Shown: positions 1 through 64,000 of the stretch, in pieces
Layout of the letters: each line of letters starts with the position of its first letter
How positions within the stretch are numbered: position 1 is the stretch's first letter
NCBI GenBank assembly: GCA_021770785.1
Contig: JAETQH010000021.1
Coordinates: forward strand, 1 to 64,000
Direction: 5' to 3'
DNA from: Lachnospiraceae bacterium
Lineage (GTDB): Bacteria > Bacillota > Clostridia > Lachnospirales > Lachnospiraceae
Length of the DNA: 64,000 nt
Position numbers and translations under genes: made by a program
The notes under the pieces: generated by a model
What the model was told of the DNA's origin: nothing
Database searches by the model: none
What the model saw: the letters and a program-made list of their open reading frames with translations, nothing else

Positions 1-1773
1 GCCATTGGTTTTTGCACCAAGGGAGAATGCTTTGTCACCGTAGGTTTTGGTAATATTCTTTGCTGTAATGGTCTGTTTACTTTTTTCCGGCTCTTTATCC
101 GGTGTCTCAGATGGTTTTACGGTAACGGTAATTACCTTTTCTGCTGCTTTACAATTTGCTGTTTCGGATGCCGTGATGGTAATGTGGGCTGTTCCTGCAC
201 TTACCAAAGTTACAGTTCCGTTTTCTGCTATTGCTGCAACAGATGGATCGTCAGATACATAGGTGAAGGTGCCATCTCCGTCTACTGTTGCATTCAAAGG
301 AAATGCTACATCTCCCAAAGTTTTGGTAATATCGGATGCCGTGATGGTCTGGGCTTTTTTCTCAACGGTAACGGTAATTACCTTTTCCGCTGCTTTATAA
401 TTTGCTGTTTCGGATGCCGTGATGGTGATGTGGGCTGTTCCTGCTCCGGTCAGTGTTATATTTCCTGCTGAATCTACCTTTGCTACTGCTTTGTTGTCGG
501 AGACATAGCTTAACACACCGTCTCCGTCTGTCACTGCACCGATAGAAAATGTGCTGTCACCATAGGTCTTGGTGATGTTATCATTTGCTGTAACGGTCTG
601 TGTAACTTTTCCTCCGATGTATCTATACGTAATACCATTTTCTTTTGCATAGGTTTCTGCGTAAGAATCTTTTACACAAAAAACAGTTATATTTCCGCAC
701 CATTCAAGTGCACCCTTTCCTATGCTCATTACACTGGCTGGTATTGTGATATTATTCAAAAAAGCGCAGCGAAAAAATGCAGAATCTCCTATGCTTTGCA
801 CGCTGTCTGGTATTATAATATTAGTAAAGCTATTGTAATAAAATGCAGAATCTCCTATACTTTGCACACTGGCTGGTATTGTGATATCTGTTAAAGCAAG
901 GCACCTCGAAACAGCATATTCTCCTATGAATTCCACACTGTCTGGTATAATTAATTCTCCTGCTTTTCCACCTGGGCATCGTATCAAAGTTCTCTTGTTT
1001 TTATCATATAATATCCCATTTTCTGATGTATAAGTTGGATTTTTTTCTGACACATTTATTGCTGTTAAACCGTAACAATGCCCAAAAGTATTTTTTCCAA
1101 TCCTTTCCACACTGTCTGGCATCGTTATACTGTTTAAAACATCACAGCCCATAAAAGCTGTCTCTCCTAAACATTCCACACTGCCTGGTATAATTAATTC
1201 TCCTGTTTTTCCACCTGGACATTGTATCAAAGTTCTCTTGTTTTTATCATATAATATCCCATTTTCTGATGTATAGTTTACATTTTCTTTTGAGACATTT
1301 ATTGCTGTTAAGCTGTTACAAAAATAAAAAGCGTCATCTCCAATACTCGTCACATTGGTTGGGATTGTAATACTGGCCAAGTTACTACAATTGCCAAAAG
1401 CATATTCTCCAATACTTGTCATACTATCGGGGATTGTAATACTGGTCAAACCACTACAGCCATAAAAAGCGTTATCTCCAATACTCGTCACTCCATCCGG
1501 TATCGTCACATCTCCACCAGCCCCGGTGTACTTAGTCAGCACCCCATCTTTAATCACAAACTCATTCTCGTCCGCCTCAGCACTCTTTACCTCTTCCTCT
1601 GCCGTTACCGCTTCTTCCTCATCCCCCTGTCTCCCAGTCTCCTCAATCATCAACTGCTCCGCCGGGAACTCTTTCGGCACTTCGGCTCCCATAACTCCCG
1701 CCGGGCTGATACTGCCAACCAACAACGCCGTTGTCAGAACCCCTGCCAGCAATTTTTTTCTTCTCATAAACAT
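1..1773 (-). CDS. BspA-like leucine-rich-repeat surface protein with repeated Ig-like domains, 3' end beyond the window edge
   Basis: Own reverse-strand translation, open to window edge (absent from ORF track): signal peptide MFMRRKKLLAGVLTTALLVGSISPAGVMG, repeats of 'TSIGDNAFYGCSGLTSITIPDSV', then 'HITITASETANYKAAEKVITVTV' Ig-like repeats. Confidence 0.88.
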   Translation of the reverse strand, partial: MFMRRKKLLAGVLTTALLVGSISPAGVMGAEVPKEFPAEQLMIEETGRQGDEEEAVTAEEEVKSAEADENEFVIKDGVLTKYTGAGGDVTIPDGVTSIGDNAFYGCSGLTSITIPDSMTSIGEYAFGNCSNLASITIPTNVTSIGDDAFYFCNSLTAINVSKENVNYTSENGILYDKNKRTLIQCPGGKTGELIIPGSVECLGETAFMGCDVLNSITMPDSVERIGKNTFGHCYGLTAINVSEKNPTYTSENGILYDKNKRTLIRCPGGKAGELIIPDSVEFIGEYAVSRCLALTDITIPASVQSIGDSAFYYNSFTNIIIPDSVQSIGDSAFFRCAFLNNITIPASVMSIGKGALEWCGNITVFCVKDSYAETYAKENGITYRYIGGKVTQTVTANDNITKTYGDSTFSIGAVTDGDGVLSYVSDNKAVAKVDSAGNITLTGAGTAHITITASETANYKAAEKVITVTVEKKAQTITASDITKTLGDVAFPLNATVDGDGTFTYVSDDPSVAAIAENGTVTLVSAGTAHITITASETANCKAAEKVITVTVKPSETPDKEPEKSKQTITAKNITKTYGDKAFSLGAKTNG

Positions 1774-2068
1774 TTCCTCACTTTCTTCCGTAAAATAAAA
1801 ATTCCTATAAACAAATTATCACTCATTCTTGCGGCGTTTTCAATCAATCTAGATAAATTATACCTTCCTGTCTCATGCTTCCTATTTACCAAAAAAAGAC
1901 CGCATAGCATTTCTGCCACACAGTCTTTTCCTTAAATCCCAATCTTCAGTTTTCACCTGATATAGGAGACCTATAGAAAACGCAAAAAACATTGCGTTTC
2001 CTATATAAATTAACCTGCCAGGTTTACCCCTGAACTGCCGCAAAACCGACAAGCTTTTTTTCCATCAA

Positions 2069-2797
2069 CTACTCGTCCCAGTTATGATAAACTTCCTGCA
2101 CGTCGTCATCCTCATCCAGTAAATCAAGGATACGGTTAATGTTCGTCAAATCCTCTTCCGCAGTCAGCTCCACATAGTTCTGCGGCAGCATCGTCACTTC
2201 CGCCTGCGCCATGGCAACCTTCTGTTCCTCTAAGGCACTTCTGACTGCCTCAAAATCCTCTGGTGTTGTCAATACCTCAAAGCTGTCCTCCTCCTCGGAG
2301 AAATCCTCTGCGCCTGCATCAAGGGCTGTCATCATCAAATCGTCTGCCTCCATCTCGCAGTCCTCTTTGGCAATGATAATCTGACCTTTCTCGTCAAACA
2401 TATAAGACACGCAGCCCTGGGTGCCGATGCTTCCGTGACCCTTGGTGAACGCGTTTCTCACATTTGCAGCGGTACGGTTTTTGTTATCGGTTAAGCATTT
2501 TACAATGATAGCGGTTCCACTGGGGCCGTAGCCTTCGTATGTACAATACTCGTAATTGACATTGCCACCTTCTCCGGCTGCCTTTTTAATACCACGTTCA
2601 ATGGTGTCGTTAGGCATGTTGTTGGATTTTGCCTTTGCGATTACCTGTGCCAGCTTAAAGTTGTTTGCCGGGTCCGGTCCGCCCTCTTTAACTGCCACCG
2701 CAATCTCCCTGCCGATGATGGTAAAGATTTTTCCCTTGGCGGCATCGTTTTTCTCTTTCTTATGTTTAATATTGGCGAATTTTGAATGTCCTGACAT
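2069..2797 (-). CDS. yebC: YebC/PmpR family DNA-binding regulatory protein
   Basis: MSGHSKFANIKHKKEKNDAAKGKIFTIIGREI is the YebC family N-terminus. Confidence 0.95.
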   Translation of the reverse strand: MSGHSKFANIKHKKEKNDAAKGKIFTIIGREIAVAVKEGGPDPANNFKLAQVIAKAKSNNMPNDTIERGIKKAAGEGGNVNYEYCTYEGYGPSGTAIIVKCLTDNKNRTAANVRNAFTKGHGSIGTQGCVSYMFDEKGQIIIAKEDCEMEADDLMMTALDAGAEDFSEEEDSFEVLTTPEDFEAVRSALEEQKVAMAQAEVTMLPQNYVELTAEEDLTNINRILDLLDEDDDVQEVYHNWDE

Positions 2798-2916
2798 AAC
2801 CTTTTCCTCTTTTCCAAATTTATTATTCTCTGTTCAAAAATACGATTTATTTTATCATTTTTTCCTTATTCCTGCAAGTCCTCACTTAGGCAGGAATGCA
2901 AAATTTCCGTAACCCT

Positions 2917-3019
2917 GCAGGTTATGAAAGCTACAGGCAATTAGCTGCTTTCGTAAAATGGGTGAAGCTCTTGCAAAACTTTACAGGCTATGAAAGCTAC
3001 AGGCAATTAGCTGCTTTCT
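2917..3019. repeat. Direct duplication (66-bp offset) covering the 3' end of the CorC-like gene
   Basis: 'tatgaaagctacaggcaattagctgctttc' occurs at about 2923 and 2989; each copy has GAAAGC/GCTTTC arms; the second copy includes the stop codon of the 3007..4368 ORF. Confidence 0.8.
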
Positions 3020-4368
3020 TCCTGCGGGCTGTCGCTTTCCTCTGCGCTGTTTTCCTCCGGAAGCTTTGTCACCTTTACGGTGCGTATCATTTTATTTTCC
3101 ACGGAAAGGATTTCAAAAAGATATCCGTACGCCGTAGTGGAAAACACCTCGTCCTCGTTTGGAATTTTATCAATCAGGGATATGAGGAAACCGTTTAAGG
3201 TCTCAAAATCATCTTCCTTCACATCCTCTTCCTCGATGCCTAAGGCTTCTAACACATCCTCAAACTCTGCCATGCCGTCCATGCGGAAGCTTTCGTCCGG
3301 CAGTCTCACAATCATCTGCTGTTCTTCATCATGCTCGTCCTCGATATTGCCCACGATTTCCTCTAAAATATCTTCCATGGTAACAATACCGGAAGTCTGC
3401 CCGTATTCGTCCACTACGATGGTCATGTGGCTTTTGGCATTCTGCATCATGGCAAACAGCACGTTGATATTTCTGGTTTCAGGGATAAAATCCACTTCGC
3501 TGATAAGCCCGTCAATCTCCCGAATGGGCTTTTCTAGCAGCTCCGTCCGCTGGCACATACATAAGGCTTCCCGGATATGCAGTACACCAATCACGTTATC
3601 TATGGTTTCCTCATAAACCGGAAAACGGGAATAATTATTTTCCATCAATACCGGAAGAATGTCCGAAAATTTTAAGGAACAGTCAAGCGCCACTAAATTT
3701 TTCCGGTGGGTCATAATGTCCTTTGCCTCTTTGTCTCCAAATTCAAAAATATTATGTATCATCTCTGCTTCACTGGCAAGGAGTACGCCCTGTTCATGCA
3801 CTTCCTTCACCATGGAGATAATCTCTTCCTCCGTCACATCATCCGTATCACTCAGCGGGTCTACGCCGAAAATTCTTGACAGTAGGTTGGCAATGGCATT
3901 CGTCAGAAAAATGACGGGATAGAAAACCAATTCCACTGTGCGGACAATCCGCACTAACTGCAGCGCCCAGCTTTCCGGTTTCCGGGCTGCCACCTTTTCC
4001 GGCGTATAAATGCCGAAAATTAGCACCAGAAGAATAAGTGCTGCAAAAATCAGAATATCCGCCAGTATGGAAATTCCCGCTCCCACCTCCCCTTTCAGGA
4101 AACATGCTTTCCAGAGAGGCACCTGATAAAAGCCCAGTATCATGTGGGCCGTTAAGATAAGCAGCTGGCACACATGCCGGTAACGGTCCGTTTTGTCTGT
4201 ATATTTTAATAACAGGGCAGCTCTGGTATCGCCATCCTTCGCCAGCTTTTCCACTGACGTTTCGTTTAAATTTTCCATTGCCGCAATAAAACCAAAAATA
4301 ATAAAATCCAGCAGAATTAACGCTGCAAATACCAGAATGCCCATAGTGGGACTGACGCCGTCGTCCAT
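3007..4368 (-). CDS. Hemolysin/CorC-type transporter protein (DUF21, CBS pair, CorC_HlyC domain)
   Basis: N-terminal TM segments, 'DIMTHRKNLVALD' CBS region, 'VDEYGQTSGIVTMEDILEEIVGNIEDEHD'. Confidence 0.92.
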   Translation of the reverse strand: MDDGVSPTMGILVFAALILLDFIIFGFIAAMENLNETSVEKLAKDGDTRAALLLKYTDKTDRYRHVCQLLILTAHMILGFYQVPLWKACFLKGEVGAGISILADILIFAALILLVLIFGIYTPEKVAARKPESWALQLVRIVRTVELVFYPVIFLTNAIANLLSRIFGVDPLSDTDDVTEEEIISMVKEVHEQGVLLASEAEMIHNIFEFGDKEAKDIMTHRKNLVALDCSLKFSDILPVLMENNYSRFPVYEETIDNVIGVLHIREALCMCQRTELLEKPIREIDGLISEVDFIPETRNINVLFAMMQNAKSHMTIVVDEYGQTSGIVTMEDILEEIVGNIEDEHDEEQQMIVRLPDESFRMDGMAEFEDVLEALGIEEEDVKEDDFETLNGFLISLIDKIPNEDEVFSTTAYGYLFEILSVENKMIRTVKVTKLPEENSAEESDSPQEESS

Positions 4369-4463
4369 AAATAATTACTCTCCTTTTTCCTTTGTTAGGT
4401 TGAAGCTGTCTGCTATAAAACATCTGGAATCATACCATTTTCCGCCATATTCGTCAAGTTTTC

Positions 4464-4811
4464 CTATGTATATAATTCCAGACTGATTTCCAGTGCCTTA
4501 TCAATTTTCACCAAAATCTGATTGTCTAAGTGACATACTTTATCTTTCAGCCGCTTCTTATCAATGGTGCGAAGCTGCTCTAACAGAACCACCGAATCCT
4601 TTACCAAATCGTATTTTCTGCTGTCCAGCTCCACATGGGTCGGCAGCTTTGCTTTATTCATCTGGGATGTGATTGCCGCACAGATTACCGTAGGGCTGTG
4701 ACGGTTTCCCACATCATTCTGTATAATCAGAACAGGCCGTACTCCTCCCTGCTCCGAACCAATCACCGGCCTTAAGTCGGCATAAAAAATATCACCGCGT
4801 CGAATTACCAT
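4464..4811 (-). CDS. ndoA: MazF/PemK (EndoA) family mRNA interferase
   Basis: [48 protein letters not shown]; start set at the internal Met. Confidence 0.92.
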
Positions 4812-4896
4812 ATACTTTCCACTCCATATTATTTCTATTTCAGATAGATTTTCCATCTAGGGATAGTATTGCCAATTTTACCGGGTGTATTCCATT

Positions 4897-6066
4897 TTAC
4901 TCGGAAAAATGGTCTTTCGTACCAATGATTTTTCCCTTGTGCACGAAAACCCGCGGAATCCGCTTACCTAAGTCACAGACAAACTCATAATTGAAACGCC
5001 CGGAAAGCGCCCCCACCTCCTCCATGGTGATGGTCTCCTCACCGTCACTGCCGATAAGGATTACCTCGTCTCCGTTTTTTACATCGGGAATGTCCGTTAC
5101 GTCCACCATAAACTGGTCCATGCAGACCCTTCCCCGGATAGGTGCTCGTTTTCCGTGAATCAGCACGTCTCCTTTATTGGAAAGGGAACGGGCGTAACCG
5201 TCGGCGTAACCCACCGGAATGGTGGCTATTTTCCGTTTCTCTGTGGTGACATATGTACCGCCATAGCTGATGGCGCGGTCTGCTTCTAATTCCTTCACAT
5301 AGGCAACGTGGGTGATTAAGGAGAGTGCCGGCTTGATGTCAATTTTTGCCCGATCCACTTCCTCCGAAGGCCACAGGCCGTAAAGCGTGATTCCCGCCCG
5401 CACCAAATCCATATTTGCCTCCGGCACCTCCACAATGCCGGCACTGTTGGAACAGTGATGGATGGGAATGGTAACCCCTTTTTCCTCTAACAGGGCAATC
5501 ATATTCTCAAACAGTTCAATCTGACGGTAAGTTGGCTTCTTATCCGTCTCATCCGCCTTTGCAAAATGCGTAAAAATCCCCTCCACCATAATATGCGGCA
5601 GTCTCGCTAAATGTACCATTTCCTCTGCCGCTTCTTCCGTCACCTGATAACCGATACGGCCCATGCCTGTGTCGATGGCAAAATGGATTTTACAGTCCAT
5701 GCCGATTTTTTCCGCCGCCGCAGAAAGCTCTTCCGCCATTTCTCTGGTAAATACGGTAGGCCGGATTTCCGCCCGAATCATATCCTCGTACTGGTCCGGA
5801 AACGCATAGCCTAAAATGAGAATGGGCTTTTTGATGCCGTGGTTGCGTAAAATCAGCCCTTCTTCCACGGTTGCCACCGCATAGCCATAAAGATAATCCA
5901 GAGAATCAATAGTTTCCGCAATCTCTACTGCTCCGTGGCCATAGCCGTCCGCCTTTATTACCGCCATAATTTTGGTATCTTCGGAAATATTGTTCCGCAT
6001 TGCCTCCATATTGTACAACACGGCATCTAAATCAATTTCTGCATATACTCTACTGTATCTGTTCAT
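4897..6066 (-). CDS. alr: Alanine racemase
   Basis: 'AEIDLDAVLYNMEAMR', PLP-lysine 'AVIKADGYGHGAVEIA', 'GRVCMDQFMVDVTD'. Confidence 0.96.
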   Translation of the reverse strand: MNRYSRVYAEIDLDAVLYNMEAMRNNISEDTKIMAVIKADGYGHGAVEIAETIDSLDYLYGYAVATVEEGLILRNHGIKKPILILGYAFPDQYEDMIRAEIRPTVFTREMAEELSAAAEKIGMDCKIHFAIDTGMGRIGYQVTEEAAEEMVHLARLPHIMVEGIFTHFAKADETDKKPTYRQIELFENMIALLEEKGVTIPIHHCSNSAGIVEVPEANMDLVRAGITLYGLWPSEEVDRAKIDIKPALSLITHVAYVKELEADRAISYGGTYVTTEKRKIATIPVGYADGYARSLSNKGDVLIHGKRAPIRGRVCMDQFMVDVTDIPDVKNGDEVILIGSDGEETITMEEVGALSGRFNYEFVCDLGKRIPRVFVHKGKIIGTKDHFSE

Positions 6067-7589
6067 TTTGCCTGTTCCTTTCTGTCCTGCACATCCTCTG
6101 TTTCCCTTGTTATCAGGCAGATTCCCTCGGTCAAATCAGATGCCATCATACTCCGGCAGCCTGTTTTTTCCCTAATTGCATCCCCTGCTTTTCCATGAAG
6201 GAATACACCGAGAGGTGCCGCCGCCTCCGGGGACATTCCCTGCGCCAGCAGGGAACCGATAATACCACTTAACACGTCACCGCTGCCCGCCGTTGCCATG
6301 CCGTGGTTTCCGGAAAGATTAAGATAGGTCTGCCCATCCGGGACTGCCGTAACGGTATGTTCATCCTTCAATACACATATTACATTATATTGCCCTGCGA
6401 AGGCTTCTGCAACTTCTATTAAGTGTGTTTGTATCTCAGAAATGTGTTTCCCTGTCAACCGGCTCATCTCTCCTAAATGGGGTGTGAGAATCAGCCTTGC
6501 CTGGCTATGTAGCAGCAAGCTGCTGTCCTTTGCCGCCAAATTCAGGGCATCCGCATCTAAAAGCACCGGAACTTCCGCTTGCGCAAGCACTGCTTTTAAC
6601 AGCTGCTCCGCGGCCTCCGATGTACCGATGCCGGGGCCTAACACCACGGCGTCCGCCCACTGCAGCGCCGCTGTCAGTTGTGTTTCCTTCGGTTTTTCTT
6701 TCGGGTAGGTAGTTAGCACAGCCTCCGGCAACACCGACTGAATAATCGTTCTGTTTTCCTCCGGCGTCATAATGCGCACCAATCCACAGCCCGCCCTATA
6801 GGCGGCTCCTCCGCAGAGGCAGGCGGCCCCCGCCATATTGACGCTGCCGGCAATCACCAGAAGTTTACCGTAGGTTCCCTTATTAGAATGGCTCTTCCGT
6901 TCCGGCAGCCGGGCAAGGTCTGCGTCCTCTAACGCCGCCGTCTTCGGCTTTGCGCCGAACCAGCTTTCTTCGGGAATCCCGATATCTGTCACAATCACTT
7001 TTCCGGAGTATTCGTTTCCGGGAAAAAGATACATGCCCAGCTTACCGTAGGCGAAGGTAATGGTAACATCTGCCCGGAAAGCTGTGCCAAGCACCGCCCC
7101 ATTGTCCGCCGATACACCGGAGGCGATATCCACCGCATATTTTTCCCCGGAAAGACTGTTCATTTTCGTCAGCAGAGTTTCATATTCCCCCTCAATATTC
7201 CTCGATAAGCCCACGCCAAACACCGCATCGATGACGGCGGTATACGTATTTTTCTTTGGCAGCTCCGTCAAAAGCTCATAGCGGTGCGCCTTTAAAATCT
7301 GCTGCTGGCAGCGGTTCTGCTCTGAGGCTTTGGCCCGGTTTCCCACCAGCACGGCATCCACCTCATGACCTGCCTGTTTTAACAATCTTGCAATGGCGAG
7401 CCCATCCCCGCCGTTATTTCCGGTTCCGCAGACCACCAGTACTCTGGATAAATCCCCAGACAGCTTTTTCATTTCCTCCACAAAGGAAAGGGCTGCCCGC
7501 TCCATCAGCACCATGCCCGGCATATGAAGCTGCTCTATGGTGTTGGCGTCATAAGTTTTCATTTCACGGCTGTTTACAAGATATTTCAT
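6063..7589 (-). CDS. Bifunctional NAD(P)H-hydrate epimerase / ADP-dependent NAD(P)H-hydrate dehydratase
   Basis: YjeF_N 'VVCGTGNNGGDGLAIARLL' plus carbohydrate-kinase-like 'GNHGMATAGSGDVLSGIIGSLL'; start chosen after GGAG. Confidence 0.93.
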   Translation of the reverse strand: MKYLVNSREMKTYDANTIEQLHMPGMVLMERAALSFVEEMKKLSGDLSRVLVVCGTGNNGGDGLAIARLLKQAGHEVDAVLVGNRAKASEQNRCQQQILKAHRYELLTELPKKNTYTAVIDAVFGVGLSRNIEGEYETLLTKMNSLSGEKYAVDIASGVSADNGAVLGTAFRADVTITFAYGKLGMYLFPGNEYSGKVIVTDIGIPEESWFGAKPKTAALEDADLARLPERKSHSNKGTYGKLLVIAGSVNMAGAACLCGGAAYRAGCGLVRIMTPEENRTIIQSVLPEAVLTTYPKEKPKETQLTAALQWADAVVLGPGIGTSEAAEQLLKAVLAQAEVPVLLDADALNLAAKDSSLLLHSQARLILTPHLGEMSRLTGKHISEIQTHLIEVAEAFAGQYNVICVLKDEHTVTAVPDGQTYLNLSGNHGMATAGSGDVLSGIIGSLLAQGMSPEAAAPLGVFLHGKAGDAIREKTGCRSMMASDLTEGICLITRETEDVQDRKEQAK

Positions 7590-7600
7590 ATTTTTCTCCA

Positions 7601-7690
7601 TGCGCACACGCCTTTTGTGCATCTCAAGTTTGGGCGTGTGCGCACAAACTTGGGGTTGAAAAAATTCCGATATATGATTTTTTCAACCTT
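7601..7690. repeat. Compact inverted-repeat cluster between CDSs
   Basis: TGCGCACACGCC/GGCGTGTGCGCA; overlapping CAAGTTTG/CAAACTTG; then GGTTGAAAAAA/TTTTTTCAACC. Confidence 0.75.
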
Positions 7691-7724
7691 CCTCCATGGG
7701 AACGCCAAAAAGAGAGGCATCCAT

Positions 7725-8351
7725 TTATTCCGGCCCCTCTTCGTCCTCTTTTTCATACTCGTATTCGATATCAAACAAATCCAGAATTTCCATTCCAAAA
7801 ATGTCGTGCATAAATCCGTAAATCTCCCTGTTGTTGATTTCACGATTTTGTTTTTTGATGATGTTTTCCTTTAATTGTACCCGGATGTCCGCAATCCAGG
7901 CGGCAATCTCTTCCGCCTCCCGCTCGTTGGTCCTCATTTTCTCATAGCAGTACTCCATAGACAAAATCATTAATTCCTGATTCGTCTCAGAGATAAGGCG
8001 GGGCAGCTCTAACAGCCTGTCCTCGCAGTTTTCCATTTTTTCGTTGACCTCTTCCACAAGACGGCTGTTTTCCTCTAATTTTCTCGTCATAAGAGTATCG
8101 TTATTTTCCTCGTTTGCGCCGTCCATATTTTTACGGATACTGTCTAACAGGCTGCTTTTTAAATGTTTCAAATCCTTTAATTCCTGATTCACCCTGCCCT
8201 GTTCCGCCAAAAGGCCGCCTAAATTTTTTTCTGTTTCCTTAATCCGGTCTGTTTTTCCGTGAATGGCAAACAAACGATGCCACTTGGGGTCTAAAATCAG
8301 AACCGGCACCTTACGTTCCTTTAACGCCTGCCGGAATTCGTCCTCTTTCAT
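7725..8351 (-). CDS. Conserved hypothetical coiled-coil protein
   Basis: Glu/Lys-rich helical protein in the same-strand gene series between rex and the NAD(P)HX repair gene. Confidence 0.75.
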   Translation of the reverse strand: MKEDEFRQALKERKVPVLILDPKWHRLFAIHGKTDRIKETEKNLGGLLAEQGRVNQELKDLKHLKSSLLDSIRKNMDGANEENNDTLMTRKLEENSRLVEEVNEKMENCEDRLLELPRLISETNQELMILSMEYCYEKMRTNEREAEEIAAWIADIRVQLKENIIKKQNREINNREIYGFMHDIFGMEILDLFDIEYEYEKEDEEGPE

Positions 8352-8364
8352 AGACAACACTCCC

Positions 8365-9018
8365 TTAGCTGCCGCTTTCTCTTGCCTTCTTGTTCCTTGC
8401 TACATTGTAGGATAACTGCATGAGACTATCGGACAGATGTACATTCTCCACCACCACATCCTTGTCTAACAGCTCCAGATCCACATGGGCGAAATTCCAA
8501 ATTGCGTGTATTCCGGCGTCCACCAGACGGTTTGCAATGGCATCCGCCTTTGCCTTGGGCATGGTAAGGGCTGCAATGTCCACCTGATTCTCGGCGCAGA
8601 ACTGCTCTAACTCCTCTAACATGTGAATTTTGATGCCCCGGACGGTGACACCGTCTAACGCCGGATTAACGTCAAAGAGCCCGATAATCATAAAGCCTAA
8701 TTTTTCAAATTTTACATAGTTTGCCAGTGCCTGACCGAGATTTCCCGCTCCTATCACGATAATATTATGCTTTTCATTTAAGCCTAAAATCTTTCCGATT
8801 TCCTCGTACAGATATTTTACATTATAGCCGTAGCCCTGCTGACCGAAGCCGCCGAAATTATTCAAATCCTGCCGTATCTGGGACGCCGTTACATTCATCC
8901 GTTTACTCAAATCATTTGACGAAATACGCTCTACTCCGTCATCTATCAATTCCCCCAAATAACGATAGTAACGCGGCATTCTCCGTATTACAGCCTGGGA
9001 TATTTCTTTTTCTTCCAC
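8365..9018 (-). CDS. rex: Redox-sensing transcriptional repressor Rex
   Basis: N-terminal HTH 'VIRRMPRYYRYLGELIDDGVERISSNDLS', Rossmann 'VIGAGNLGQALANY'. Confidence 0.96.
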   Translation of the reverse strand: MEEKEISQAVIRRMPRYYRYLGELIDDGVERISSNDLSKRMNVTASQIRQDLNNFGGFGQQGYGYNVKYLYEEIGKILGLNEKHNIIVIGAGNLGQALANYVKFEKLGFMIIGLFDVNPALDGVTVRGIKIHMLEELEQFCAENQVDIAALTMPKAKADAIANRLVDAGIHAIWNFAHVDLELLDKDVVVENVHLSDSLMQLSYNVARNKKARESGS

Positions 9019-9094
9019 TTAAGATGCCCACCTTCCTGCACTTTTTAATCAATATTATAGTGATTGAAAATCCATCTGTCAATGTGTGAAAATT

Positions 9095-11026
9095 TTAACT
9101 ATCTAACTCCATGGACAATTCTTCCCACTGTTCGTAACATTTTTCCAACTCTGCCCTGCACGCCGATTGCTTTGCGGAAAGCTCGTTCAGTTTTGCGGAA
9201 TTAACCGCATTTTCCGGCAGCACAAACTGTTCATCAATCTCTGCAATCTGCGCCTCTAACCGTTCAATTTGTTCCTCTGTCCGTTTCAGGCTGTTTTCGA
9301 TTTTCCGAATCCTTGCCTGCTCCGCCTTCTGGCTCTGCCAGTCCACCTTTGCGGCAGGGGCGGCTTCCCCGGTTTCCCCTGTCACTTCTTTCGTCTGCTC
9401 CGCCACATAAATTTTCGTGAAATCATCTTTTTTCTCTAAATAATAATCGTAATTGCCGATGTAATTGACCACTGTCTCCCCGGTCAAATCCAGAATCCTT
9501 GTGGCAGTCCGGTTGATAAAATAACGGTCATGAGACACGAAAAATACGGTTCCGGTGTACTGGTTCAAGGCGGATTCTAAGATTTCCTTGGAGGTAATAT
9601 CCAGATGGTTGGTGGGCTCGTCCAAAATCAGAAAATTAGCGTCGGAGAGCATTAATTTTGCCAGAGAGACTCGCCCTCTCTCCCCACCGCTTAAATCCCC
9701 AATCCGTTTAAAGACGTCATCATCCGTAAACAAAAACGCTGCCAGGACATTCCTCACCTTCGTCTGGCTTAAGGTAGGATAGGCATCGGCAATTTCCTCA
9801 AAAATCGTCTTTTCCATATGGAGCAGCTGGTGCTCCTGGTCGTAATACCCGATATGGACATTGGCTCCTAAGGTAACGCTTCCGCTGTCCGCCTCCACCA
9901 GGTTATTGATAATCTTTAAAATTGTGGTTTTCCCTGTGCCGTTATTTCCGATTAAGGCTACCCGTTCTCCCCGTTTTATCTCAAAGGAGATATCAGAAAA
10001 CAGCTTCACCGGAGGATAGGCTTTCGCTAAGTGCTCCACCGAAAGCACGTCATTGCCGCTGGTGACATTGGGCTCCAACACGATTTTAATATCCGTATTT
10101 TCCTCCGTGGGCTTCTCTAACCGCTCTATCTTATCTAACATCTTTTCACGGCTCTCGGCACGTTTGATGGATTTCTCCCGGTTGAAGGATTTCAGCTTTG
10201 CAATCACTTCCTCCTGATGCTTGATTTCCCGCTGCTGATTATAGTACTGCTTTAACAAATCCTCCCGCACCTTTGCTTTCTTCCTTGCAAAAGCAGTATA
10301 ATTTCCCTGATAAACATAGGATTTATGCTGAAAAATCTCAATGACCTTAGTGACCACCCGGTCTAAAAAATAACGGTCATGGGCCACAATGACAACGGCG
10401 CCCTTGTAGTTTAGCAGAAAAGTCTCCAGCCAGCGGATAGATTCCATATCCAGATGGTTGGTGGGCTCATCTAACAGCAGCACGTCCGGTTTGGTCACCA
10501 GAAGTTTGCCTAAGGACACACGGGTTTTCTGACCGCCGGAGAGCTCGCTCATCCGTTTTGAAAACTCTTCCTCCGGAAAGCCCAGTCCCTTTAAAATACC
10601 AATCACCTCGCTGCGGTAGGAATAGCCCTCCAACAGTTCAAATTCATGGTTTAATTTGTGATAATCCTCTAAAAGCCCCTCTAACTCTGCCCCCGTAAGG
10701 TGGTTCATCTTCTCTTCCATTCCCCGGAGTTTTTCTTCCATCTGTAAAATGTCTTTTCTGGAATTTAGCACCTCTTCATAGATGGTAGCCCGGCCGGAAA
10801 CGTCCTGATACTGCGCTAAGTAGCCGATGGTTTTATCCTTCGATAACACCACCTCGCCCGTATCGGCAGTTTCTTCCCTCATAATTATTTTAAGCAGCGT
10901 AGACTTGCCGGCACCATTGATGCCGACAATCGCTGCTTTTTCATTTGCTTCAATATGAAAATTGACGTCCTTTAATATTTCATCCGTCCCGAAGGATTTC
11001 GAGATATTCTGACATGATAAAATCAT
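9095..11026 (-). CDS. ABC-F family ATP-binding cassette protein
   Basis: Two ABC domains with Walker A ([18 protein letters not shown]), two LSGG signatures, no TM segments; overlaps the icd stop. Confidence 0.95.
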
Positions 11027-12231
11027 ATTTCTTCCTCTAATGTTGCTCTGATTGCTTTGATAAAATCTTCGCTGTTTAATACCACTGGATTTGGATTTGT
11101 GGTAATTAGCGCAAGGTCTTTTGTCATTTTACCATCTTCAATGGTCTTGATACAAGCCTTTTCTAATTTTTCTGCAAAGGCGGTCAGCTCGCTGTTGCCG
11201 TCAAGCTCGCCTCTCTTCTTTAATGCCCCGGTCCATGCAAAAATAGTTGCCACGGAGTTGGTGGAGGTTTCCTCACCCTTTAAGTGTTTGTAATAGTGGC
11301 GCTGTACGGTGCCGTGAGCTGCCTCATATTCGTAGTAGCCGTCCGGTGATACCAGAACGGAGGTCATCATGGCAAGGGAGCCAAAGGCGCTGGATACCAT
11401 ATCACTCATAACGTCACCGTCATAGTTTTTGCAGGCCCAGATGTAGCCGCCCTCGGATTTCATCACACGTGCCACTGCATCATCAATCAGGGTATAGAAA
11501 TACTCAATGCCTGCGGCATCAAATTTTTCTTTGTACTCTGCGTCAAAGATTTCCTGGAAAATATCCTTGAAGGTATGGTCATATTTCTTGGAAATGGTGT
11601 CCTTGGTAGCAAACCATAAATCCTGCTTTATGTCTAAGGCATAGTTAAAGCAGCTCTTTGCAAAGCTCTCGATGGAATTGCAGAGGTTGTGCTGTCCCTG
11701 AATTACGCCTGCCCCTGTGAAATTATGAATCAGCTCTCTGGTCTCGGTACCATCCTCGGCGGTGTAAACCAGCTCGCATTTTCCTGCGCCCGGAATTTTC
11801 ATTTCCGTTGCTTTATAGACATCACCATAGGCATGACGTGCAATGGTGATAGGTTTCTTCCAGTTTTTCACGCAGGGCTCAATGCCTTTTACAATAATCG
11901 GCGCACGGAATACGGTTCCGTCTAACATGGCACGTATGGTTCCGTTGGGGCTTTTCCACATCTCTTTTAAATTGTACTCTGTCATACGTGCCGCATTAGG
12001 GGTAATGGTAGCGCATTTTACCGCCACGCCGTATTTTCTGGTAGCATTGGCAGAATCAACCGTCACCTGGTCGTTGGTCTCATTGCGGTGCTCTAAACCA
12101 AGGTCATAGTACTCCGTATTTAACTCAATAAACGGTGTCAACAGCTCGTCTTTAATCATCTGCCAGAGGATACGGGTCATCTCGTCCCCGTCCATCTCTA
12201 CTAAAGGGGTTGTCATTTTAATTTTTTCCAT
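11023..12231 (-). CDS. icd: NADP-dependent isocitrate dehydrogenase (eukaryotic-like type)
   Basis: '[25 protein letters not shown]', '[34 protein letters not shown]'. Confidence 0.95.
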
Positions 12232-12274
12232 AATTGTCCTGCCTTTCTCTTTTTACTGCCAATTTTACTGTTTA

Positions 12275-12937
12275 TTATTCACCAAAAACATGATCCCAGC
12301 CATGGCTGTCAATGTTATGGATGGTGTTCATAATGTGTTCGTTCGCCAGCTTTTCCGCCAAATCCGCATCGTGGAGCTTTAACGCCTCCACAATCTTGCG
12401 GTGCTCGCTAACGGAGTTTACCGCCCGTTTATTTTCCGCTAAGGTAACCTTTCTCACCCGCTGTAAATAATGGTGGAAATCCACTAAAATATGGCGCATT
12501 TCCCGGCTGCCCGAAGAATTATACAATATCTCGTGAAAGCGGTTGTCTAACTCCAGTACCTGCTCCGAATTGCCCTTTTCCACATGGAAATCCGACAGGT
12601 AAATGTTCTCTTCCAGCTCGTCTAACTGCTCCTTGGTGATGTTCTCCGCCGCCCATTTAGCGCAGAGTCCCTCTAACCGGGAGCGTATCTCATAAATATC
12701 CCGGATATCCTTCTGGGATATCCCAACCACATAAGCGCCCTTATTGGGAATGATGGTTACCAGCCCTTCTAATTCTAACTGGCGCAGCGCCTCCCTGACG
12801 GGAGTCCGGCTGACGCCAAGTTCTTCGCCGATGGTCTTTTCCTTTAACTCTTCCTCCGGTTCGTATTTCCCGGAAAGGATATTTTCCCGGATGGTGCGGA
12901 ACACCCGGGAACTTAGTGAATAATTATCTTCTCCCAT
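12275..12937 (-). CDS. GntR (FadR subfamily) transcriptional regulator
   Basis: wHTH 'EKTIGEELGVSRTPVREALRQLELEGLVTIIPNKGAYV' and FCD helices. Confidence 0.92.
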   Translation of the reverse strand: MGEDNYSLSSRVFRTIRENILSGKYEPEEELKEKTIGEELGVSRTPVREALRQLELEGLVTIIPNKGAYVVGISQKDIRDIYEIRSRLEGLCAKWAAENITKEQLDELEENIYLSDFHVEKGNSEQVLELDNRFHEILYNSSGSREMRHILVDFHHYLQRVRKVTLAENKRAVNSVSEHRKIVEALKLHDADLAEKLANEHIMNTIHNIDSHGWDHVFGE

Positions 12938-12947
12938 GTCTGCCACC

Positions 12948-14348
12948 TCATGCCTGCAGCGAAATGCCAAGCTTTTTACAGCATTGGTTGATTTCTTCCA
13001 CCAGCTCTTTGTCGGTAAGCACTGTCACACGTCCGTCCTCGTACTGTTGATCCACCCACTCTTTTACCATTTTTACCAGCTCGGAGGTTTTGTCCACGCT
13101 GTTCTCCTTCGGCAGATGGTAATAGCTATTCATCCAGTGAGCGATGCCTGCCAGACCGGAGGTGTTAGAAACAGATACTAAAGGCGGTCTCTTTAAGAAT
13201 TTATCGGTATCAAAAATGTTGTAGATTTCTTCGTTTTTCAAAAGTCCGTCCGCATGGATGCCTGCCCTTGTGACATTGAAATTGCTGCCGACGAAAGGCG
13301 TCCGTTCCGGCTGCACATAGCCTAACTCCTTCTCGAAGTACTCCGACAGCTCCGTAATAACCGTTGTGTCCATGCCGTCTAAAGTTCCCTTTAACTGGGC
13401 GTACTCAAATACCATTGCCTCTAAAGGCGTATTTCCGGTTCTCTCCCCGATGCCGAACAGGGAACAGTTGACACCGCTGGCACCGTAGAGCCATGCCGTG
13501 GTGGAGTTGTTGACCGCCTTGTAAAAATCGTTGTGGCCATGCCACTCAATCAGCTCTGATGGCACTCCGGCATGGGTGGTAAGTCCGTAGATAATTCCCG
13601 GCACACTCCGCGGTATCACGGCACCCGGGAAGTTGACGCCGTAGCCCATGGTATCGCAGGCACGGATTTTGATTGGTATTTTATATTCCTCCATCAGCTT
13701 CATCAGCTCCACACAGAAAGGGATCACAAATCCGTAAATATCAGACCGGGTGATGTCCTCTAAATGGCAGCGGGGGCTGATACCTGTCTCTAAGCACTCA
13801 CGGATTACACTTAAGTAAAGGTTCATGACCTCCCTTCTGGTCATCTTCATCTTATAGAAGATATGGTAATCCGAGCAGCTCACCAGAATGCCCGTCTCCC
13901 GCAGTCCGATTTCCTTTACTAACTGGAAATCCTGTTTGCTGGCGCGAATCCAGCTGGTGACCTCCGGAAACTGATAACCCCTCTCTAAGCATTTGTAAAC
14001 GGCGTCCCTGTCCTTTTTGCTGTATAAGAAAAATTCACTCTGGCGGATTAAGCCCTTCGGCCCGCCTAACTTGTGAAGATAGTCATAGATAGTCACAATC
14101 TGCTCCGTGGTGTAAGGTGCTCTTGACTGCTGCCCGTCACGGAAGGTGGTATCTGTAATCCAGATATGCTCCGGCATATTGTGAGGCACAATTCTGTCGT
14201 TGAACGCAATCTTTGGTATTTCCTCGTAGGGAAAGAGATTATGGAACACATTGGGCTGTTCCACGTCCGCCAGTTGGTAAAAGTGTTCCTCTAACTGCAA
14301 CAGGTTTGTTTTTTTATTCATTACAACTTCTCTTAAATCTTCCTTCAT
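12948..14348 (-). CDS. HMGL-like/isopropylmalate-synthase-family protein, probable Re-citrate synthase
   Basis: 'WITDTTFRDGQQSRAPYTTEQIV', 'CHLEDITRSDIYGFV', 'EWHGHNDFYKAVNN', 'GERTGNTPLEA'; sits with GntR regulator and icd; start after AAAGGAG. Confidence 0.72.
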   Translation of the reverse strand: MKEDLREVVMNKKTNLLQLEEHFYQLADVEQPNVFHNLFPYEEIPKIAFNDRIVPHNMPEHIWITDTTFRDGQQSRAPYTTEQIVTIYDYLHKLGGPKGLIRQSEFFLYSKKDRDAVYKCLERGYQFPEVTSWIRASKQDFQLVKEIGLRETGILVSCSDYHIFYKMKMTRREVMNLYLSVIRECLETGISPRCHLEDITRSDIYGFVIPFCVELMKLMEEYKIPIKIRACDTMGYGVNFPGAVIPRSVPGIIYGLTTHAGVPSELIEWHGHNDFYKAVNNSTTAWLYGASGVNCSLFGIGERTGNTPLEAMVFEYAQLKGTLDGMDTTVITELSEYFEKELGYVQPERTPFVGSNFNVTRAGIHADGLLKNEEIYNIFDTDKFLKRPPLVSVSNTSGLAGIAHWMNSYYHLPKENSVDKTSELVKMVKEWVDQQYEDGRVTVLTDKELVEEINQCCKKLGISLQA

Positions 14349-14577
14349 AACAACATCTCCTTTGCCTGATACCATTGATGTGTACCTATGCGGCATCATT
14401 TTTATCATTAAAAATTATACTGCATATTTTTGCACGTATAATTGTATACAATTATACTGTTATGTTAAACTATACACGATTCTGTTCTTTTGTCAATGAA
14501 TAAAATTTTATATTTTGTATAACCTGCATTTATAATGTTGTCAGGAAACCATCTGTTTCCGTTTTTTCCCGTTTATG

Positions 14578-15600
14578 CTACCACTTATGCACCGCAACAT
14601 TTACCACCACTTCTTTTTCCCGATTCATGATAACACATTTATTGTCAAATGCGGCGATTGCCTCTTCCGTTGCCTTAGCGATAGCTTTTCTCGCCACGGC
14701 ATCCGGCTCGGCAAGGGGTTCTCCCTCTTTCGGAAGGGCACAGACCACCCTCAGGATATATGCTCTGTCCACATTTTCAATGATGGCAGCAACGCGGTGT
14801 CTCCCCACGCATCGCTGGTATGCTGCCAGAATCACTTCTAAAATAAACCGGATTTCATTCATCTGTTCCGGAAGTATCTCTTCCTCAAACTCTTTTTTAA
14901 TTTGAAAATAATTGCCCTCCTCCGGTTGATGATAGGATAATTTTAATCTTTTCTCCACAGTTTCAAACTGCCCGTCAGAATCAATCATAGCCTTAATGTA
15001 ATTCTTTATCATCCAGTCATACCAGCTTTTTAACTTCACCTCCAGATCGGGCTCAAACCTGGCAGCCTCAATATTGGTATGCAGAATTTTTTTCAACACC
15101 TTTTCCACACGCTGGTAGGAATAAAACTTTTCCCTCCAGGACAGCACCAGCCGTTTCAAATCCCGTTCCGTGGCAAAGAACCCCGTATTGGAATTTTCCT
15201 CCTCTGTACGGATCTTTTTACACATCTCTTTATAGGAAATACTGTCGTTGATAGGCTCTAACAAATCATCCGCCACCCGGCAGGGCTTAATAATTACCTT
15301 GAAGGTCTTACACTGGTTCATACATGCTATCGTTTCTTCAATGCAGTCAGAACCGGTCATTGCCACCCGGATAGTTTCCGGTGATATCATCTCTACCATA
15401 GAAAAAATCTCTGCTCCCGTCATTACGGATAATTCTAAAGAGCTGATAAAAACATCCACATTTCTGTTTTCCACCAGCTCAATCCCCCGCTCCGGCAAAG
15501 CGGTAAGCTCATATTCGAAATTCTTATCCACAGATTCTAGAATTGCCCGGATTCGCTCTGCATTCACTTCTTCCGGCTCTACAATTACCACAAAATACAT
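14578..15600 (-). CDS. Receiver-like (pseudo-receiver) domain protein with uncharacterised C-terminal region
   Basis: 'VDVFISSLELSVMTGAEIF' resembles a receiver beta3 segment with Asp replaced; 'FKVIIKPCR' keeps Lys-Pro; GGAGGGAGGA RBS before Met at 15600. Confidence 0.65.
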   Translation of the reverse strand: MYFVVIVEPEEVNAERIRAILESVDKNFEYELTALPERGIELVENRNVDVFISSLELSVMTGAEIFSMVEMISPETIRVAMTGSDCIEETIACMNQCKTFKVIIKPCRVADDLLEPINDSISYKEMCKKIRTEEENSNTGFFATERDLKRLVLSWREKFYSYQRVEKVLKKILHTNIEAARFEPDLEVKLKSWYDWMIKNYIKAMIDSDGQFETVEKRLKLSYHQPEEGNYFQIKKEFEEEILPEQMNEIRFILEVILAAYQRCVGRHRVAAIIENVDRAYILRVVCALPKEGEPLAEPDAVARKAIAKATEEAIAAFDNKCVIMNREKEVVVNVAVHKW

Positions 15601-15686
15601 TTTGTTCCTCCCTCCATCTGAAGCTTCTTTCCTATTTATCATATCAAATTCCGTTTCGTATCACAATCTTTTTCAAAATTTCTGTA

Positions 15687-15713
15687 ACACATATTTCTAA
15701 GGCACATATGATA
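15687..15713 (+). promoter_or_regulatory. Candidate sigma-K-type promoter
   Basis: AC (15687-15688), 16 nt, CATATGATA (15705-15713), matching the AC-N16/17-CATAnnnTA consensus, upstream of a GGAGG RBS. Confidence 0.5.
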
Positions 15714-15746
15714 CAGTGTAAACAAAAAAACTTGGAGGTTTCAAAC

Positions 15747-15998
15747 ATGAGTGATTTAGCTGCAACAAACTGTGGTGGTGGATGTTCTTGTAACGATGGA
15801 GGATGCGGCGGCTGCGGTTCCATTCTCTGGATTATCCTGTTATTGTGCTGCTGTGGCGGAAACAATGGTTTCGGCTGTGGCAACAACAACGGCTGCGGCG
15901 GTTGTGGAAATGATTGTCTCTGGATTATCATTTTATTATTCTGCTGCGGAGGAAATGGTTTCGGCTGTGGCAATAACAACGGATGTGGCTGCTTCTAA
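15747..15998 (+). CDS. Small Cys/Gly-rich protein ('chorion class high-cysteine' type)
   Basis: 83 aa MSDLAATNCGGGCSCNDGGCGGCGSILWIILLLCCCGGNNGFGCGNNNGCGGCGNDCLWIIILLFCCGGNGFGCGNNNGCGCF; two internal repeats; GGAGG RBS; followed by terminator. Confidence 0.82.
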   Translation: MSDLAATNCGGGCSCNDGGCGGCGSILWIILLLCCCGGNNGFGCGNNNGCGGCGNDCLWIIILLFCCGGNGFGCGNNNGCGCF

Positions 15999-16011
15999 GA
16001 GCTGCTTTTCC

Positions 16012-16045
16012 AAAAAGGGGTATCGCATTAGCGATACCCCTTTTT
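16012..16045. terminator. Bidirectional intrinsic terminator
   Basis: aaaaaggggtatcgc-atta-gcgatacccctttttc, A/T flanked on both sides. Confidence 0.92.
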
Positions 16046-16194
16046 CAGCAACGTTTCTCTTTGTTTCTCTCTTCTCCCTCCTTCTTCTGCTCCTGCAAAA
16101 TCTTTTCATAAATCCTGCACTCCTTCGGAATTCTTTTTCTTTTCACACATTCCTCATCTATCTCATAAACACTGTTATCTTCAATGACAAGCAT
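16045..16194 (-). CDS. 49-aa small charged protein, not in the supplied ORF track
   Basis: MLVIEDNSVYEIDEECVKRKRIPKECRIYEKILQEQKKEGEERNKEKRC; GGAGGACAGGAA-ATG start context; ends at the shared terminator. Confidence 0.6.
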   Translation of the reverse strand: MLVIEDNSVYEIDEECVKRKRIPKECRIYEKILQEQKKEGEERNKEKRC

Positions 16195-16240
16195 TTCCTG
16201 TCCTCCTGCAATATCTTCTATTTATCTTATGTCCCCTCTG

Positions 16241-16269
16241 TCATAAAGAACCTTTTCCACTCATAAACT
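16241..16269 (+). promoter_or_regulatory. Candidate sigma-E-type promoter
   Basis: TCATAAA (16241-16247), 14 nt, CATAAACT (16262-16269). Confidence 0.35.
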
Positions 16270-16290
16270 GAAAGAAAAAAGGCTGATTGA

Positions 16291-16617
16291 ATGGAAGAAA
16301 ACACTTTAACTCCCTTTGACAATATGACTCAGACCAGACAGCTTCAAATGTTAAAAACAGTAATTCCTTACATGAAAGGGGGGCAAAAAAAGCAATTTGC
16401 CATATTAATAAAGTATATGGAGCTGCAAAATACCATTCAGGTATTTTCTCAGGAGGATAAGGTGATGTCGATGTGCTCCGTGGATGAGGAGGAAAATTCC
16501 GTTCTTTCCATGTTAAACGAGCTTCGGAAATACTGCTCGGAAAAGGAGTTAGAAACCATTGATATGCTCACTAACCTTTTCTCCATGATGGAAACCTATG
16601 AAACCATTTTTTCTTAA
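16291..16617 (+). CDS. Conserved hypothetical small helical protein
   Basis: 108 aa ORF in tandem with the next ORF. Confidence 0.75.
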   Translation: MEENTLTPFDNMTQTRQLQMLKTVIPYMKGGQKKQFAILIKYMELQNTIQVFSQEDKVMSMCSVDEEENSVLSMLNELRKYCSEKELETIDMLTNLFSMMETYETIFS

Positions 16618-16630
16618 GAAAGGATAAGTT

Positions 16631-16912
16631 ATGGATTACGATTTTTTAAGCAACAACCCTATGTTAAAGAATATGTCACCGGAAAAATTACAGTTTTTGA
16701 TGAACTTTGCCTCCACAGAAAAGCCAAACAGCATCAATGAGATGATGCCCTTTTTGCTTGGAACGATGAATACGGCTAAGGAGAAGAATATTCAGTTTTC
16801 CGACCCGGAAACGGAGCTTTTGATAGGGATTTTGAAACAGAATATGTCACCGGAAGAGGCGGCGAAGGCGGATAAGATTATTAAGCTGATGAGGGACAGG
16901 AAACGTCATTAA
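16631..16912 (+). CDS. Conserved hypothetical small protein
   Basis: 93 aa ORF after AGAAAGGATAAGTT RBS, 13 bp after the previous gene. Confidence 0.78.
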   Translation: MDYDFLSNNPMLKNMSPEKLQFLMNFASTEKPNSINEMMPFLLGTMNTAKEKNIQFSDPETELLIGILKQNMSPEEAAKADKIIKLMRDRKRH

Positions 16913-16914
16913 GC

Positions 16915-16969
16915 AAAAAAACTTCTCAGGTGCTGCGGTTATTAGCACAGCGTCTGAGAAGTTCTTTTT
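16915..16969. terminator. Bidirectional terminator between convergent genes
   Basis: AAAAAAACTTCTCAG...CTGAGAAGTTCTTTTT. Confidence 0.85.
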
Positions 16970-18278
16970 ACCAGATAGAGGCGACATTCACTTCTAATAC
17001 CTTATCTAAGGGCGAAGCGGTTTTTCCAATGCCGTCGGTTCCCTCAAAATATTTTTCACTGGCGGATTCAAATAATACATAGATACTGTCACCGGAGATG
17101 GCCACTTCTTCGGAACAGGGCGGCATCTCCACTTTTACGGACGGATTGTTCGGCTTTCTGTTGAGCGCCAGCAGGGAAGAATACACTTTCAGGTAAGAGG
17201 AATTGTTTCTTCCGTAAGAAGTGCTTAAGTAAACAGAACCGTTTTCGTCGAAGTCCACGCCCTGCACCTTGTTGGGAATGCGGTAGCTGCTTAAGGCGGT
17301 GAGGGTATCTTTTTCACTGTCATAGCGGTAGGAAAGCATTTGTGAATCGAAAATTCTTGTGTGGGTTGCCACCCAGATTCTTCCTCCGTAAAAGGTAATG
17401 CAAGAGGGGACGTTTTCTAAGGCATACTCGTCGGAAAGTGCTGAAGCGTCGATACAATAGCCGGGAGCGTCCTGGGCAATTTTTAGAATATATTCATAGG
17501 GAATGCGCTCTAAGGTATTGGAGTTGGAATGGCAAATCCATACATTTTCACCGTCGAAGGCAATACCGCCGAGATGGCTGCCCTTTTTCATACCCAGGGT
17601 GGCTAAATATGCCCCGCTCTCCCTGTCAAACAGCATGAGAGAGCCTAATTCTTTTTTATTGGCAGAGTAAGAGGTTATCAGCAGCAGCTCCGGTGTGAAA
17701 CAGATTCCCTGAAGACACTGGTTAGAACTGCTGATGATATTCTCTATATAATCTTTTTCTCTGGTGGAAGGCATTCCCGGAATGGATACGTCATCTAAAA
17801 ATGCGTACGAACATTCTTTTAATTCCTTCTGCTTTTTGCTTACCACACTGTCGGTCTGGTAAGAATACATTTCTACATTATAGCTGTTATCAATCACCTT
17901 GGTCCATTTGGCAAAAAGAACCATATTATCTGCATTTTCCTGATTAATCTCAGTAATTTTTTCGGTATAGTTACAATCCGTGTACCAGCCCGCAAAATTA
18001 TATCCGGTGCGCAGAGGGACATCTAACTTCATGGGAAACTCCTCCGGCTTTAATTCTGTCTTATTATAATTGCTGTTGATGCCGCCGTTTAATTCATAGA
18101 TTAAATGAATTTCGGAACTGTCTAAACCCATGAAAAGATCAAGACCCGAACCAGAGTCAGCGTCCCGGAGGGCATCCTTTGCCCTATCCTGCAGACTGTA
18201 GGCCCGCACCAGCTGCGGGTCGTTCACCAGAAAGACAAACACATATAAAATTACCAGTAATTCTTTGTGCAGACGCAT
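16968..18278 (-). CDS. Secreted protein with InlB B-repeat-like segment and beta-propeller-like region
   Basis: Signal peptide; 'LRTGYNFAGWYTDCNYTEKITEI...LFAKWT'; later blade-like repeats 'GGIAFDGENVWICHSNS', 'QGVDFDENGSVYLSTS'. Confidence 0.75.
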   Translation of the reverse strand: MRLHKELLVILYVFVFLVNDPQLVRAYSLQDRAKDALRDADSGSGLDLFMGLDSSEIHLIYELNGGINSNYNKTELKPEEFPMKLDVPLRTGYNFAGWYTDCNYTEKITEINQENADNMVLFAKWTKVIDNSYNVEMYSYQTDSVVSKKQKELKECSYAFLDDVSIPGMPSTREKDYIENIISSSNQCLQGICFTPELLLITSYSANKKELGSLMLFDRESGAYLATLGMKKGSHLGGIAFDGENVWICHSNSNTLERIPYEYILKIAQDAPGYCIDASALSDEYALENVPSCITFYGGRIWVATHTRIFDSQMLSYRYDSEKDTLTALSSYRIPNKVQGVDFDENGSVYLSTSYGRNNSSYLKVYSSLLALNRKPNNPSVKVEMPPCSEEVAISGDSIYVLFESASEKYFEGTDGIGKTASPLDKVLEVNVASIW

Positions 18279-18323
18279 GCCTCTTCCTCCCTGCCTGAAC
18301 CTAAGGTCTGCTTTCCGGAAATA

Positions 18324-20414
18324 CTATGCCTCTATATCCTCTACCTTTCCTGCCCTTGCCGCAATCTCCTTCTCCTGAATATCGGAAGGAGTCTGCTCAT
18401 ATCTGGCAAATTCATAGGAATAGGTTCCGCTGCCGCCTGTCATGGATCTTAAATCGGTGTTGTAACCGTAAAGCTCCATGTAAGGAATATCCGCAAGGAT
18501 TTCCTGGTAGCCTCCGTCCACAGGGTTCATGCCAAGAACACGTCCACGGCGCTTGTTTAAGTCTCCCATCACGTCTCCGGTGTATTTGTCCGGAACAACA
18601 ACCTTTAAGGTGGCGATGGGCTCCAATAAAATCGGAGAAGCATCCATAATACCTTTCTTGAATGCCCCAAGGGCAGCTACCTTAAATGCCATCTCGGAAG
18701 AGTCAACCGGATGATAAGAGCCGTCATAGAGTACCGCTTTGATACCGACTACCGGATATGCCGCCATAGGACCTTTTAAGACACCTTCCTGAATGCCCTT
18801 TTCCACTGCCGGGAAATAGTTTTTCGGAACTGCGCCGCCCACCACAATCTGTTCAAAGACATAGGGCTGCTCTAAATCCCCGGAAGGCTCAAAGGTCATC
18901 TTAACGTGTCCGTACTGTCCGTGTCCGCCGGACTGTTTCTTGTACTTGTACTCCACATCTGCTTTTTTGCGGATTGTTTCGCGGAAAGCAACCTTCGGTT
19001 TTTTCAGTTCTATTTCTACTTTGTAACGTTCTAACAATTTACTTGCCACAACTTCTAAGTGCTGGTCACCCATGCCGTAAAGCAAAGTCTGACCGTTTTC
19101 ACTGTCATTGACTGCCTTTAAGGTCAAATCCTCCTGCATTAATTTCTGCAACGCCTGGGAAATTTTATCCTCGTCTCCCTTATTGACAGCTTTGTATCTT
19201 TTGTACGTATACGGGGTAGAAATGCTGGTTCTGATATAGAGCACAGGGTTAGCCTTTGTAGAAAGGGAGTCTGTGGTCTCCGCCTTTGACAGCTTTGCTA
19301 AGGCTCCGATATCCCCTGCATGAAGCTCCTTTACTTCCTCCGGCTTATTGCCCCGCAGTACATACAGTTTTCCGATTTTTTCTTCTGTGTCCTTGTGATG
19401 GTTAAACAGCACATCATCGGTCTTAATGACGCCGGAATTTACCTTAATTAATGAATATTTTCCAATAAAAGGATCTACAATGGTTTTGAAAATATAAGCA
19501 GACTTCGGTTTTGCAAAGTCGTAATCTGCCTGATAAACTTCATTGGATTTCGCATTGATACCGGTGCAGGAACGTTTTTCGGGGCTTGGCAGATATTTCA
19601 CAATGTCTACCATCAGTGTGTACATACCTCTTGCCAATACATTTGAGCCCATCAATACCGGAACAATACTTCCCTCTGCTACGTTTACACGCAATGCCTG
19701 ACGAATCTCGTCTTCTGAAAATTCTTCTCCGCTAAAATAACGGTCCATAAATTCTTCGCTGGTTTCCGCAACCGCTTCCATCAATGCTTCCCGGCAGATT
19801 CCTAAATTTTCCTGGGAGTAATCGGGAACGTCGGTCTTTTCCACTTCGCCGTTATCCTTCCAGCGTTTTGCCCGCTGCTGTAACACATTGACATAGCCCA
19901 CAAACTGTCCGTTCTCACGGATAGGCAGATGGAACGGAGCAATCTTTTTGCCATAAAGCTCCTGCAAATCCTCCACTACCTGACGATAGCTTGCCTCATC
20001 AATGTCCATATCCGTTACGAACACCATACGGGGCAGACGGTACTTTTCGCAAAGCTCCCATGCCTTTTTTGTTCCCACCTCAATGCCAGCTTTCCCGGAA
20101 ACAACGATAATGGCTGCATCCGCTACGCTGACTGCCTCTTCCACTTCACCTACAAAATCAAAATAACCAGGTGTATCAAGAATGTTAATCTTTGCATCTT
20201 CCCAGATAATCGGAACCACAGAAGTGTTGATAGAAAACTGGCGTTTTGTCTCTTCTTTGTCGTAATCACTTATGGTATTGCCGTCAGTAACTTTTCCCAT
20301 ACGTGTTGTCATTCCCGCAAGATAAGCCATCGCTTCCACGAGACTTGTCTTGCCACACCCCCCATGGCCGAGTAAAACCACATTGCGAATTTTGTCAGTT
20401 GTGTAAACGTTCAT
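18324..20414 (-). CDS. Elongation factor G-like GTPase
   Basis: 'NVVLLGHGGCGKTSLVEAM', 'NILDTPGYFDFVGEV', 'SGGHGQYGHVKMTFEP'. Confidence 0.93.
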   Translation of the reverse strand: MNVYTTDKIRNVVLLGHGGCGKTSLVEAMAYLAGMTTRMGKVTDGNTISDYDKEETKRQFSINTSVVPIIWEDAKINILDTPGYFDFVGEVEEAVSVADAAIIVVSGKAGIEVGTKKAWELCEKYRLPRMVFVTDMDIDEASYRQVVEDLQELYGKKIAPFHLPIRENGQFVGYVNVLQQRAKRWKDNGEVEKTDVPDYSQENLGICREALMEAVAETSEEFMDRYFSGEEFSEDEIRQALRVNVAEGSIVPVLMGSNVLARGMYTLMVDIVKYLPSPEKRSCTGINAKSNEVYQADYDFAKPKSAYIFKTIVDPFIGKYSLIKVNSGVIKTDDVLFNHHKDTEEKIGKLYVLRGNKPEEVKELHAGDIGALAKLSKAETTDSLSTKANPVLYIRTSISTPYTYKRYKAVNKGDEDKISQALQKLMQEDLTLKAVNDSENGQTLLYGMGDQHLEVVASKLLERYKVEIELKKPKVAFRETIRKKADVEYKYKKQSGGHGQYGHVKMTFEPSGDLEQPYVFEQIVVGGAVPKNYFPAVEKGIQEGVLKGPMAAYPVVGIKAVLYDGSYHPVDSSEMAFKVAALGAFKKGIMDASPILLEPIATLKVVVPDKYTGDVMGDLNKRRGRVLGMNPVDGGYQEILADIPYMELYGYNTDLRSMTGGSGTYSYEFARYEQTPSDIQEKEIAARAGKVEDIEA

Positions 20415-20737
20415 AGTAAATCCTCCATATTTTTGTTATTTACAACAACAAGAAATTACGTCACCTGCAATCATATTGTAGCAATTATATTATTGCTGCA
20501 ATGGTATTGCTGCATTGCTGTATGGTTATATTTTACTAAATCAGAACGCTTTTTACAACTTATTTATTCATTTTCACTAACTATATTTACAATAACATAT
20601 GTTTGTTTATATATTATGTATGCTTTTTAAATAATTTATAACCATTCTTATTAAAGTTTTACATAAAGTTCACAGTCCGGACATATTTTATCCATCATAA
20701 CCCGTCTGAACTCCTGCCGCTTTTATACTTTAACGTG

Positions 20738-20874
20738 TTGACTTTTTTTAAGGAAATGTCTATGATAATCTTAATACGAAAGCAAACCATTGATTCGGGA
20801 GAAAAACCAGCCGACTTTTGCCCCCCGAATCAATACCGACTTTTACATAAACTTTTATCTGGGGGTATTTTCGC
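20738..20874 (+). promoter_or_regulatory. Sigma-A-like promoter and structured leader upstream of tyrA
   Basis: TTGACT (20738)-17 nt-TATGAT (20761); leader has perfect 10-bp IR TTGATTCGGG (20790-20799)/CCCGAATCAA (20824-20833); GGGGG SD before ATG. Confidence 0.6.
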
Positions 20875-21972
20875 ATGTCACTGAATAAAATTGGTTTTAT
20901 CGGATTAGGACTGATTGGAGGTTCCATTGCAAAAAAACTGCATTTACTTCACCCGTCATTAACCATTATTGCCACGGCGGGACATATAGAAACTATAGAG
21001 GAAGCCTACGCAGAGCATTTGATTGCCAATCAGACCTTCTGCGGCATGGAGGATTTTACGGACTGTGATTATATCTTTTTATGCACTCCTGTTCAGAGAA
21101 ATATTGAATATTTAAGGCAGTTAAAGGACGTGATTTCACCGGACTGCATCATTACAGACGTGGGCAGTGTCAAAACAGAAATTCATAAAGAAGTAACCGC
21201 CCTGGGTTTAGAGAAAAATTTTATTGGCGGCCACCCCATGGCAGGTTCGGAAAAAACCGGGCTTTCTAGCGCTTCAGATTCACTTCTGGAAAATGCCTAC
21301 TATATTATTACGCCTACGGCAGAGACTTCACCGGAAACCTTAGCGGATTTTACCGAACTGGTGACTTCCTTAGATGCCATTCCCTTAGTGCTTGACTATG
21401 AGCTGCACGATTACGCCACCGCCGCCATCAGCCATTTGCCCCACATCATCGCCTACAGCCTTGTGAATCTGATTAAAGAATCGGACGATGCGGGGGAAAC
21501 CATGAAAACCATTGCGGCAGGCGGATTTAAGGATATTACCAGAATCGCTTCCTCCTCCCCTGTCATGTGGGAAAATATCTGCCTTTCTAACCGGGAACAG
21601 ATTTTAAAGCTGATAGACGCTTATGTTGAAATGCTGTTAAAGACCCGGAAAGACATTGAGAATAAAAATGAACAGGCGTTGATTGACAGCTTTTCTTCAG
21701 CAAAGGACTACCGTGATTCCATTACCATCAGCCCGAAAGGCGTCCTTAAGAATGTTTATGAGCTTTACCTTGATTTACTAGATGAAGCCGGGGGAATTGC
21801 CACGGTGGCAACGATTTTAGCCAGCAACCATTTAAGCATTAAAAATATCGGCATTATCCACAACCGGGAATTTGAAGACGGTGTTCTGCGATTAGAGCTG
21901 TATGACGCAGAGGCATTAGAAGCTGCGGTGGAGCTTTTGAAAAAACATCATTATACGATTTATGAACGTTAA
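20875..21972 (+). CDS. tyrA: Prephenate dehydrogenase with C-terminal ACT-like region
   Basis: 'IGFIGLGLIGGSIAKKL', 'GGHPMAGSEKTGLSSA', C-terminal 'GGIATVATILASNHLSIKNIGI'. Confidence 0.94.
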   Translation: MSLNKIGFIGLGLIGGSIAKKLHLLHPSLTIIATAGHIETIEEAYAEHLIANQTFCGMEDFTDCDYIFLCTPVQRNIEYLRQLKDVISPDCIITDVGSVKTEIHKEVTALGLEKNFIGGHPMAGSEKTGLSSASDSLLENAYYIITPTAETSPETLADFTELVTSLDAIPLVLDYELHDYATAAISHLPHIIAYSLVNLIKESDDAGETMKTIAAGGFKDITRIASSSPVMWENICLSNREQILKLIDAYVEMLLKTRKDIENKNEQALIDSFSSAKDYRDSITISPKGVLKNVYELYLDLLDEAGGIATVATILASNHLSIKNIGIIHNREFEDGVLRLELYDAEALEAAVELLKKHHYTIYER

Positions 21973-22005
21973 AAACGGCGGGGCTTTAAGTCCCCGCCGT
22001 TTTTA
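21971..22005. terminator. Bidirectional terminator; overlaps the 3' end of the HipA-like ORF
   Basis: AAAAACGGCGGGGCTTTAAGTCCCCGCCGTTTTTA. Confidence 0.93.
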
Positions 22006-23182
22006 CGTTTAGTTTGCTCTGTTGCCGGTCAAGCGATGCACCCTCCGGGTATGTTTTTATTCCAAGTTCCTTTGCCCTACTCATAAATGAATGATAGTGT
22101 GATTTTACAATAAAATCCTCCGGCTCTATCTCACCGGTAAAATGGAAATCTGTTCTCTTCATAGCCATATGAGCTAACTCACTCATTGTTTTACTGCTAT
22201 CAAATAGTGATTGTCCTCCGGTACTATCATTCATTAAAGCCCTGTCGAAAGAATTATTATGGTCAAACAGAGGATGGCAGCCAACTATTTCCATGTCGTT
22301 ACAATGATACCAAAATCCCCAGTTCTGCCCATGTCTATCTCTGTTACTTATCAGGTAATCTACAATCAACATTTTGTATATGCTGTCTTTGTCTATTTTC
22401 ATTATCTCTGTCCCAAAATCCATCCCATTTACATTGCAGTATGATGCAAAGTCCATTGCACTTAGCATACTCAAATCCTCATCTGTCATACATTCACACT
22501 TACAGCAGTAAACTTTTTCATCCATTGCTTTACTGTATTTTAAATGCCTCACATTGCACTTATCCAGTATATTTGATACCTCCACTTCTATTCTGGCCTC
22601 GTCGTCCCCATTTGCCCCTTTTTTGTACAGATACAACTGCCCGTTCTCTCGTCTCCAGCACTTCGCATATGCTCCATTTGTTGTAAGTTCCGGTGTATGA
22701 ACCTTACCCTGAAGCGTTAAACTTGACCCATGTAAAGCTACCTGTGCCACTATTTCACTCAGCTTGTTCTGCCTCAAGTCAACCTCAAACCAACTTACCC
22801 TGTCATCCTCCGACTTGACCCAGTAGTTATCCTGCAATGACACTGCCCTGCAAGTCAATGCCACTTTTGCTCTATACTCCGGTGATTGAGCCTGTTCAAG
22901 TCCAAGTAATCCGAGTATCTTCTTAGCATTATCCCTATCCAATGGGAGAACCCTAGACGATAAGAAAGATATAATAGCATCTCTGCAACTGTTTGCCGCT
23001 ATAGCCATCTGTGTTGCATTGTATCTGCCTTCTTTACTTGGGTCATATTCATACTGCCTCAATTTCCCCTTGATTTGATATGGTATATGCCTCTCACTCA
23101 ACACCTCGTATATTAATGCATCGAAATTTATCCTCATAACCGGTATGTCTTTCATCATCAGTATTAAATTATCCGTCACCAT
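21986..23182 (-). CDS. HipA-fold kinase-like protein adjacent to the Wadjet operon
   Basis: 'LISNRDRHGQNWGFW' and 'CHPLFDHNNSFDRAL' match HipA catalytic-loop and metal-binding motif layout; 'LYLYKKG...EVEVSNILDKC' nucleotide-binding region. Confidence 0.72.
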   Translation of the reverse strand: MVTDNLILMMKDIPVMRINFDALIYEVLSERHIPYQIKGKLRQYEYDPSKEGRYNATQMAIAANSCRDAIISFLSSRVLPLDRDNAKKILGLLGLEQAQSPEYRAKVALTCRAVSLQDNYWVKSEDDRVSWFEVDLRQNKLSEIVAQVALHGSSLTLQGKVHTPELTTNGAYAKCWRRENGQLYLYKKGANGDDEARIEVEVSNILDKCNVRHLKYSKAMDEKVYCCKCECMTDEDLSMLSAMDFASYCNVNGMDFGTEIMKIDKDSIYKMLIVDYLISNRDRHGQNWGFWYHCNDMEIVGCHPLFDHNNSFDRALMNDSTGGQSLFDSSKTMSELAHMAMKRTDFHFTGEIEPEDFIVKSHYHSFMSRAKELGIKTYPEGASLDRQQSKLNVKTAGT

Positions 23183-23263
23183 ATCACCACCTCAAATTAA
23201 ACACTAGACTTTCATCTATGATAAGAGCCAAACACTAATTTCAGTCTCTATACAAAGCCCCAT

Positions 23264-26200
23264 CTAAAAAATCAACTCCTGCTGCTCCATCACTTCAATT
23301 CTGGCTGCAATGATTGTTTCTTCCTCGGAGCCCCGCATATGGTCTGCCTTAAGATACTGCATATCATTTCGGAGATTCGCTGCAATCAGTGTCAATACAT
23401 AAATATTATCAAACTGATTGTAAATGGATTCCCCTCCCAGTCCGGACAGACAGATTAACTGTGTATTTGTCTTTTTTGCCATGTCCATCAACGGTTTCAG
23501 CAGATGGGAAGCATTTGTCTGGGCAAAGGGATTATCCATGACGAGTACCTTTCCTTCGTTGCGGTCTGCAAAAATATCCGTATCATCTCTGCGCATATAA
23601 TAAAGCAAAGCAGAGAGTATGACAAATGCAGACAGAAAGCCTTCTCCGCCGGAGTTTCTCGCCACATCTGCCCAGGTAATGGCATACTCCCGCTGCTCTT
23701 CAATCTTATACAGGCGAATCTGTACATTTCCGATTCCTACCACCGCATCATACAGGCTTTTTGTCGTCACCTTCGTACCAAGATATTCTTGTACATTTTT
23801 ATTTTCTTCCAACAAAGCAATTCCCTTCGCCGTGATATCGTCAATATAATCCTGCAGACGCAGCTCATAAAGGCTTTCATTTTCTGCCCAGTCCGGTAGT
23901 TCTATTTTTAACATTTTTACAGGACGTTCCCTTATGGTAATCGTGGAATTGTGGTCAATTTTGTTTAAGTTTTCGTGTACCTCTTTCAGGTAATCTCCAA
24001 ACAGTTCTACGATTTTTGCCTTTTCCTTTTCTACCATGGAAATGTCCACCAGCAATTTTTCCATCAGATTTTGATAAGAGGCGATTGTCGTATCAAGCTG
24101 CTTTATCACACGCATGGCATCATAGGTTAACTGCAGCATGGATTCCAGTGGCTTCTGGTAAAATTCTTCTGCGAAAAGCTCCATCCGGATAATCTGATTT
24201 AATACCCGCTCCAGTCCCAGACGTGCATCTCGGCGCTGCTCTACACAGGAATTATAATCCCGCACTAAAAGTCCTTTCTGCCTTGTCAGCTCCTGACCGC
24301 TCATAGCCGAAAAATCTACTTCCCACTCTATCGGATGATTACAGGTAAAATCCTCATATTCCGCCAAAGCGGTCAGATTGCTTTCATAATTCTGCAATTT
24401 CTTTAAGATACGGTTTGCTTCTTTCTGTTCCTCTTCTTTTTCATACTCTAATTTTTTGATGGTTTCTTTGAAATCTATGGTCTGGATATTAGCTTTTGCC
24501 ATCGGTGTTTCCTTCTGGCAGCGTTCCTTTAACTCCATAAATTTATTTTCCCGCTCCCGGCAAATCAGGGCATAGCAGATTTCTTCCTCACGAATCAATC
24601 CCTCTTTCTGACAGATTTTTCTCTCCTGCTCCTCTAAGCGTATTTCCTGATGTGTTTCCTCTTTCCTGTTATAGGTTACGCCAAGCCACATATCTTCAGA
24701 CAAATGGTACTTGTCCTTTAAATGCTCTAACTCTTTTAATGCCCTGTCATAACGCTTGCCCGCTGCCATGGCGCGCTCTTCTAATTCTCTCTGCTCCGCA
24801 TGGATTCCGTTGGTAATCACCTCGTAACGGACTTCTGCTTCTTTTGCACCCTCCGGTGTCAGTTCCTCTGTTTCTTCTGTTTCTGTCGGATATTGCTGAT
24901 AGCGTGACTGTTTTTTCTCGCATTCTTCCAATTCCCGCTCTAACAATATCAGACTGTTTTTTCCGGTATCTATCTTCTCTTCCAGTCGGCTGATTTTTTC
25001 TTTGAGCAGCTTTCTCTGATTCGCCAGACGTTCTTTTTCTTTTTGATTCTTCTCGAAAAGCCTGCGGTTTTCCTGATATTTCTCATAGCTCTCACAAAGC
25101 TGTTCAAAATCGATGAGCCTTCTATGCTGATAAAGTATCTCCTGCTCAAGTTCTGCAATCTGCTGTTCTCTCTTTGTCTGAAGGGTTTCCAGTTCCTCTG
25201 CTTCTTCCCGTTTCTTTAAAATTTCCTGATCTAATACAGCTAATTCCAGCTCCTGTCTGCCGAGTGTTTCTTTTACATCCTCGTAACTGCTTTTTGTCAC
25301 CTTCTGGCTTTTGATTTTTTCCTGTTTTTCAAAATACTCTGCGTATTCCTGTTTTTTCTGTGCAATGGACTTCTTTACTTTTTCTATCTGTGCCGCTTTT
25401 TCTGTCAGCATCTGCTGCAATTTTTCTTCTTCCAGCAGGTTGTCATTAAACCAGAGATAAAAGCTCAAATTTGCAAAAGAACGAACTGCCCCCTTTTGTT
25501 TTTCTTCTTTCTGTTCTAATTCTTCCCGGATTAAAATCGGAACCGGAACGGAAGTATATACCTGCTCCGGCAATTCTGCCAGATGTTCCAAATCATGTCT
25601 GGACAATATCAGGGAATAGGGAAGAAACGGATGCTCCTCTACCAGTTTTTTATTTTTCTTTACCGTATACTGGTTTCTCTTTAACCATTCCATGCCATAG
25701 ACAAAATGGATTCCCGACTCTTCTAACATTCTTTTAAATTCTTCCGAGAGTTCAAGCACTTCTCCTTCCGCTAACTTCCGGTATTCCTTTTCCAGTGCAT
25801 CGGATTCCTTCTCCAATCCCCGCCGGATTCTGTCGGTATCTGCAAGTTTCCGTTCTGCAGCCAGAAGGATTCTTTCCGTATGAAACTGCTCCGTCTGCTC
25901 CATGTTAAAATACTGCAGAATAACGCTCCGCTCTGACAATTCTGCTTCATAATCTGCAAGCTGCTTCTCTGCCATTTTCTTTTCGGATTCCAGCCGGATT
26001 TTATCCGCAGCTTTATCCTCAATCAGACGCTGAATACTCTTATGCTGTTTTTTGTACTGTTCTAATTCATTTCTTGCCCCTGTTTTTTTGCGTTCTGTTT
26101 CACCTGACTGTTTTTCATATTCCATCTGCCGGATTTTCAGTGTTCCGGTTTCATACTGGCCCAGTATATTTCTGCTCCAGTCCGCCTGATATTCCCGATT

Positions 26201-27673
26201 AAAATTTTCCTCTGTCTTATCAAATGCCTTAATTTCCGCCCGCAGTGCACCTGCCTGTTCGGATAGTTCTTTTTCTGATTTTTGCAGTTCCTCCGATTTC
26301 TTCTGCTCTAGCTGACGTTCCTGCATCATGCTTTGGATTTTGGCATGACACTGCTTTTTTTCCTCCTCTTTCCTGGAAAAATAGGTCCGGTAATATTTTT
26401 TCAGCCGGATTCCCAGACGATTTCTTTCCGGCTCTAAATCTTCTTCTTTTTTCCGGCACAAAAGCAGCCGCTGGTTTTCTCTGTCCAGCTCTTCTTTGCA
26501 TTCCGATACATTTTCCTGCCCTCTGGCACAAGATAAAATCTGAAGCTTTCGGGATATTTCGTCCTTCCCTTTCTCTAAGTTATCCTGCTCTATTTTCAGC
26601 ATTTCCAGATTACTTCCGCTGAAACGCTCCCGTTCTTCAATCTCATAAATCTCTTTGGATAACTTTTCATATTCCAAATGGGATAACTGCTGTTCTAATT
26701 CTTCCATCCGCAGTTCTGCTGCCTCATAATGTTGCTGTTCCTGCCCATTCCTCTTCTGAAGCTGATGGATAAAATCTGCAATCCGTGACTTCTGTTCTTC
26801 TAATCCATCAGATATCTCCTGATATTTTAACGCACTTTCTCTGATACGTTCTGCCTCCTGCCCAAAAGCATGGATGGTATCTCTGCGCTGGATTTTGGAC
26901 TGGTTGTCCTTATACTGCCCGGTGTATTTTTCCAAAATACTCTGGAATTCTTTCATCCGGCTCTTATCCTTATTCAGCTTGCTCTCCACAGCTTCTAAAA
27001 ACCACTTATCCACCAGACCCTTTTCATCCCTACAATCTGCAAACAGCTCGGAAAGACCGGACTCTTTCAGATTCACCTTTTTGATAATGCTTTCCCATTC
27101 CTTATAATAAATCTGGTATTCCGTCAATTTATCAAAATACTGCTTTGACTGTGCCGGATTATTCATGTCATAATAGAAAAACGGTACACTCCGCTCCCGC
27201 TTATAACTCTCAAAAAGCTGCCGGCAGACATGAAAACTTTTTAACGTAATATCTTTTTTTGTTTTTTCCACAACCGGAAGATGATAAATATCCTGTATAC
27301 AGCGTTCCTTGTATTCAGCAATGAAATTTATCGTTTCCAGTTCTTCCTGCCGCTCCTCGGAAATCTCCTGATTTTTACGAACCATCATACCTGTCAGTAC
27401 ATAGCCCGCATCCTGATCCAGTTTCCATTCCACCAATATAAATGCCGGTTTATTTGTGGTAAAATAACCAGAAAAAGGACGGTCCTTTGCATCCCGGTAA
27501 CGCTTATGCACAAAAGGTGCCGTCATCATTTGCACCAGAACGGATTTACCTCCTCCATTCCTAAGAGAAAGCAGGGTACTTTTTCCATTCATCTGAAAAG
27601 TTTCATCACTGATCCGGATGGCATTGTTATTATAATTTAAGTTAATAAAACGTACTGCATTTATTTTGCTCAT
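23264..27673 (-). CDS. jetC: Wadjet JetC: SMC/MukB-like ATPase
   Basis: 1469 aa; N-terminal Walker A 'SLRNGGGKSVLVQMM', very long coiled coil, C-terminal 'SGGEGFLSAF' and Walker B-like 'KVLVMDNPFAQTNASHLL'. Confidence 0.9.
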   Translation of the reverse strand: MSKINAVRFINLNYNNNAIRISDETFQMNGKSTLLSLRNGGGKSVLVQMMTAPFVHKRYRDAKDRPFSGYFTTNKPAFILVEWKLDQDAGYVLTGMMVRKNQEISEERQEELETINFIAEYKERCIQDIYHLPVVEKTKKDITLKSFHVCRQLFESYKRERSVPFFYYDMNNPAQSKQYFDKLTEYQIYYKEWESIIKKVNLKESGLSELFADCRDEKGLVDKWFLEAVESKLNKDKSRMKEFQSILEKYTGQYKDNQSKIQRRDTIHAFGQEAERIRESALKYQEISDGLEEQKSRIADFIHQLQKRNGQEQQHYEAAELRMEELEQQLSHLEYEKLSKEIYEIEERERFSGSNLEMLKIEQDNLEKGKDEISRKLQILSCARGQENVSECKEELDRENQRLLLCRKKEEDLEPERNRLGIRLKKYYRTYFSRKEEEKKQCHAKIQSMMQERQLEQKKSEELQKSEKELSEQAGALRAEIKAFDKTEENFNREYQADWSRNILGQYETGTLKIRQMEYEKQSGETERKKTGARNELEQYKKQHKSIQRLIEDKAADKIRLESEKKMAEKQLADYEAELSERSVILQYFNMEQTEQFHTERILLAAERKLADTDRIRRGLEKESDALEKEYRKLAEGEVLELSEEFKRMLEESGIHFVYGMEWLKRNQYTVKKNKKLVEEHPFLPYSLILSRHDLEHLAELPEQVYTSVPVPILIREELEQKEEKQKGAVRSFANLSFYLWFNDNLLEEEKLQQMLTEKAAQIEKVKKSIAQKKQEYAEYFEKQEKIKSQKVTKSSYEDVKETLGRQELELAVLDQEILKKREEAEELETLQTKREQQIAELEQEILYQHRRLIDFEQLCESYEKYQENRRLFEKNQKEKERLANQRKLLKEKISRLEEKIDTGKNSLILLERELEECEKKQSRYQQYPTETEETEELTPEGAKEAEVRYEVITNGIHAEQRELEERAMAAGKRYDRALKELEHLKDKYHLSEDMWLGVTYNRKEETHQEIRLEEQERKICQKEGLIREEEICYALICRERENKFMELKERCQKETPMAKANIQTIDFKETIKKLEYEKEEEQKEANRILKKLQNYESNLTALAEYEDFTCNHPIEWEVDFSAMSGQELTRQKGLLVRDYNSCVEQRRDARLGLERVLNQIIRMELFAEEFYQKPLESMLQLTYDAMRVIKQLDTTIASYQNLMEKLLVDISMVEKEKAKIVELFGDYLKEVHENLNKIDHNSTITIRERPVKMLKIELPDWAENESLYELRLQDYIDDITAKGIALLEENKNVQEYLGTKVTTKSLYDAVVGIGNVQIRLYKIEEQREYAITWADVARNSGGEGFLSAFVILSALLYYMRRDDTDIFADRNEGKVLVMDNPFAQTNASHLLKPLMDMAKKTNTQLICLSGLGGESIYNQFDNIYVLTLIAANLRNDMQYLKADHMRGSEEETIIAARIEVMEQQELIF

Positions 27674-27674
27674 G

Positions 27675-28379
27675 TTATCCCTCCAGTACCCGTCTGACTC
27701 TCTGGAAATTGTTCTGATTCAAAAGATTCCAGTCCATAAAATTATCCAGCTTCTTTGTCGTCTTAATCATCTCATCTTCTTCCACATACTCAATCAGCCC
27801 CTGACGCTCTAAGAAATTTAAAAGATTGTACAAAAACCCTTCTTTGGTTGTTTTTGCCCGGGAGCCCTTTTCGTCAGAACGGAGCGCCTCATATGCTTCT
27901 AACATATTGGAAAAAGCGATTCCCGCCTGCTCTTCCTCTTCTTCACTGACCCGCTCTGTTCCTTCTTTGAGCCGGGTGGAAATACAGTTTTGCAGTTCTC
28001 CTACCCGCATATAATCTCTCGTCTTACTGGTGGCTCCCTGACCGTCATAAAACTCTGTCAAAAGCGTCAATATAACGAACTGGGAGAGATAATAGTCTTT
28101 ATCCGTCCCGTTTGATTTGCACAATGCCTGTTTTAGCTGTGCTTTGGAAAAGCCAAGAAAGGTATTATCTTCTCTGGGAATCAGATAAATCACATTACCG
28201 TACCGTTCAATATCACACTCTGCAATCTCTCCCTGGGATTTTACCAGGTTCTGAATCCGCTCACTTTCCGCATATGCGCGGTACAGCCGCTCCTGATTTT
28301 CTTCACTCATCTCATGATACTCTAACAGATAATAAAAAATCTCCTGTCCGATACGGATATCTTCTATTTCATATGCCAT
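27675..28379 (-). CDS. jetB: Wadjet JetB: MksE-like kleisin-associated (KITE) protein
   Basis: 234 aa ORF located 1 bp before jetC and 3 bp after jetA; wHTH-like. Confidence 0.82.
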   Translation of the reverse strand: MAYEIEDIRIGQEIFYYLLEYHEMSEENQERLYRAYAESERIQNLVKSQGEIAECDIERYGNVIYLIPREDNTFLGFSKAQLKQALCKSNGTDKDYYLSQFVILTLLTEFYDGQGATSKTRDYMRVGELQNCISTRLKEGTERVSEEEEEQAGIAFSNMLEAYEALRSDEKGSRAKTTKEGFLYNLLNFLERQGLIEYVEEDEMIKTTKKLDNFMDWNLLNQNNFQRVRRVLEG

Positions 28380-28382
28380 CTG

Positions 28383-30014
28383 CTATCCCTCCTGCCTTAC
28401 CCTGATAAGCACATTAGAACAACAGATGTTCTTTCTGTTTCCCGTGCCATCCTCTACATTTTCAAACGTAATCACCTTGCCGTCTTCCATCCGGTAAATT
28501 TCGATTTTTCTTATCTGCCGGATGGCATTCCATCCGGCATCTTCTACCAGCGACAAAATCATTTCGTTTAACCTAAAACCGCCGGAAAATTCACTGATAT
28601 ATTCCCGCCGTTCTTCTTTTAATTTTCTGATTTCAATTTCCCTGCTCTTTAGCAATTCAACCATGATTTCCTTGAAAATCTGCACATTTGGTATCAGCTC
28701 TTCCACATCTATATTTCCTTCTTCGATTCCGGTTTTCATTTCTTCCAGAGAAACCTCTCCCTGTTTGGATGTCATGGCTTTTTCTAACAGGCAGCCAAGG
28801 CTTTTTTCATATTTTGCCAGCTTTTCTTTCTGCCGCCTTTCCTCTTCTTCCATCCATACTTCATCACCAAATTCCATAATCTCTTCGGATGCTTCCGCTT
28901 CATTTTTGTGAACAGGCTTCTGCAGTTCTACGGCTTTGTTCAGATTATAAATCTTATCCGGCGTGTTTCCAAACAGCGGACGAAGAAATACCTCCAGCCG
29001 TTCTAACCCTTCCGGGTGTTCTAATATTTTTTCATATAAGTCATTTCGGATGGAAAACCTCCGGATATAAGACATCTGCGAAAGCTGCTCTAATTCTCTT
29101 GTATAAAGGGATTTCAAGTCGAAATGACTGCTTAAGATTTTCTGATGTTCATCAATCGTCCTGTTCAGATAATTTTCAATGATACCCAGATTTTTCAGCT
29201 TCCCTTCTTCCTTTTCGTCCAGCTTTCTAACATTTAGGTTCATATCTTCTAATTCTTTTGCCCGGCTCTTTACCAATTCTCTGTAATTTAAGAATTTCTG
29301 CTTGGTATCGCTGATGGTTTCTAAATTCTCATTGAGCACCGATTCATATTCTGCTACCGAGTAGCTCAATGCATTCCGCCGGATTCTTCCCATGGCCTCT
29401 TCCATCTTCTGAAGCTGGATGCGCAGAAGGTTAAACACATTTTTTATCTCATCCACAGCTTTGTCATAGCTCTGTTTTTCCAGGTGCATCTTAAAAATCA
29501 TTTCGTGGATGGTAAGCTTCATGTTGTTTTCAATTTCCAAAGTAGACAGTAAAAGATTATAGCCGTCCTCCGTCAGATAATAAGACGTTCTGCGCACTTC
29601 ATAGTCCACATAGACAATCCGGTTTGCCACATAGCTGACATTCATAATCTGATATGCCCTCTGTTCAAAATCAAATCCGTCAAAATACATGGCTTTCCCC
29701 TCATTAGAGAGAATGACATTGATGATAAAATCACCTAACTTCCTACAATCCTCATAGCTCATGTTTTTCTGAAAATAGCGCATATTCAGGTTGTCTAAGT
29801 ATGCTCCGATGTCATCCATCGTACAGTTTTCCTCTTTTAAAGACTGTTCCATCAGATACAGCATAACAGAAAAAATGACATTCATCTGCTCGTCTAATTT
29901 AAAAAAACCATATTGTTTCCAGATTGTTTTCTGACTGCTGTTTGCAATCAGAAGCACATAACGTCCCACATGCTTCATCCTCTTTGGAAACTGATTTAAA
30001 AATTCGTACTGCAT
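28383..30014 (-). CDS. jetA: Wadjet JetA: kleisin-like subunit
   Basis: 543 aa ORF with N-terminal wHTH-like region, central coiled coil, in jet operon. Confidence 0.84.
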   Translation of the reverse strand: MQYEFLNQFPKRMKHVGRYVLLIANSSQKTIWKQYGFFKLDEQMNVIFSVMLYLMEQSLKEENCTMDDIGAYLDNLNMRYFQKNMSYEDCRKLGDFIINVILSNEGKAMYFDGFDFEQRAYQIMNVSYVANRIVYVDYEVRRTSYYLTEDGYNLLLSTLEIENNMKLTIHEMIFKMHLEKQSYDKAVDEIKNVFNLLRIQLQKMEEAMGRIRRNALSYSVAEYESVLNENLETISDTKQKFLNYRELVKSRAKELEDMNLNVRKLDEKEEGKLKNLGIIENYLNRTIDEHQKILSSHFDLKSLYTRELEQLSQMSYIRRFSIRNDLYEKILEHPEGLERLEVFLRPLFGNTPDKIYNLNKAVELQKPVHKNEAEASEEIMEFGDEVWMEEEERRQKEKLAKYEKSLGCLLEKAMTSKQGEVSLEEMKTGIEEGNIDVEELIPNVQIFKEIMVELLKSREIEIRKLKEERREYISEFSGGFRLNEMILSLVEDAGWNAIRQIRKIEIYRMEDGKVITFENVEDGTGNRKNICCSNVLIRVRQEG

Positions 30015-30031
30015 CCTTTTTTCTCCCCTGC

Positions 30032-31030
30032 TTATTCCTTTTCGGTAAAATCTGTAATATTGATAATCTCCTGTGGAATATATTTTCCTGCGGTGAGAAT
30101 TTTCTGTATTTTTTCTGTTATTTCATCCGGGAAAAAACGAAAAAAAGTTCCTGAAATATTCCGGTTCTGTTTTTCACTTGTTTCCGGTAAAAAATCCATT
30201 CCACAGATTTCTGATTTTTGCAGCATTTTTTCATATGCCGCCACAAAGGGCATCAGGATATGGTCTTCTCCGAAAAGCTCTTTTAACCGCTCATAAATCC
30301 CGATTCCCTCATAGTCTAAATCACCGAAATACAAAATCCGGTTATCCCCGGCATTGATATACGACTCCACGCAGAAACCAAAGTCTTCAAAGGAACGTAA
30401 AATTCCCTTGCCAGCCCCGTAAATCACAGTTCCGATTGTTTCTCCTAAAATTTTTCTCCTGCCATTTAGCAGATACTTACGCATACTATAAAAAGTGTCT
30501 TTATTTTCCAGTATCAATATGGTCTGCGGAACCTCTTTACTGCAGGAATAATATGCCAATGGTTCCGTCGTATGATAGACATTTAACTGCTCTAAAGTTA
30601 CTCCGCAATGGGTCAAAATCTGTTTTCCCTGCTCCTTTTGCAAGAATTTTTCTCTTCCCCAGATTTGAAAACTCCGTTCGTTTACGGAAACCGGCTCCTG
30701 CTTCATTTCCCCATATTTCAAAAAATAGCGGTTTAAAAGCTTCACCCATTTTTCTTCCTTTTGGTAAACATCCGGATGCTTCAGATAGTAATCTGTCCGG
30801 ATTGCAGGCACCATTTGAAACTGCAGTTCTTCTATCTGCTCACGGTAATCGGGTTTTGGCTCGATTCTCCAGTAACTCAAATGCAGTGCAGGCTTCTTTC
30901 CATTCAGAAGTGAATTTTTAACCGCTTTGATTTTTTGTTGTTCTATTTGTTCACATATATACTGATATTGCTCTAAATAGGAATCTTTTCTGCTTTCCTT
31001 CATCAGCTGTTCTAGTGAAATCCGCTTCAT
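30032..31030 (-). CDS. jetD: Wadjet JetD: TOPRIM-type nuclease subunit
   Basis: 'TILILENKDTFYSM' and 'RILYFGDLDYEGIGIYERL' TOPRIM-like motifs; first gene of jet operon. Confidence 0.88.
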   Translation of the reverse strand: MKRISLEQLMKESRKDSYLEQYQYICEQIEQQKIKAVKNSLLNGKKPALHLSYWRIEPKPDYREQIEELQFQMVPAIRTDYYLKHPDVYQKEEKWVKLLNRYFLKYGEMKQEPVSVNERSFQIWGREKFLQKEQGKQILTHCGVTLEQLNVYHTTEPLAYYSCSKEVPQTILILENKDTFYSMRKYLLNGRRKILGETIGTVIYGAGKGILRSFEDFGFCVESYINAGDNRILYFGDLDYEGIGIYERLKELFGEDHILMPFVAAYEKMLQKSEICGMDFLPETSEKQNRNISGTFFRFFPDEITEKIQKILTAGKYIPQEIINITDFTEKE

Positions 31031-31112
31031 TTTGATAACCTTGTTTTACATCTTTCCTATTTTAGTGAAACGCCCCTATAGCGCTTTGTTACTGTCTTTA
31101 CCGACAGAGTAC

Positions 31113-32153
31113 CTATGATAGCTTCGTATCCGTAATCAGCATCGCATCCCCAAAGCTGAAAAAACGATACCTCTCCTGCACCGCAATCTCATAGGCATGA
31201 AGCACCTGCTCCCTGCCCGCCAAAGCAGACACCAGCATGACAAGTGTGGACTCCGGCAGGTGGAAATTCGTAATTAAGGAATCTATCACCTTAAACCGAT
31301 ACCCGGGATAAATAAATATCTCCGTCCAACCGCTGGTTTCCTTTAAAAATCCCTGCTCGTCCGCAGCGGATTCCAAGGTTCTGGTACTGGTGGTTCCCAC
31401 CGCAATCACCCGATGCCCTTCTCTTTTGGCACGGTTGATTTTATCCGCTTCCTCCTGGGTAATCTGATAAAATTCCGAGTGCATATGGTGCCTGAGCACA
31501 TCCGTTTCCTTCACCGGGCGGAAGGTTCCAAGTCCTACATGAAGAGTAACCTCCGCAATCTCCACCCCTAAATCCTGCACCTGCTGTAGCAGCTCCGGCG
31601 TAAAATGAAGCCCCGCCGTAGGCGCCGCCGCCGAACCGTCGTATTTTGCATAGACGGTCTGGTAGCGGTTCTTATCCGAAAGCTGGTGGGTGATGTAGGG
31701 AGGCAGGGGCATCTGTCCCAAACGGTCTAAGATTTCCTCAAAAATCCCCTCATAGTGGAACCGAATCAGACGGTTACCCTCTTCCACCACATCAATGATT
31801 TCTCCAATCAAAAGTCCTTCGCCGAATATAATTTTCGTTCCCGGCTTACATTTTTTTCCTGGCTTTACCAGGGTTTCCCAGATATCATTTTCCTTCCTTT
31901 TTAACAAAAGAATCTCAATCTTAGCTTCCGTCCCCTCTTTCACTCCGTAAAGCCTTGCAGGGATTACCCTGGTATTGTTAATCACAAGGCAGTCCCCCGG
32001 CTTTAAGTAAGAAAGAATATCACGAAATACCTTATGCTCCACCTCCCCGGTGTTTTTGTCAAGCACCATCAGGCGGGAGCCGGAACGGTCTTCTAAGGGG
32101 TCCTGTGCAATCAGTTCTTCCGGTAAGTCATAATAAAAATCTTTTACATCCAT
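31113..32153 (-). CDS. queA: tRNA preQ1(34) S-adenosylmethionine ribosyltransferase-isomerase
   Basis: '[27 protein letters not shown]', 'HYTFGLH'-region equivalent '[14 protein letters not shown]'. Confidence 0.96.
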
Positions 32154-34570
32154 TATTTTCTGAGTTCTGCCCCCATTCCCTCTAGGGCTTTCACAATCTT
32201 ATTCATCGCCCCTGTAATATCCGCCTCTTCTAAGTTTCTGTCCTTTGCACGGAAAGTAAGGGAGTAGGCAATGGATTTACAGCCTGCCTTTATCTGTGCG
32301 CCCTCATAAATATCGAAGAGCTGATAGCTCTCTAACAGCTTTCCGCCTTTGTTGTCAAATATTTTTTCAATATCTCCCGCTAAAACGCTCTTTGGTACAA
32401 TCATGGAAATATCACGGGTGGCAGCCGGGAATTTTGCAATGCCTTCATATTTATAATCGAAGGAAGCCCGTGCCACGATTTCCGGCATATCAATCACTGC
32501 CACATAAACACGCTCTTTGATGGAATAGTTGGAAGCCACCAGCGGATGAACCTCTCCCAAATAGCCGATGACGGTTCCGTCATAAACCACATTTGCCTGA
32601 CGTCCCGGATGAAGATAAGGTTTTCCTGCATTAGGATCATACTCCGGTTTTAGCTTCATGCCCACTTTGTATAAAAATTCTTCCACCACACCTTTCATCG
32701 TGTAAAAGTCACCCTCTCCGTACATTCCAAGGGTAAACTGCATTCTTTCCTCCGGCAGCTCTGTCACCGGAACCTGTTTCGGCAGATAAATATTTCCCAG
32801 CTCATAGAGACGTACGTCTTTATTCCTGCGGTTAAAATTGGTCGCTAAAAAGGTCAGCATACCGTTTAAGGAAACGGTTCTCATAATAGAGAAATCTTCT
32901 CCTAAAGGATTGCTGATAACCACCGTATTGCGCAGCGGCGAATCCGCCGGAATCAATAATTTGTCAAATACCTTCGGGCTTTCGAAGGAATAGGTCATCC
33001 CCTGAGAGAAGCCGCAGAACTCTGCAATATCTCTTGCCACTTCCTCAATGCGGAGCTTAAAGGTCAGTTTTCCGGTGGTTGCCTCGCCGCTTGGCAGAGT
33101 GGTTGGGATTTTATCATAGCCGAAGAAACGTGCCACTTCCTCCGCCAAATCCGCATCGCACTCTAAATCCTGTCTCCAAGACGGAATCAGCACTTCATTG
33201 GTGTTCTCGTCATAGCCTAACTCTAATTTTGCAAAATAGGAAAGCATGGTCTCTCTGCTGATGTCCGTTCCCAGCAATTTGTTGTATTTTTCCGGCTCAA
33301 AGGCAATTCTTCTGCCCTCTTTTTTCACCGGGTACACGTCAACGGCTCCGCCGACCACTTCCCCGGCGCCTAATTCCTCAATCAGCTGGCAGGCGCGGTT
33401 CATAGCCTCCATGGCATTGTTGGGGTCTAAGCCCTTTTCAAATTTGGAAGAAGCGTCTGTCCGAAGTCCCACCTTTTTGCTGGAAAGGCGGATATTGGTT
33501 CCGTCGAAACAGGCAGCCTCAAAAAGCATGGTTTTTACATTGTCTGTAATCATGGAGTTTTCGCCTCCCATGATACCTGCAATGCCTACGGCTTTCTTTC
33601 CGTCACAGATGACTAATACCGATTCGTCTAAGGTACGCTCCTGTCCGTCTAAGGTGACGAATTTCTCGTCTTTTGCCGCACGTCTTACCACGATTTCATT
33701 GTACTCGATGGTGTCTAAGTCATAGGCGTGCATGGGCTGTCCGTATTCCTCCATCACATAGTTGGTGATATCCACGATATTGTTGATGGGGCGGATTCCC
33801 TGTGCCCGCAGCCTGCGCTGCATCCATTCCGGCGATGGCTCAATTTTGATATTTTTTACCACCCTTGCGGTATATCGGGAGCAAAGGTCCGGGTCTTTGA
33901 CAGATACTTTAATATAATCGTTTACATTTTCATTGTTTCCGGTTTCCTTTACTACGGGAGGAATAAACTCTTTTCCGAAGGTAGCGGCTGCCTCCCTGGC
34001 AAGTCCAAGGACGGAAAAACAATCCACACGGTTAGAGGTAATCTCATATTCCACCACCGTGTCGTCTAATCCCAGATACTCCACAGCACTTACCCCCACC
34101 GGAGCGTCCTCCGGCAAAATATAAAGTCCGTCCTCCGGAGCTAAGGGGAACATATCACGGGTAGAGCCCAGTTCTTCAATGGAGCACATCATGCCGTTAG
34201 ATTCCACGCCGCGGAGTTTTCCCTTTTTGATTTTGATACCGCCCTCGGTTTTACTGCCGTCATGACCGCCTGCTACTTTACCGCCGTCTAACACTACAGG
34301 CACTTTGCAGCCCTCGGTGACATTCTGGGCACCTGTGACAATCTGGGTGGTTTCTGTGCCGATATCCACCTGGCAGATTACTAATTTATCTGCGTCCGGG
34401 TGTTTCTCGATACTCTTTACCTGACCGATGACAATTTTTTCAAGGTCTTTGTCCATGTTCTCATAACCCTCTACCTTAGAACCGGATAAGGTCATGGCAT
34501 CCATATATTCCTGGGGGGTACAGGTAAGCCCAGGTACTAAATCTTTGATCCATTTTAATGATGTATTCAT
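32153..34570 (-). CDS. pheT: Phenylalanine-tRNA ligase beta subunit
   Basis: '[15 protein letters not shown]', tRNA-binding region, B3/B4 and FDX-ACB-like C-terminus. Confidence 0.97.
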
Positions 34571-34621
34571 AAATTTTTTCTCTCCTAAATTTATATTTTT
34601 CTGCCCTTCTCGTTGCTTGCG

Positions 34622-35644
34622 CTAAAACTGATTCAGAAATCTCTGGTCGTTTTCGTAGAGAAGGCGCATGTCGTCGATTTCGTACTTGAGCAGGGCGATA
34701 CGCTCTAATCCGATACCGAATGCAAAACCGGAGTATTCCTCCGGGTCAATACCGCTCATGCGCAGCACCCTTGGATGAACCATACCACAGCCTAAAATCT
34801 CAATCCAGCCCTCGCCTTTACAGAAACGGCAGCCTTTTCCGCCGCATTTAAAGCAAGTCACATCCATCTCCGCAGAAGGTTCTGTAAATGGGAAATGATG
34901 GGGACGGAATTTTACCTTTGTATCTGCTCCAAAAAGCTGTCTTGCGAACTCGGCTAAAGTACCCTTTAAATCAGCAAAGGTAATATTTTTATCAATAACA
35001 AGTCCCTCAATCTGATGGAAGGACGGGGAATGGGTGGCATCCACTTCATCGGCGCGGAATACACGTCCCGGCGCAATCATACGGATAGGAAGCTTTCCTT
35101 TTTCCATCTCACGCACCTGTACCGGGGAGGTCTGGGTACGGAGCACGATTTTGTCATTGATATAGAAAGTATCCTGCTCATCCTTTGCGGGGTGGTTTGC
35201 CGGAATATTCAACGCTTCGAAGTTATAATAATCGTACTCTACTTCCGGGCCTTCCACTACCTCATAGCCCATTCCGGTAAAGATACGCTCCACCTCTTCT
35301 AAGGCAATGGTATTAGGATGGCGGTGGCCTACATTATTTTTCTTTGCAGGCAGGGTCACGTCAATGACCTCTTTTTTTAATTTTGCCTCCATCTCGGCGT
35401 TCTCTAATTTTGTTTTGGTTTCCTCTAATAATTTTTCAATGCTCTCACGGGTTTCGTTGACAAGCTGTCCCACCAGCGGGCGTTCCTCCGGACTGACATC
35501 CTTCATGCCCTTTAAAACTGCGGTCAACTCTCCTTTTTTCCCGAGAATTGCAACCCGGACATCATTTAATTTTGACAAATCACCGGATTCTAATATCTGG
35601 CGCATTGCCTCTTCTTTGATTTTCTGCAGCTTTTCTTTCATCAC
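34622..35644 (-). CDS. pheS: Phenylalanine-tRNA ligase alpha subunit
   Basis: '[31 protein letters not shown]', '[16 protein letters not shown]'. Confidence 0.97.
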
Positions 35645-35704
35645 ATTGCTCCTTTTTCTGCTTTTATTTTTCTTTTTTCGTTTTCTTACGCCAGGGCTCT
35701 TAAC

Positions 35705-35789
35705 ATCGAGTAGGGGAGAATCTTTCCCTACTCGCCGCGCGGGGTGCGTGCTGCGAAGCAGCAGTATACATTACGCACCCCTGTGCATA
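35705..35789 (-). repeat. Two-hairpin element, copy A, between pheS T-box terminator and pheS
   Basis: atcgagtagg-N12-cctactcgccgcgc-[GGGGTGCGT..ACGCACCCC with inner GCTGC/GCAGC]-tgtgcata; shares ends and layout with 55677..55763. Confidence 0.85.
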
Positions 35790-36100
35790 AAAAATCCGCG
35801 GCTTCTCTCGTCTGAGGGACGAAAAAATCCGCGGTACCACCCTATTTCTTTGCTCCTGACACAGTTCTCACTGTATAACAGCTATCGCTGCATAGCAACT
35901 CTCGCTGCATAGCAACTCTCGCTGCATAGCAACTCTCGTTGCATAGGAAAAAGCTCTTATTATGCGTAACGTGCACCAAACGTCATCTGCTACTAAAGTT
36001 CACAAATGCGGCTCCTGTGGGAAATTCGATTCCTACCTTTTCTTAAGCGGGCTTTCAGCCGATGACCTGCTCTCTCTAAAAGAAGTATAGTGCTCTACTG
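35785..36100 (-). promoter_or_regulatory. T-box riboswitch leader of pheST
   Basis: T-box motif AGGGTGGTACCGCGG (complement at 35829..35844) followed by CCGCGG..CCGCGG terminator and T-run; upstream stem I-like structured region. Confidence 0.93.
35861..35942 (-). repeat. Five tandem 17-nt hairpin units inside the T-box leader
   Basis: 14-nt hairpins at 35861, 35878, 35895, 35912, 35929; sense-strand stems GCAAC/GTTGC, GCAGC/GTTGC (x2), GCAGC/GCTGT, ACAGT/ACTGT with GAGA or GATA loops. Confidence 0.9.
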
Positions 36101-36191
36101 AGGTTCTATGAACCACACATTCACAGCCTTTTTCACAACAATTTGTTGTTCTCAACTCTAATCGGTATTTTAGCACAGCAGGCGGCAAACA

Positions 36192-37061
36192 TCAAGTATT
36201 TTTTTCCATAACCTGCTCTTTGTCTCTCTTCCTCTCTTTCATAAACCAGGCCGGGAAATAATCGTCAAAGAGCACGTTCACCTCTGCCGACATCATCATA
36301 ATATACATGCAGAAATACAGCCACAGCATAATGAGTGCAATGGTAGTCAGGCTCCCATACATGGAAAACCCGTTAAAATAGTCCACATAAACAGACAGTC
36401 CAAAGGAAAACAGATACCACGCCACCGCACAGATTGCCGCTCCGGGAAGCTGGCTCCGCAGGGTCAGTTTCCGGTTTGGCAGTGCTGTAAATACCACGTC
36501 AAAGAAAAAGATTAAAAATACCAGCATCCAAAGTCCGCGGAATCTGGCAAAAATGTCCACCAGATTAGTAATAAAGGGAAAATAATTCATTGCCAGATGA
36601 CGGATGCTGTTACCGAATACCAATACTAACAGGGTAAACAGGATTGCTACCAAAAACACAATGGTATATATCACTGCCCAGAACCGCAGCACAAACCAGT
36701 TTCTCGTTTCCTCTAAATCATTAACGGAATTTAACCCGTCCGTCATGTACTGCACGCCCTTAGCAGCCGACCAGATTGCCACCACCGCCGTGATGGAGAT
36801 AATTCCCACGGAACGGCTGTAAACTTCATCCACCAGGGAAATCAGAAAGGGAGACACATACTGCGGCATCACCTTCTCAATAATCTGAAACAGCATTCCC
36901 TTGGTAACGCTGGTGTACTGTAACAGCGAGGAAAATACCATCAAAAAGGGGATAATGGACAAAATAATAAAGAAAGCCGACTGTGCCGAATAAGCATTTA
37001 TCTTGTCTCTTTTACATTTATCCATAAAGGATTTTACATTTCCAATAATTTTCCAAATCAT
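36192..37061 (-). CDS. YihY/BrkB family membrane protein
   Basis: 'DKINAYSAQSAFFIILSIIPFLMV', 'AICAVAWYLFSFGLSVYVDYF'. Confidence 0.9.
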   Translation of the reverse strand: MIWKIIGNVKSFMDKCKRDKINAYSAQSAFFIILSIIPFLMVFSSLLQYTSVTKGMLFQIIEKVMPQYVSPFLISLVDEVYSRSVGIISITAVVAIWSAAKGVQYMTDGLNSVNDLEETRNWFVLRFWAVIYTIVFLVAILFTLLVLVFGNSIRHLAMNYFPFITNLVDIFARFRGLWMLVFLIFFFDVVFTALPNRKLTLRSQLPGAAICAVAWYLFSFGLSVYVDYFNGFSMYGSLTTIALIMLWLYFCMYIMMMSAEVNVLFDDYFPAWFMKERKRDKEQVMEKNT

Positions 37062-37073
37062 AGTTTTCCTCTC

Positions 37074-39293
37074 TTACTCGTTTACATCCTCTATCTCCAC
37101 ATCCTGATAAAAAGCATGTAAAATATCCTCGCAGCTCATTCCTGCCTGTGCCATACCGTTTGCCCCGTTCTGGCTCATGCCAAGGCCGTGTCCGTAACCG
37201 CCCCCGGAAAGGGTGAGACTGCCGTCCTCCTGTGCCGTCACTGCACAAAATGCACTGGGCAGCATGGAAATATTTTCACTCTCACTGCCGTCTTTATAGA
37301 CCATTTTCTTCACCAGCGCCCCTAATACCTTGCGGATATTATACTCCGTTTTCACCCGGACTGCACCTTTTTCATACTGTAATTTTAATGTCAAAATCGA
37401 GCCGGAAGCGCTCCGTTCCTCCACCGATATGCCGGTAATCTCTCCCAGCTTTGCCGGGGAGTCCGTTTCCGTCACTCCGTCAGACCCATAATATATCACG
37501 TTTTTCTCAGAAACGGAACGCCTGTTTTTCAATATCTCATTGATTTCTCCTGTCTTGCCTGTAAAATCAGCCGTGGCAAACCAGCGATAATACTTGATGT
37601 CACTGTCAAAGCCTTCCGCATCACTTTTAATATAGTCTAAAAATTCTGTCTCATCCGAAAGATTTCCGTCATATTCAGACTGATTCAGACAGAATTTATG
37701 CAGATATCCGTAGTTTGCGGTATCGTCTATATTCCAGATTTCCGCCGTGTCTGTGTAGCCCATGGAGGTGGAAAAATAATATGCCTCCACCACATTCCCC
37801 TGGTATTTTAAAACCTTCCCCCGGGTCGTTTCCACTGCCTCCACGGATTCCACTGTCTGCGCCACCTTGTTATACACCTGGTAAGAAGTGCTGTCATTGA
37901 TGTGGGCACCGTATTCCGCTAAATCCGCCCGCAAAAGCTGTATGTAAGCATAGCTTCTGGCACAGACTGCCTGGGCTTTTAATGCCTCTGCTCCGAAGCT
38001 TACAGGCATTTCACTGGGCACCACCGCATAGAGATACTGCTCAAAGGGCAGCTGGTTCACCAACGTATAGCCCTGCTCATAGCTCCGTGCCTCCATACTT
38101 CCGCTGTACGGGTTAGAAACCGCTGTTCCGGAAGGTTCGCAGACAACCACTGTACCGCCCTCCCCCGGTGTCAGCGTAAAGGTTTTTCCCTCCTGATTTA
38201 CCAGATAATCGGTCACATGGATCTGGGTTCCCGCCGCTATATCCTCTTGTATATCGCCGCATTTGATACGGGACGGCGTATTGCATTTCAGATAAATATC
38301 ACTTCTGAAATTGCTGCCATCTTCCCCCAACAGCAGCACACGGATATCATTAATTTCTGCCGGTTCCCGTATTAAAATCGCACAGACCTCCGTACCTGCC
38401 GTAATATATTCCACATTCATATTTCCGAGGACGATGTCGGAAATGGATTTTTCCTGTATCTCCCCATAGGTCTGATAAACTGGAAGCTTTCCCTGGTGAG
38501 CGATTTTTCCATAATCCCTGATTTCAATGGTCTGCTCGTCATAGGATAAAAGCGCTCCCTCGATTCCGTCCTGTTTCATTCGAAGCGCCGTCACATTTCC
38601 CCGGGAAAACACAATATCACATACCCCAAGGGAAAAATCGGTGTCAATCTTCCCCACTTCCTTTTCGTAAATCCCACCGGAATAGAGAAAGGTCAGTTTT
38701 CCCTCCGCATTTTCCTTTAAATAAGCATTGGAAAGTTGTGTTTCTTCCTCTGAAATCCCCTTGACGCCGATACACATTTCCTCCATAGCATAAATGCCAT
38801 ATGCCTGCCACTGGGTAAACCACTGCTCCGGCAGTTCAGTGAAATAATCACCTCCGCTGGTTATCAGGATGACACCATCTTTTGCCGTCTCTGTATCTAA
38901 TAAGAGCACCTCTTTTTGTGCCACTTTTTTTTCCATATCCAGATAGTCTAAAATCTGCTCATAAATAAGCGTCCATTCCTCTCGTTTCACCGCCTGGCGG
39001 TTCCGTTTTTCCAGAGGAATCTGCTCCGACACCCCCAGTTTTTCCAGTAACTGTGCGGCCATTTCCCAGGTGAGATATTCCTTATGGTAAACGGCAAAGT
39101 AATCTTCCCACTCCTCCGGCGTATAAACAGAAAAAGCCAGCTCGGCTTTTACCTCTGAAAGGGCTATGTATTTCGTGGAATATTCCTCTTTCTGAAAATC
39201 GTTTTTCATTTTATCTGCCAGCAGTACACATAAAATAACCACAAGTAGTATCAGGAGGATTGCCTTTATTTTGGTATTTCGTCTCTGTTTCAT
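37074..39293 (-). CDS. SpoIID/LytB domain protein
   Basis: 'PFEQYLYAVVPSEMPVSFGAEALKAQAVCARSYAY', 'SGGGYGHGLGMSQNGANGMA'; start at MKQRRNTKIKAILL. Confidence 0.9.
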   Translation of the reverse strand: MKQRRNTKIKAILLILLVVILCVLLADKMKNDFQKEEYSTKYIALSEVKAELAFSVYTPEEWEDYFAVYHKEYLTWEMAAQLLEKLGVSEQIPLEKRNRQAVKREEWTLIYEQILDYLDMEKKVAQKEVLLLDTETAKDGVILITSGGDYFTELPEQWFTQWQAYGIYAMEEMCIGVKGISEEETQLSNAYLKENAEGKLTFLYSGGIYEKEVGKIDTDFSLGVCDIVFSRGNVTALRMKQDGIEGALLSYDEQTIEIRDYGKIAHQGKLPVYQTYGEIQEKSISDIVLGNMNVEYITAGTEVCAILIREPAEINDIRVLLLGEDGSNFRSDIYLKCNTPSRIKCGDIQEDIAAGTQIHVTDYLVNQEGKTFTLTPGEGGTVVVCEPSGTAVSNPYSGSMEARSYEQGYTLVNQLPFEQYLYAVVPSEMPVSFGAEALKAQAVCARSYAYIQLLRADLAEYGAHINDSTSYQVYNKVAQTVESVEAVETTRGKVLKYQGNVVEAYYFSTSMGYTDTAEIWNIDDTANYGYLHKFCLNQSEYDGNLSDETEFLDYIKSDAEGFDSDIKYYRWFATADFTGKTGEINEILKNRRSVSEKNVIYYGSDGVTETDSPAKLGEITGISVEERSASGSILTLKLQYEKGAVRVKTEYNIRKVLGALVKKMVYKDGSESENISMLPSAFCAVTAQEDGSLTLSGGGYGHGLGMSQNGANGMAQAGMSCEDILHAFYQDVEIEDVNE

Positions 39294-39377
39294 TCTCTCA
39301 CCATATTCTTCCAGTTTGATTCTGCAAAAAAGAAGCTGCCTGTATTTCAAAGCAGCTTCTTTTCTTTTGTGTCTTAT

Positions 39378-39557
39378 AGTTTTCTTTGGTACTTCTTTTC
39401 TTTCGTACCTTATTATTTCTCGAATGGTATCCAGATTACTTGTCTCATGTACTTTAAACCTTTTTCCGATGGTATCTTTATGGTTTCTCTTTTGTGCCTT
39501 AAGACTTTTTCTGATGGTACATTCTTTCTTTTTCTTCTGTACCCTGATACCTTTTCC
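39378..39557. repeat. Degenerate 45-bp tandem repeat
   Basis: '[g/a]atggta' anchors at 39423, 39468, 39513 (45-bp spacing) with T-rich body; earlier partial unit near 39378. Confidence 0.65.
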
Positions 39558-39599
39558 TTCGTTTTTTTCTAAATCTCTTTCGCATGACCCAAAATGCCG

Positions 39600-39781
39600 T
39601 TTCCTACGTTTTTGACGCCTAGCCAAAGCTAGGTGGGTAACCGCACGTTGGTTTCTGCCTTCCACTGCTCGCGTACCCTAGGGTACTGATGGCTTGACAT
39701 CTGCCGTCGAATATAGGAATCCCATGAACGTAAATGTAGGTTCAAAAATGTAGGGTGTCGTACATCCCAGGCTGTTTCGTT
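39600..39781 (-). ncRNA. ssrS: Probable 6S RNA
   Basis: Sense RNA GCCTGGGATGTACGACACCCTACATTTTTGAACC...GTGCGGTTACCCACCTAGC..GGCTAGGC; closing pairing GCCTGG/CTAGGC; strong promoter upstream; no ORF. Confidence 0.62.
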
Positions 39782-39787
39782 AATCTT

Positions 39788-39816
39788 ATTATACTTTAAT
39801 ATGTCCCATTTCGCAA
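39788..39816 (-). promoter_or_regulatory. Sigma-A promoter of the candidate 6S RNA
   Basis: TTGCGA (39816-39811)-17 nt-TATAAT (39793-39788). Confidence 0.8.
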
Positions 39817-39907
39817 CTATTAATTAGTGCCAATTTTTATATAAATTCCAAATTTTTTTCCAATTTTAACAGCATGTAATAGTACGTATCTATTTAAAAA
39901 AAGACAG

Positions 39908-39935
39908 AACGGCATAGCTTTTCAGCTATGCCGCC
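39908..39935 (-). terminator. Terminator of pckA
   Basis: CGGCATAGC-tgaaaa-GCTATGCCG followed by T-rich tract. Confidence 0.75.
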
Positions 39936-39962
39936 CCTTTTTCCGCTATCTTTTTTATCTTC

Positions 39963-41687
39963 TTATAAAGAAGCTGCCTCATCAACCAGTTTCTTTAATG
40001 CTGCTAATGCTTCATCCGGAAGTTTATCGTAACCGTCTTTCTTGGTTGCGAAGCCTTCTACAGCGTCAACACGGTTCTGCATTGCATTCTTTAATGCTGC
40101 AACGTAGTCTTTATCCTGTAAGTTCGGAGTAAAATCTGCTGTCTTGCCAGACCAGTCGTACATGATTTCGATATCCTCGAATGGTCCCCATTTCTCGAAG
40201 TTTGCTTTACCTTCTACGATGGTCTCTAAGATACCTAAGGTATCAGCCGGTTTACATTTGGTTCCCATGAAGTCACCGGTATTTACGATGTAGCAAGCTA
40301 CGTTCTTCTCTTCTACTAACTTTTTGAACTTCTCGTAGTCGTTTACTAACGGATAGGTTCTGAATGGGTTAGCGTAAGGAACGATTCTTAATGCGTTAAG
40401 GTCTGTACCTGCTGCAACACGCTCTGCGGTAGAGGTCTTTGTTGCAAGGGTTGCACCCATAACAGATGCCAGAGCAGCGCCCTTTAATTTGATTACCGGC
40501 GGGATGGTCGGATCTTTCATAATCCAGAAGATTGCGTTTACAGGAGCATCAATCTTGTCCACACGGTTCGGAGACCATAATTTGGACTTGATAGCACGTC
40601 CGTTACCATTTCTGACATCCTCGGTTACTAACTGAACCTTGCCATTCTCGTCTAAGGTTGCGGAACAGTTCTGAGCAGATAATAAATACTCATTATCCGG
40701 ACAGCCTGTCGGGTAATCTGCAGTCTTATCGAAGTATGTAGGCTCTAATGCGATAGATGCACAGGTATCTGTGTTGATAATGAAAGCATCGTCATGAAGA
40801 ACCTTGATACCGCCGAATGCGTCATATTTTCCGCCGTGTTTTGCATGTGTCAAAGTAGATTTACCGGAACCTGATAAACCGTAAACAGATGCAACGAATT
40901 TCTTGCCTCCCTCAAGAGAGTACTCTTTCTGTCCGCCGTGGCAGGAAGCATAACCGTTTCTGTTTGCTAAAGCCCAAGCCATGGTTAAAGTACCTTTCTT
41001 GTGCTCTCCGAAGTATCTCATACCAAGGATTGCTGCACAGTTCTCGTTGGTATCGAAGTAGCATAAGGTTAATGGGTCGCTTAAGCAGCTGTAATCAACA
41101 TCCGGTGCATCATGCGGTGCCCACTGTGGGTCAGAGAAAATGTAGATATCCGGCTCTTTGCCATCTGCGATCGGTTTAGAGTTTTTGTACATTTTTACAT
41201 ATTCATCTGACATGTACTGGAAGTTTAACATCCAGTTGTAAAGGATATTCTCCTCTCCTTCCGGAATCAGAAGGTGTGCTTTTGCCATGAACTCCGGGTC
41301 AAGACCGATGTAGCACTCTGCATGGTACATGGTTTTCCATCTTGTCTCGTAAACAGCATCCATAACTACCTTGTCAAGTTTTGTATCGTCAACACCCGGT
41401 TCACCTTTGATACGGCGGGCAGCTGCGTAACGTCCTGTTACAGCGCCATCGTTGAATAATAAAACTTTTGCGTCTTTCTCAAGACCAAAGGTTTCACCAT
41501 CTTTAATCGGCATATCGGTTACGATGGTTCCCGGTGAGTTCTTTGCTAACTCATAAGCCTCTTTTAAAGTGTTTACTTTTACGACATTGTTGCCGTAGAA
41601 AGCAGCTTCGATGATGGAACGTGTTTTGGAAAAACCAACTTTTCCCGCGCCAATCTCGTTAATTGGATAGTATGCTTTTGTTGACAT
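39963..41687 (-). CDS. pckA: Phosphoenolpyruvate carboxykinase (ATP-type)
   Basis: 'SVYGLSGSGKSTLTH', 'HDDAFIINTDT', 'TSTAERVAAGTDLNALRIVPYANPFRTYPL'. Confidence 0.92.
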   Translation of the reverse strand: MSTKAYYPINEIGAGKVGFSKTRSIIEAAFYGNNVVKVNTLKEAYELAKNSPGTIVTDMPIKDGETFGLEKDAKVLLFNDGAVTGRYAAARRIKGEPGVDDTKLDKVVMDAVYETRWKTMYHAECYIGLDPEFMAKAHLLIPEGEENILYNWMLNFQYMSDEYVKMYKNSKPIADGKEPDIYIFSDPQWAPHDAPDVDYSCLSDPLTLCYFDTNENCAAILGMRYFGEHKKGTLTMAWALANRNGYASCHGGQKEYSLEGGKKFVASVYGLSGSGKSTLTHAKHGGKYDAFGGIKVLHDDAFIINTDTCASIALEPTYFDKTADYPTGCPDNEYLLSAQNCSATLDENGKVQLVTEDVRNGNGRAIKSKLWSPNRVDKIDAPVNAIFWIMKDPTIPPVIKLKGAALASVMGATLATKTSTAERVAAGTDLNALRIVPYANPFRTYPLVNDYEKFKKLVEEKNVACYIVNTGDFMGTKCKPADTLGILETIVEGKANFEKWGPFEDIEIMYDWSGKTADFTPNLQDKDYVAALKNAMQNRVDAVEGFATKKDGYDKLPDEALAALKKLVDEAASL

Positions 41688-41813
41688 TCTAAATTCCTCC
41701 TTATAAGAAATAAATAGATAGCAAATTCAAAAATTCCGCTAATATAAATAATACACTATGTTATTTTTTTGTCAATCAATTTTCGCTAAAAAACGCAAAC
41801 TTTTTTAGAAGCG

Positions 41814-42227
41814 TTACGAAGTTCCTGCCTTTGCCAAATCCTCCTTGGTAAACCCTCCCGGCAGGAGTTCTTCTAGGGTGTATTCTCTCATATCTTCTTC
41901 GTTATTTACCAGAAAAATCTTAAACTCCGCCGGACTGCAGAACTCCGCCATTACCTGTCGGCAGACACCGCAGGGATATACATAGTCATCTGCATCCCCG
42001 GTAATAGCGATTGCCGTAAACTCCAATTCGCCCTCAGATACCGCTTTAAAAAATGCGGTTCGCTCCGCACAATTTGTGGGTGTATATGCTGCATTTTCAA
42101 TATTGCATCCTCTGTATATTTTTCCGCTTTTAGTCAGAAGCGCTGCCCCTACCCGGAAATGGGAATATGGCACATACGCGTTCTCTTTCGCTGCAATGGC
42201 TTCTTTTGCCAGGGCTTTTTTGTCCAT
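41814..42227 (-). CDS. cdd: Cytidine deaminase
   Basis: 'AYVPYSHFRVGAAL', 'GCNIENAAYTPTNCAERTAFFKA', 'PCGVCRQVMAEF'. Confidence 0.96.
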   Translation of the reverse strand: MDKKALAKEAIAAKENAYVPYSHFRVGAALLTKSGKIYRGCNIENAAYTPTNCAERTAFFKAVSEGELEFTAIAITGDADDYVYPCGVCRQVMAEFCSPAEFKIFLVNNEEDMREYTLEELLPGGFTKEDLAKAGTS

Positions 42228-42420
42228 TCTCCTTCCTCCCTCTTCTCTATATATGCTGCATGTCCTAATTGTACCCCTCTTTTTACGGATTGAAAAGGAA
42301 CATCTTCTAAATTTTTCATAAAAATCATTCCTTTCTCTTGTATAAAAATAAATACATATGTTATGATAAGTTTATTCTTTATTTTGATAAAGCATAAAAA
42401 ATTAATAAAGGAGGGCTACT

Positions 42421-43785
42421 ATGGCTACAAATCGTTTTTGCGAAATCACCCCCGAATTGCAGCATCTTGCTACTTTGAGTGAGCAATGTTCCAAAATCGA
42501 CCCGGAGCTTTACAACCAATACGATGTAAAACGCGGGCTTCGTGATATAAATGGAAAAGGTGTTTTAGTCGGACTTACGGAAATATCTGAGGTTTCCTCC
42601 ACCAAAGAGGTTGACGGTAAGATGGTACCGGCGGATGGTGAATTGTATTACAGAGGCTACAATGTCAGGGACATTATTCAGGGAAGTTCCGAAAGCAGTC
42701 ACTTTGGTTTCGAAGAATGCACCTATCTTCTTCTCTTCGGAAAACTTCCAAACAGTAAAGAACTCTCGAATTTTACACAAATGCTCAGTGAATACCGTAC
42801 CCTTCCTACCAGTTTCGTAAGAGACATTATTATGAAAGCTCCCAGCAGGGATATGATGAATACCTTAGCAAGAAGCGTTCTTACCCTTTATTCCTATGAT
42901 GATATGGCAGATGATATTTCTCTTCCCAACGTATTAAGGCAGTGCTTACAGTTAATCAGTCTTTTCCCCCTGCTGTCGGTTTACGGCTATCAGGCATATG
43001 AACATTACCACAATGGCGCAAGTCTTTTTATTCATCCACCAAAACCGGAATACTCCACTGCGGAAAATATTTTACATATTTTAAGGGCAGACAGCCAGTT
43101 TTCCCCACTGGAGGCAAAACTGCTGGATATTGCTTTGATTTTGCATATGGAGCACGGCGGCGGTAATAACTCTACATTTACCACTCACCTGGTTTCCTCT
43201 TCCGGTACGGATACTTACTCTGCCATTGCAGCTTCTTTAGGCTCCTTAAAAGGACCAAAACACGGCGGTGCAAACATCAAGGTGGTACGGATGTTTGAGG
43301 ATATGAAGGCAAACCTTTCCGACTGGAGCGATGAAGAGGAAATCAGCCGTTATTTAAGGGCACTGCTTCACAAGGAAGCCTTTGACAAGGCAGGCCTTAT
43401 CTATGGTATGGGACACGCAGTTTATTCCCTTTCCGATCCCCGTGCCCGGATTTTCCGCCGTTTCGTAGAGCGCTTATCTGCAGAAAAGGGTCAGGAGAAG
43501 GAATTTGCTCTTTATGCTTCCGTGGAGCGCCTCGCACCGCAGATTATCGCAGAAGAACGCAAGATTTATAAGGGTGTCAGCCCCAACGTGGACTTTTTCA
43601 GTGGCTTCGCTTATTCCATGTTAGGACTTCCGGTGGAGCTTTACACACCGATTTTCGCCATCGCACGTATTTCCGGATGGAGTGCACACCGCCTCGAAGA
43701 GGTTGCCATCAACGGAAAAATCATGCGTCCCGCCTACAAAAATGTGGGGGAACACAAGAAATTTATTCCGCTAAACGAGCGTTAA
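42421..43785 (+). CDS. gltA: Citrate synthase (Si-type, GltA family)
   Basis: 'LYYRGYNVRDIIQ', 'LHMEHGGGNNSTFTTHLVSSSGTDTYSAIAASLGSLKGPKHGGAN', 'PNVDFFSGF'. Confidence 0.95.
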   Translation: MATNRFCEITPELQHLATLSEQCSKIDPELYNQYDVKRGLRDINGKGVLVGLTEISEVSSTKEVDGKMVPADGELYYRGYNVRDIIQGSSESSHFGFEECTYLLLFGKLPNSKELSNFTQMLSEYRTLPTSFVRDIIMKAPSRDMMNTLARSVLTLYSYDDMADDISLPNVLRQCLQLISLFPLLSVYGYQAYEHYHNGASLFIHPPKPEYSTAENILHILRADSQFSPLEAKLLDIALILHMEHGGGNNSTFTTHLVSSSGTDTYSAIAASLGSLKGPKHGGANIKVVRMFEDMKANLSDWSDEEEISRYLRALLHKEAFDKAGLIYGMGHAVYSLSDPRARIFRRFVERLSAEKGQEKEFALYASVERLAPQIIAEERKIYKGVSPNVDFFSGFAYSMLGLPVELYTPIFAIARISGWSAHRLEEVAINGKIMRPAYKNVGEHKKFIPLNER

Positions 43786-43887
43786 ACCGTTTAGGGTGCC
43801 GATTGTACATTCCCCGGATGATTTTATATCATTAGGAAATTAGTGCTTTCGTTCACTAACGTAATAAGATCTTTCCTAAAATAAAAG

Positions 43888-43925
43888 AACGAGAAAACCG
43901 CGATTTGCGATTTTCTCGTTTTTTA
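43888..43925. terminator. Intrinsic terminator downstream of gltA
   Basis: AACGAGAAAA-ccgcgatttgcga-TTTTCTCGTTTTTT. Confidence 0.88.
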
Positions 43926-43996
43926 TACCCTATGCCTCATTTTTTCCGGACTTTCGGACAAAGGCTTCAAAGAGCGGCAGATAAAATTCTTTTCTG

Positions 43997-44341
43997 CTAG
44001 AATTTTGACAGATATTTATCTCTTGCGGCACCTAACTCCCGCCAGAACCAAAAAAACACCGCCAAAAATACCAGAAGTTCCACATATTTCAGCTTTCCCA
44101 GTTCCATCACCAGTTCATTTACCAGCCCAAGCAATCCCACAACTGACATAACCACGCCAAGTACCACCTCTTTCCAATAAATAAAGGAAATGAAGTTTTT
44201 CTTATTTTTACACTTTTTTAATTCCTCCTCTGCCAACAGCAGCGGACTGATTTCTCCTGTTTTTTTCATTTTCATTCCTGCCGCCGCCATATATCCCCCG
44301 ACTGCTGTCACGATAATATGAAATAGTAACATTATGTTCAT
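43997..44341 (-). CDS. Hypothetical membrane protein
   Basis: Hydrophobic segments in MNIMLLFHIIVTAVGGYMAAAG...; GGGGAG upstream. Confidence 0.6.
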   Translation of the reverse strand: MNIMLLFHIIVTAVGGYMAAAGMKMKKTGEISPLLLAEEELKKCKNKKNFISFIYWKEVVLGVVMSVVGLLGLVNELVMELGKLKYVELLVFLAVFFWFWRELGAARDKYLSKF

Positions 44342-44521
44342 TTTTTCTTTTTCTCCCCTCATTTTTTGTTATAATTATAGTCTTTCGACAGCCCCTGTGC
44401 AAGAAACCTACATAAATTTATCATAAAATAGGACATTTTTCCTCCATAATCATTGAACTATTTTTCCAATTAGTGTAGAATAGGTTGTAGATATAAATTT
44501 AGAAGATGGGGGAAATAAACC

Positions 44522-44899
44522 ATGATATTAGATGATGCGAAAATTCTGATTGGAGATGATTCTATTCTTGCGAGGAAACAAATAAAGGATATGATTTCAA
44601 AATTCGGCTCACCAATTTTCTTAGAAGCCTCAAATGGACAGGATTGTATTGATATTTATAAAAAAGAACAACCGACGCTCGTCTTTCTTGATATTGTAAT
44701 GCCAGTAAAAGATGGCAATGCTGCGATTCAGGAAATTATAGATTTTGATAAAAATGCCTCTATTGTCGTTGTTTCTTCCGTTGGAACACGTTCCCAGCTT
44801 CGTTCCGCCATCGAAGCCGGCGCAAAGGATTTTATCCAGAAGCCGTTAAAGGGTGTAGATATCCAACACATTATTACTTCCAGATTTGAAAGGAGCTAA
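44522..44899 (+). CDS. CheY-like single-domain response regulator
   Basis: 'ILIGDDSILARKQIKDMI', 'LVFLDIVMPVKDGNAAIQEI', 'KDFIQKPLKG'. Confidence 0.92.
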   Translation: MILDDAKILIGDDSILARKQIKDMISKFGSPIFLEASNGQDCIDIYKKEQPTLVFLDIVMPVKDGNAAIQEIIDFDKNASIVVVSSVGTRSQLRSAIEAGAKDFIQKPLKGVDIQHIITSRFERS

Positions 44900-44901
44900 A
44901 T

Positions 44902-45795
44902 ATGTACGCTCAGTTTTTTGGTAACTATTTACTTTCACACGGTGTTATCACGGAGACCCAACTGCTCTCCGCCATCCAAAAAAAGTCCGCCGCACATATG
45001 AAGCTCGGAACTTTGGCGATATACGCCGGCTATATGACAGCAAATGAGGTAGACCAGATTGTAATCATGCAGACCCATCAGGACGCACGTTTCGGAGAGC
45101 TGGCAATTAAAGAAGGCTATCTCACCGAAACCCAGGTTACGGATTTGCTCAAGTCCCAGACACCGGACTTTCTGCAGCTAGGACAAACCTTGATGGATGA
45201 AAAAATTATTGACAATCAACAGCTCCAGTCCCTGATTATTGACTACCAGTCAGAAAATGAAATCTATGAGGAAGATTATTCCAATGAGACAAGGGAAAAT
45301 ATCAATCATTTGGTAGAGAATTTCTTCGTAATTGCAGAACGCTCCCTCTCTTCTTTTGAGGTATCTTTTATCCGTCTGCTCTTTACGAATCTTGTCCGGT
45401 TTATCGGAGATGATTTTACTCCGGTTTCCCCGTATTGCTGTAAAGAGTACCCGACAAACTATTGTATTTCCCAGCGTATCAACGGGCATTTTTCTGTGAG
45501 GACTTATATTGATATGCCGGAAACAGCCTGCATTGAATTTGCCTCCAGATATGTAAGGGAAGAATTTACTGCTTTCGATGAGTATGTGCAGTCCTCTCTG
45601 GAAGATTTCTTAAATCTTCACAACGGTCTGTTCAATGTAAATATCTCCAACGATTACTCCATTGAGCTGGCGTTAGAGCCGCCGCAGACGGAGACGGACG
45701 AGCTCCTTACCTTCCAGACAGAGACTTTCCTTCTTCCGATTGTCTATCCATTTGGAACCATTCATTTTATCTTTGAGATTTTTAAATCAGAATAA
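44902..45795 (+). CDS. GspE/MshE-N-terminal-like repeats fused to CheX-like domain
   Basis: N-terminal 'LLSHGVITETQLLSAIQKK...LGTLAIYAGYMTANEVDQIV' repeated as 'FGELAIKEGYLTETQVTDLL'; C-terminal CheX-like; 2 bp after the CheY gene. Confidence 0.68.
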   Translation: MYAQFFGNYLLSHGVITETQLLSAIQKKSAAHMKLGTLAIYAGYMTANEVDQIVIMQTHQDARFGELAIKEGYLTETQVTDLLKSQTPDFLQLGQTLMDEKIIDNQQLQSLIIDYQSENEIYEEDYSNETRENINHLVENFFVIAERSLSSFEVSFIRLLFTNLVRFIGDDFTPVSPYCCKEYPTNYCISQRINGHFSVRTYIDMPETACIEFASRYVREEFTAFDEYVQSSLEDFLNLHNGLFNVNISNDYSIELALEPPQTETDELLTFQTETFLLPIVYPFGTIHFIFEIFKSE

Positions 45796-45805
45796 AATAC
45801 ATGTT

Positions 45806-45841
45806 GCAAAAAGTACCGGGGGTAGGCCTGGTGCTTTTTGC
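45806..45841 (+). terminator. Terminator downstream of the CheY/CheX-like pair
   Basis: GCAAAAAGTACC...GGTGCTTTTTGC. Confidence 0.75.
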
Positions 45842-45903
45842 TTTATAGGATTCGGTGGGCAAAAAGGGGGGAGGATAAGGGGTATGAGGCGGATTGCATA
45901 AAG

Positions 45904-45947
45904 AAAGGACAGGAAAAAATGCGATAATCATTTTTTCCTGTCTTTCC
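45904..45947 (-). terminator. Terminator downstream of thrC
   Basis: AAAGACAGGAAAAAATG-N7-CATTTTTTCCTGTC. Confidence 0.8.
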
Positions 45948-45980
45948 AAAGTTTAATGGTTGCTTCGTGATGGTTATAAT

Positions 45981-47483
45981 TTACATGCCAAGGAATTTTT
46001 TCACTACCTGCGGCATCTCTTCCACTTCGCAGACGGTATTGTGACGCACCTCTGCAGTTCTGAGTTCTTCTACTGCCTGAGGTACTTTCACATTTCCAAT
46101 GCGGCTTAATTCGTCTACCAGCTCAAATTCTCCTAAACTGTCATATTTTGAATCGATGGCGCTCATGACGCTTCTGTTGAATTTGAAGGGGCTTGCGGTG
46201 GAGGCAATTACGGTCTTTGTTTCGGTGTCATTGGTGTCCTTTTTATATTTCTTATAAACTCCTGCCGCTACTGCCGTGTGAGTGTCAATAATATAGCCGG
46301 TCTTTTCGTACAAATCACGGATTGTCTCTGCGGTCTCTGCCTCGCTGGTATAATTTCCGTAGAAATCGGAAAGCTGCGCTTTCATCTCCGGCGTAATCTC
46401 GTATTTTCCGGTGGCAGAAAGGCTCTTCATCAGCTCTGCATTTTTGGTTGCATCCTCTCCTGCAATGCGGTAAATGAGACGCTCTAGGTTGCTGGAAATC
46501 AAAATATCCATGGACGGGGAGCTAGTCAGCATAAACTCTCTGTTTTTATCGTAAGTTCCGGTGGAGAAGAAATCAAACAATACTTTGTTCTCATTGGAGG
46601 CACAGATTAATTTTGCCACCGGAAGTCCCATATTCTTTGCGTAGAAAGCCGCTAAGATATTTCCAAAGTTTCCGGTAGGAACTACGATATTGATTTTCTC
46701 GTCCTTTGCAATGACGCCACCTTCATACATTTTTGCGTAAGCATAGACATAGTAAGCAATCTGCGGAACCAGACGTCCGATGTTGATGGAGTTTGCAGAA
46801 GAAAACTGGTAGCCGGCTGCGTCCATCTCTTTTGCCAAAGCGTCATCGGAAAACATTTGTTTTACTCCGGTCTGTGCCTGGTCAAAGTTTCCGTGGATAC
46901 CTACCACATGGGTGTTTTCCCCCTTCTGGGTAACCATCTGCTTCTCCTGAATAGGGCTGACACCGTTTTTCGGATAAAATACTACAATCTTTGTTCCCTT
47001 CACATCGGCAAAACCCGCCAGAGCAGCCTTTCCGGTATCTCCGGAGGTGGCGGTCAAAATAACAATGTCGTTTTTCACCTGATTTTTTCGCGCTGCGGTA
47101 ATCAGCAGATGAGGTAAAATAGACAATGCCATATCTTTAAAAGCAATCGTCGGACCATGGAACAGCTCTAAATAATAAGCGCCGTCTGCATTTACCAGCG
47201 GAGCAATTTCTTCCGTATCAAATTTGCTGTCATAAGCGGAAGCAATACAGTGTTTCAGTTCTTCCTCCGTAAAGTCTGTCAAAAACAGCTTTAACACTTC
47301 ATAGGCAGCCTCCTGATAGGACATCTGCGCCAAAGCATCCATATCCACATCCAGAGACGGAATCGCTGTGGGAACATACAGCCCTCCGTCCTTTGCCAGA
47401 CCCTTTAAAATTGCCTGGGAAGCCGTTACTCTTTCCCCGGCATCTCTTGTATTTGCATACATCAATTCCATTTTATCCTCCAT
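45981..47483 (-). CDS. thrC: Threonine synthase
   Basis: 'FHGPTIAFKDMALSILPHLL', 'ILTATSGDTGKAALAGF'. Confidence 0.95.
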   Translation of the reverse strand: MEDKMELMYANTRDAGERVTASQAILKGLAKDGGLYVPTAIPSLDVDMDALAQMSYQEAAYEVLKLFLTDFTEEELKHCIASAYDSKFDTEEIAPLVNADGAYYLELFHGPTIAFKDMALSILPHLLITAARKNQVKNDIVILTATSGDTGKAALAGFADVKGTKIVVFYPKNGVSPIQEKQMVTQKGENTHVVGIHGNFDQAQTGVKQMFSDDALAKEMDAAGYQFSSANSINIGRLVPQIAYYVYAYAKMYEGGVIAKDEKINIVVPTGNFGNILAAFYAKNMGLPVAKLICASNENKVLFDFFSTGTYDKNREFMLTSSPSMDILISSNLERLIYRIAGEDATKNAELMKSLSATGKYEITPEMKAQLSDFYGNYTSEAETAETIRDLYEKTGYIIDTHTAVAAGVYKKYKKDTNDTETKTVIASTASPFKFNRSVMSAIDSKYDSLGEFELVDELSRIGNVKVPQAVEELRTAEVRHNTVCEVEEMPQVVKKFLGM

Positions 47484-47670
47484 TCTGCGCCATTTTACGC
47501 ATCTTAAGTTTTATCATACATTTTTTCCTGCACAACATTATATAAGAAAGAACACATCTGTGTCAATGTATTCTTGCATTCCATTTTCACTCATGCTATT
47601 CTATAAGTATCATTACCCTGCACTACGGTGCATAGTAACAAATCACAATTTTGCTTACAAAGGAGAATCT

Positions 47671-48477
47671 ATGCTTCCCGGTGTTTATCTTGCAAAACAA
47701 AAAGACGGTACGGTATACTACCGCTCCAGCATTAATTTTATGAATAAACATATCAGCCTCGGCAGCTTTCCCACGGAGGAAGATGCCCATACTGCTTATT
47801 TAGAGGCATCCGCCCTTTTGACGGATACTGCCATAAACCTGGACAACTGTACGTCCAAACTCCATCTGCTCTTCCATGATAAAATCGTAGTGCTCCTTAA
47901 TTTCCGGGACAACCGCCTTTATTTTAAAAATCCCATTTACTTAAGAAAAGGCTATTTCAGCTACTTTCTTTCCGCAGGGCTGGAGCTGAAATTTGATATC
48001 GACGATTTATTTTATTACGCCAGCCATAAAATCCAGAAACGGCAGGGACATCTTTTTGTCAATGATTACGGCATGCAGTACTCTATCCTCTCCCGCTACG
48101 GAATCCGCCCCTATGCGGTGGCAGGGCGGGACTACCAGTTTGCCAACGGGGACGATACGGACTACCGTTATGCGAACCTTATCATCCGGAACCATTACCA
48201 CGGCGTCCTGCAGTACCAGAAAAAAGGGCTGACAAAATACCGCACCGTTATCCATATCAACGGCAATTTTATCATCGGAACCTATTCTGGCGAGGAAAAG
48301 GCGGCCATCGCCTACAACAAGGCGGCCGATTTAGCCAAAGCCGCTGGAATCAACCGGAATTTCCCGGAAAACTATATTGACAATATTTCCCCCAAAGAAT
48401 ATGCGGAAATCTATACGAAATTAAAAATTTCCAAACGCTATCTGACCTATTTGGAAACCTGCCGGACCAAACGATAA
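47671..48477 (+). CDS. AP2-like / degenerate HNH-like / AP2-like protein
   Basis: 'LPGVYLAKQKDGTVYYRSSINFMNKHISLGSFPTEEDAHTAYLEA' and 'YHGVLQYQKKGLTKYRTVIHINGNFIIGTYSGEEKAAIAYNKAADLA' flank 'GDDTDYRYANLIIRNH'; RBS AAGGAG before 47671. Confidence 0.7.
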   Translation: MLPGVYLAKQKDGTVYYRSSINFMNKHISLGSFPTEEDAHTAYLEASALLTDTAINLDNCTSKLHLLFHDKIVVLLNFRDNRLYFKNPIYLRKGYFSYFLSAGLELKFDIDDLFYYASHKIQKRQGHLFVNDYGMQYSILSRYGIRPYAVAGRDYQFANGDDTDYRYANLIIRNHYHGVLQYQKKGLTKYRTVIHINGNFIIGTYSGEEKAAIAYNKAADLAKAAGINRNFPENYIDNISPKEYAEIYTKLKISKRYLTYLETCRTKR

Positions 48478-48509
48478 CTACTGTCTGGTACAAAATCCCC
48501 TCTGACAGA

Positions 48510-48540
48510 AAAACTACGGGGCTGTCTTGCGGCAGCCCCA
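48510..48540 (-). terminator. Probable terminator downstream of leuD
   Basis: GGGGCTG-ccgcaaga-CAGCCCC then gtagttttt. Confidence 0.55.
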
Positions 48541-48584
48541 GAGCATTCTTTCTGATAACAGAAAATTTATGAAATATATTCCTG

Positions 48585-49073
48585 CTATTTTTGATTAATG
48601 TAATTCACCAATCCCTCGCAGTCGATAATCTTCTGCATAAACGGCGGAAACGCCTGACCCTGGAATGTCTTTCCGGTTGTGATATCCGTAATGACTCCAG
48701 TGTCAAAATTCACTTCTACCTCGTCTCCTGCATTGATTGCCGCTGCCGCCTCCGGGCATTCGATAATCGGAAGTCCGATATTGATGGCATTGCGGTAAAA
48801 GATACGTGCAAAGGTTTCTGCAATGACACAGCTGACGCCCGCCGCCTTGATGGCAAGGGGTGCATGTTCTCTGGAAGAACCACAGCCAAAGTTTTTATTG
48901 GCAACGATAATATCTCCCTCTGTCATTTTTTTCACAAAATCCGCATCGATATCTTCCATACAATGGGTTGCGAGCTCCTTCGGGTCAGAAGAATTTAAGT
49001 ATCTCGCAGGGATAATGACGTCTGTATCGACGTTATCTCCATATTTGAACACATGACCTTTTGCTGCTTTCAT
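48585..49073 (-). CDS. leuD: 3-isopropylmalate dehydratase small subunit
   Basis: [35 protein letters not shown]; '[19 protein letters not shown]'. Confidence 0.94.
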
Positions 49074-49146
49074 GTTTTTTCTCCTTTTTTCATAATAGGA
49101 AATTGCATTCTGCAACTTTTCCTGCAAATTCAATCCGCCGGGTTTT

Positions 49147-50412
49147 CTAGGAAACCACTTCCTCCGGCCCTGACAATTTTCCTGTAATTGCGCTGGCTGC
49201 TGCAACTGCCGGACTTGCAAGATAAATCTCAGACTCTACGTGTCCCATTCTTCCTACAAAGTTACGGTTCGTGGTGGATACGCAGCGCTCATGTTCCGCA
49301 AGGATACCCATATATCCGCCAAGGCACGGTCCACAGGTCGGTGTACTTACCACTGCCCCTGCCTCGATAAAGATTTTTAACAGCCCCTCTTCCATGGCAT
49401 CTAAATAAATCTTCTGAGTAGCCGGTATTACAATCACACGCAGTCCCTTTGCCACCTTCCTGCCTTTTAAAATAGACGCTGCAATCCGCAAATCATCCAT
49501 TCTTCCGTTGGTACAGGAACCGATTACTACCTGGTCAATCTTTAAATCGCCCACCTCATCGATGGTTTTTGTATTCTCCGGCAAATGAGGGAATGCCACC
49601 GTCGGTTTTAAAGCGCTAAGATCAATGGTATACTCCTCTTCATACTCTGCGTCCTCGTCTGCTTCATAAACCACATACGGACGTTTGGAATGCTCTTCCA
49701 TATATTTCTTTGCAAGGTCATCCACAGGGAAAATACCATTTTTTCCGCCCGCTTCAATCGCCATGTTGGCAATGGTAAAACGGTCATCCATGGTAAGATA
49801 CTGAATACCGTCCCCTACAAACTCCATGGATTTGTAAAGTGCTCCGTCCACACCAATCATTCCGATGATATGTAAGATAATATCCTTTCCGCTGATCCAT
49901 TTTGCCGGTTTTCCGGTTAAATTGAATTTGATAGCGGAAGGAACCTTAAACCATGCTTTTCCTGTGGCCATTCCGGCAGCCATATCCGTACTTCCCACTC
50001 CGGTGGAAAATGCGCCCAACGCACCGTAGGTACAGGTATGGGAATCCGCTCCGATAATCACGTCTCCCGCTACGGTGAGGCCTTTCTCCGGCAGCAGCGC
50101 ATGTTCAATGCCCATCTCTCCCACGTCAAAATAATTGGTAATATCGTGCCTGCATGCAAACTCTCTGACGCATTTACAATGCTGCGCAGATTTGATATCT
50201 TTGTTGGGCACAAAATGGTCGAGTACCAAGGCAATCTTATCCTTATCAAATACACCGTCCACCTTCATTTTATCCATCTCATGAATGGCAACCGGTGAGG
50301 TAATATCATTTCCAAGCACCAAATCCAAATCTGCCTCAATGAGCTGTCCGGCACTGACGGACGGAAGCCCTGCATGTGCCGCAAGGATTTTCTGCGTCAT
50401 TGTCATCCCCAT
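49147..50412 (-). CDS. leuC: 3-isopropylmalate dehydratase large subunit
   Basis: '[16 protein letters not shown]', '[17 protein letters not shown]', '[15 protein letters not shown]'. Confidence 0.95.
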
Positions 50413-50657
50413 GTGTCATGTCCTCCTAATTTCTTTTAAAATACCGGAAACCTCCGGCGTCATATAGTGTGTGTGTGTTGGATGAGCTTTGGCTTTTTCC
50501 TCCGCTCTATCTGTATATCATTTTATCACAGAACTTAATATAATCAAAATACATAATAAATATATTTACCATAACTACCAATCATGTTATACTAAAAAAA
50601 ATCGTTACTTCTATATGGCTGCATCCTGCGGCGCATCACTAGGCACAGGAGGAAAAA

Positions 50658-51554
50658 ATGAACCAGAATTTATCTTCTTACCGGATTTTTTATACCGTTG
50701 CCAATACGGGGAATATTTCTAAAGCGGCAAAGGAGCTTTATATCAGCCAGCCTGCCATCAGTAAATCTATCCAGAAGTTAGAGGAAAGCGTGGGCTGTAG
50801 GCTGTTCTCCCGAAGCTCCCGGGGCGTGGTTCTCACCGACGAGGGAAAACTGCTCTACGACCACGTCAGCAATGCCTTTGAAACCCTGGCTTTGGGGGAG
50901 GAAAAGCTGCGCCGTTCCATCGAGCTTGGGGTGGGACATTTAAAAATCGGCGTCAGCGCCACCCTCTGCAAATATATGCTTCTACCCTATTTAAAGGAGT
51001 TTATCCGGAGAAACCCCCATATTTCCATCTCCATCACCTGTCAGTCTACCAATGAGACGCTGCGGCTGTTAGAGGATAACAAGATTGATATCGGGTTGAT
51101 TGGTAAATCGGATAATCTGAAAAATATTCATTTTGATTTCTTAGAAGAAATTGAGGATGTGTTTGTCGCTACCAAAGATTACATTCGGAACCTCCGCGCC
51201 AGAGGGATACAGAAAAATCAGATTCTTTCCAGTTCTACGTTAATGCTGCTGGATAAAAATAATATGACGAGGCAGTATATTGATGATTATCTGCAGGAAA
51301 ACCAGATTGTAATTAAGGATTCCATTGATATTTCCAATATGGATTTGCTGATTGATTTTGCAAGAATCGGCGTGGGGGTGGCATGTGTCATTAAGAGTTT
51401 TGTGGCGGAGGATTTGGCAGCGGGAGCGCTGGTGGAGATTCCGCTGGGGATTCCCATCCATAAGAGGGAAGTCGGGTTTGCTTATAAAACGAATGGAGGG
51501 ATGGCGAAATCGGCGGGGGAGTTTATTGAGTTTTATAAGAGTTATAGGGGGTAG
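50658..51554 (+). CDS. LysR family transcriptional regulator
   Basis: 'FYTVANTGNISKAAKELYISQPAISKSIQKLEESVGCRLFSRSSRG'; divergent from leuC. Confidence 0.95.
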   Translation: MNQNLSSYRIFYTVANTGNISKAAKELYISQPAISKSIQKLEESVGCRLFSRSSRGVVLTDEGKLLYDHVSNAFETLALGEEKLRRSIELGVGHLKIGVSATLCKYMLLPYLKEFIRRNPHISISITCQSTNETLRLLEDNKIDIGLIGKSDNLKNIHFDFLEEIEDVFVATKDYIRNLRARGIQKNQILSSSTLMLLDKNNMTRQYIDDYLQENQIVIKDSIDISNMDLLIDFARIGVGVACVIKSFVAEDLAAGALVEIPLGIPIHKREVGFAYKTNGGMAKSAGEFIEFYKSYRG

Positions 51555-51570
51555 ATTTTGAAATAGGGAT

Positions 51571-51700
51571 GCCCGTGAGACAAAGGGGTTCATGCAGACA
51601 CGCTCTCGCTCAGTGAACCACGTAGCGGATGCTAAGCTCGTACCTCGCTAAGCACCGACGTGGTTCAAATGGTCTGCCTGAACCCCTTTGTCTCACGGGC
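51571..51700. repeat. 130-bp nested palindromic element
   Basis: Perfect 22-bp arms GCCCGTGAGACAAAGGGGTTCA (51571-51592)/TGAACCCCTTTGTCTCACGGGC (51679-51700), GCAGAC/GTCTGC extension, inner TGAACCACGT/ACGTGGTTCA. Confidence 0.92.
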
Positions 51701-51851
51701 TGATTATTACAAAAAACTTATGGATCTATTTCGTTCTCTGGCGGTTACTCCAAGAGGTTTGCGGGTCTGTGTTTGTTTCTGTGTTAATTTCATAGAAAGG
51801 CACTTCTACTTCTCTGGTTGTTCTGCAATGAACAAAGGTTTTGATGTTTTT

Positions 51852-53201
51852 TTATTTTCTTTGCCGCTCAAAGGTATGAAGCCAGTCGGCTTTCAGGAAA
51901 TAGATTAGGAAAATCACAGAACTGATGGACCAGGTCAGGGGGTAGGCCCAGAAAATCACCTGGATTTTGGGGATAAAATGTACGGTCACTGTGATATAAG
52001 TGATACGGATAATGCACCATGAGGCCAGCATGACGAACATGGGAACGGTGGATTTTCCGGCGCCCCGCATAATTCCTGCGATACAGTGGGAAAAAGCGAG
52101 AAAGCAGTAAAATAATGCCTCTACATGTGCCTGCCTGTCAGCAATTGCTATCACTTCTGCCGTATTGTCGAAGGCTGCGGCTAAGTATGGTATTGTGAAG
52201 TATACGATAACTCCCACCAGCTCAGCTAAGGTGACGGAGCAGAAAATTCCGAAGTATGCGCCTTTTTTCGCCCTGTCGTACTGTCTTGCCCCTAAGTTCT
52301 GACCGATAAAGGTGGTCAGGGACATGGCAAAGCAGGTAATCGGAAGGAAGGCAAAGCCCTCTATTTTGGCATAGACACCGCAGGCTGCCACTGCCATCAC
52401 ACCGAATTTATTGATGTTGGTCTGCACGATGATGTTGGCAAAGGAAATGATGGAGTTCTGCATTCCCGAAGGCAGACCTAAGCCGATAATCTGACGCAGC
52501 ATGCCCGGATGAAAGCGGATATTTTTTACCTGTACCTGATAGACATCCTTCGTTTTCATCAGACGGACGAAACAAAGTAATGCGCTTGCCGCCTGGGAGA
52601 TGGCTGTGGCAAGGGCTGCCGCCCCCACGCCGAAGTGAAAGCCGCCCACTAAAAGCAAATCCAGCACAATATTAATGACGGAGGAAAATATCAGGTAGTA
52701 CAGCGGGTGTTTGCTGTCTCCCACCGCCTGTAAAATTCCCATCACAATGTTGTACATGACAAAGGCAAGGGAACCGGAAAAATATACCCGAAAATACACC
52801 ACGGAATTGGGCAGCACGCTCTCCGGCGTCCCCATCAGTACTAAAATCTGTGGGGCTAAAAAAATACCAATGATGGTTAAAAGTATCCCCGCCACCAGGC
52901 CGAATGCCACATCGGTGTGGACGGCTTTTTTCAGGTTCGCATAATCTCGCGCCCCAAAATATTTTGAAATCACCACACCTGCACCCATGGCGATTCCGTT
53001 GAAGAAACCCACCATCAAAAAAATCAGGCTGCCGGAAGAACTGACTGCCGCAAGGGCGTCGCTCCCCAAAAAATTGCCCACAATCAAGGAGTCTGCGGTG
53101 TTATATAACTGTTGAAATAAATTTCCCAAGAAGAGAGGGATTGCAAACGATACAATCCCCTTCCAGATGGGACCCTCTAATAATTTTGTCCCTTTTTCCA
53201 T
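51852..53201 (-). CDS. MATE family efflux transporter
   Basis: 'SFAIPLFLGNLFQQLYNTADSLIVGNFLG', 12-TM pattern. Confidence 0.94.
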   Translation of the reverse strand: MEKGTKLLEGPIWKGIVSFAIPLFLGNLFQQLYNTADSLIVGNFLGSDALAAVSSSGSLIFLMVGFFNGIAMGAGVVISKYFGARDYANLKKAVHTDVAFGLVAGILLTIIGIFLAPQILVLMGTPESVLPNSVVYFRVYFSGSLAFVMYNIVMGILQAVGDSKHPLYYLIFSSVINIVLDLLLVGGFHFGVGAAALATAISQAASALLCFVRLMKTKDVYQVQVKNIRFHPGMLRQIIGLGLPSGMQNSIISFANIIVQTNINKFGVMAVAACGVYAKIEGFAFLPITCFAMSLTTFIGQNLGARQYDRAKKGAYFGIFCSVTLAELVGVIVYFTIPYLAAAFDNTAEVIAIADRQAHVEALFYCFLAFSHCIAGIMRGAGKSTVPMFVMLASWCIIRITYITVTVHFIPKIQVIFWAYPLTWSISSVIFLIYFLKADWLHTFERQRK

Positions 53202-53202
53202 C

Positions 53203-55617
53203 TTATTTCATTACAATATTGACAATTCTTCCCGGAACGTAGATTTCTTTTACAATGTTTCTGGTGAGCTTATCTGCAATAACCTCTTTTGCTTTTGCAA
53301 TAACATCATCCTTTGCATCTTCTTTTCCGATTGCCAATGTTCCTTTCGTTTTTCCATTAATCTGTACGGCGATTTCAACGATATTCTCTACCGTTTTTGC
53401 CTCATCATATTCCGGCCATTTTTCAAAAGCAATGGTATCATTATGCCCTAAATGTTCCCAGATTTCCTCTCCGACATGCGGGCAGATGCAGGAAAACATT
53501 TTAATCAGCCCTTCCGCATAAGCTCTCGGACATTTTCCTGCCTTGTATACTTCATTTACAAAAATCATCATCTGACTGATAGCTGTATTGTATCCAAGCT
53601 CTTCAAAATCATTGGTCACTTTCTTCACGGTCTGATGATATACTTTTGTGAGACGGCCATCATCTTCTTCTGTAATGTTATCCTGATTCGTAAAGAAGGT
53701 CCATACTCTTGTGATAAATTTTCTGGCTCCCTGGACACCATTGGCATTCCAAGGCTTTGATACCTCCAGCGGTCCCATAAACATTTCATAGAGACGAAGT
53801 GTATCTGCACCGTATTCTTTTACGATATCACTGGGATTCACTACAAATTCAGGGAAACGCTTTCCCATTTTAATTCCGTTTTCTCCTAAAATCATTCCCT
53901 GATGAACCAGTTTCTTAAACGGCTCCTTTACCGGTGAAAGTCCCTTATCATAAAGGAAACGGTTCCAGATACGGGAATATATCAGATGTCCCACTGCATG
54001 CTCCGGGCCACCCACATATAAATCTACTGGAAGCCAGTGCTTTAACAATTCCTGATTGGCAAATTCTTCCTCATTATCCGGGTCAATATATCTCATATAA
54101 TACCAGGAAGAACCGGCAGAACCCGGCATCGTAGAAGTCTCACGAACTCCCTTCACTCCGTTGCAATCATATTGTTTCCATTCTACCGCATTTTCCAGAG
54201 GCGCTTTCCCGTTTTTCCCCTTATAGTCTTCAAGCTCCGGTAGAATCAAGGGAAGTTCCTCGTCCGGAAGAAAATAAATCTCTCCATTTTCTTTGTAAAC
54301 GCAGGGAACCGGCTCTCCCCAATATCTCTGGCGTGCAAAAATCCACTCCCTGAAATGATAATTCACTTTTCTACGGGCTACATTCATTTTTTCAAGCTTT
54401 ACTGTAATTGCTTCTTTTGCTTCCTCCACAGTAAGTCCGGAAAACTCTTCTGAATTGATTAATCTGCACCCTTTTCCAAGATAATCCTGTTTCTCAAATG
54501 CGTGGGAAGAAACATCCGCCCCGTCAATCACCTGAATCATATCAATATGATGTGCAACGGCATATTCAAAATCACGCTGGTCATGGCTCGGAACCGCCAT
54601 AACTGCTCCGGTTCCGTAGCTTGCAAGTACAAAATCACCAATAAAAAGGGGCACTTCCTTACCGTTTACCGGATTAACCGCATAAAGGCCTTTCAGCATA
54701 CAGCCGGATTTGGTTTTGTTTAACTCCGTGCGGTCTAAATCATTTTTTTTGTTCGTCTCATCAATATATGCCTGCACTTCTTCCCTGTTTTCAACACGGT
54801 CTAAAAGTCCCTTTACAATCTCTCCGTCTGGAGCAAGCACCATAAAAGTGATACCGTAAATCGTCTCAATACAGGTGGTAAAAATAGAAAACTTTCCGCC
54901 TCCTACAATCTGGAAATCAACTTCAACACCGGTACTTTTGCCTATCCAGTTTCTCTGTATCTCCTTTGTGGAGGAGGGCCAGTCAATCTCATCCAGTCCC
55001 TCTAACAATTTCTCTGCAAATGCCGGCTGGTCAATCACCCACTGTTTCATGTTCTTTCTGATAACCGGATAGCCGCCGCGCTCCGATTTTCCGTCAATCA
55101 CCTCATCATTAGAAAGCACAGTTCCTAATTCTTCACACCAGTTTACCGGCATGTCAATATACTTGGCATAACCCGCTTCGTATAACTGTTTAAAAATCCA
55201 CTGTGTCCATTTGTAAAAGCTCGGATCAGAGGTTGCAATCATTCTCGACCAGTCATAGTCAAATCCCAGTTCTTTCAACTGCTGTGAGAAAGTCTTGATG
55301 TTTTCCTGTGTAAATCCTGCGGGATGATTTCCAGTGGACACCGCGTACTGTTCTGCAGGAAGACCGAAAGAATCATATCCCATTGGATGAAGAACATTAT
55401 ATCCCTGCATACGCTTCATTCTTGACATAATATCCGTAGCCGTATACCCTTCCGGATGTCCGGCATGAAGGCCTACTCCGGAAGGATAAGGGAACATATC
55501 CAGTGCATAATATTTTGGTTTGTCAAAATCCCAGATATCCGTCTTAAAAGTTTCATGTTCTTCCCAATATTTCTGCCATTTTTTCTCCACCACTTTGTGG
55601 TTGTAAAGTTCTGCCAT
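53203..55617 (-). CDS. leuS: Leucine-tRNA ligase
   Basis: 'DMFPYPSGVGLHAGHPEGYTATDI', 'KMGKRFPEFVVNPSDIVKEYGADTLRLYEMF'. Confidence 0.97.
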   Translation of the reverse strand: MAELYNHKVVEKKWQKYWEEHETFKTDIWDFDKPKYYALDMFPYPSGVGLHAGHPEGYTATDIMSRMKRMQGYNVLHPMGYDSFGLPAEQYAVSTGNHPAGFTQENIKTFSQQLKELGFDYDWSRMIATSDPSFYKWTQWIFKQLYEAGYAKYIDMPVNWCEELGTVLSNDEVIDGKSERGGYPVIRKNMKQWVIDQPAFAEKLLEGLDEIDWPSSTKEIQRNWIGKSTGVEVDFQIVGGGKFSIFTTCIETIYGITFMVLAPDGEIVKGLLDRVENREEVQAYIDETNKKNDLDRTELNKTKSGCMLKGLYAVNPVNGKEVPLFIGDFVLASYGTGAVMAVPSHDQRDFEYAVAHHIDMIQVIDGADVSSHAFEKQDYLGKGCRLINSEEFSGLTVEEAKEAITVKLEKMNVARRKVNYHFREWIFARQRYWGEPVPCVYKENGEIYFLPDEELPLILPELEDYKGKNGKAPLENAVEWKQYDCNGVKGVRETSTMPGSAGSSWYYMRYIDPDNEEEFANQELLKHWLPVDLYVGGPEHAVGHLIYSRIWNRFLYDKGLSPVKEPFKKLVHQGMILGENGIKMGKRFPEFVVNPSDIVKEYGADTLRLYEMFMGPLEVSKPWNANGVQGARKFITRVWTFFTNQDNITEEDDGRLTKVYHQTVKKVTNDFEELGYNTAISQMMIFVNEVYKAGKCPRAYAEGLIKMFSCICPHVGEEIWEHLGHNDTIAFEKWPEYDEAKTVENIVEIAVQINGKTKGTLAIGKEDAKDDVIAKAKEVIADKLTRNIVKEIYVPGRIVNIVMK

Positions 55618-55676
55618 TTTGTTTTTCTCCTCTTACATTTTTGATATGGTATTTTACCGTTGCACGAGCCTGTGCA

Positions 55677-55763
55677 ATCGAGTAGGAAATACTTTTTCCC
55701 TACTCGCCGCGCGCCCCATGCGCCGCCTCAGCGGCATACTTCCTCTGCATGGGGTTGTGCATA
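55677..55763 (-). repeat. Two-hairpin element, copy B, between leuS T-box terminator and leuS
   Basis: atcgagtagg-N12-cctactcgccgcgcg-[CCCCATGC..GCATGGGG with inner GCCGC/GCGGC]-ttgtgcata. Confidence 0.85.
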
Positions 55764-56045
55764 TAAAAGGCTCCGTCTCCATATAAGAGACGAAGCCGGT
55801 ATACTCCGTGGTACCACTCTGTTTCGTATTAAAAATACGCACTCCTGATTCTTAACGCGAATGACACGCTCCGACCTACTTACACTTTGGCACACTCTTT
55901 CCACAAGGATGCTTCCATGTTTCAATCAAAGGACTCCAAGGCGAGTTGGGAACTTCTCCGTACTGTCTTTCACCTGCCGACAGTTCTCTGCAACGTATCC
56001 GTTCTTAATACTCCTTTTCAACGTCTGTCTCAAATCAATTACATG
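55764..56045 (-). promoter_or_regulatory. T-box riboswitch leader of leuS
   Basis: Sense RNA AGAGTGGTACCACGGAGTATACCGGCTTCGTCTC..GAGACGGAGCC T-box/terminator; stem I-like region upstream. Confidence 0.9.
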
Positions 56046-56115
56046 AAAATCGGTGTTTTTCAACATGATTCATTTTAACACATCAATCGCATTTGTCAAC
56101 CTCAATTTTCCGGTT

Positions 56116-56474
56116 CTACGCTTCCATATCAATCACAAGATGGCGCGGCTGTCCTGTTATCATGATAGGCGTCAGTTCCGCCTGAATCAGAGGCTTAATG
56201 TAATTCACCAGCTTCTGGCTTACATAGGTGCCGTCATTTGTAATCCACTCAAGGGGCACTTTTTTCTCGATATTTGCGATTTTATGAACATCATAGAGGT
56301 CTGTGGTACAGATATAGGGGTCCTCGGAAACTCTCTAAAGCCCTGAATGCCGTAACGCATTCCATATACCTTGCCGGCTCCTAAGTCCTTTGCCGTCTTG
56401 TATACCCCCGCAAGACTTGAATTAATCACCGCTGTCGGTCCGCCTGACTGCCCCACAATTACGTTTCCAACCAT
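56116..56474 (-). pseudogene. Internally deleted 6-phosphofructokinase remnant
   Basis: N-terminus MVGNVIVGQSGGPTAVINSSLAGVYKTAKDLGAGKVYGMRYGIQGF; after a frame change, C-terminal 'EDPYICTTDLYDVHKIANIEKKVPLEWITNDGTYVSQKLVNYIKPLIQAELTPIMITGQPRHLVIDMEA*'. Confidence 0.85.
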
Positions 56475-56614
56475 AATAAAAATACCTCCCTGAGCTCCCT
56501 AGTCTTAAGACTATCCTGTTATTAAATTTCTATTTCTATCATAATCGGAAAACCTGATTTTTTCAACAAAATATTACAAATTCATGAACTTTATTGCAGT
56601 TTTATGAACCCAAA

Positions 56615-56645
56615 AAGCCACTGCAAACATATTTTGCAGTGGCTT
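56615..56645 (-). terminator. ilvC terminator
   Basis: AAGCCACTGCAAA-N-TTTGCAGTGGCTTTTT. Confidence 0.9.
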
Positions 56646-56668
56646 CGCTTATTTCCTTATGTAAGAAA

Positions 56669-57694
<1,026 letters not shown>

Positions 57695-57738
57695 TTATTT
57701 TCCTCCAATTTTTAATTTCTTTTGTCTGAAACTCCGGC

Positions 57739-58263
57739 TTATAATGAACGTACCACGCCCTCCTCGTCAATTATCACGACATCTGAGATACCGCGGGACA
57801 ATCCGGTAATTCCGGTGCGTGCCAGTTCTAAAATTTCATATCCTGATAGTAAATCAAGAAATGCGTCTAATTTCTCCTGGTGCCCGGTCAATTCGATTAC
57901 CATGGAATCATGGGTAACATCCACCACCTTGCCATGGAAAATCTCTGATACATTAAGAATAGGCTGACGCTCTGTGTCTTTTGCCTTAATCTTAACTAAA
58001 ATCAACTCTCTTGTCACAGAAGAACCGGTTTCTAACTGTTTGATATCCACCACATCTTCCAGTTTGGCTAACTGCTTCTCAATCTGCTCTAAAATCTGCT
58101 CGTCACCGCTGGTGACAATGGTAATCCTCGTGTACCGCGGGTCGGCAGTCACACCGGAAGAAAAGCTGTCGATATTGTAGCCTCTCCGGCTGAACAGACC
58201 GGAAATGTGGCTCGTCACACCCGGATTGTTCTCTACAAGCAGAGATAATACCTGTTTTCTCAT
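57739..58263 (-). CDS. ilvN: Acetolactate synthase small subunit
   Basis: 'VLSLLVENNPGVTSHISGLFSRRGYNIDSFSSGVT'. Confidence 0.95.
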   Translation of the reverse strand: MRKQVLSLLVENNPGVTSHISGLFSRRGYNIDSFSSGVTADPRYTRITIVTSGDEQILEQIEKQLAKLEDVVDIKQLETGSSVTRELILVKIKAKDTERQPILNVSEIFHGKVVDVTHDSMVIELTGHQEKLDAFLDLLSGYEILELARTGITGLSRGISDVVIIDEEGVVRSL

Positions 58264-58366
58264 AAAAGATTCCTCAATAAGTTTCTTACTTTAAACACAC
58301 ATCACACTAAAGCTATGATACCACATCAATCCATTTTGTCAATAAACAAATGAAAAATAACACTCT

Positions 58367-58399
58367 AAAAAATGACCGCCACTTTTTATGACGGTCATT
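58367..58399 (-). terminator. Terminator downstream of the TM2 gene
   Basis: AATGACCG..CGGTCATTTTTT on the minus strand. Confidence 0.75.
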
Positions 58400-58496
58400 C
58401 CAAAATCATTATTTTTTAATCTTAAAAATGGTCTGCGCCTAAAGAGACACTGCTTTTCCGCCTACTGCCAACACCATAAACACGATACACGACAGA

Positions 58497-58904
58497 CTAA
58501 TCTGAAAGCATCATTCCCTTTGCATCACGGTCAATCTTTCCGCAGAGAATCAAAATACCTTCAATCAGTCCCCAGGTTGCGGAAACCGGAGAAAGAATAA
58601 AACAGCTGACAAGAGTGATCACTAACTGCGCCACTGCCTTTCCGGTATAGCCGAGATAAAAATTATGTACGCCAAAGCAGCCTAAAAAGATTCCCAATAA
58701 TCCCGCTGCTATTTTGGATTTATCTCCCTTCGGTCCATAAGCTGCTAAGGAAACTCCACAATTTAAGCATACCTGGCTGTTCGGCGGTGTGGTCTGACCG
58801 CAGTTCGGGCAGAAATTATTTCCGCTTCCCTTCTGTGCCCCGCATTTTACACACATGACAGCCTCATCTGTCACATATTGCTCTCCGCAATTTCTACAAA
58901 ACAT
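58497..58904 (-). CDS. Zinc-ribbon plus TM2-domain membrane protein
   Basis: 'MFCRNCGEQYVTDEAVMCVKCG', 'FCPNCGQ', 'LLGIFLGCFGVHNFYLGYTGKAVAQL'. Confidence 0.9.
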   Translation of the reverse strand: MFCRNCGEQYVTDEAVMCVKCGAQKGSGNNFCPNCGQTTPPNSQVCLNCGVSLAAYGPKGDKSKIAAGLLGIFLGCFGVHNFYLGYTGKAVAQLVITLVSCFILSPVSATWGLIEGILILCGKIDRDAKGMMLSD

Positions 58905-58995
58905 AACATTATTCCTCCATTTTTTAATAACAGAACCTATTCTACCTTATTATGGGAAATCTGTAAATATGTTTTCGTTATCAAAATATCTTTTT

Positions 58996-59175
58996 CTAGG
59001 AAAAAAGTCTCTCTGTCACTAGCCAGATAACCGCCGCTGCCGCCAGCCAGCCGCCCATGGTCCTGGTGTGCTTTTCCGCCTCGGCGTTTCCCCTCATCTC
59101 TTTTCTGGTACATGCCCCGGGGGCTGCCAACATCAAAAGCCCGGTCAAAAGCAGCACCATCCGTACTAACTGCAT
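58996..59175 (-). CDS. 59-aa small membrane protein, not in the supplied ORF track
   Basis: MQLVRMVLLLTGLLMLAAPGACTRKEMRGNAEAEKHTRTMGGWLAAAAVIWLVTERLFS; GGGGAGGAAGC RBS. Confidence 0.6.
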   Translation of the reverse strand: MQLVRMVLLLTGLLMLAAPGACTRKEMRGNAEAEKHTRTMGGWLAAAAVIWLVTERLFS

Positions 59176-59259
59176 ATGCTTCCTCCCCTCGTCATACCAG
59201 AATTACTGCGCATCTCAAGTTTCGCAGAAACTTGTATAGGAACGCTGCTTTTGCGTTCA

Positions 59260-61407
59260 TTATATCATAATGCCCGTATTTTCCTTGCTCTTTTCTATCA
59301 TGTGCATCAGCTTACGGAAAGGAATTGCCACCACAAGTCCGATAACTAAGGAAATCACCACGTAAATGCCAAGGGCGCCAATATTTTTCCAGTAATCTAA
59401 CTGGTAAATTCCGCCGATGGTCTCCCTCATGGCGTTCATTCCATAAGGGAAGGGCAGATATTTGTAAACCATCTGATAAATTTCCGGCAGGGTCTGTATC
59501 GGAAAGGTTCCTCCGGCTCCCGCTACCTGAATTACCATTACCACAATGGCAAGCGCCTCCCCCACATTTCCAAAGGCTACCGTCAGGGAATAGATAAACA
59601 GCGTAAACACAAAACTGCTTGCCGCTGCCGCCAGCCAGAACAGAAACGGGTTATGGCACTGAATATGAATATAGTATAAGTCTCCCAAAACGGTAATCAG
59701 CGTCTGCACCTGCCCCACAAGGAAAAAGGTGATGTATCTGCCGAAATATGCCTGATAGGGCTTTATTTCCTCTATGCCCTCCACCGGCTCTACCTTCACA
59801 TGGATAATCGCTACTAAAATCAAGGCTCCCACCCACAGGGCAAGAATGGTATAGAAAGGAGCCATCGCCGAGCCGTAACTTTCTATCTCGTAAATTCCCA
59901 CCGTATCTAAGTTTACCGGGGAAGAAATGAAGCTGCCTAACAATGCGGGGTCTGTCTCAATAATCTTCATAATCTCCTGATACTGTTCATCCTGCCGCAG
60001 CTCCACAAAATCCGCTATCACATCCGCCAGACCGTTCTGCAGCTCCTGCGCCATGGACAAGGACTCGGAGAGGCTGCTTTTTCCTCCCTCTAGAGTTTTC
60101 CGGTAGTCTCGGAGCACATATCCCACATCGCTGAAGTCCGCATTGATCCCGTTTAAAATTGCAGTGGTGGTCACCATGGAATTATGCATGGCATTCATGG
60201 TATCATTCAGGCTGGGTTGTACCGTATAAGTATAATAATCCTTCAAGCTGTTCACCGACTGCTTGCAGACATCAATCTGTCCCATAATCTGGTTTTCCAA
60301 AGTACCTATATCCTCAGCGGTTGCCGTTCCGTTTTCCGTCAGCCCCTCCAACTCCACTTCAATGGCATAGAGCTGCTCCCTGATACTCTGTATCTTTATC
60401 TGGGTTTCATCATCTGCCGTACCCTCCCAGCCAGAAACAGAGTTGTCAAACATCTGCCGTAAATAAGGCATAATGGATTTTGAACTGAGAAGCCCTTTTC
60501 CCACGGCGTCCTGATAATTTTTCAGCGTATTCATGTCATTTCCGATTACGGTAGAAACGCTGTCTAAGGTATTGTTTACCATATCCAGACTGTAGTTTAC
60601 CATCTGGGTCACAGAATCCGCCGTGGCATCCCCTGCCGTCAAAAGCCCTTCCATGCTGTTGACAGTATCCTGTCCCGTTGTCACCATGCTGTCTAACCCC
60701 GGCAGCATTACCTGACTGGTTTCCACAATGCTCTGAGCGGAGCCCATAATGCTCACAAAAGAATTTAAAATACTGATGTAGCTGCGCAAATCCCCGCTGA
60801 GCCCGTTTAACCGTTCCAATACCGCATCACCTATGGTGCCGCCCTCTATATCAGCCCCGGACACTGCTCCGCCCACCTTCATCAAAGTCTCTGCCAGGGT
60901 GCTGACAAAAGCCGCGTTTACCTGCTCCTGCACGGTGGTCTTTGCCTTTCCGGTAATTTTAGGCGCAATGGCATTCTTCTTTTCGTTTTCATAATAGATA
61001 ATGTCCGGATTCTCAATCTCACCACCCAGGAAGCTAATCATTTCCTCGGTAAATTCCTCCGGTATCACCAGCGCCGCATAGTAGGAATTATCATAAACTC
61101 CGTCTACCGCCTCATCCACCGTATCGGTGAATACCCAGCCGATGGTATCGTTGGATTTTAAGGTGTCCACCACGGTTGCACCGATATTGACGGAAAGCCC
61201 CGCCACCTCGGCGCCCTGATCTGCCGATACCACCGCCACCTTTAAATTTGAGGTTGCGGAGGGACCGTAGGGGTCCCAGTTTGAAAAAATATTAAACCAG
61301 GCATACAGGGAAGGGATAACGCTCAGTCCCATAATCACCACCACTGCCACCACATTTTTTAAAATCCGTTTTGCGTCGGAGATAAAAATTTTAAATATAT
61401 TACGCAT
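59260..61407 (-). CDS. YhgE/Pip domain membrane protein
   Basis: 'VIPSLYAWFNIFSNWDPYG', coiled middle, C-terminal ABC-2-like TM block. Confidence 0.9.
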   Translation of the reverse strand: MRNIFKIFISDAKRILKNVVAVVVIMGLSVIPSLYAWFNIFSNWDPYGPSATSNLKVAVVSADQGAEVAGLSVNIGATVVDTLKSNDTIGWVFTDTVDEAVDGVYDNSYYAALVIPEEFTEEMISFLGGEIENPDIIYYENEKKNAIAPKITGKAKTTVQEQVNAAFVSTLAETLMKVGGAVSGADIEGGTIGDAVLERLNGLSGDLRSYISILNSFVSIMGSAQSIVETSQVMLPGLDSMVTTGQDTVNSMEGLLTAGDATADSVTQMVNYSLDMVNNTLDSVSTVIGNDMNTLKNYQDAVGKGLLSSKSIMPYLRQMFDNSVSGWEGTADDETQIKIQSIREQLYAIEVELEGLTENGTATAEDIGTLENQIMGQIDVCKQSVNSLKDYYTYTVQPSLNDTMNAMHNSMVTTTAILNGINADFSDVGYVLRDYRKTLEGGKSSLSESLSMAQELQNGLADVIADFVELRQDEQYQEIMKIIETDPALLGSFISSPVNLDTVGIYEIESYGSAMAPFYTILALWVGALILVAIIHVKVEPVEGIEEIKPYQAYFGRYITFFLVGQVQTLITVLGDLYYIHIQCHNPFLFWLAAAASSFVFTLFIYSLTVAFGNVGEALAIVVMVIQVAGAGGTFPIQTLPEIYQMVYKYLPFPYGMNAMRETIGGIYQLDYWKNIGALGIYVVISLVIGLVVAIPFRKLMHMIEKSKENTGIMI

Positions 61408-61816
61408 TTTCTTTTTCCTCCGCCTCTTCCTCTGTGTCGTTTTCCGCGTTTAACGTATCATCAATTTTCCGGATCACGTTTTTTAAATTTTTCTCCATTC
61501 CGTCTATCTCCTGTCCCAGCAGAGCCTCCGGCTCCCGCTCTTCGTCGGTGATTTCGCTTAATTTTTCCTGTAGGTTATAGTCGGAATATTCTACCAGAAT
61601 CAGATATACCGCAATTCCAAACAGAGAGGCAATCCACAGAATCAGGAACACCACCTTGTTGCTTTCTGTCCAGAACAGCAAAAACAGAAAAATCAGAGGA
61701 ATAATCCAGATACATCTCAAGCCGATTTTTATTTTTTTCTGGTTGCTCTCGTGCATTTTCTGCTCGTAAAGCACCAGCTTTTCATACATTTCTTCGTATC
61801 TATTTTTCTCTTCCAT
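61400..61816 (-). CDS. Hypothetical membrane protein between YhgE/Pip paralogs
   Basis: Two hydrophobic segments with acidic C-terminus; overlaps start of the 59260..61407 gene. Confidence 0.8.
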   Translation of the reverse strand: MEEKNRYEEMYEKLVLYEQKMHESNQKKIKIGLRCIWIIPLIFLFLLFWTESNKVVFLILWIASLFGIAVYLILVEYSDYNLQEKLSEITDEEREPEALLGQEIDGMEKNLKNVIRKIDDTLNAENDTEEEAEEKENA

Positions 61817-61834
61817 ATCTGTCCTCCCGACAAG

Positions 61835-64000
61835 CTACATCATTTTCGTATCTTCCATTCTTTCCTCCATGAAATGGCTGATTTTAATAAACGGAAGCCT
61901 TATCACCAGTCCTATCAGCAGTCCCACCACCGCAAATATCAGCAGCTGTGCCAAATTCTTTACATAGAAGTCGCCGTACATTCCACCGATGGTTTCACGC
62001 ATAGCGTTGATGGCATAAGGGAACGGGAAGAAAATATAAATATTGCGGTAAATCTCTGGCAGAAGCTCGATAGGGAAAGTTCCCCCTGAGCCTGCAATCT
62101 GAATGACCATTATCACCACCGCCAATGCTTTTCCGATATCTCCAAAAGCAAGGGCAAGGGAGTAGATAAACACCGTAAAAGTAAAGCTTGCCAGAGAAGC
62201 CACAAGCCAGAACAATCCCGGATGAAGTATCTGGCAGCCCAGCAGATAAATATCGCCCAGCACAATAACGGCAGCCTGAACCTGTCCCATTACAAAAAAC
62301 AACAGATATCTGCCGAAATACAGATGATAGGATTTTACATGTTCTAGTCCCCTGGGTTCTGCTTTTACCTTAATCAGCGCCACTAACACCGTTCCTCCTA
62401 CCCAGATGGCAAGAATCGTATAGAAAGGCGTCATGGCAGAACCATAGTTTTCGATGGGGTATACCGCCTCCGTAGTCACTTTCACAGGCTCCGAGAAAAA
62501 CTCGCCGTAAGCCTCCGGGTCGCCCTTTAAAAAGGTGAGCAGCGCCATAACCTTCTCGTCCTCACTGACAGAATCCAGCTTTTCCAACAACTCCGTCAGC
62601 TTTCCGCTGACCTCCTGCAGCACTGTCTGTACCTGCTCTAAACTGTCGCTGGTTTCCGTAACCGTCATTTCAATGCCGGAAAATATCGTGCCAACATTTC
62701 CCATCGTATTGTTCAGATTGGAAAGCAGGGTGGAAACATTGTCTAGCATCTGCTCCATGCTGTCGATGACGCTTGTCATCTGCGGCACTAAGCTGTTCAC
62801 ATAAACCTGTTCTATATTTGCCACTGACTCACTGCACATGGAAAGCAGCTGGGTCATATTTCCAATAGAATTATTGACTGTATCCGCTACCTGGCTGCCG
62901 GAAACATCTACTCCCGCTGCCACCTGGCTGCCCGATCCTGCAAGGGTCTGGTTAATACTGTTGATGGCAGTCTGGATATCAGAAGCTCCCCCGTTCATGG
63001 AATCAATACTATTTAAAATATCGCTGATTATCTTTTTCTCTTCCTCGGAAAGGCTGCCCTCTAATGCCATGGTTTTTAAGTGGCTCTGTAAATCCACCAG
63101 CTGTCCCTGGAGTATTGCGGTATCTGCCGCCGTCTGTCCCAAGCTGTCCGCCGTCTTCTGGGCATCCTCCGCTAAGCTGGTTCCGCTGATGTCACGGTTA
63201 ATCTGATCGATGGAATTTTTTATCTGATCCATGGTCTGCTGTACATTCTGGCTGAAAGAAGCCAGTGTAGTCTGGGTCTCTGTCAGGCTGTTTTTCGTAT
63301 CAGAAAAACTCTTCTCCCCGTTTTCGATATCCTTGCTCAAACTCGGAATACTGCCCTTTGCCTCCGCAACAGACTGGCTCAGCGCCTCGTTGCCCTCAAT
63401 AAAGGTATCAATCATCTTATTATAGGAAATGAGGTTTTCGTTGAGCTTTTCTAGTTTTTCCTGAAATGCGGCAACTTTATCCCCATTCTCCATTTCCTCC
63501 GAAAGGCTGTTTGTCTCCGTAAAAATGCTGCTTGCCACCACCTCAATAAAGGTTTCGTTAATGCTCTGCTTTAAGGTGGAAACTGCCGTGTCTGTAATCT
63601 TTATGGCAATGGCATTTTTCTTTTCATTTTCATAATAGATGATGGAGGGGCTTTTAAAATCCTCCCTGAAAAAATTGTACATGCTGTATGTAAAATCTTC
63701 GGAAATCACAACGGCAGCATAATATTCCCCGCTGTATACCCCGTCAACTGCCGCCTGCCTGTCATCTAAAAACACCCAGCCGATGGAAGTGTTTTCCTTT
63801 AACTGATCTAACACCTGATCTCCCATATTTTCCGTAGTGCCGTCCTGCATGGTGTAGCCCTTATCCTCCGATACGGCAGCAATCTTAATATTTGATGTAT
63901 TCGCATAGGGATCCCAGTTTGCATAGATATTAAACCAGGCATACAGAGATGGTATGATACAAAGACCTATGGCTATCATCAGCGCAAAGGGATTTTTGAT
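61835..64000 (-). CDS. YhgE/Pip domain membrane protein, N-terminus beyond the window edge
   Basis: 'IIPSLYAWFNIYANWDPYANTSNIKIAAVSEDKG'; reading frame open to window edge. Confidence 0.9.
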   Translation of the reverse strand: MKNPFALMIAIGLCIIPSLYAWFNIYANWDPYANTSNIKIAAVSEDKGYTMQDGTTENMGDQVLDQLKENTSIGWVFLDDRQAAVDGVYSGEYYAAVVISEDFTYSMYNFFREDFKSPSIIYYENEKKNAIAIKITDTAVSTLKQSINETFIEVVASSIFTETNSLSEEMENGDKVAAFQEKLEKLNENLISYNKMIDTFIEGNEALSQSVAEAKGSIPSLSKDIENGEKSFSDTKNSLTETQTTLASFSQNVQQTMDQIKNSIDQINRDISGTSLAEDAQKTADSLGQTAADTAILQGQLVDLQSHLKTMALEGSLSEEEKKIISDILNSIDSMNGGASDIQTAINSINQTLAGSGSQVAAGVDVSGSQVADTVNNSIGNMTQLLSMCSESVANIEQVYVNSLVPQMTSVIDSMEQMLDNVSTLLSNLNNTMGNVGTIFSGIEMTVTETSDSLEQVQTVLQEVSGKLTELLEKLDSVSEDEKVMALLTFLKGDPEAYGEFFSEPVKVTTEAVYPIENYGSAMTPFYTILAIWVGGTVLVALIKVKAEPRGLEHVKSYHLYFGRYLLFFVMGQVQAAVIVLGDIYLLGCQILHPGLFWLVASLASFTFTVFIYSLALAFGDIGKALAVVIMVIQIAGSGGTFPIELLPEIYRNIYIFFPFPYAINAMRETIGGMYGDFYVKNLAQLLIFAVVGLLIGLVIRLPFIKISHFMEERMEDTKMM

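Follow-up and report, generated by a model that had tools for sequence, protein, structure and literature searches.

According to two papers (PMC10586767, PMC12647877), three types of Wadjet have been described, and in the systems studied DNA is extruded by JetABC, while small circular plasmids are cut by JetD after the extrusion is completed. Type III has so far received less attention than type I (PMC10586767). Hip kinases devoid of a partner gene are already on record as the monocistronic HipH and HipL (Gerdes et al. 2021, PMC8262856), and a partnerless Hip kinase is accordingly not new. Among the papers that mention both Wadjet and HipA, one deals with each of them on its own. The window analyzed here, which is a 64,000-nucleotide stretch of a Lachnospiraceae genome (contig JAETQH010000021.1), harbors one more intact type III Wadjet, next to which lies a solitary gene for a HipA/CtkA-fold kinase. 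All five genes are carried on the minus strand, and the four jet genes are intact.

The operon is constructed of jetD (30032..31030), encoding a TOPRIM nuclease subunit of 332 aa, jetA (28383..30014), encoding a kleisin-like subunit of 543 aa, jetB (27675..28379), encoding a KITE-like subunit of 234 aa, and jetC (23264..27673), encoding an SMC-like ATPase of 1469 aa that bears the motifs NGGGKS, SGGEG, and MDNPF. Each product matched its type III PADLOC family over the full length, namely JetD3 (1.9e-115), JetA3 (1.6e-257), JetB3 (1.8e-129), and JetC3 (E=0, 1979.6 bits), and in addition JetD exceeded the cut-off of Pfam JetD_C and JetB matched Pfam DUF6063 (2.9e-79). Since all four subunits are present, full length, and adjoining, the operon is typed as Wadjet type III, an assignment in which chance is no issue. 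The initial annotation, which had described a complete Wadjet operon of four co-directional genes and left the type unstated, is thereby borne out and made more precise. Moreover, every residue conserved in at least 95% of the sequences compared (23 JetD and 26 JetC) is kept, including the TOPRIM acidic residues E175 and D237-x-D239 of JetD and the ATPase motifs NGGGK, SGGEG, and MDNPF of JetC. The order D-A-B-C is that of the relatives, where jetD precedes jetA in 18 of the first 20 type III loci read (no jetD ORF was called in L076 and L086). The operon is thus a complete and ordinary Wadjet type III, and the sole difference found for the window locus resides in the gene 3' of jetC. By homology with the studied systems, JetABC would act as an SMC motor for DNA extrusion and JetD would cleave small circular plasmids, and plasmid restriction may be expected of the operon by analogy.

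The gene 3' of jetC (21986..23182) encodes a protein of 398 aa with the motifs NRDRHGQNWG and PLFDHN, which scored below the curated Pfam cut-offs for both HipA_C (2.4e-4) and HipA_2 (5.9e-4). In an alignment of seven family members, K187, E199, N280, D282, R283, H284, and D307 are invariant, and the family profile retrieved CtkA (3akj) from the PDB at 3e-10. The AF2 model has a mean pLDDT of 74, and within the kinase core (residues about 190-370) ten-residue blocks lie mostly at 80-94, with one at 69 and one at 79; Foldseek returned CtkA as the best match of this model and HipA as the next. A kinase fold equipped with the catalytic Asp, the Asn, and the metal-binding Asp was therefore recognized, and the invariant residues, the profile match, and the structural matches together indicate that the protein is, as judged from sequence and model, a HipA/CtkA-fold kinase with intact active-site motifs, whose assignment as HipA-like is remote; the HipA-fold call of the initial annotation is thereby upheld. 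Its kinase activity and any influence on growth are presumed.

CtkA is the closest solved structure and has the HipA-like kinase core in common with the window protein, which differs from it by an extra N-terminal region of about 170 residues ahead of that core; the modeled resemblance concerns the fold, and a CtkA-like role is neither claimed nor implied. With HipA of hipBA, the protein shares the kinase fold and the catalytic and metal-binding Asp motifs, whereas the whole-chain match is weak (TM about 0.4-0.47, 10-11% identity) and the gene, unlike those of hipBA modules, has no HipB partner. The initial annotation had already pointed to this lack, and indeed no HipB-like HTH antitoxin ORF was found among the adjoining ORFs; as no general partner emerged from 49 homologous contexts either, a hipBA toxin-antitoxin module was rejected. 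The protein resembles HipH and HipL, with which it was compared by features, in having no separate antitoxin gene, but it gave no Pfam match to the HIRAN domain found at the C-terminus of HipL and is thus not assigned to HipL. Two more HipA-like paralogues occur in the window's own genome (G000:C110 at L002 and G000:C229 at L003), the latter of which seemingly has an incomplete kinase N-lobe and is possibly degenerate.

It is highly probable that the locus combines an intact type III Wadjet with an independent, solitary HipA/CtkA-fold kinase that is its neighbour by chance or through a common island. The Wadjet occupies a variable chromosomal interval between the prephenate dehydrogenase gene and queA, which the kinase gene would have reached either fortuitously or through joint transfer on an island, without being a Wadjet component. 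Most likely the kinase would act alone as an independent Ser/Thr protein kinase, perhaps regulating growth as HipA does if its fold is a guide, and nothing links its function to plasmid restriction, even though it may be transcribed by read-through from jetC.

The interval itself was compared among relatives. In the window, the block of jet genes and kinase gene stands between prephenate dehydrogenase and queA, while genus-mates show the order fusA-like, prephenate dehydrogenase, aroA, pilZ, queA, and pheT, in which aroA-pilZ (named by sequence, without family search) takes the place of the block; in the nearest relative, G414, pilZ follows queA and galE follows prephenate dehydrogenase. Flanking repeats were considered as island boundaries and rejected, given that only short, imperfect repeats were detected and none of them stood out. 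The codon usage of the kinase gene is not clearly more deviant than that of jetB, and the gene is too short for this measure to decide.

A narrower version of the preferred explanation, whose probability is contained in that of the latter, holds that the kinase gene is of a defence or toxin type in its own right and shares a mobile island or a defence-prone site with Wadjet, the two being linked by transfer and not by mechanism. This we entertain as a tentative and somewhat doubtful possibility. It is consistent with the match of the kinase to the PADLOC candidate family PDC-M03A, with homologues on phage and plasmid records, and with occasional neighbours of a defence or toxin kind, such as the putative Fic-like genes, assigned by sequence, near HipA-like kinase genes at three or four loci (L090, L105, L144, L168) and the HEPN/MNT-like pair that accompanies three kinase-family genes in tandem at L090. 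A scan of viral contigs did not return the kinase. On the other side, the best PADLOC stretches mostly cover no more than about 50-150 residues on either side of and including the catalytic motif, and the kinase fold by itself may account for them. Neighbour clustering of the 49 kinase contexts, with flanks often shorter than 10 kb, disclosed no general recurrent partner, and in most of these contexts the neighbours were unrelated and often housekeeping. With no such partner and with homologues on phage and plasmid records, the family looks like one of dispersed, solitary kinases. Queried with type I and type III Wadjet, these contexts contained a single one, at L102, which is of type I and convergent to the kinase gene; there (L102:334-8219) a kinase of the window's family, 32% identical, overlaps the complete type I operon by a few bases. 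This case, together with that of L079 described below, fits a shared island as well. In three contexts a small ORF of 116-154 aa is located immediately upstream of the kinase gene (L106:8939-9403, L150:8154-8504, L155:8496-8921), which is a possible partner in one subclade; it was found neither upstream of the other kinase genes nor in the window.

Very unlikely, by comparison, is the proposal that the kinase is a lineage-specific Wadjet accessory, which would be produced from the jet transcript and would phosphorylate one of the Jet proteins or else a translation factor upon plasmid sensing, in the manner of regulation or an abortive response. Such a partnership, if true, would provide an SMC nuclease with a second effector arm. 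The layout is compatible with it: the kinase gene starts 81 bp after jetC on the same strand, as the initial annotation had it, and the catalytic motifs of its product are intact. The further remark that no terminator is evident holds as well, since neither a terminator-like site nor an unusual RNA structure (z 0.60) was found in the 81-bp gap, so that a hidden terminator or structured RNA was discarded there; a search of 20000-36500 gave no Rfam match. With no terminator in between, co-transcription is possible, and the kinase may be read through from jetC. A bidirectional terminator-like hairpin (21970..22005; 14 pairs, 8 G-C) is situated where the kinase gene meets the prephenate dehydrogenase gene, which converges on it; the hairpin encloses the last kinase codons, and is predicted to terminate both genes.

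The genome surveys speak against the accessory. In a survey of 397 genomes from the family to which the window belongs, homologues of the kinase (threshold E up to 1e-10) were detected in 93, the Wadjet marker JetA3 in 43, and both in 15, compared with about 10 expected if the two were independent. The kinase gene and the JetA3 operon are neighbours in the window's genome only. In one of the other 14 double-positive genomes, which consists of a single contig, more than 2 Mb separate the two, and in the rest they are placed on different contigs. Sampling 291 genomes across the class (kinase in 28, JetA3 in 16) yielded no further adjacent pair, the nearest other pair on one contig being 75 kb apart in one genome. 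As many of the surveyed genomes are drafts, in which pairs broken across contigs could escape, flanks were also read directly. The window's kinase family was not detected near any of 44 other type III loci, closest relatives included (20 read fully, 20 by marker search, and four genus-mates fully), among which the sequence of L068 stops just past jetC, that of L175 stops within the operon, and the most diverged, L181-L191, gave partial marker matches. The gene 3' of jetC varies by lineage and is the same in near-identical sisters such as L205 and L206. With the kinase family almost always away from Wadjet operons, the closest relatives without it, and a variable gene at this position, a Wadjet-kinase association finds no support; the conserved linkage was rejected, and the tempting partnership was removed as unsupported. 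Of the two roles that the initial annotation had offered, accessory or island neighbour, it is the latter that stands, and the outcome that it had named as decisive against a partnership, a kinase mostly away from Wadjet, is what both surveys revealed.

A point against the preferred reading of independent neighbours is that HipA-fold genes are not absent near Wadjet, as L102 and L079 attest. When the 43 Wadjet genomes were scanned for HipA_C, one other case near jet genes came to light, L079, the closest Wadjet relative (in G122), where a HipA-like gene that scores above the HipA_C cut-off, a 78-aa ORF without family matches, and an AbiEi-like gene (L079:14321-16223) lie 5' of jetD, forming a candidate toxin-antitoxin-like set. 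This gene near jetD could be counted in favour of an accessory; nevertheless, it belongs to a HipA family other than the window's and stands at the opposite end of the operon, and the next closest relatives, L205-L208, have no such HipA-fold gene. Least probable of all is an occasional recruitment of HipA-fold kinases from several families to sites beside Wadjet (as in the window, L079, and L102), where they would form a reserve arm for growth arrest or regulation, in the window by way of read-through from jetC.

Two further observations concern the surroundings of these genes. In two genus-mates, a serine-recombinase-like gene is placed 81-95 bp before jetD (L205:4013-4618 and L206:4148-4753, in jet orientation), which might serve to mobilize the jet cassette. 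Elsewhere in the window, a MazF/EndoA-like ORF (4464-4856), named from the start of its sequence, is positioned just downstream of an alanine-racemase-like gene.

Follow-up and report, generated by a model that had tools for sequence, protein, structure and literature searches.

The five tandem hairpins upstream of pheS are best explained as a lineage-specific enlargement of stem III in an ordinary Phe T-box antitermination leader, one that would be kept locally folded. We give this reading a probability of about 60%. The array occupies positions 35861-35942 on the minus strand of the window (the whole 64,000-nucleotide stretch of DNA analysed), and it is a genuine, though local, embellishment of a familiar switch. 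Of all genomes searched, only those of two sister species have it. The reading is based on two arrays in two genomes, and the units within them are not independent of each other.

The array sits in a Phe-specific T-box leader upstream of pheS-pheT. The leader matches the RF00230 model at 35812-36133 on the minus strand, with 80.3 bits and an E value of 1.7e-17 over all 219 model positions (1-219); the leader features given below are likewise on the minus strand. The match falls short of the curated gathering score of 93, and the large stem III insert is a likely cause of the score loss. Downstream are pheS (34625-35644, minus strand; TIGR00468, E 1.5e-107) and PheT, which matches TIGR00472; together with the RF00230 match, they bear out the earlier note, which had located the array in a pheS T-box leader. 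A likely promoter, TTGATG-17-TAAAAT with TG before the -10, was picked out by consensus scan at 36167-36195, and its arrangement is also visible in related leaders. The specifier codon, read by eye, is TTC (Phe) at 36021-36023, before CACAGGAG, and agrees with the pheS and pheT genes downstream. The conserved CGTTA of stem IIA/B (F-box region), present in related leaders as well, lies at 35967-35971. The T-box sequence AGGGTGGTACCGCGG of the antiterminator is found at 35829-35843 by sequence and by RF00230, with the UGGN element present as AGGGTGGTACCGCG at 35843. The terminator hairpin CCGCGG...CCGCGG, followed by a T run, is recognised from sequence and fold at 35789-35834 and is predicted to compete with the antiterminator; a simple terminator scan did not contain this hairpin in its list.

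The leader shares with the known transcriptional T-box of Phe pheS leaders (RF00230) a stem I with the TTC specifier, a stem II, the CGTTA of stem IIA/B, the RRRxG-stem III-AA arrangement, the GGGTGGTACC T-box, the terminator and an aminoacyl-tRNA synthetase gene downstream. It differs in stem III, which carries five tandem hairpins in the window and four in the sister, whereas relatives carry a single, sometimes long or branched, hairpin. A second T-box leader, upstream of leuS at 55783-56030 on the minus strand (113.3 bits), is without any such array.

Some neighbouring features of the window were also observed. An interspersed double-hairpin element, GGGGTGCG...CGCACCCC-GCGCGGCGAGTAGGG...CCCTACTCG, is present at 35729-35741 and 55701-55713 on the minus strand, plus flanks; at both pheS and leuS it is located after the T-box terminator and ahead of the start codon. 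Its core has 24 genome matches with at most one mismatch, versus 2 for a reversed control; the pheS leader of L013 has two copies, and that of the sister has none. A 6S RNA match at 39582-39776 on the minus strand (54.8 bits) overlaps the start of a long ORF at 37074-39665, and this overlap suggests that the true start of the ORF is probably further downstream.

The array is made of five 14-nt hairpins at an exact 17-nt spacing. Read 5' to 3' on the minus strand, and supported in each case by sequence, hairpin scan and fold, the units are GCAAC-GAGA-GTTGC (35929-35942), two identical copies of GCAGC-GAGA-GTTGC (35912-35925 and 35895-35908), GCAGC-GATA-GCTGT (35878-35891) and ACAGT-GAGA-ACTGT (35861-35874). 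TAT linkers stand between the units, and TAT precedes every unit. TRF reports a period of 17 with 4.8 copies and an 89% match at 35866-35946, and a scan for hairpins with a 5-bp stem and a 4-nt loop returns a period-17 run of five starting at 35942 on the minus strand. In 60 order-1 Markov simulations of 64 kb, the longest such run was two (38 times) or three (22 times), and never four. The period, coordinates and arms given by the earlier note were right, as was its description of the loops as mostly GAGA (GNRA): four of the five are GAGA, and the fifth, GATA in unit 4 (GAUA in RNA), is a GNNA but not a GNRA loop. In the sense RNA, all 25 of the 25 pairs are standard, including three G-U. A reading of the array as coding sequence was rejected, as the 17-nt unit is not a multiple of three, the frame from the ATG of unit 1 reaches a TAG in unit 4, and the first units of the sister are without this ATG.

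The discriminator of T-boxes is described by the motif RRRxG-stem III-AA (PMC7583486), and the window leader carries it as AAGAG-[stem III]-AA. The AAGAG purine string is at 35954-35958, the 5' strand of the basal helix, CTTTTTCCT, at 35945-35953, and its 3' strand, AGGAGCAAAG, with one bulged C and then the AA, at 35848-35857. This 9-bp helix encloses the array and is itself bracketed by AAGAG and AA, which places the array at the tip of stem III rather than in its stead and agrees with the stem III position that the earlier note had proposed from its place upstream of the T-box motif. The purine string could be placed in 91 of 93 pheS leaders. Across these 91, an average of 5.65 of the six basal stem III positions are paired, versus 4.12 (maximum 4.40) with shuffled partners, and the helix covaries, with several pair types per position. 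Predicted pair probabilities of the basal helix are 0.72-1.0 in the isolated stem; in a longer transcript of the window leader their mean would be about 0.5, which is a caveat on our reading.

Other T-boxes are known to carry extra RNA in the discriminator domain. The literature describes stem III as variable and notes discriminator insertions (PMC7583486), which fall in stem III and helix A2 (mainly in translational T-boxes) or, in Staphylococcus glyQ, form stem Sa. The window insert differs from these in being a repeated array, at the stem III tip only, in a leader with a full terminator. Among related pheS leaders, branched forms of stem III, such as that of L120, likewise bear a second small hairpin on the basal helix, but their two hairpins are unrelated and show no periodic repeat. 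We found no report of a periodic hairpin array in a T-box stem III in the literature covered, which included few subscription journals.

To place the array among relatives, PheS matches in 63 genus and 180 family genomes were used, yielding 93 leaders with a recognisable T-box. The T-box was not recognised by pattern in 10 of 103 pheS upstream regions, some of them on truncated contigs or with degenerate motifs; in one, L017, a different gene lies directly upstream and the T-box may be absent. Between CGTTA and the T-box, the 93 leaders have a median of 43 nt; the two longest distances are those of the window (129) and of the sister G020 (112), and the array adds about 70-86 nt to the median length. 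These two leaders alone have three or more hairpins in tandem in stem III. The sister, Roseburia sp. RGIG8471, is a MAG obtained from the caecum of water deer. A two-unit covariance model run on the 63 genus genomes found only the two known arrays above noise. In the GTDB species collection, no genome other than that of the sister has the array; 397 family members gave only single chance-level matches, and viral contigs gave none. The host genome has no dispersed copies except one stray with 2 mismatches. The array as a dispersed repeat was rejected upon these searches. In a scan of 60 T-box entries, which were chosen partly by length and included a few loci twice, the only runs were of three and chance-like.

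The comparison of the sisters indicates a rapidly changing insert within a stable leader. The sister array has four units, ACAGC-GATA-GCTGT, ACAGC-GGAA-GCTGT, ACAGT-GAAA-ACTGC and GCAGT-GATA-ACTGT, and all nine units of both species have GNNA tetraloops. The leader core differs by 4 substitutions in 181 positions and is 98% identical outside the array, whereas the array differs by 19 substitutions and one 17-nt unit. Third positions of pheS differ at 62 of 340, and array turnover thus appears to be about as fast as that of synonymous sites. The earlier note had proposed to compare repeat number and arms across strains, and would have taken unit changes that break pairing as a refutation. In the sister, the unit number is 4 versus 5 and the arms are largely different, with 19 of 20 pairs kept; one such break occurs, a terminal A-C in unit 3.

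The earlier note had also claimed selection on RNA, on the ground that the G-U pairs are permitted only in the sense transcript. That argument is weak and the numbers available do not sustain it. Two of the three G-U pairs in the window are in identical copies of one unit; in the sister array, G-U and A-C occur once each, and the two strands are equal at 19 of 20 standard pairs. Over both arrays, G-U exceeds A-C within units by 4 to 1, a ratio that comes from about three independent changes. Pairing does survive the turnover of the arms between the sisters. The arm changes number 11 and are all transitions. Pairing within units is standard in 97.5% of cells over both arrays, and only 6 of 500 shuffles were as good; pairing of an arm with the next unit is standard in 100% of cells, a level equalled by 37 of 500 shuffles. 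When the 11 transitions were placed at random, p was 0.08 for pairing inside units, 0.04 for pairing with the neighbour and 0.012 for both registers, or 0.16, 0.08 and 0.036 when limited to variable columns; all these values ignore the shared history of the units and are therefore optimistic. RNA-level selection on array pairing is plausible. However, since the arms pair equally with the neighbouring unit, duplication or template switching could account for part of the covariation.

This last process, taken alone, gives an alternative in which the array is a neutral palindromic minisatellite, whose palindromes are made and perfected by DNA-level duplication and template switching, with RNA structure irrelevant. 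The equal pairing within units and between neighbours, and the fast turnover, would fit it. So would the perfect covariation of the loop-side pair within units and of the linker-side pair between units, a pattern to be expected from short-range copying. Against such an account stand the exact position of the array within stem III, where the flanks and the basal helix are preserved, the retention of pairing in both registers above random transitions (p 0.012-0.036, uncorrected for unit relatedness), and the fact that the unit array is nowhere else in the genome or in the related genomes searched. We hold it to be unlikely. Binding of an RNA-binding protein or an ANTAR-type antiterminator to the array is highly improbable. 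Tandem hairpins are mentioned for ANTAR targets (PMC3369931), and those of the array, beside a terminator, resemble them. All nine units, however, have GNNA tetraloops with varying sequence (GAGA, GATA, GGAA, GAAA), in strings of four or five. An ANTAR target consists of a pair of hairpins with hexaloops and fixed loop bases. Regulation is, moreover, already explained by the T-box.

A timing role has to be weighed in addition. With 70-86 bases more than in the median leader, transcription must take longer to reach the decision, which makes a positively selected delay line a reasonable rival: each hairpin would add transcription time, and perhaps a pause, after synthesis of the tRNA-reading domain and before the terminator, and unit number would tune the response. 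One proposal sees the main role of stem III in transcriptional pausing there (30-60 s in vitro with NusG), and first-step tRNA binding proceeds at about 0.5 per second, so that seconds matter (PMC6197855). Yet related leaders have only about 43 nt at the stem III site, and a conserved unit number is not seen in the two genomes, with their 5 and 4 units; we consider such selection improbable. Its stronger form, an evolvable delay element in which slippage-changed unit number sets the time or folding path from tRNA capture to the termination decision and thereby tunes pheST expression, is more doubtful still.

Predicted folds are consistent with an enlargement of stem III that is tolerated because it insulates itself. 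Two forms are close in energy, one a necklace of separate hairpins (-37.3 kcal/mol) and the other with partial nesting (-40.7), and both stand on the basal helix. The between-unit form is predicted at -22.1 kcal/mol, and inter-unit hairpins with TAT loops were rejected as the main fold, being 10-15 kcal/mol worse than the within-unit necklace. In predicted leader-length transcripts, a mean of 0.4-0.8 nt of the array pair outside it, versus 20-25 for dinucleotide-shuffled inserts; the low value of the array was reached by 0-4 of 150 shuffled inserts. The mean basal-helix probability is predicted at 0.49-0.77, versus 0.04-0.08 with shuffled inserts, and both results are true for both species. 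This predicted self-containment is better support than the G-U argument, although it would be automatic for any young palindromic repeat, even without selection. Because the array would pair almost entirely with itself, a tolerated enlargement is the simplest mechanism. In L007, the nearest relative whose stem III is plain, there is a single hairpin, and its GCAGT/ACTGT arms resemble those of the array, a short similarity which suggests tandem duplication of the tip. A tip hairpin of the GCAGT...ACTGT type would thus have been duplicated in the ancestor of both sisters, after which unit number and arm sequence may have turned over quickly. The sole firm constraint would be self-folding of the insert, whether into a row of GNNA-loop hairpins or into a rod with partial nesting, which would prevent the 70-87 extra bases from invading stems I and II, the T-box or the terminator. 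With the array enclosed by the flanks and the basal helix, stem III retains the portion that brings the purine string into position against the antiterminator. A modest timing effect would follow physically, with more bases transcribed between tRNA capture and the decision to terminate or continue.

No part of the T-box is less well understood than stem III, whose function has been described as unclear (PMC6197855). The leaders of the two sisters, near-identical except for five versus four self-folding units at the tip, represent a natural test of stem III length and pausing, and show how large an insert the aminoacylation-sensing domain may tolerate.
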